Below are positions 1 through 10,570 of a stretch of DNA of 10,570 bases, piece by piece. Under the pieces are notes generated by a model. The model ran no database searches and was not told the origin of the DNA. It saw nothing but the letters and a program-made list of their open reading frames with translations. Every line of letters starts with the position of its first letter. The stretch's first letter is position 1. This DNA comes from Nitrosomonas sp. (GTDB lineage: Bacteria > Pseudomonadota > Gammaproteobacteria > Burkholderiales > Nitrosomonadaceae). Position numbers and translations under genes: made by a program. The DNA lies in the NCBI GenBank assembly GCA_029881855.1, contig JAOULU010000030.1, positions 1 to 10,570 on the forward strand. The letters are read 5' to 3'.

Positions 1-570
1 GAATAAATCACCTTCATTATAGGGCTGACCATTCTTGAGAAAATAATCAGCGCCAGATTTTGATTCGACACTATGGAATGCTTCTATTTCACGTTGCTGT
101 AACTTATGTTGAAGGTTGGTAATGGTATAGCCGGTTCTGGCGATTTCTATGGCAGGTTCAAGAATTGTTTTCCAACGTAACTTGCCGTAACGAAAGTGCA
201 TGTGACCAAGAACTGCAGGCGTACTAGGAACCGTTGTTGCTCGATACCCCGTAAATCGCTCTGGTTTTTCGATGCTATCTATGTGTGTCAAGGAAGGAAC
301 GCGACTAGAGCCATCGATGGCGATTGTTTTGCCATTAATATGCATGAGCGCCATGGATTGGCCACCGATGCCGCTGGCTTGTGGTTCACATACGCATAGT
401 GCAAAGGCTGCGGCACAGGCGGCATCAATAGCGTTGCCACCTTGTTCCAGCATTTGTACGCCGGCTGCTGTTGCCTCCGGAAATGCGGTGGAAACCATGC
501 CTTTTGTTGAGACGGCCGATTTTCCGTCTTTACTAGGACGAAATTTTTTCTCAACGGTATTAATAATCAT
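1..570 (-). CDS. Gamma-glutamyltranspeptidase-like Ntn-hydrolase, N-terminal 190 residues (3' end outside window)
   Basis: The frame is open from an ATG at 570 to the left edge, so this is a partial gene. Family blocks occur in the expected order: GMVSTAFPEATAAG (about residues 24-37), LEQGGNAIDAACAAA (41-55), EPQASGIGGQSMALM (62-76), a DGSSRVPS loop (87-94), VPSTPAVLGHMHFRYGKL (115-132), LEPAIEIARTGYTIT (137-151), then a block ending FLKNGQPYNEGDLF at the edge. The family (roughly 530-580 residues) autoprocesses at a Thr that lies beyond the window, then hydrolyses or transfers gamma-glutamyl groups, or in some branches acts as an acylase. The DGSxRxP loop differs from the DxRExAP form of classical E. 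coli-type GGT, so the substrate may differ. There is no signal peptide, so it is probably cytoplasmic. The ATG overlaps the stop of the ligase gene (ATGA), implying translational coupling. Family assignment is firm; substrate is unknown. Confidence 0.9.
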   Translation of the reverse strand, partial: MIINTVEKKFRPSKDGKSAVSTKGMVSTAFPEATAAGVQMLEQGGNAIDAACAAAFALCVCEPQASGIGGQSMALMHINGKTIAIDGSSRVPSLTHIDSIEKPERFTGYRATTVPSTPAVLGHMHFRYGKLRWKTILEPAIEIARTGYTITNLQHKLQQREIEAFHSVESKSGADYFLKNGQPYNEGDLF

Positions 571-2774
571 GACTTGAAATTTTTTGCGGCTTTATGGATA
601 GTCAGTGCCAATAAAACTGCTCTATCAATCAGGCTATCACGAACCACATATTCATCTTTTCTTCCGATATTGCCAGTGACAGGACCAAACCCATCAAGCG
701 ATGGAATCTCATCTGGCACATGGCTTAGCGAGGTGCCAATATCACCATGTGATTTTTTTGTGCGAACCTCGACAATTTCTGCCAGCTGTTCAATTTTTTT
801 ATAAAAAATTAAATCTTCTTCGGATTCCAATAGCGGCCTACGTTGATGTCCGCGAGTAATATGAACGTGAATAGGCCATTTGGGTTCGGATTTGAATAAC
901 CGGTAAACCTCTTTCTCAAGATTATCTTTTTGATGAGGTTGTGGATAGTGAATACGGAATGAAAGCGATACATGATCGGGTGCGGTGTCTTCACCACCTT
1001 TGGTTGTTATGTTGGTGGAGATGACCGAAATACCGGTTTCATCGCTACCAATCTTATGAAGCTTTGGTATTTTATCACTGACATAAAGCAACGGGTCCGT
1101 TTGTTTACTCGTTAATTTTGCATTAACTTTCTCTGAAGATCGATTAATTTCAATACTGTAACGTAAGACGCCTGAACAAGAGGTGATAATTTCCCCGGCT
1201 AGACCTGCGCCGCTCAGGCCAATGACATATGAGGATTTTCTGGAAAGATCTTCAATCAGCGGCTTGGAAGAGCGACCACTGAGTGATTCGTCAGAGATAA
1301 GAAGAATACCGCATTTTACTTTCTTTAAGCTTCGAGTGTAATGTAGCGCTCGCAAGGCGCTAAGCAAAGTGGCCAACCCTCCTTTTCCTCGGGATACGCC
1401 TGAGCCATATATTCTTCCACGTTCTTCATAAAAGGGTACAAAATCAGAGAAGGGAATGGCATTGTCCAAGTTGCCCAAGATCAAAATATCATTATGATCA
1501 TTGGTGTGATTGCTGAAATATAAATTATTGGCAAATTCTGCACGAGGAAAAACATGTCGTTGAAATTTGAAATTCTGAATTTGATTGGCAAGCCAGCGAC
1601 CAAATGAATTAATACCTTCAATATTGTGAACATAAGAATTGATACTGACCATTTTGGCAAGATCTTCTTCCATAGTACCTAGATTGCCTCGTAGGAAGCT
1701 TCTAAGACGTACATTAATTGGCGGTTTGTTGTGTTTTGTTTCACTTTGAGCGAGTAGTTTCTCGTCAGTTGATACCTGATCAATTTGCTGGCTTCCAAAA
1801 TAGCGCTCGACAGCGACATTTAGCATACGATTAACCAAAGATTCATAGGTGTATCCAGCTGCCTTCGCTGCGGTTACATAGGAGCCTGTAAAACCTAGGC
1901 TTGCCATGGAGTTTAATTCGAGCACAAAGAGATTGTTATGCTCGTCCATACGGAAATCAATTCGGCAGAAGTCATAAATACCTAACACACGGGCTGTTTC
2001 TTTGGCCAGCCGTCTCAATTCTTCGGCTAGTTTGTCATCAACCAGTGCAGGGCATATCTTTGCTTTGGGTGTTCTCAGTTTATCATCCAGGCTTTGGATG
2101 GCATTGGGATCTCCTTCCAAATCAATCTCTACAATAGGTAAGGTTTCAGGGTCTTGGTTACCAAGAATACCGACGGCAAATTCACGCCCCGGAATGAACT
2201 TTTCCACTAAAACAGGCTGATTAAATTCATTGACTAAATTGCTGATAGCTTTTTGCAGTGCTTTTTTGTTATCGATCACCTCAATGCCCATGGATACGGC
2301 TTCCATTTTTGGCTTTATGATGACTGGGTAGGGCAGATTGTCTGGAACCAGGTCAGGTGACATGAGAACCCAGAAAGGTGCTGTTGGGAGTCCGCTTGAT
2401 TCAAGCATCATTTTGGTGGTGACTTTATCTAAGGCGACACCATGACCGGCAGGGCTTGAACCAACATAAGGGATGCCACTCATTTCTAGCAAAGAAGGAA
2501 TGTGCGTGTAGCGACTGACGCCCTGCAAACCATAGGCCATATTAAAAACCATGCCAGGCTTCTCACCCTGAACAACCCGGGGCATAAAATCAATCAGTTT
2601 TTCAATGACATTGATGTTGCCTTCAATGATGCGTACATTATGTCCGCCTTTTTCCAAAGCTGCGGCAACCCGCTCAACGGTTTGTGGGTTATAGACTTCT
2701 TTATTTTGCATACCGAAAACATTGATGACACCTTCCACATCTTGGCTTTTATTGTAAATAACCGCAACTCTCAT
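567..2774 (-). CDS. Two-domain protein: D-Ala-D-Ala-ligase-like ATP-grasp domain fused to degenerate M20 peptidase domain
   Basis: 735 residues from the ATG at 2774, chosen over a TTG at 2813 because AAGGA lies 7 bases before it and homologous sequence begins at MRVAVIYN. Residues 1-327 are an ATP-grasp ligase: LDKVTTK (K117), KPKMEAVSMGI (154-164), VEKFIPGREFAVGIL (190-204), and the metal/ATP set D273, E286, N288 in RIDFRM and LELNS, spaced as in DdlB. The Ddl N-terminal HGGxSxE substrate motif and the NTxPGMT motif are absent, so it probably joins another amino acid or peptide. A polar linker (about 328-352) leads to an M20 fold (353-735) with recognisable GNLDN, GSGVSRGKGG, SDES and PSLDGFGPV blocks, but the zinc ligands are gone (H to N435, D to R462, E to S497, the E near 520 to S/L, H to G704). 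This half is probably non-catalytic: a binding or structural domain. Coupled to the GGT-like gene by ATGA; 75 bases after the channel gene. Confidence 0.85.
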   Translation of the reverse strand: MRVAVIYNKSQDVEGVINVFGMQNKEVYNPQTVERVAAALEKGGHNVRIIEGNINVIEKLIDFMPRVVQGEKPGMVFNMAYGLQGVSRYTHIPSLLEMSGIPYVGSSPAGHGVALDKVTTKMMLESSGLPTAPFWVLMSPDLVPDNLPYPVIIKPKMEAVSMGIEVIDNKKALQKAISNLVNEFNQPVLVEKFIPGREFAVGILGNQDPETLPIVEIDLEGDPNAIQSLDDKLRTPKAKICPALVDDKLAEELRRLAKETARVLGIYDFCRIDFRMDEHNNLFVLELNSMASLGFTGSYVTAAKAAGYTYESLVNRMLNVAVERYFGSQQIDQVSTDEKLLAQSETKHNKPPINVRLRSFLRGNLGTMEEDLAKMVSINSYVHNIEGINSFGRWLANQIQNFKFQRHVFPRAEFANNLYFSNHTNDHNDILILGNLDNAIPFSDFVPFYEERGRIYGSGVSRGKGGLATLLSALRALHYTRSLKKVKCGILLISDESLSGRSSKPLIEDLSRKSSYVIGLSGAGLAGEIITSCSGVLRYSIEINRSSEKVNAKLTSKQTDPLLYVSDKIPKLHKIGSDETGISVISTNITTKGGEDTAPDHVSLSFRIHYPQPHQKDNLEKEVYRLFKSEPKWPIHVHITRGHQRRPLLESEEDLIFYKKIEQLAEIVEVRTKKSHGDIGTSLSHVPDEIPSLDGFGPVTGNIGRKDEYVVRDSLIDRAVLLALTIHKAAKNFKS

Positions 2775-2781
2775 GAGTGAG

Positions 2782-2786
2782 TCCTT
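2782..2786 (-). promoter_or_regulatory. Ribosome binding site AAGGA that fixes the ligase start
   Basis: AAGGA on the minus strand sits 7 bases before the ATG at 2774. No comparable site precedes the in-frame TTG at 2813, which would add 13 residues unlike the family N-terminus. A short hairpin (GAGGA, 5-base loop, TCCTC at 2797-2811) lies just upstream, and its TCCT could alternatively pair with this AAGGA. Confidence 0.7.
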
Positions 2787-2796
2787 AAAGAGTAAA

Positions 2797-2811
2797 GAGG
2801 AACTTGTCCTC
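2797..2811 (-). repeat. Short perfect hairpin just before the ligase ribosome binding site
   Basis: A 5-bp perfect inverted repeat, GAGGA / TCCTC with a 5-base loop, lies 10 bases upstream of the AAGGA of the ligase gene in the 75-base gap after the MscS-like gene. On the minus-strand transcript it is followed by TTTACTCTTT. It could be chance, a weak attenuator, or one of two alternative pairings involving the ribosome binding site. Confidence 0.3.
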
Positions 2812-2849
2812 AAGATATCGTATCAAATGAATCATAGAGATTAACTTTG

Positions 2850-3677
2850 TTAGCGCTTTTGGTAGGCTTGTTCTAAAACACCGCAAGTGATTTGTTGTTC
2901 TAACTCGGTTGCTTTTTCAGTTGGGCAAAAAACAATAATTGTGATTATATGCTTAGCATCTTCATTCGTGCTAATAATTATCCGCGGTTCAGCCCCTGGA
3001 AAATCCACGCCGGTATGTTTCTCTATATAAGTGTTATATCGTTTAGCGACTTCAATAAATTCAACGGAAAAACTATCAATCTCTGCGGCAATCCACTCGC
3101 ATAATTTGGCTATATTAACACCCGGTTCAATGACAATATCAAAGCTGTGAAACACGTAGCGTTTAGAGAAATTCAAGTTCTTTACAGGCTCGGATAAAAA
3201 CAGGCTATTAGGAACTACAATTGTTTTGCCTGTAAAGGTGTAATTATTTGGTTTTTTATCAAGTTCTTGTAAAGTTGTGGAGAATATATTGTAGTCAATG
3301 ACTTCACCTCGATGTGGCCCCACTTCTATCCAGTCATTAATAGAAAAGGTACCAGAGGCTGCGCGCAGTAATGCCCCACTAAAACACAAGATCAATTCTT
3401 TTGTGGCAATCACCAATGCTAGCGCTACGGCGGCAATTGAGAAAGCAAAGTTACTAAACTCTGGCCACCAAATACTAAACAAACCAAAAAAGATAATTAA
3501 CCAACTTAGGTTCTTAACTCGGGTTGACCACTGCCTTTGCCTTTCAGATAGTATGGCACTATTACGTTTGATGAGATGAATGAAGATAATTCGAACTAGC
3601 AACAACAGTATAATAAGTACACAACTTTGTAACGGTTTGCTGTTTAGCAGAATAATTGATAGTTCAAGATATGTCAT
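2850..3677 (-). CDS. Small MscS-family mechanosensitive channel
   Basis: 275 residues, close to the 286 of E. coli MscS. Hydrophobic segments at about 16-36, 57-71 and 75-108 fit the three-helix MscS plan. The third, small-residue-rich segment (FSIAAVALALVIATKELILCFSG) is the pore helix. It runs into the family's beta domain, FSINDWIEVGPHRGEVIDYN (111-130), and VVPNSLFLSEPVKNLNF (154-170), followed by a mixed alpha/beta cytoplasmic domain. Such inner-membrane channels open under membrane tension and release solutes on osmotic downshock. The ATG at 3677 has only AGGG immediately before it, so initiation may be weak; no better start is seen. A perfect 20-bp palindrome lies 22 bases upstream of the ATG. 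The gene is 75 bases upstream of the ligase gene on the same strand and may be cotranscribed with it. Family is confident; gating solute and link to the neighbours are inference. Confidence 0.85.
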   Translation of the reverse strand: MTYLELSIILLNSKPLQSCVLIILLLLVRIIFIHLIKRNSAILSERQRQWSTRVKNLSWLIIFFGLFSIWWPEFSNFAFSIAAVALALVIATKELILCFSGALLRAASGTFSINDWIEVGPHRGEVIDYNIFSTTLQELDKKPNNYTFTGKTIVVPNSLFLSEPVKNLNFSKRYVFHSFDIVIEPGVNIAKLCEWIAAEIDSFSVEFIEVAKRYNTYIEKHTGVDFPGAEPRIIISTNEDAKHIITIIVFCPTEKATELEQQITCGVLEQAYQKR

Positions 3678-3698
3678 AACCCTGGTTCAAAGATAAGT

Positions 3699-3718
3699 AT
3701 TGAATATTAATATTCAAT
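3699..3718. repeat. Perfect 20-bp palindrome upstream of the MscS-like gene
   Basis: Half-site ATTGAATATT followed immediately by its exact reverse complement, with no spacer. It lies 22 bases before the ATG of the MscS-like gene. A TATAAA-like -10 hexamer on the minus strand at 3728-3733 would place transcription start next to the palindrome, as for a repressor operator. No convincing -35 hexamer is seen. With only AT-rich pairs and no loop it is more plausible as a dimeric-regulator site than as an RNA terminator for cca; there is no T-run. Confidence 0.55.
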
Positions 3719-3860
3719 GTGGCGAAGTTTATATCATGCCTTAAATTTATGGCTTCCCGTAAGTTAGTTATTTTTTGTGTGATTATTTAGTTAAGAACCG
3801 TTTTAGTTATTATGTTGTATCTTTGGTATCTAGCAGTGCTTTGGCTTTATTGCGGCAAAC

Positions 3861-5102
3861 TTAGGTTTGTGATTTCAGCTCAGTTTTTATCCTGGCAATA
3901 CGCGCTTTGCGCACGTTGGCATTAATCACTTCAGCTAAACGCATTGTACCATCATGTTTTTCTTTTAGCTCGGCTGCAATTTCTCCGGCATTGACGCTGC
4001 TTGCGGCAACAAATGCTTGGGTCAATCGTTCTGATTGCGCGTAGTTTTTTTTAGCGTAGCCAGGGCGGCCATGGAAGTCACAGGCGCAGGCTTGCAGAAA
4101 CTCATTAAAACGATCTGGTTTACGGTAAGCGTCGACGGTTTGTAGGATGTCTGCGATGGTGGATGGTTTCAGCTCTGCCGCACGGTGGATATTGCTGTGA
4201 AAACGGGCAACCAGTATGGCCAGTTGACGGGCATCTTTGGGCGCTCGAATGCGTTCGCATAGTCCTTCGACTAATTCAATACTACGTGCTTCATGACCAA
4301 TATGGCGTGGCCATTCTTCGGGTGGCGTGGTGCCTTTACCCAGATCATGTGTGAGTGCGGCAAAACGAACCGGCAACGAGTAATTTTTTGCGGCCGCATG
4401 GTCGATGGCCAGCATGGTGTGCAAGCCGGTATCAATCTCCGGGTGGGCATGGGCGGGTTGCGGCACACCAAACAAGACATCCACTTCCGGCATGATGCGG
4501 GCCAGGGCACTACATTCACGCAATTGGTAAAGCATGCGGGAGGGATTGTCTTCCATTAATCCGCGTGAGATTTCTTGCCAGACGCGCTCTGGTACCAGTG
4601 CGTCCACTTCGCCGCTGTGTACCATGTCATTCATTAACTTCAAGGTTTCTGGCGCAATACGGAAGCTAAAACGTGCGGCAAAGCGTGCTGTTCTTAAAAT
4701 GCGTACGGGATCTTCGGAAAAAGCCGGGCTGATATGGCGCAAAATGCCAGCCTCCAAGTCGGCTACACCATTGAAGGGATCAATAATATTGCCATCTTGG
4801 TCTTTGGCGATGGCATTAATGGTTAAGTCGCGTCGTGCCAGGTCTTCTTGTAATGTGACGTTGGGTGAGGTAAATACCTCAAACCCTTTGTAGCCACGGG
4901 AGACTTTGCGCTCGGTTCGTGCTAGTGCATATTGTTCATGTGTCTTGGGATGTAGAAAAACAGGGAAGTCCTTGCCGACTGGGCGGTAGCCTAGCTGAGT
5001 CATTTCTTCCGGGGTAGAGCCCACTACAACATAGTCGTGATCTTTGACTGGAAGACCTAATAGCTCATCACGGACAGAGCCACCAATTAAATAAGTTTTC
5101 AA
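3861..5102 (-). CDS. cca: CCA-adding tRNA nucleotidyltransferase with HD domain
   Basis: 413 residues, matching the E. coli enzyme (412). It adds or repairs the 3'-CCA of tRNAs from CTP and ATP without a nucleic acid template. Visible class II motifs: GGSVRDELLG (7-16), catalytic D21 and D23 in KDHDYVVVG, the RRDLTINA signature (90-97), and EDPVRILRTARFAARF (130-145). The C-terminal HD phosphohydrolase domain has THDLGKGT (251-258) and further His residues (H228, H267, H270), as in proteobacterial bifunctional Cca with phosphatase/phosphodiesterase activity. The start must be the TTG at 5102: an in-frame TAA lies at 5112-5114 and the next Met would remove the catalytic aspartates. No clear ribosome binding site precedes it, and it begins 17 bases after slt, so reinitiation after slt is likely. 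Confidence 0.96.
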   Translation of the reverse strand: MKTYLIGGSVRDELLGLPVKDHDYVVVGSTPEEMTQLGYRPVGKDFPVFLHPKTHEQYALARTERKVSRGYKGFEVFTSPNVTLQEDLARRDLTINAIAKDQDGNIIDPFNGVADLEAGILRHISPAFSEDPVRILRTARFAARFSFRIAPETLKLMNDMVHSGEVDALVPERVWQEISRGLMEDNPSRMLYQLRECSALARIMPEVDVLFGVPQPAHAHPEIDTGLHTMLAIDHAAAKNYSLPVRFAALTHDLGKGTTPPEEWPRHIGHEARSIELVEGLCERIRAPKDARQLAILVARFHSNIHRAAELKPSTIADILQTVDAYRKPDRFNEFLQACACDFHGRPGYAKKNYAQSERLTQAFVAASSVNAGEIAAELKEKHDGTMRLAEVINANVRKARIARIKTELKSQT

Positions 5103-5119
5103 TTTGAATGGTTATATAG

Positions 5120-7033
5120 TTATTTTGAATTAACGATTCCTAGACGATGCTTTAGTGTTGGTGCATTCCGGCCATGCTCCAAGACTTTAGAATAATAGAT
5201 GGAGTTCTTCAAAACTTTCTTAACATAGTCGCGTGTTTCATTAAACGGAATTGTTTCAGCATAGATAGCACCTTCTAACTGATGAGTGCTGTCACGCCAT
5301 TGATCTGCTCGTACTGGACCGGCATTATAAGCGGCTGAGGCTAATAGCGGTTGGTTATCAAACGTTGTGAGGACATGTTTTAGATAATATGCGCCCATTT
5401 TTAGGTTTGTATTAATATCCACAATAAGGTTTTGTCGGAAATTGCGCATGCCCAATCTGTTGGCCACCCATTTGGCAGTATCTGGCATTATTTGCATTAG
5501 GCCCATCGCACCAGCACTTGACCTAATGTCAGAGTTGAAACGACTTTCTTGGCGAATTAGACCATATACCCAGGCCTCATCAAGTTCATGGGGTTGTAGC
5601 GCAAGTTTCATTGAATCACGATGTGGTGCTAGAAAGCGTAGATTAAAATTATGTTGCGAGACGGTTCTGTTGGCTGCATTAATAGCGCGCTCATATAAAC
5701 CGTGACGACGTGCGATTTCTGAAGCAGCCAGTAACTCTCTATCATTGAGGTATCGTACTACCCATACCCACTCACGGTAAGCCTCTGCACGAAGATTTAG
5801 TTTATAAAAAGCCAGTGTACGTTGAATTTCTGGTCTTTGTAGCATGGCGTTAATTTCTGTTGCGCTAGGTTCGTATAATTGATCGGGTATGTTCAGTATC
5901 GTACCCAATTCCTCTTTCGCCAATTGCCCATAAAAACTGTGATGGGTGCTTAATGATGCGAACAGGGCATCAGCTTCTAGCGTCACGCCAATTGCTTTAA
6001 GTGCACGTGCTTTCCAATACTGCCAAGTGTCAATTTGTTGTTTAGAAGCAGACATGCTTTCAATACTGTTTAGTACGATATTCCAATTTTGTGCACGCAG
6101 AGCAGCACGTGTCTTCCATGCAAGCATGGTGTCAGTAAATGGATAAGGTGTAGCAGAATGGGTTGCTCTAATGAACCAATTTAGGGCGCGTGAATCATGT
6201 CTAAGTGTCGCATGATAGGCTAGTTTTCCTAGGAAATAGGATTGATCAGATGGTGTTAGTTGATTTTCTACTCTTAACCAATAGGCATAAGCTTGATTGG
6301 TGTCATTGCGAAGCAAACGTAGCAGTGCAAATAAAACAATTTCACGGTTGGCACGTGACAGTTTTTTGTTATGTTGTGTTTTTAGATAGTGCAGTGGGTC
6401 TTGCGCGGCAGCATTTAGTTGGTCTGTATTGAGTGTCTCATGGCTTGGAATGTAGTAGTTTATATGCCGTGCCACTCCTGTTTGCCCAGCTTCCAATGCC
6501 AGCCGTAGACGTGCCCAAACCTCATCTATAGAGATTCTTCCGCTGTAGATAAGCGTATCAAATACGGGAGTACAGCTATCTGGCAGGCTATCAGCCGTAA
6601 ACCATAATGGGCGTGCATCAACCAGTACGGTAGGGTCTTCTGCATGGATGCGTTGTTGATAAGCGTAGCAGTTTAGTTCTATATCTGTATTCACCAGCGC
6701 TGGGTATTCTTCGCCAAACAGTTTCCACTGTTGATTCTTGCCCAATATTTTTAGCCATTCTGCACGTAATCTATCAGCCATTACGCTGTTTTTATGCTTA
6801 GTAAGAAATGCCCGGATTGTTGTTACATCTTTATCTTCTAATTCTAAGCGTAACTGATAAAAATCTAGGTAATCGGCTAAAATATGGTTTTGGAAGTGCT
6901 TGGCATAATTTGCCAAGAGGACTGAGTTTCCTGCCTGAAAGGCTTTACGCGCAGCAATAAAATCAGCACCTTGGTCAGCTGAAAGCGTCCCAAAATAAAG
7001 AAATAGTAATAATCCAGTTAGATATCTTTTCAT
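5120..7033 (-). CDS. slt: Periplasmic soluble lytic murein transglycosylase (Slt family)
   Basis: 637 residues from the ATG at 7033; a TTG at 7045 is also in frame, but MKRYLTGLLLFLYFGTLSA-DQ forms a clean Sec signal peptide with cleavage after residue 19. Residues of about 25-440 are a helical superhelix of the Slt70 type. The catalytic goose-type lysozyme-like domain follows: LIRQESRFNSD with catalytic Glu at about 496, SSAGAMGLMQIMPDTA, NLKMGAYYL, SAAYNAGP and FNETRDYVKKVLKN. The enzyme cleaves the MurNAc-GlcNAc bond of peptidoglycan to give 1,6-anhydro-muropeptides. The length agrees with the family (about 640). The next gene, cca, begins 17 bases after its stop, so the two are probably one transcript. 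No strong ribosome binding site is visible. Confidence 0.95.
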   Translation of the reverse strand: MKRYLTGLLLFLYFGTLSADQGADFIAARKAFQAGNSVLLANYAKHFQNHILADYLDFYQLRLELEDKDVTTIRAFLTKHKNSVMADRLRAEWLKILGKNQQWKLFGEEYPALVNTDIELNCYAYQQRIHAEDPTVLVDARPLWFTADSLPDSCTPVFDTLIYSGRISIDEVWARLRLALEAGQTGVARHINYYIPSHETLNTDQLNAAAQDPLHYLKTQHNKKLSRANREIVLFALLRLLRNDTNQAYAYWLRVENQLTPSDQSYFLGKLAYHATLRHDSRALNWFIRATHSATPYPFTDTMLAWKTRAALRAQNWNIVLNSIESMSASKQQIDTWQYWKARALKAIGVTLEADALFASLSTHHSFYGQLAKEELGTILNIPDQLYEPSATEINAMLQRPEIQRTLAFYKLNLRAEAYREWVWVVRYLNDRELLAASEIARRHGLYERAINAANRTVSQHNFNLRFLAPHRDSMKLALQPHELDEAWVYGLIRQESRFNSDIRSSAGAMGLMQIMPDTAKWVANRLGMRNFRQNLIVDINTNLKMGAYYLKHVLTTFDNQPLLASAAYNAGPVRADQWRDSTHQLEGAIYAETIPFNETRDYVKKVLKNSIYYSKVLEHGRNAPTLKHRLGIVNSK

Positions 7034-7090
7034 GATCAGGATCAACTAAATGTGACATGTCAAAAGAATGATCAAACACTAAATATATTG

Positions 7091-7141
7091 CTAGCTTATT
7101 ACTAAAGCTAGATTACCGCAGCCTCGACTGCGATAGTCTAG
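7091..7141 (-). terminator. Two overlapping hairpins between gdhA and slt; possible gdhA terminator
   Basis: Arms at 7108-7121 and 7128-7141 (CTAGATTACCGCAG / CTGCGATAGTCTAG) pair over 14 positions with one mismatch and one G-T wobble around a 6-base loop. A second perfect 7-bp inverted repeat (CTAGCTT at 7091-7097, AAGCTAG at 7105-7111) shares the CTAG at 7108-7111, so the two stems are mutually exclusive. On the minus strand the large stem lies about 75 bases past the gdhA stop and is followed by CTTTAG, a poor U-tract. It may end gdhA transcription, stabilise its 3' end, or act in the slt leader. Confidence 0.5.
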
Positions 7142-7214
7142 GTATTAAATTTGTATTTCCTTCTTCTACTCTCCTCGAATTGCGGGAGGTTTGTATTACT
7201 GGCGATATAAAAAA

Positions 7215-8558
7215 TCAGGTAACACCCTGGCCTAACATCGCATCAGCTACTTTGACGAAACCAGCAATGTTGGCGCCGTCAACATAATTCACACTGCCGT
7301 CAGGTTTGGTGCCATATTGTAAACAAGACTTATGAATCGCTTGCATAATCTCAAGTAGTCGTGCATCAACTTCATCATGTGTCCAGGCAAGACGCATGGC
7401 ATGCTGGCTCATTTCTAGACCAGAGGTCGCTACACCACCCGCATTACTTGCTTTACCCGGCGCATAAAGGACATTATTGTTATGGAAACACTCTACTGCT
7501 TCTACAGTTGAGGGCATATTCGCGCCTTCTGCGACACAAATTACGCCATTATTTACTAGAGTTTGTGCATCGTTTCCACTGATTTCATTTTGAGTGGCAC
7601 AAGGTAGCGCAACATCAACAGGCACATGCCAAGGCTTGGTGTTTGGTGCAAAGCTGGCATTGACACGTTTTGCGTATTCATCGACTCGCGCATATAAATG
7701 ATTTTTTACTTCCGATAAGATTGCTAATTTTTCAGTAGTGAACCCATCTTCATCAATCACTGTACCACTTGAGTCTGAAACGGTGACGACTTTAGCTCCC
7801 AGCGCCATGGCTTTTTCAACGGCAAATTGGGCGACATTACCTGAACCAGAGATGGAAACACGTAGACCATTAAAAGAGCGTCCCGCATGTTTTAGGACTT
7901 CTTCAGCAAAATATACGGTGCCATAGCCTGTTGCTTCAGGGCGCACCAGAGATCCACCAAAACTGAGGCCTTTTCCGGTAAAGATACAATCAGACTGATT
8001 AGCCAGTTTCTTTACCATGCCTGCCATATAGCCGACTTCACGTCCACCAACACCAATGTCACCAGCGGGAACATCGGTATTTGACCCAACGTGACGGAAA
8101 AGCTCGCTTGCGTAGGCTTGGCAGAAACGCATAATTTCTCCCGGGCTTTTTCCTTTAGGATCAAAATCTGAACCGCCTTTACCGCCACCCATGGGTAGTG
8201 TTGTTAAAGCGTTTTTAAAGGTTTGTTCAAATGCCAGGAATTTTAAGATGGAAAGATTTACTGATGGGTGGAAACGTGTACCCCCTTTATATGGACCAAT
8301 CGAAGAGCTATGTTGTATACGATAACCACGATTAACTTTAACTTCTCCTTGATCACTTACCCAGGCTACACGAAAAATAATGACGCGCTCTGGTTCTACC
8401 AGGCGATCTAATACGCCATGTTCTGCATAGCGCGGATTCTCCGTGATGAAAGGCCACAAGCTTTCCATGACTTCGTTGACCGCTTGTATAAATTCTGGTT
8501 GAACTGGATTACGTTCAGCAACATACTCGCTGAACTCCTGAAAACTCTGATATTTCAT
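7215..8558 (-). CDS. gdhA: NADP-specific glutamate dehydrogenase
   Basis: 447 residues, the same length as E. coli GdhA. It catalyses reductive amination of 2-oxoglutarate with ammonium and NADPH to glutamate in the cytoplasm; the usual assembly is a homohexamer. Visible residues: SSSIGPYKGGTRFHPSV (84-100) with K91, LPMGGGKGGSDFDP (121-134) with catalytic K127, NTDVPAGDIGVGGRE (160-174) with D167, the dinucleotide-binding GSGNVAQFA (238-246), SDSSGTV after the second strand (261-267, typical of NADP-type enzymes), and EGANMPST and APGKASNAGGVA near the end. The ATG at 8558 has GGGGA 7 bases upstream. It is divergent from the dioxygenase gene across a 223-base AT-rich gap that must hold its promoter; I found no convincing hexamer pair. 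It may be monocistronic, given the hairpins after it. Confidence 0.97.
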   Translation of the reverse strand: MKYQSFQEFSEYVAERNPVQPEFIQAVNEVMESLWPFITENPRYAEHGVLDRLVEPERVIIFRVAWVSDQGEVKVNRGYRIQHSSSIGPYKGGTRFHPSVNLSILKFLAFEQTFKNALTTLPMGGGKGGSDFDPKGKSPGEIMRFCQAYASELFRHVGSNTDVPAGDIGVGGREVGYMAGMVKKLANQSDCIFTGKGLSFGGSLVRPEATGYGTVYFAEEVLKHAGRSFNGLRVSISGSGNVAQFAVEKAMALGAKVVTVSDSSGTVIDEDGFTTEKLAILSEVKNHLYARVDEYAKRVNASFAPNTKPWHVPVDVALPCATQNEISGNDAQTLVNNGVICVAEGANMPSTVEAVECFHNNNVLYAPGKASNAGGVATSGLEMSQHAMRLAWTHDEVDARLLEIMQAIHKSCLQYGTKPDGSVNYVDGANIAGFVKVADAMLGQGVT

Positions 8559-8781
8559 TTCAATTTCCCCGATTAAATAATGGTTTTTAGCGAATACTCA
8601 ATTCTGCCAAATTAATTCATAAGCTGCACTGTATTTTTGTAAAAAAACAGGAGAATTAATTAAGTTTTTTTAATTTAAGCAGACACCAATAATTTTTATA
8701 TTAAAAATATGTAGATTTTAAGAAATTTTCATGTCTATAGTATTGTCTGAAGTTAAGGAAGCTTATCAACGTTAATATCCC
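8559..8781. promoter_or_regulatory. Divergent intergenic region between gdhA and the dioxygenase gene
   Basis: 223 very AT-rich bases hold the 5' regions of both outward-reading genes. AATTAATT occurs twice (8610-8617 and 8654-8661), 44 bases apart, about four helical turns. A plus-strand TATAGT at 8736-8741 could be a -10 box for the dioxygenase gene, but the -35 match (TAGATT at 8712) is poor. AAGGAAG at 8756-8762 is about 19 bases from the dioxygenase ATG, too far for a normal ribosome binding site. No riboswitch or small gene is evident. Confidence 0.4.
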
Positions 8782-9447
8782 ATGAAAAAAATTTCTAGAA
8801 GAAACCTCATTAAATTTGGCATGCTGGGCAGTCTGACCAGCCTGCTTAGTATTAGTAATGGTAGTATCGCAAGGATTCTAGCAATATCACCAGCTCCAAC
8901 GCCCAGTGAGGTTGAAGGTCCGTTTTATCCCGTTGCAAATCAGTTAGACAAAGATGCTGATTTAACAAAAATTAAAGGCCAAAATGGCTTGGCCAAGGGT
9001 CAGCATATCATTATTAGCGGTCAAGTTAGGGATATAACAGGCCAATCAGTTAAAAATGCCATCATTGAAATTTGGCAGGCTAATGCTAATGGTCGGTATC
9101 ATCATCCGCGTGACACCAATGTGGCACCACTGGATCCAAATTTCCAAGGCTGGGCAATTATTAGCAGTGTGCAGGATGGTTTATTTCGTTTTAAAACGGT
9201 TATTCCTGGCGCTTATCCCGCAACAAAAAACTGGATAAGACCACCACATATCCATATGAAGATTTCTAAACAAGGTTTTCCGACGTTGGTTACTCAAATG
9301 TATTTTCCTGACGAGCAATTAAATAAAACGGATTTATTATTGAGCAATAAACATACTACAGAGCGATCTTTAATGATGGCGAAAAAAATTGTTCGGCAAG
9401 GAAATTTAGATATTTACGAGTACAATATTGTGCTGAGGAAGCATTGA
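8782..9447 (+). CDS. Tat-exported intradiol ring-cleavage dioxygenase
   Basis: 221 residues of the protocatechuate 3,4-dioxygenase beta-like / catechol 1,2-dioxygenase family, which opens catecholic rings between the two hydroxyls using non-haem Fe(III). All four iron ligands appear to be present: Y106 (GRYHH), Y145 (PGAYP), H156 and H158 (RPPHIHMKI); R153 sits where the family has its active-site Arg. EGPFYP (45-50), IEIWQANANG (95-104) and TQMYFPDE (171-178) are further family blocks. The N-terminus, SRRNLIKF (5-12) plus a hydrophobic stretch to about residue 24, is a twin-arginine signal, so the enzyme is probably exported folded. There is no lipobox Cys. The ATG is the first start after an in-frame TAA at 8773-8775; the ribosome binding site is weak. 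It ends with in-frame tandem stops TGA TAA. The substrate cannot be read; no other aromatic catabolic gene is nearby. Confidence 0.88.
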   Translation: MKKISRRNLIKFGMLGSLTSLLSISNGSIARILAISPAPTPSEVEGPFYPVANQLDKDADLTKIKGQNGLAKGQHIIISGQVRDITGQSVKNAIIEIWQANANGRYHHPRDTNVAPLDPNFQGWAIISSVQDGLFRFKTVIPGAYPATKNWIRPPHIHMKISKQGFPTLVTQMYFPDEQLNKTDLLLSNKHTTERSLMMAKKIVRQGNLDIYEYNIVLRKH

Positions 9448-9507
9448 TAAGCTCATGAATCGTTGGAAGGATAGATTTAACGCTTCTTTAACCGCTTAGT
9501 CACTTAG

Positions 9508-10520
<1,013 letters not shown>

Positions 10521-10529
10521 GTTAGAATT

Positions 10530-10570
10530 GTGCGGGAGGATAAGGAGTCTGAGTCAGATTCACTTGAGGA
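10530..10570 (+). CDS. Possible start of a downstream gene (13 codons in window)
   Basis: A GTG at 10530, 9 bases after the trxB stop, opens a frame that stays open to the right edge and encodes a highly charged start (VREDKESESDSLE). An acidic and polar N-terminus next to trxB would fit a small Smr-domain protein, which I recall as a frequent neighbour of trxB in betaproteobacteria, but there is too little sequence to show it. GGAGG and AAGGAG inside this stretch (10535-10547) could instead be a ribosome binding site for a start further on. Treat as a weak candidate. Confidence 0.3.
   Translation, partial: MREDKESESDSLE

Follow-up and report, generated by a model that had tools for sequence, protein, structure and literature searches.

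The window, a 10,570-nucleotide stretch of Nitrosomonas DNA (C182:1-10570, in a genome that is 83% complete), encodes a protein in which an ATP-grasp ligase half is joined to an M20 peptidase domain that has lost all of its metal ligands. The five positions of the carboxypeptidase G2 (CPG2)-type set, H/D/E/E(D)/H, are occupied by N435, R462, S497, S521, and G704, confirming what the first-pass annotation had claimed, and the protein is almost certainly not an active M20 hydrolase. Related proteins with a like loss occur in other bacteria and in archaea, so that the M20 half has the look of a domain retained for a new role, not of a single gene that broke.

The fusion gene and its surroundings

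Table 1. Features of the fusion locus, in window coordinates
Feature	Position	Strand	Remarks
MscS-type mechanosensitive channel gene	2850..3677	-	PF00924, 49.1 bits; directly upstream, with 75 bases between it and the fusion's ATG
ATP-grasp ligase half, D-Ala-D-Ala ligase fold, fusion residues 1-326	1797..2774	-	
Pseudo-M20 domain, fusion residues 353-735, CPG2 fold without the five metal ligands	570..1718	-	
GGT-family (Ntn amidohydrolase) gene start, first 190 codons	1..570	-	PF01019, 123.3 bits; runs off the window's first base

The two halves of the fusion matched PF07478 (ligase half, 113.1 bits) and PF01546 (M20 half, 48.2 bits). The start was set at the ATG at 2774, where relatives also begin, although the open frame itself runs from a TTG at 2813. 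The ATG of the GGT-family gene overlaps the fusion's stop codon (ATGA, positions 570 to 567; fusion stop, 567 to 569), and against TIGR00066 this gene, with only 190 amino acids present, scored 115.7 bits (cut-off, 357.85). The MscS call is supported by the presence of MscS genes near the fusion in other genomes. Elsewhere in the window (8782-9447, plus strand) lies the gene for a small intradiol dioxygenase-type protein (PF00775) with an N-terminus that by eye appears Tat-like (RRNLIKF).

An assembly artifact was ruled out as the source of the fusion, since a further 12 genomes of the genus, and many more besides, contain stop-free fusion frames, with divergence biased toward synonymous changes. 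Among those 12, G057 and G060 hold the fusion only in pieces and G074 is single-contig. Mis-binning of the window contig is also unlikely, as its lytic transglycosylase gene, the one gene tested, matches 7/7 same-genus genomes at 58 to 65% over nearly its full length, compared to partial matches of at most 39% in 6/6 Nitrospinota genomes.

Loss of the metal site across the family

The C-terminal half of the window protein matches both the M20 sequence profile and the M20 fold, and a domain model shows the pseudo-M20 fold to be intact; in the whole-protein model (pTM 0.53) domain placement is weak, and inter-domain contacts are left unclaimed. Compared to carboxypeptidase G2 (1cg2; M20), the domain differs in being fused to an ATP-grasp ligase and in the replacement not only of the five ligands but also of the H229 position, which we take to be the transition-state His of the dimerization domain of CPG2-type M20s. 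The latter is Lys in the window protein and is His in 1/46 family members versus 9/9 reference M20s. The Asp of the HxD motif (D437) and E496 are both present, as the annotation had noted; E496 stands at the general-base position (E175), which is Glu in 18/46 family members, the window protein among them.

A scan of genome contigs gave 19 fusion loci. In whole-genome searches, the counts of which each include their own seed genome, fusion-type matches were found in 13/125 genomes of the window's taxonomic family (confined to one of its four genera), 5/369 genomes of the class sample (two of the five being ligases without the M20 half), 6/237 genomes of an archaeal class, 2/98 genomes of the phylum of Propionigenium, 23/77 genomes of Nitrospinota (the phylum of L007), and 3/291 genomes of a clostridial class sample. 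The 46 members with a usable C-half are not independent rows (L005, L006, L007, L008, and L009 are metagenome-assembled genomes [MAGs] of one isolate series), and they exclude L015, L021, L022, and L023, which are N-half or short fragments. L012 is without the late-His region, L046 (one internal stop) is absent from the alignment, and flanks are missing for 8 of the 23 matching Nitrospinota genomes. The nine reference M20s were those of 34 loci (L098 to L131) that passed a motif pattern requiring HxD and DxK, or its length limit; among the 25 that did not pass are five fusions belonging to this family, along with M20 proteins missed by the pattern.

Neither E176 nor E200 was retained in any of the 46 members. 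The E176 column holds Ser in 28, Thr in 12, Gly in 3, Leu in 2, and Ala in 1, and the E200 column holds Ser in 21, Asn in 7, Gly in 5, Gln in 5, Arg in 4, and His in 4. The other ligands are kept in a minority of members, H112 in 12, D141 in 8, and H385 in 10 (data are missing for one row), such that 32 proteins have no canonical ligand, five have one, two have two, and seven have three. The complete set was found in 0/46 members versus 8/9 reference M20s, the ninth (L123) having Ile in the E176 column. All seven three-ligand members are archaeal, with Asn at the base position, Thr for E176, and Ser for E200; the N/T/S combination at E175/E176/E200 is present in 9/9 archaeal members, which keep H112 (9/9), D141 (8/9), and the late His (8/8 readable). 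In the nitrifier clade, Ser for E176 and Gly for H385 are fixed (28/28), and the D141 column drifts among Arg, His, Lys, Cys, Tyr, and Thr.

With E176 and E200 absent in all members seen, the other ligands appear to have been lost clade-specifically, and we infer that ligand loss preceded the spread of the family. A lone decayed copy, the pattern on which the first-pass annotation would have been abandoned, was not seen and is ruled out by a loss that is family-wide.

It is very improbable that the domain still hydrolyzes, whether by means of a single metal or through ligands that have moved. The His, Asp, and late His kept by the archaeal members could hold a single ion, and the window protein has E496 and D437; against this, the archaeal base is Asn, E176 and E200 are kept by no member, and the window protein has none of the five ligands. 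Nor did the C-half columns reveal a conserved His/Cys/carboxylate cluster as a replacement metal site: those at least 90% conserved that hold Asp, Glu, His, or Cys are only E369, E413, D429, D437, and D495, and no conserved counterpart of the alternative di-metal site considered in the annotation was visible among them. A metal site private to the window protein, without family conservation, may exist.

Retention of the pseudo-M20 half

Ratios of dN to dS (NG86) for the C-half were estimated in 18 pairs, with saturation in seven and no value for L080-L081. In five pairs dS was about 1 or less, and the ratios were 0.044, 0.14, 0.081, 0.163, and 0.165; five further pairs, with higher dS and hence less reliable, gave 0.03 to 0.10. 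The C-half evolves faster, i.e., is less constrained, than the N-half in 8/8 pairs for which both ratios were computable. This, together with the drift at some ligand positions such as D141, would suit a structural relic only, a dimerization scaffold with an empty cleft, a reading that we consider improbable given the residues fixed in the nitrifier clade and in the archaeal members, the invariance of D437 and D495 (46/46), and cleft loops that are more conserved than the remainder. Columns at least 90% conserved made up 14/68 of those no more than six residues away from a former motif position versus 24/317 elsewhere (Fisher p 0.0028). Part of this conservation near the ligand loops is common to the reference M20s as well, and it is therefore support for, not proof of, a working cleft. 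Family-specific columns include N438 (Asn in 42/46; Thr or Val in the references) and G522 (Gly in 43/46; Pro in 8/9 references).

In a tree with 42 family rows (L006, L008, L009, and L012 left out), the pseudo-M20 domain forms one clade apart from the nine reference M20s, with support of 100/98. Three main clades match between this tree and that of the ligase half, with L013 placed differently; in both trees, the position of long branches such as L072 may be wrong. Separate fusions from unsampled M20s may have occurred, nine references being too few to decide. Taken together, family-wide ligand loss, purifying selection, the single clade, and the intact fold lend good support to the annotation's view of a retained pseudo-enzyme. 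Its further suggestion was that the C-half binds a peptide product or positions the ligase substrate, which it may do.

The window fusion and L005, both from Nitrosomonas, group with Nitrospinota L007 (95/88 in the ligase half, 94/92 in the M20 half), apart from L064 and from seven other same-genus sequences (L065 to L071) that form their own clade inside a Nitrospinota-rich group. The operon has likely moved more than once between ammonia and nitrite oxidizers; L007, whose MAG shares its isolate series with that of L005, may be mis-binned.

The ligase half

The N-half of the window protein matches the Ddl ATP-grasp profile and fold. It differs from D-alanine–D-alanine ligases (e.g., DdlB, 8evy) in scoring below the NCBIfam Ddl cut-offs (153.5 versus 243 bits, the best score among the 25 of 79 matched families listed, and 136.2 versus 245.65 bits) and in its acceptor loop, which in the window and in 40/41 full-length fusions is NSMASL and not NTxPG, presumably the Ddl acceptor-loop motif. 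Another stretch of the same genome (G000:C273) is related to the ligase half at 32% identity and could perhaps be its true Ddl. On these three counts, a housekeeping Ddl is unlikely. In L073 (L039) and L074 (L040), of the same class, a ligase without an M20 half is followed by a GGT gene, with a formylglutamate amidohydrolase (FGase) match in L074.

Conserved gene neighborhood

In 38/46 M20-bearing loci the fusion has a GGT-family gene as its immediate neighbor, downstream in 37 and upstream in L080, and in 33/46 an FGase gene (PF05013) is located no more than 4 kb from the ligase half. The five loci with GGT and no FGase are the window, L006, and L078, where the contig ends first, and L064 and L080, where none was found. 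Four loci (L014, L017, L020, and L079), from Propionigenium-type and clostridial genomes, lack the GGT/FGase pair and instead have a class I glutamine amidotransferase (PF00117 in L014) directly upstream of the fusion; L010, L013, L072, and L081 have neither GGT nor glutamine amidotransferase. The TTH nucleophile pattern was present in 27 of the 34 GGT-type open reading frames (ORFs) examined; the remaining seven comprise L073, interrupted by masked bases, the second copy of L092, a paralogue, and five unmatched by the simple pattern. No signal peptide was evident on inspection of the GGT-type N-termini by eye. After the fusion in L038 (132-569; L072:135-569) there is a 145-amino-acid ORF with a GGT-like start and an FGase-like end, as if the middle had been deleted, which may be an assembly fault.

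An MscS gene (PF00924) was found at most 5 kb from the fusion in 6/21 genomes, compared to 0.28 expected from density (P 6e-7 if independent; P 2e-4 as four lineages), and was absent from that interval in 15/21, these genomes having been hand-picked from a larger fusion-bearing set after the gene-order table and not being phylogenetically independent. The association is suggestive. In a broader raw count by tblastn, an MscS-type gene occurred within about 6 kb of the fusion in 14/46 loci and MgtE or CorA genes in 12/46; PF05618 (which we take to be RimB/Rlo-like) or AstE genes were near it in 5/46. Genes for Alpha-E and circularly permuted ATP-grasp proteins are found near the fusion in L008, L009, L064, L082, L090, and L091 (PF04168 and PF14403 in L082) and represent another putative amide-ligase gene set in the same neighborhoods. 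In L082 and L091 there is also a proteasome-fold gene, presumably Anbu-like (PF00227, E 6e-4, below cut-off).

A proposed noncatalytic module serving an amide ligase

We consider it probable that this bifunctional-looking protein has a single activity, that of an ATP-grasp amide ligase carrying the pseudo-M20 half as a noncatalytic scaffold or clamp. The N-half, with its remodeled acceptor loop, would activate a carboxylate with ATP and join it to an amine. Having lost metal binding, the C-half could not hydrolyze the bond and would serve the ligase as a stable scaffold or dimerization surface with a cleft that holds substrate or product. The GGT- and FGase-type enzymes would then hydrolyze or transfer the product, and MscS, where present, would release it on osmotic downshift. 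The operon most likely serves to synthesize, recycle, and release a small solute of amide or dipeptide-like nature, which may be an osmolyte.

Several observations count against the clamp. The faster evolution of the C-half is as in a loosely needed domain, and the ligases of L039/L073 and L040/L074 occupy the operon without it; the MscS link is further weakened by the 15 genomes without a nearby MscS and by the hand-picked, nonindependent sample. The main rival, which we think unlikely, is that the pseudo-M20 half is a regulatory sensor, which would turn the ligase off or on when it binds an amino acid or the completed solute, instead of positioning the ligase's substrate. Cleft loops conserved in the absence of catalysis, fusion to a biosynthetic step often beside osmotic genes, and the lack of the domain in two same-operon ligases, as for an optional regulator, all agree with such a role, for which literature searches on pseudo-enzymes and M20 turned up no precedent. 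The clamp reading can also be extended, conceivably though doubtfully, to an osmoadaptation cassette shared across domains by nitrifiers, ANME-type archaea, and anaerobic bacteria. Here the ligase would make an undescribed amide or dipeptide solute, the ex-hydrolase M20 half would be a metal-free clamp or sensor for the type of bond its ancestor cut, and GGT/FGase would have taken over hydrolysis.

Relation to known systems and significance

Peptide osmolytes are known from the N-acetylglutaminylglutamine amide (NAGGN) system, whose gene set, with Ngg and AsnO as its characteristic pair, combines an ATP-grasp-type ligase with a peptidase; the latter is a separate M42 protein, and a fused pseudo-M20 is not known there. 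In the broader co-catalytic zinc clan of M20 and M28, noncatalytic members are already known as binding domains, as in nicastrin and the transferrin receptor; these are eukaryotic membrane proteins related to M28 and are not known to be fused to a ligase. Among the papers listed, judged by title and abstract opening, none names the ligase/pseudo-M20 fusion or its operon, and an earlier mention is possible; Iyer et al. 2009, which reportedly treats ATP-grasp amidoligases, may contain one.

By analogy only, the arrangement resembles the rlo/rim operons, where a cytoplasmic ATP-grasp protein works together with the inactive transglutaminase RloB and with secreted peptidases in osmotic stress (PMC12239564). 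Common to both are an ATP-grasp protein and an inactive enzyme fold in one operon and an osmotic-stress link, which for the fusion is suggestive. They differ in that the dead transglutaminase resides in a separate membrane protein (PMC12239564) and the ligase is a different one, whereas here the M20 domain is fused.

Profile-based annotation would be expected to call the protein a metallohydrolase or a D-Ala-D-Ala ligase, and neither fits. The family displays graded pseudo-enzyme decay, with two or three ligands kept by archaeal members and none or one in the nitrifier clade, and its M20-less ligases are natural controls that allow a direct test of how a ligase uses a dead hydrolase domain. 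If the osmotic link is true, the operon would point, in nitrifiers as in methane-cycling archaea, to a solute not yet described.
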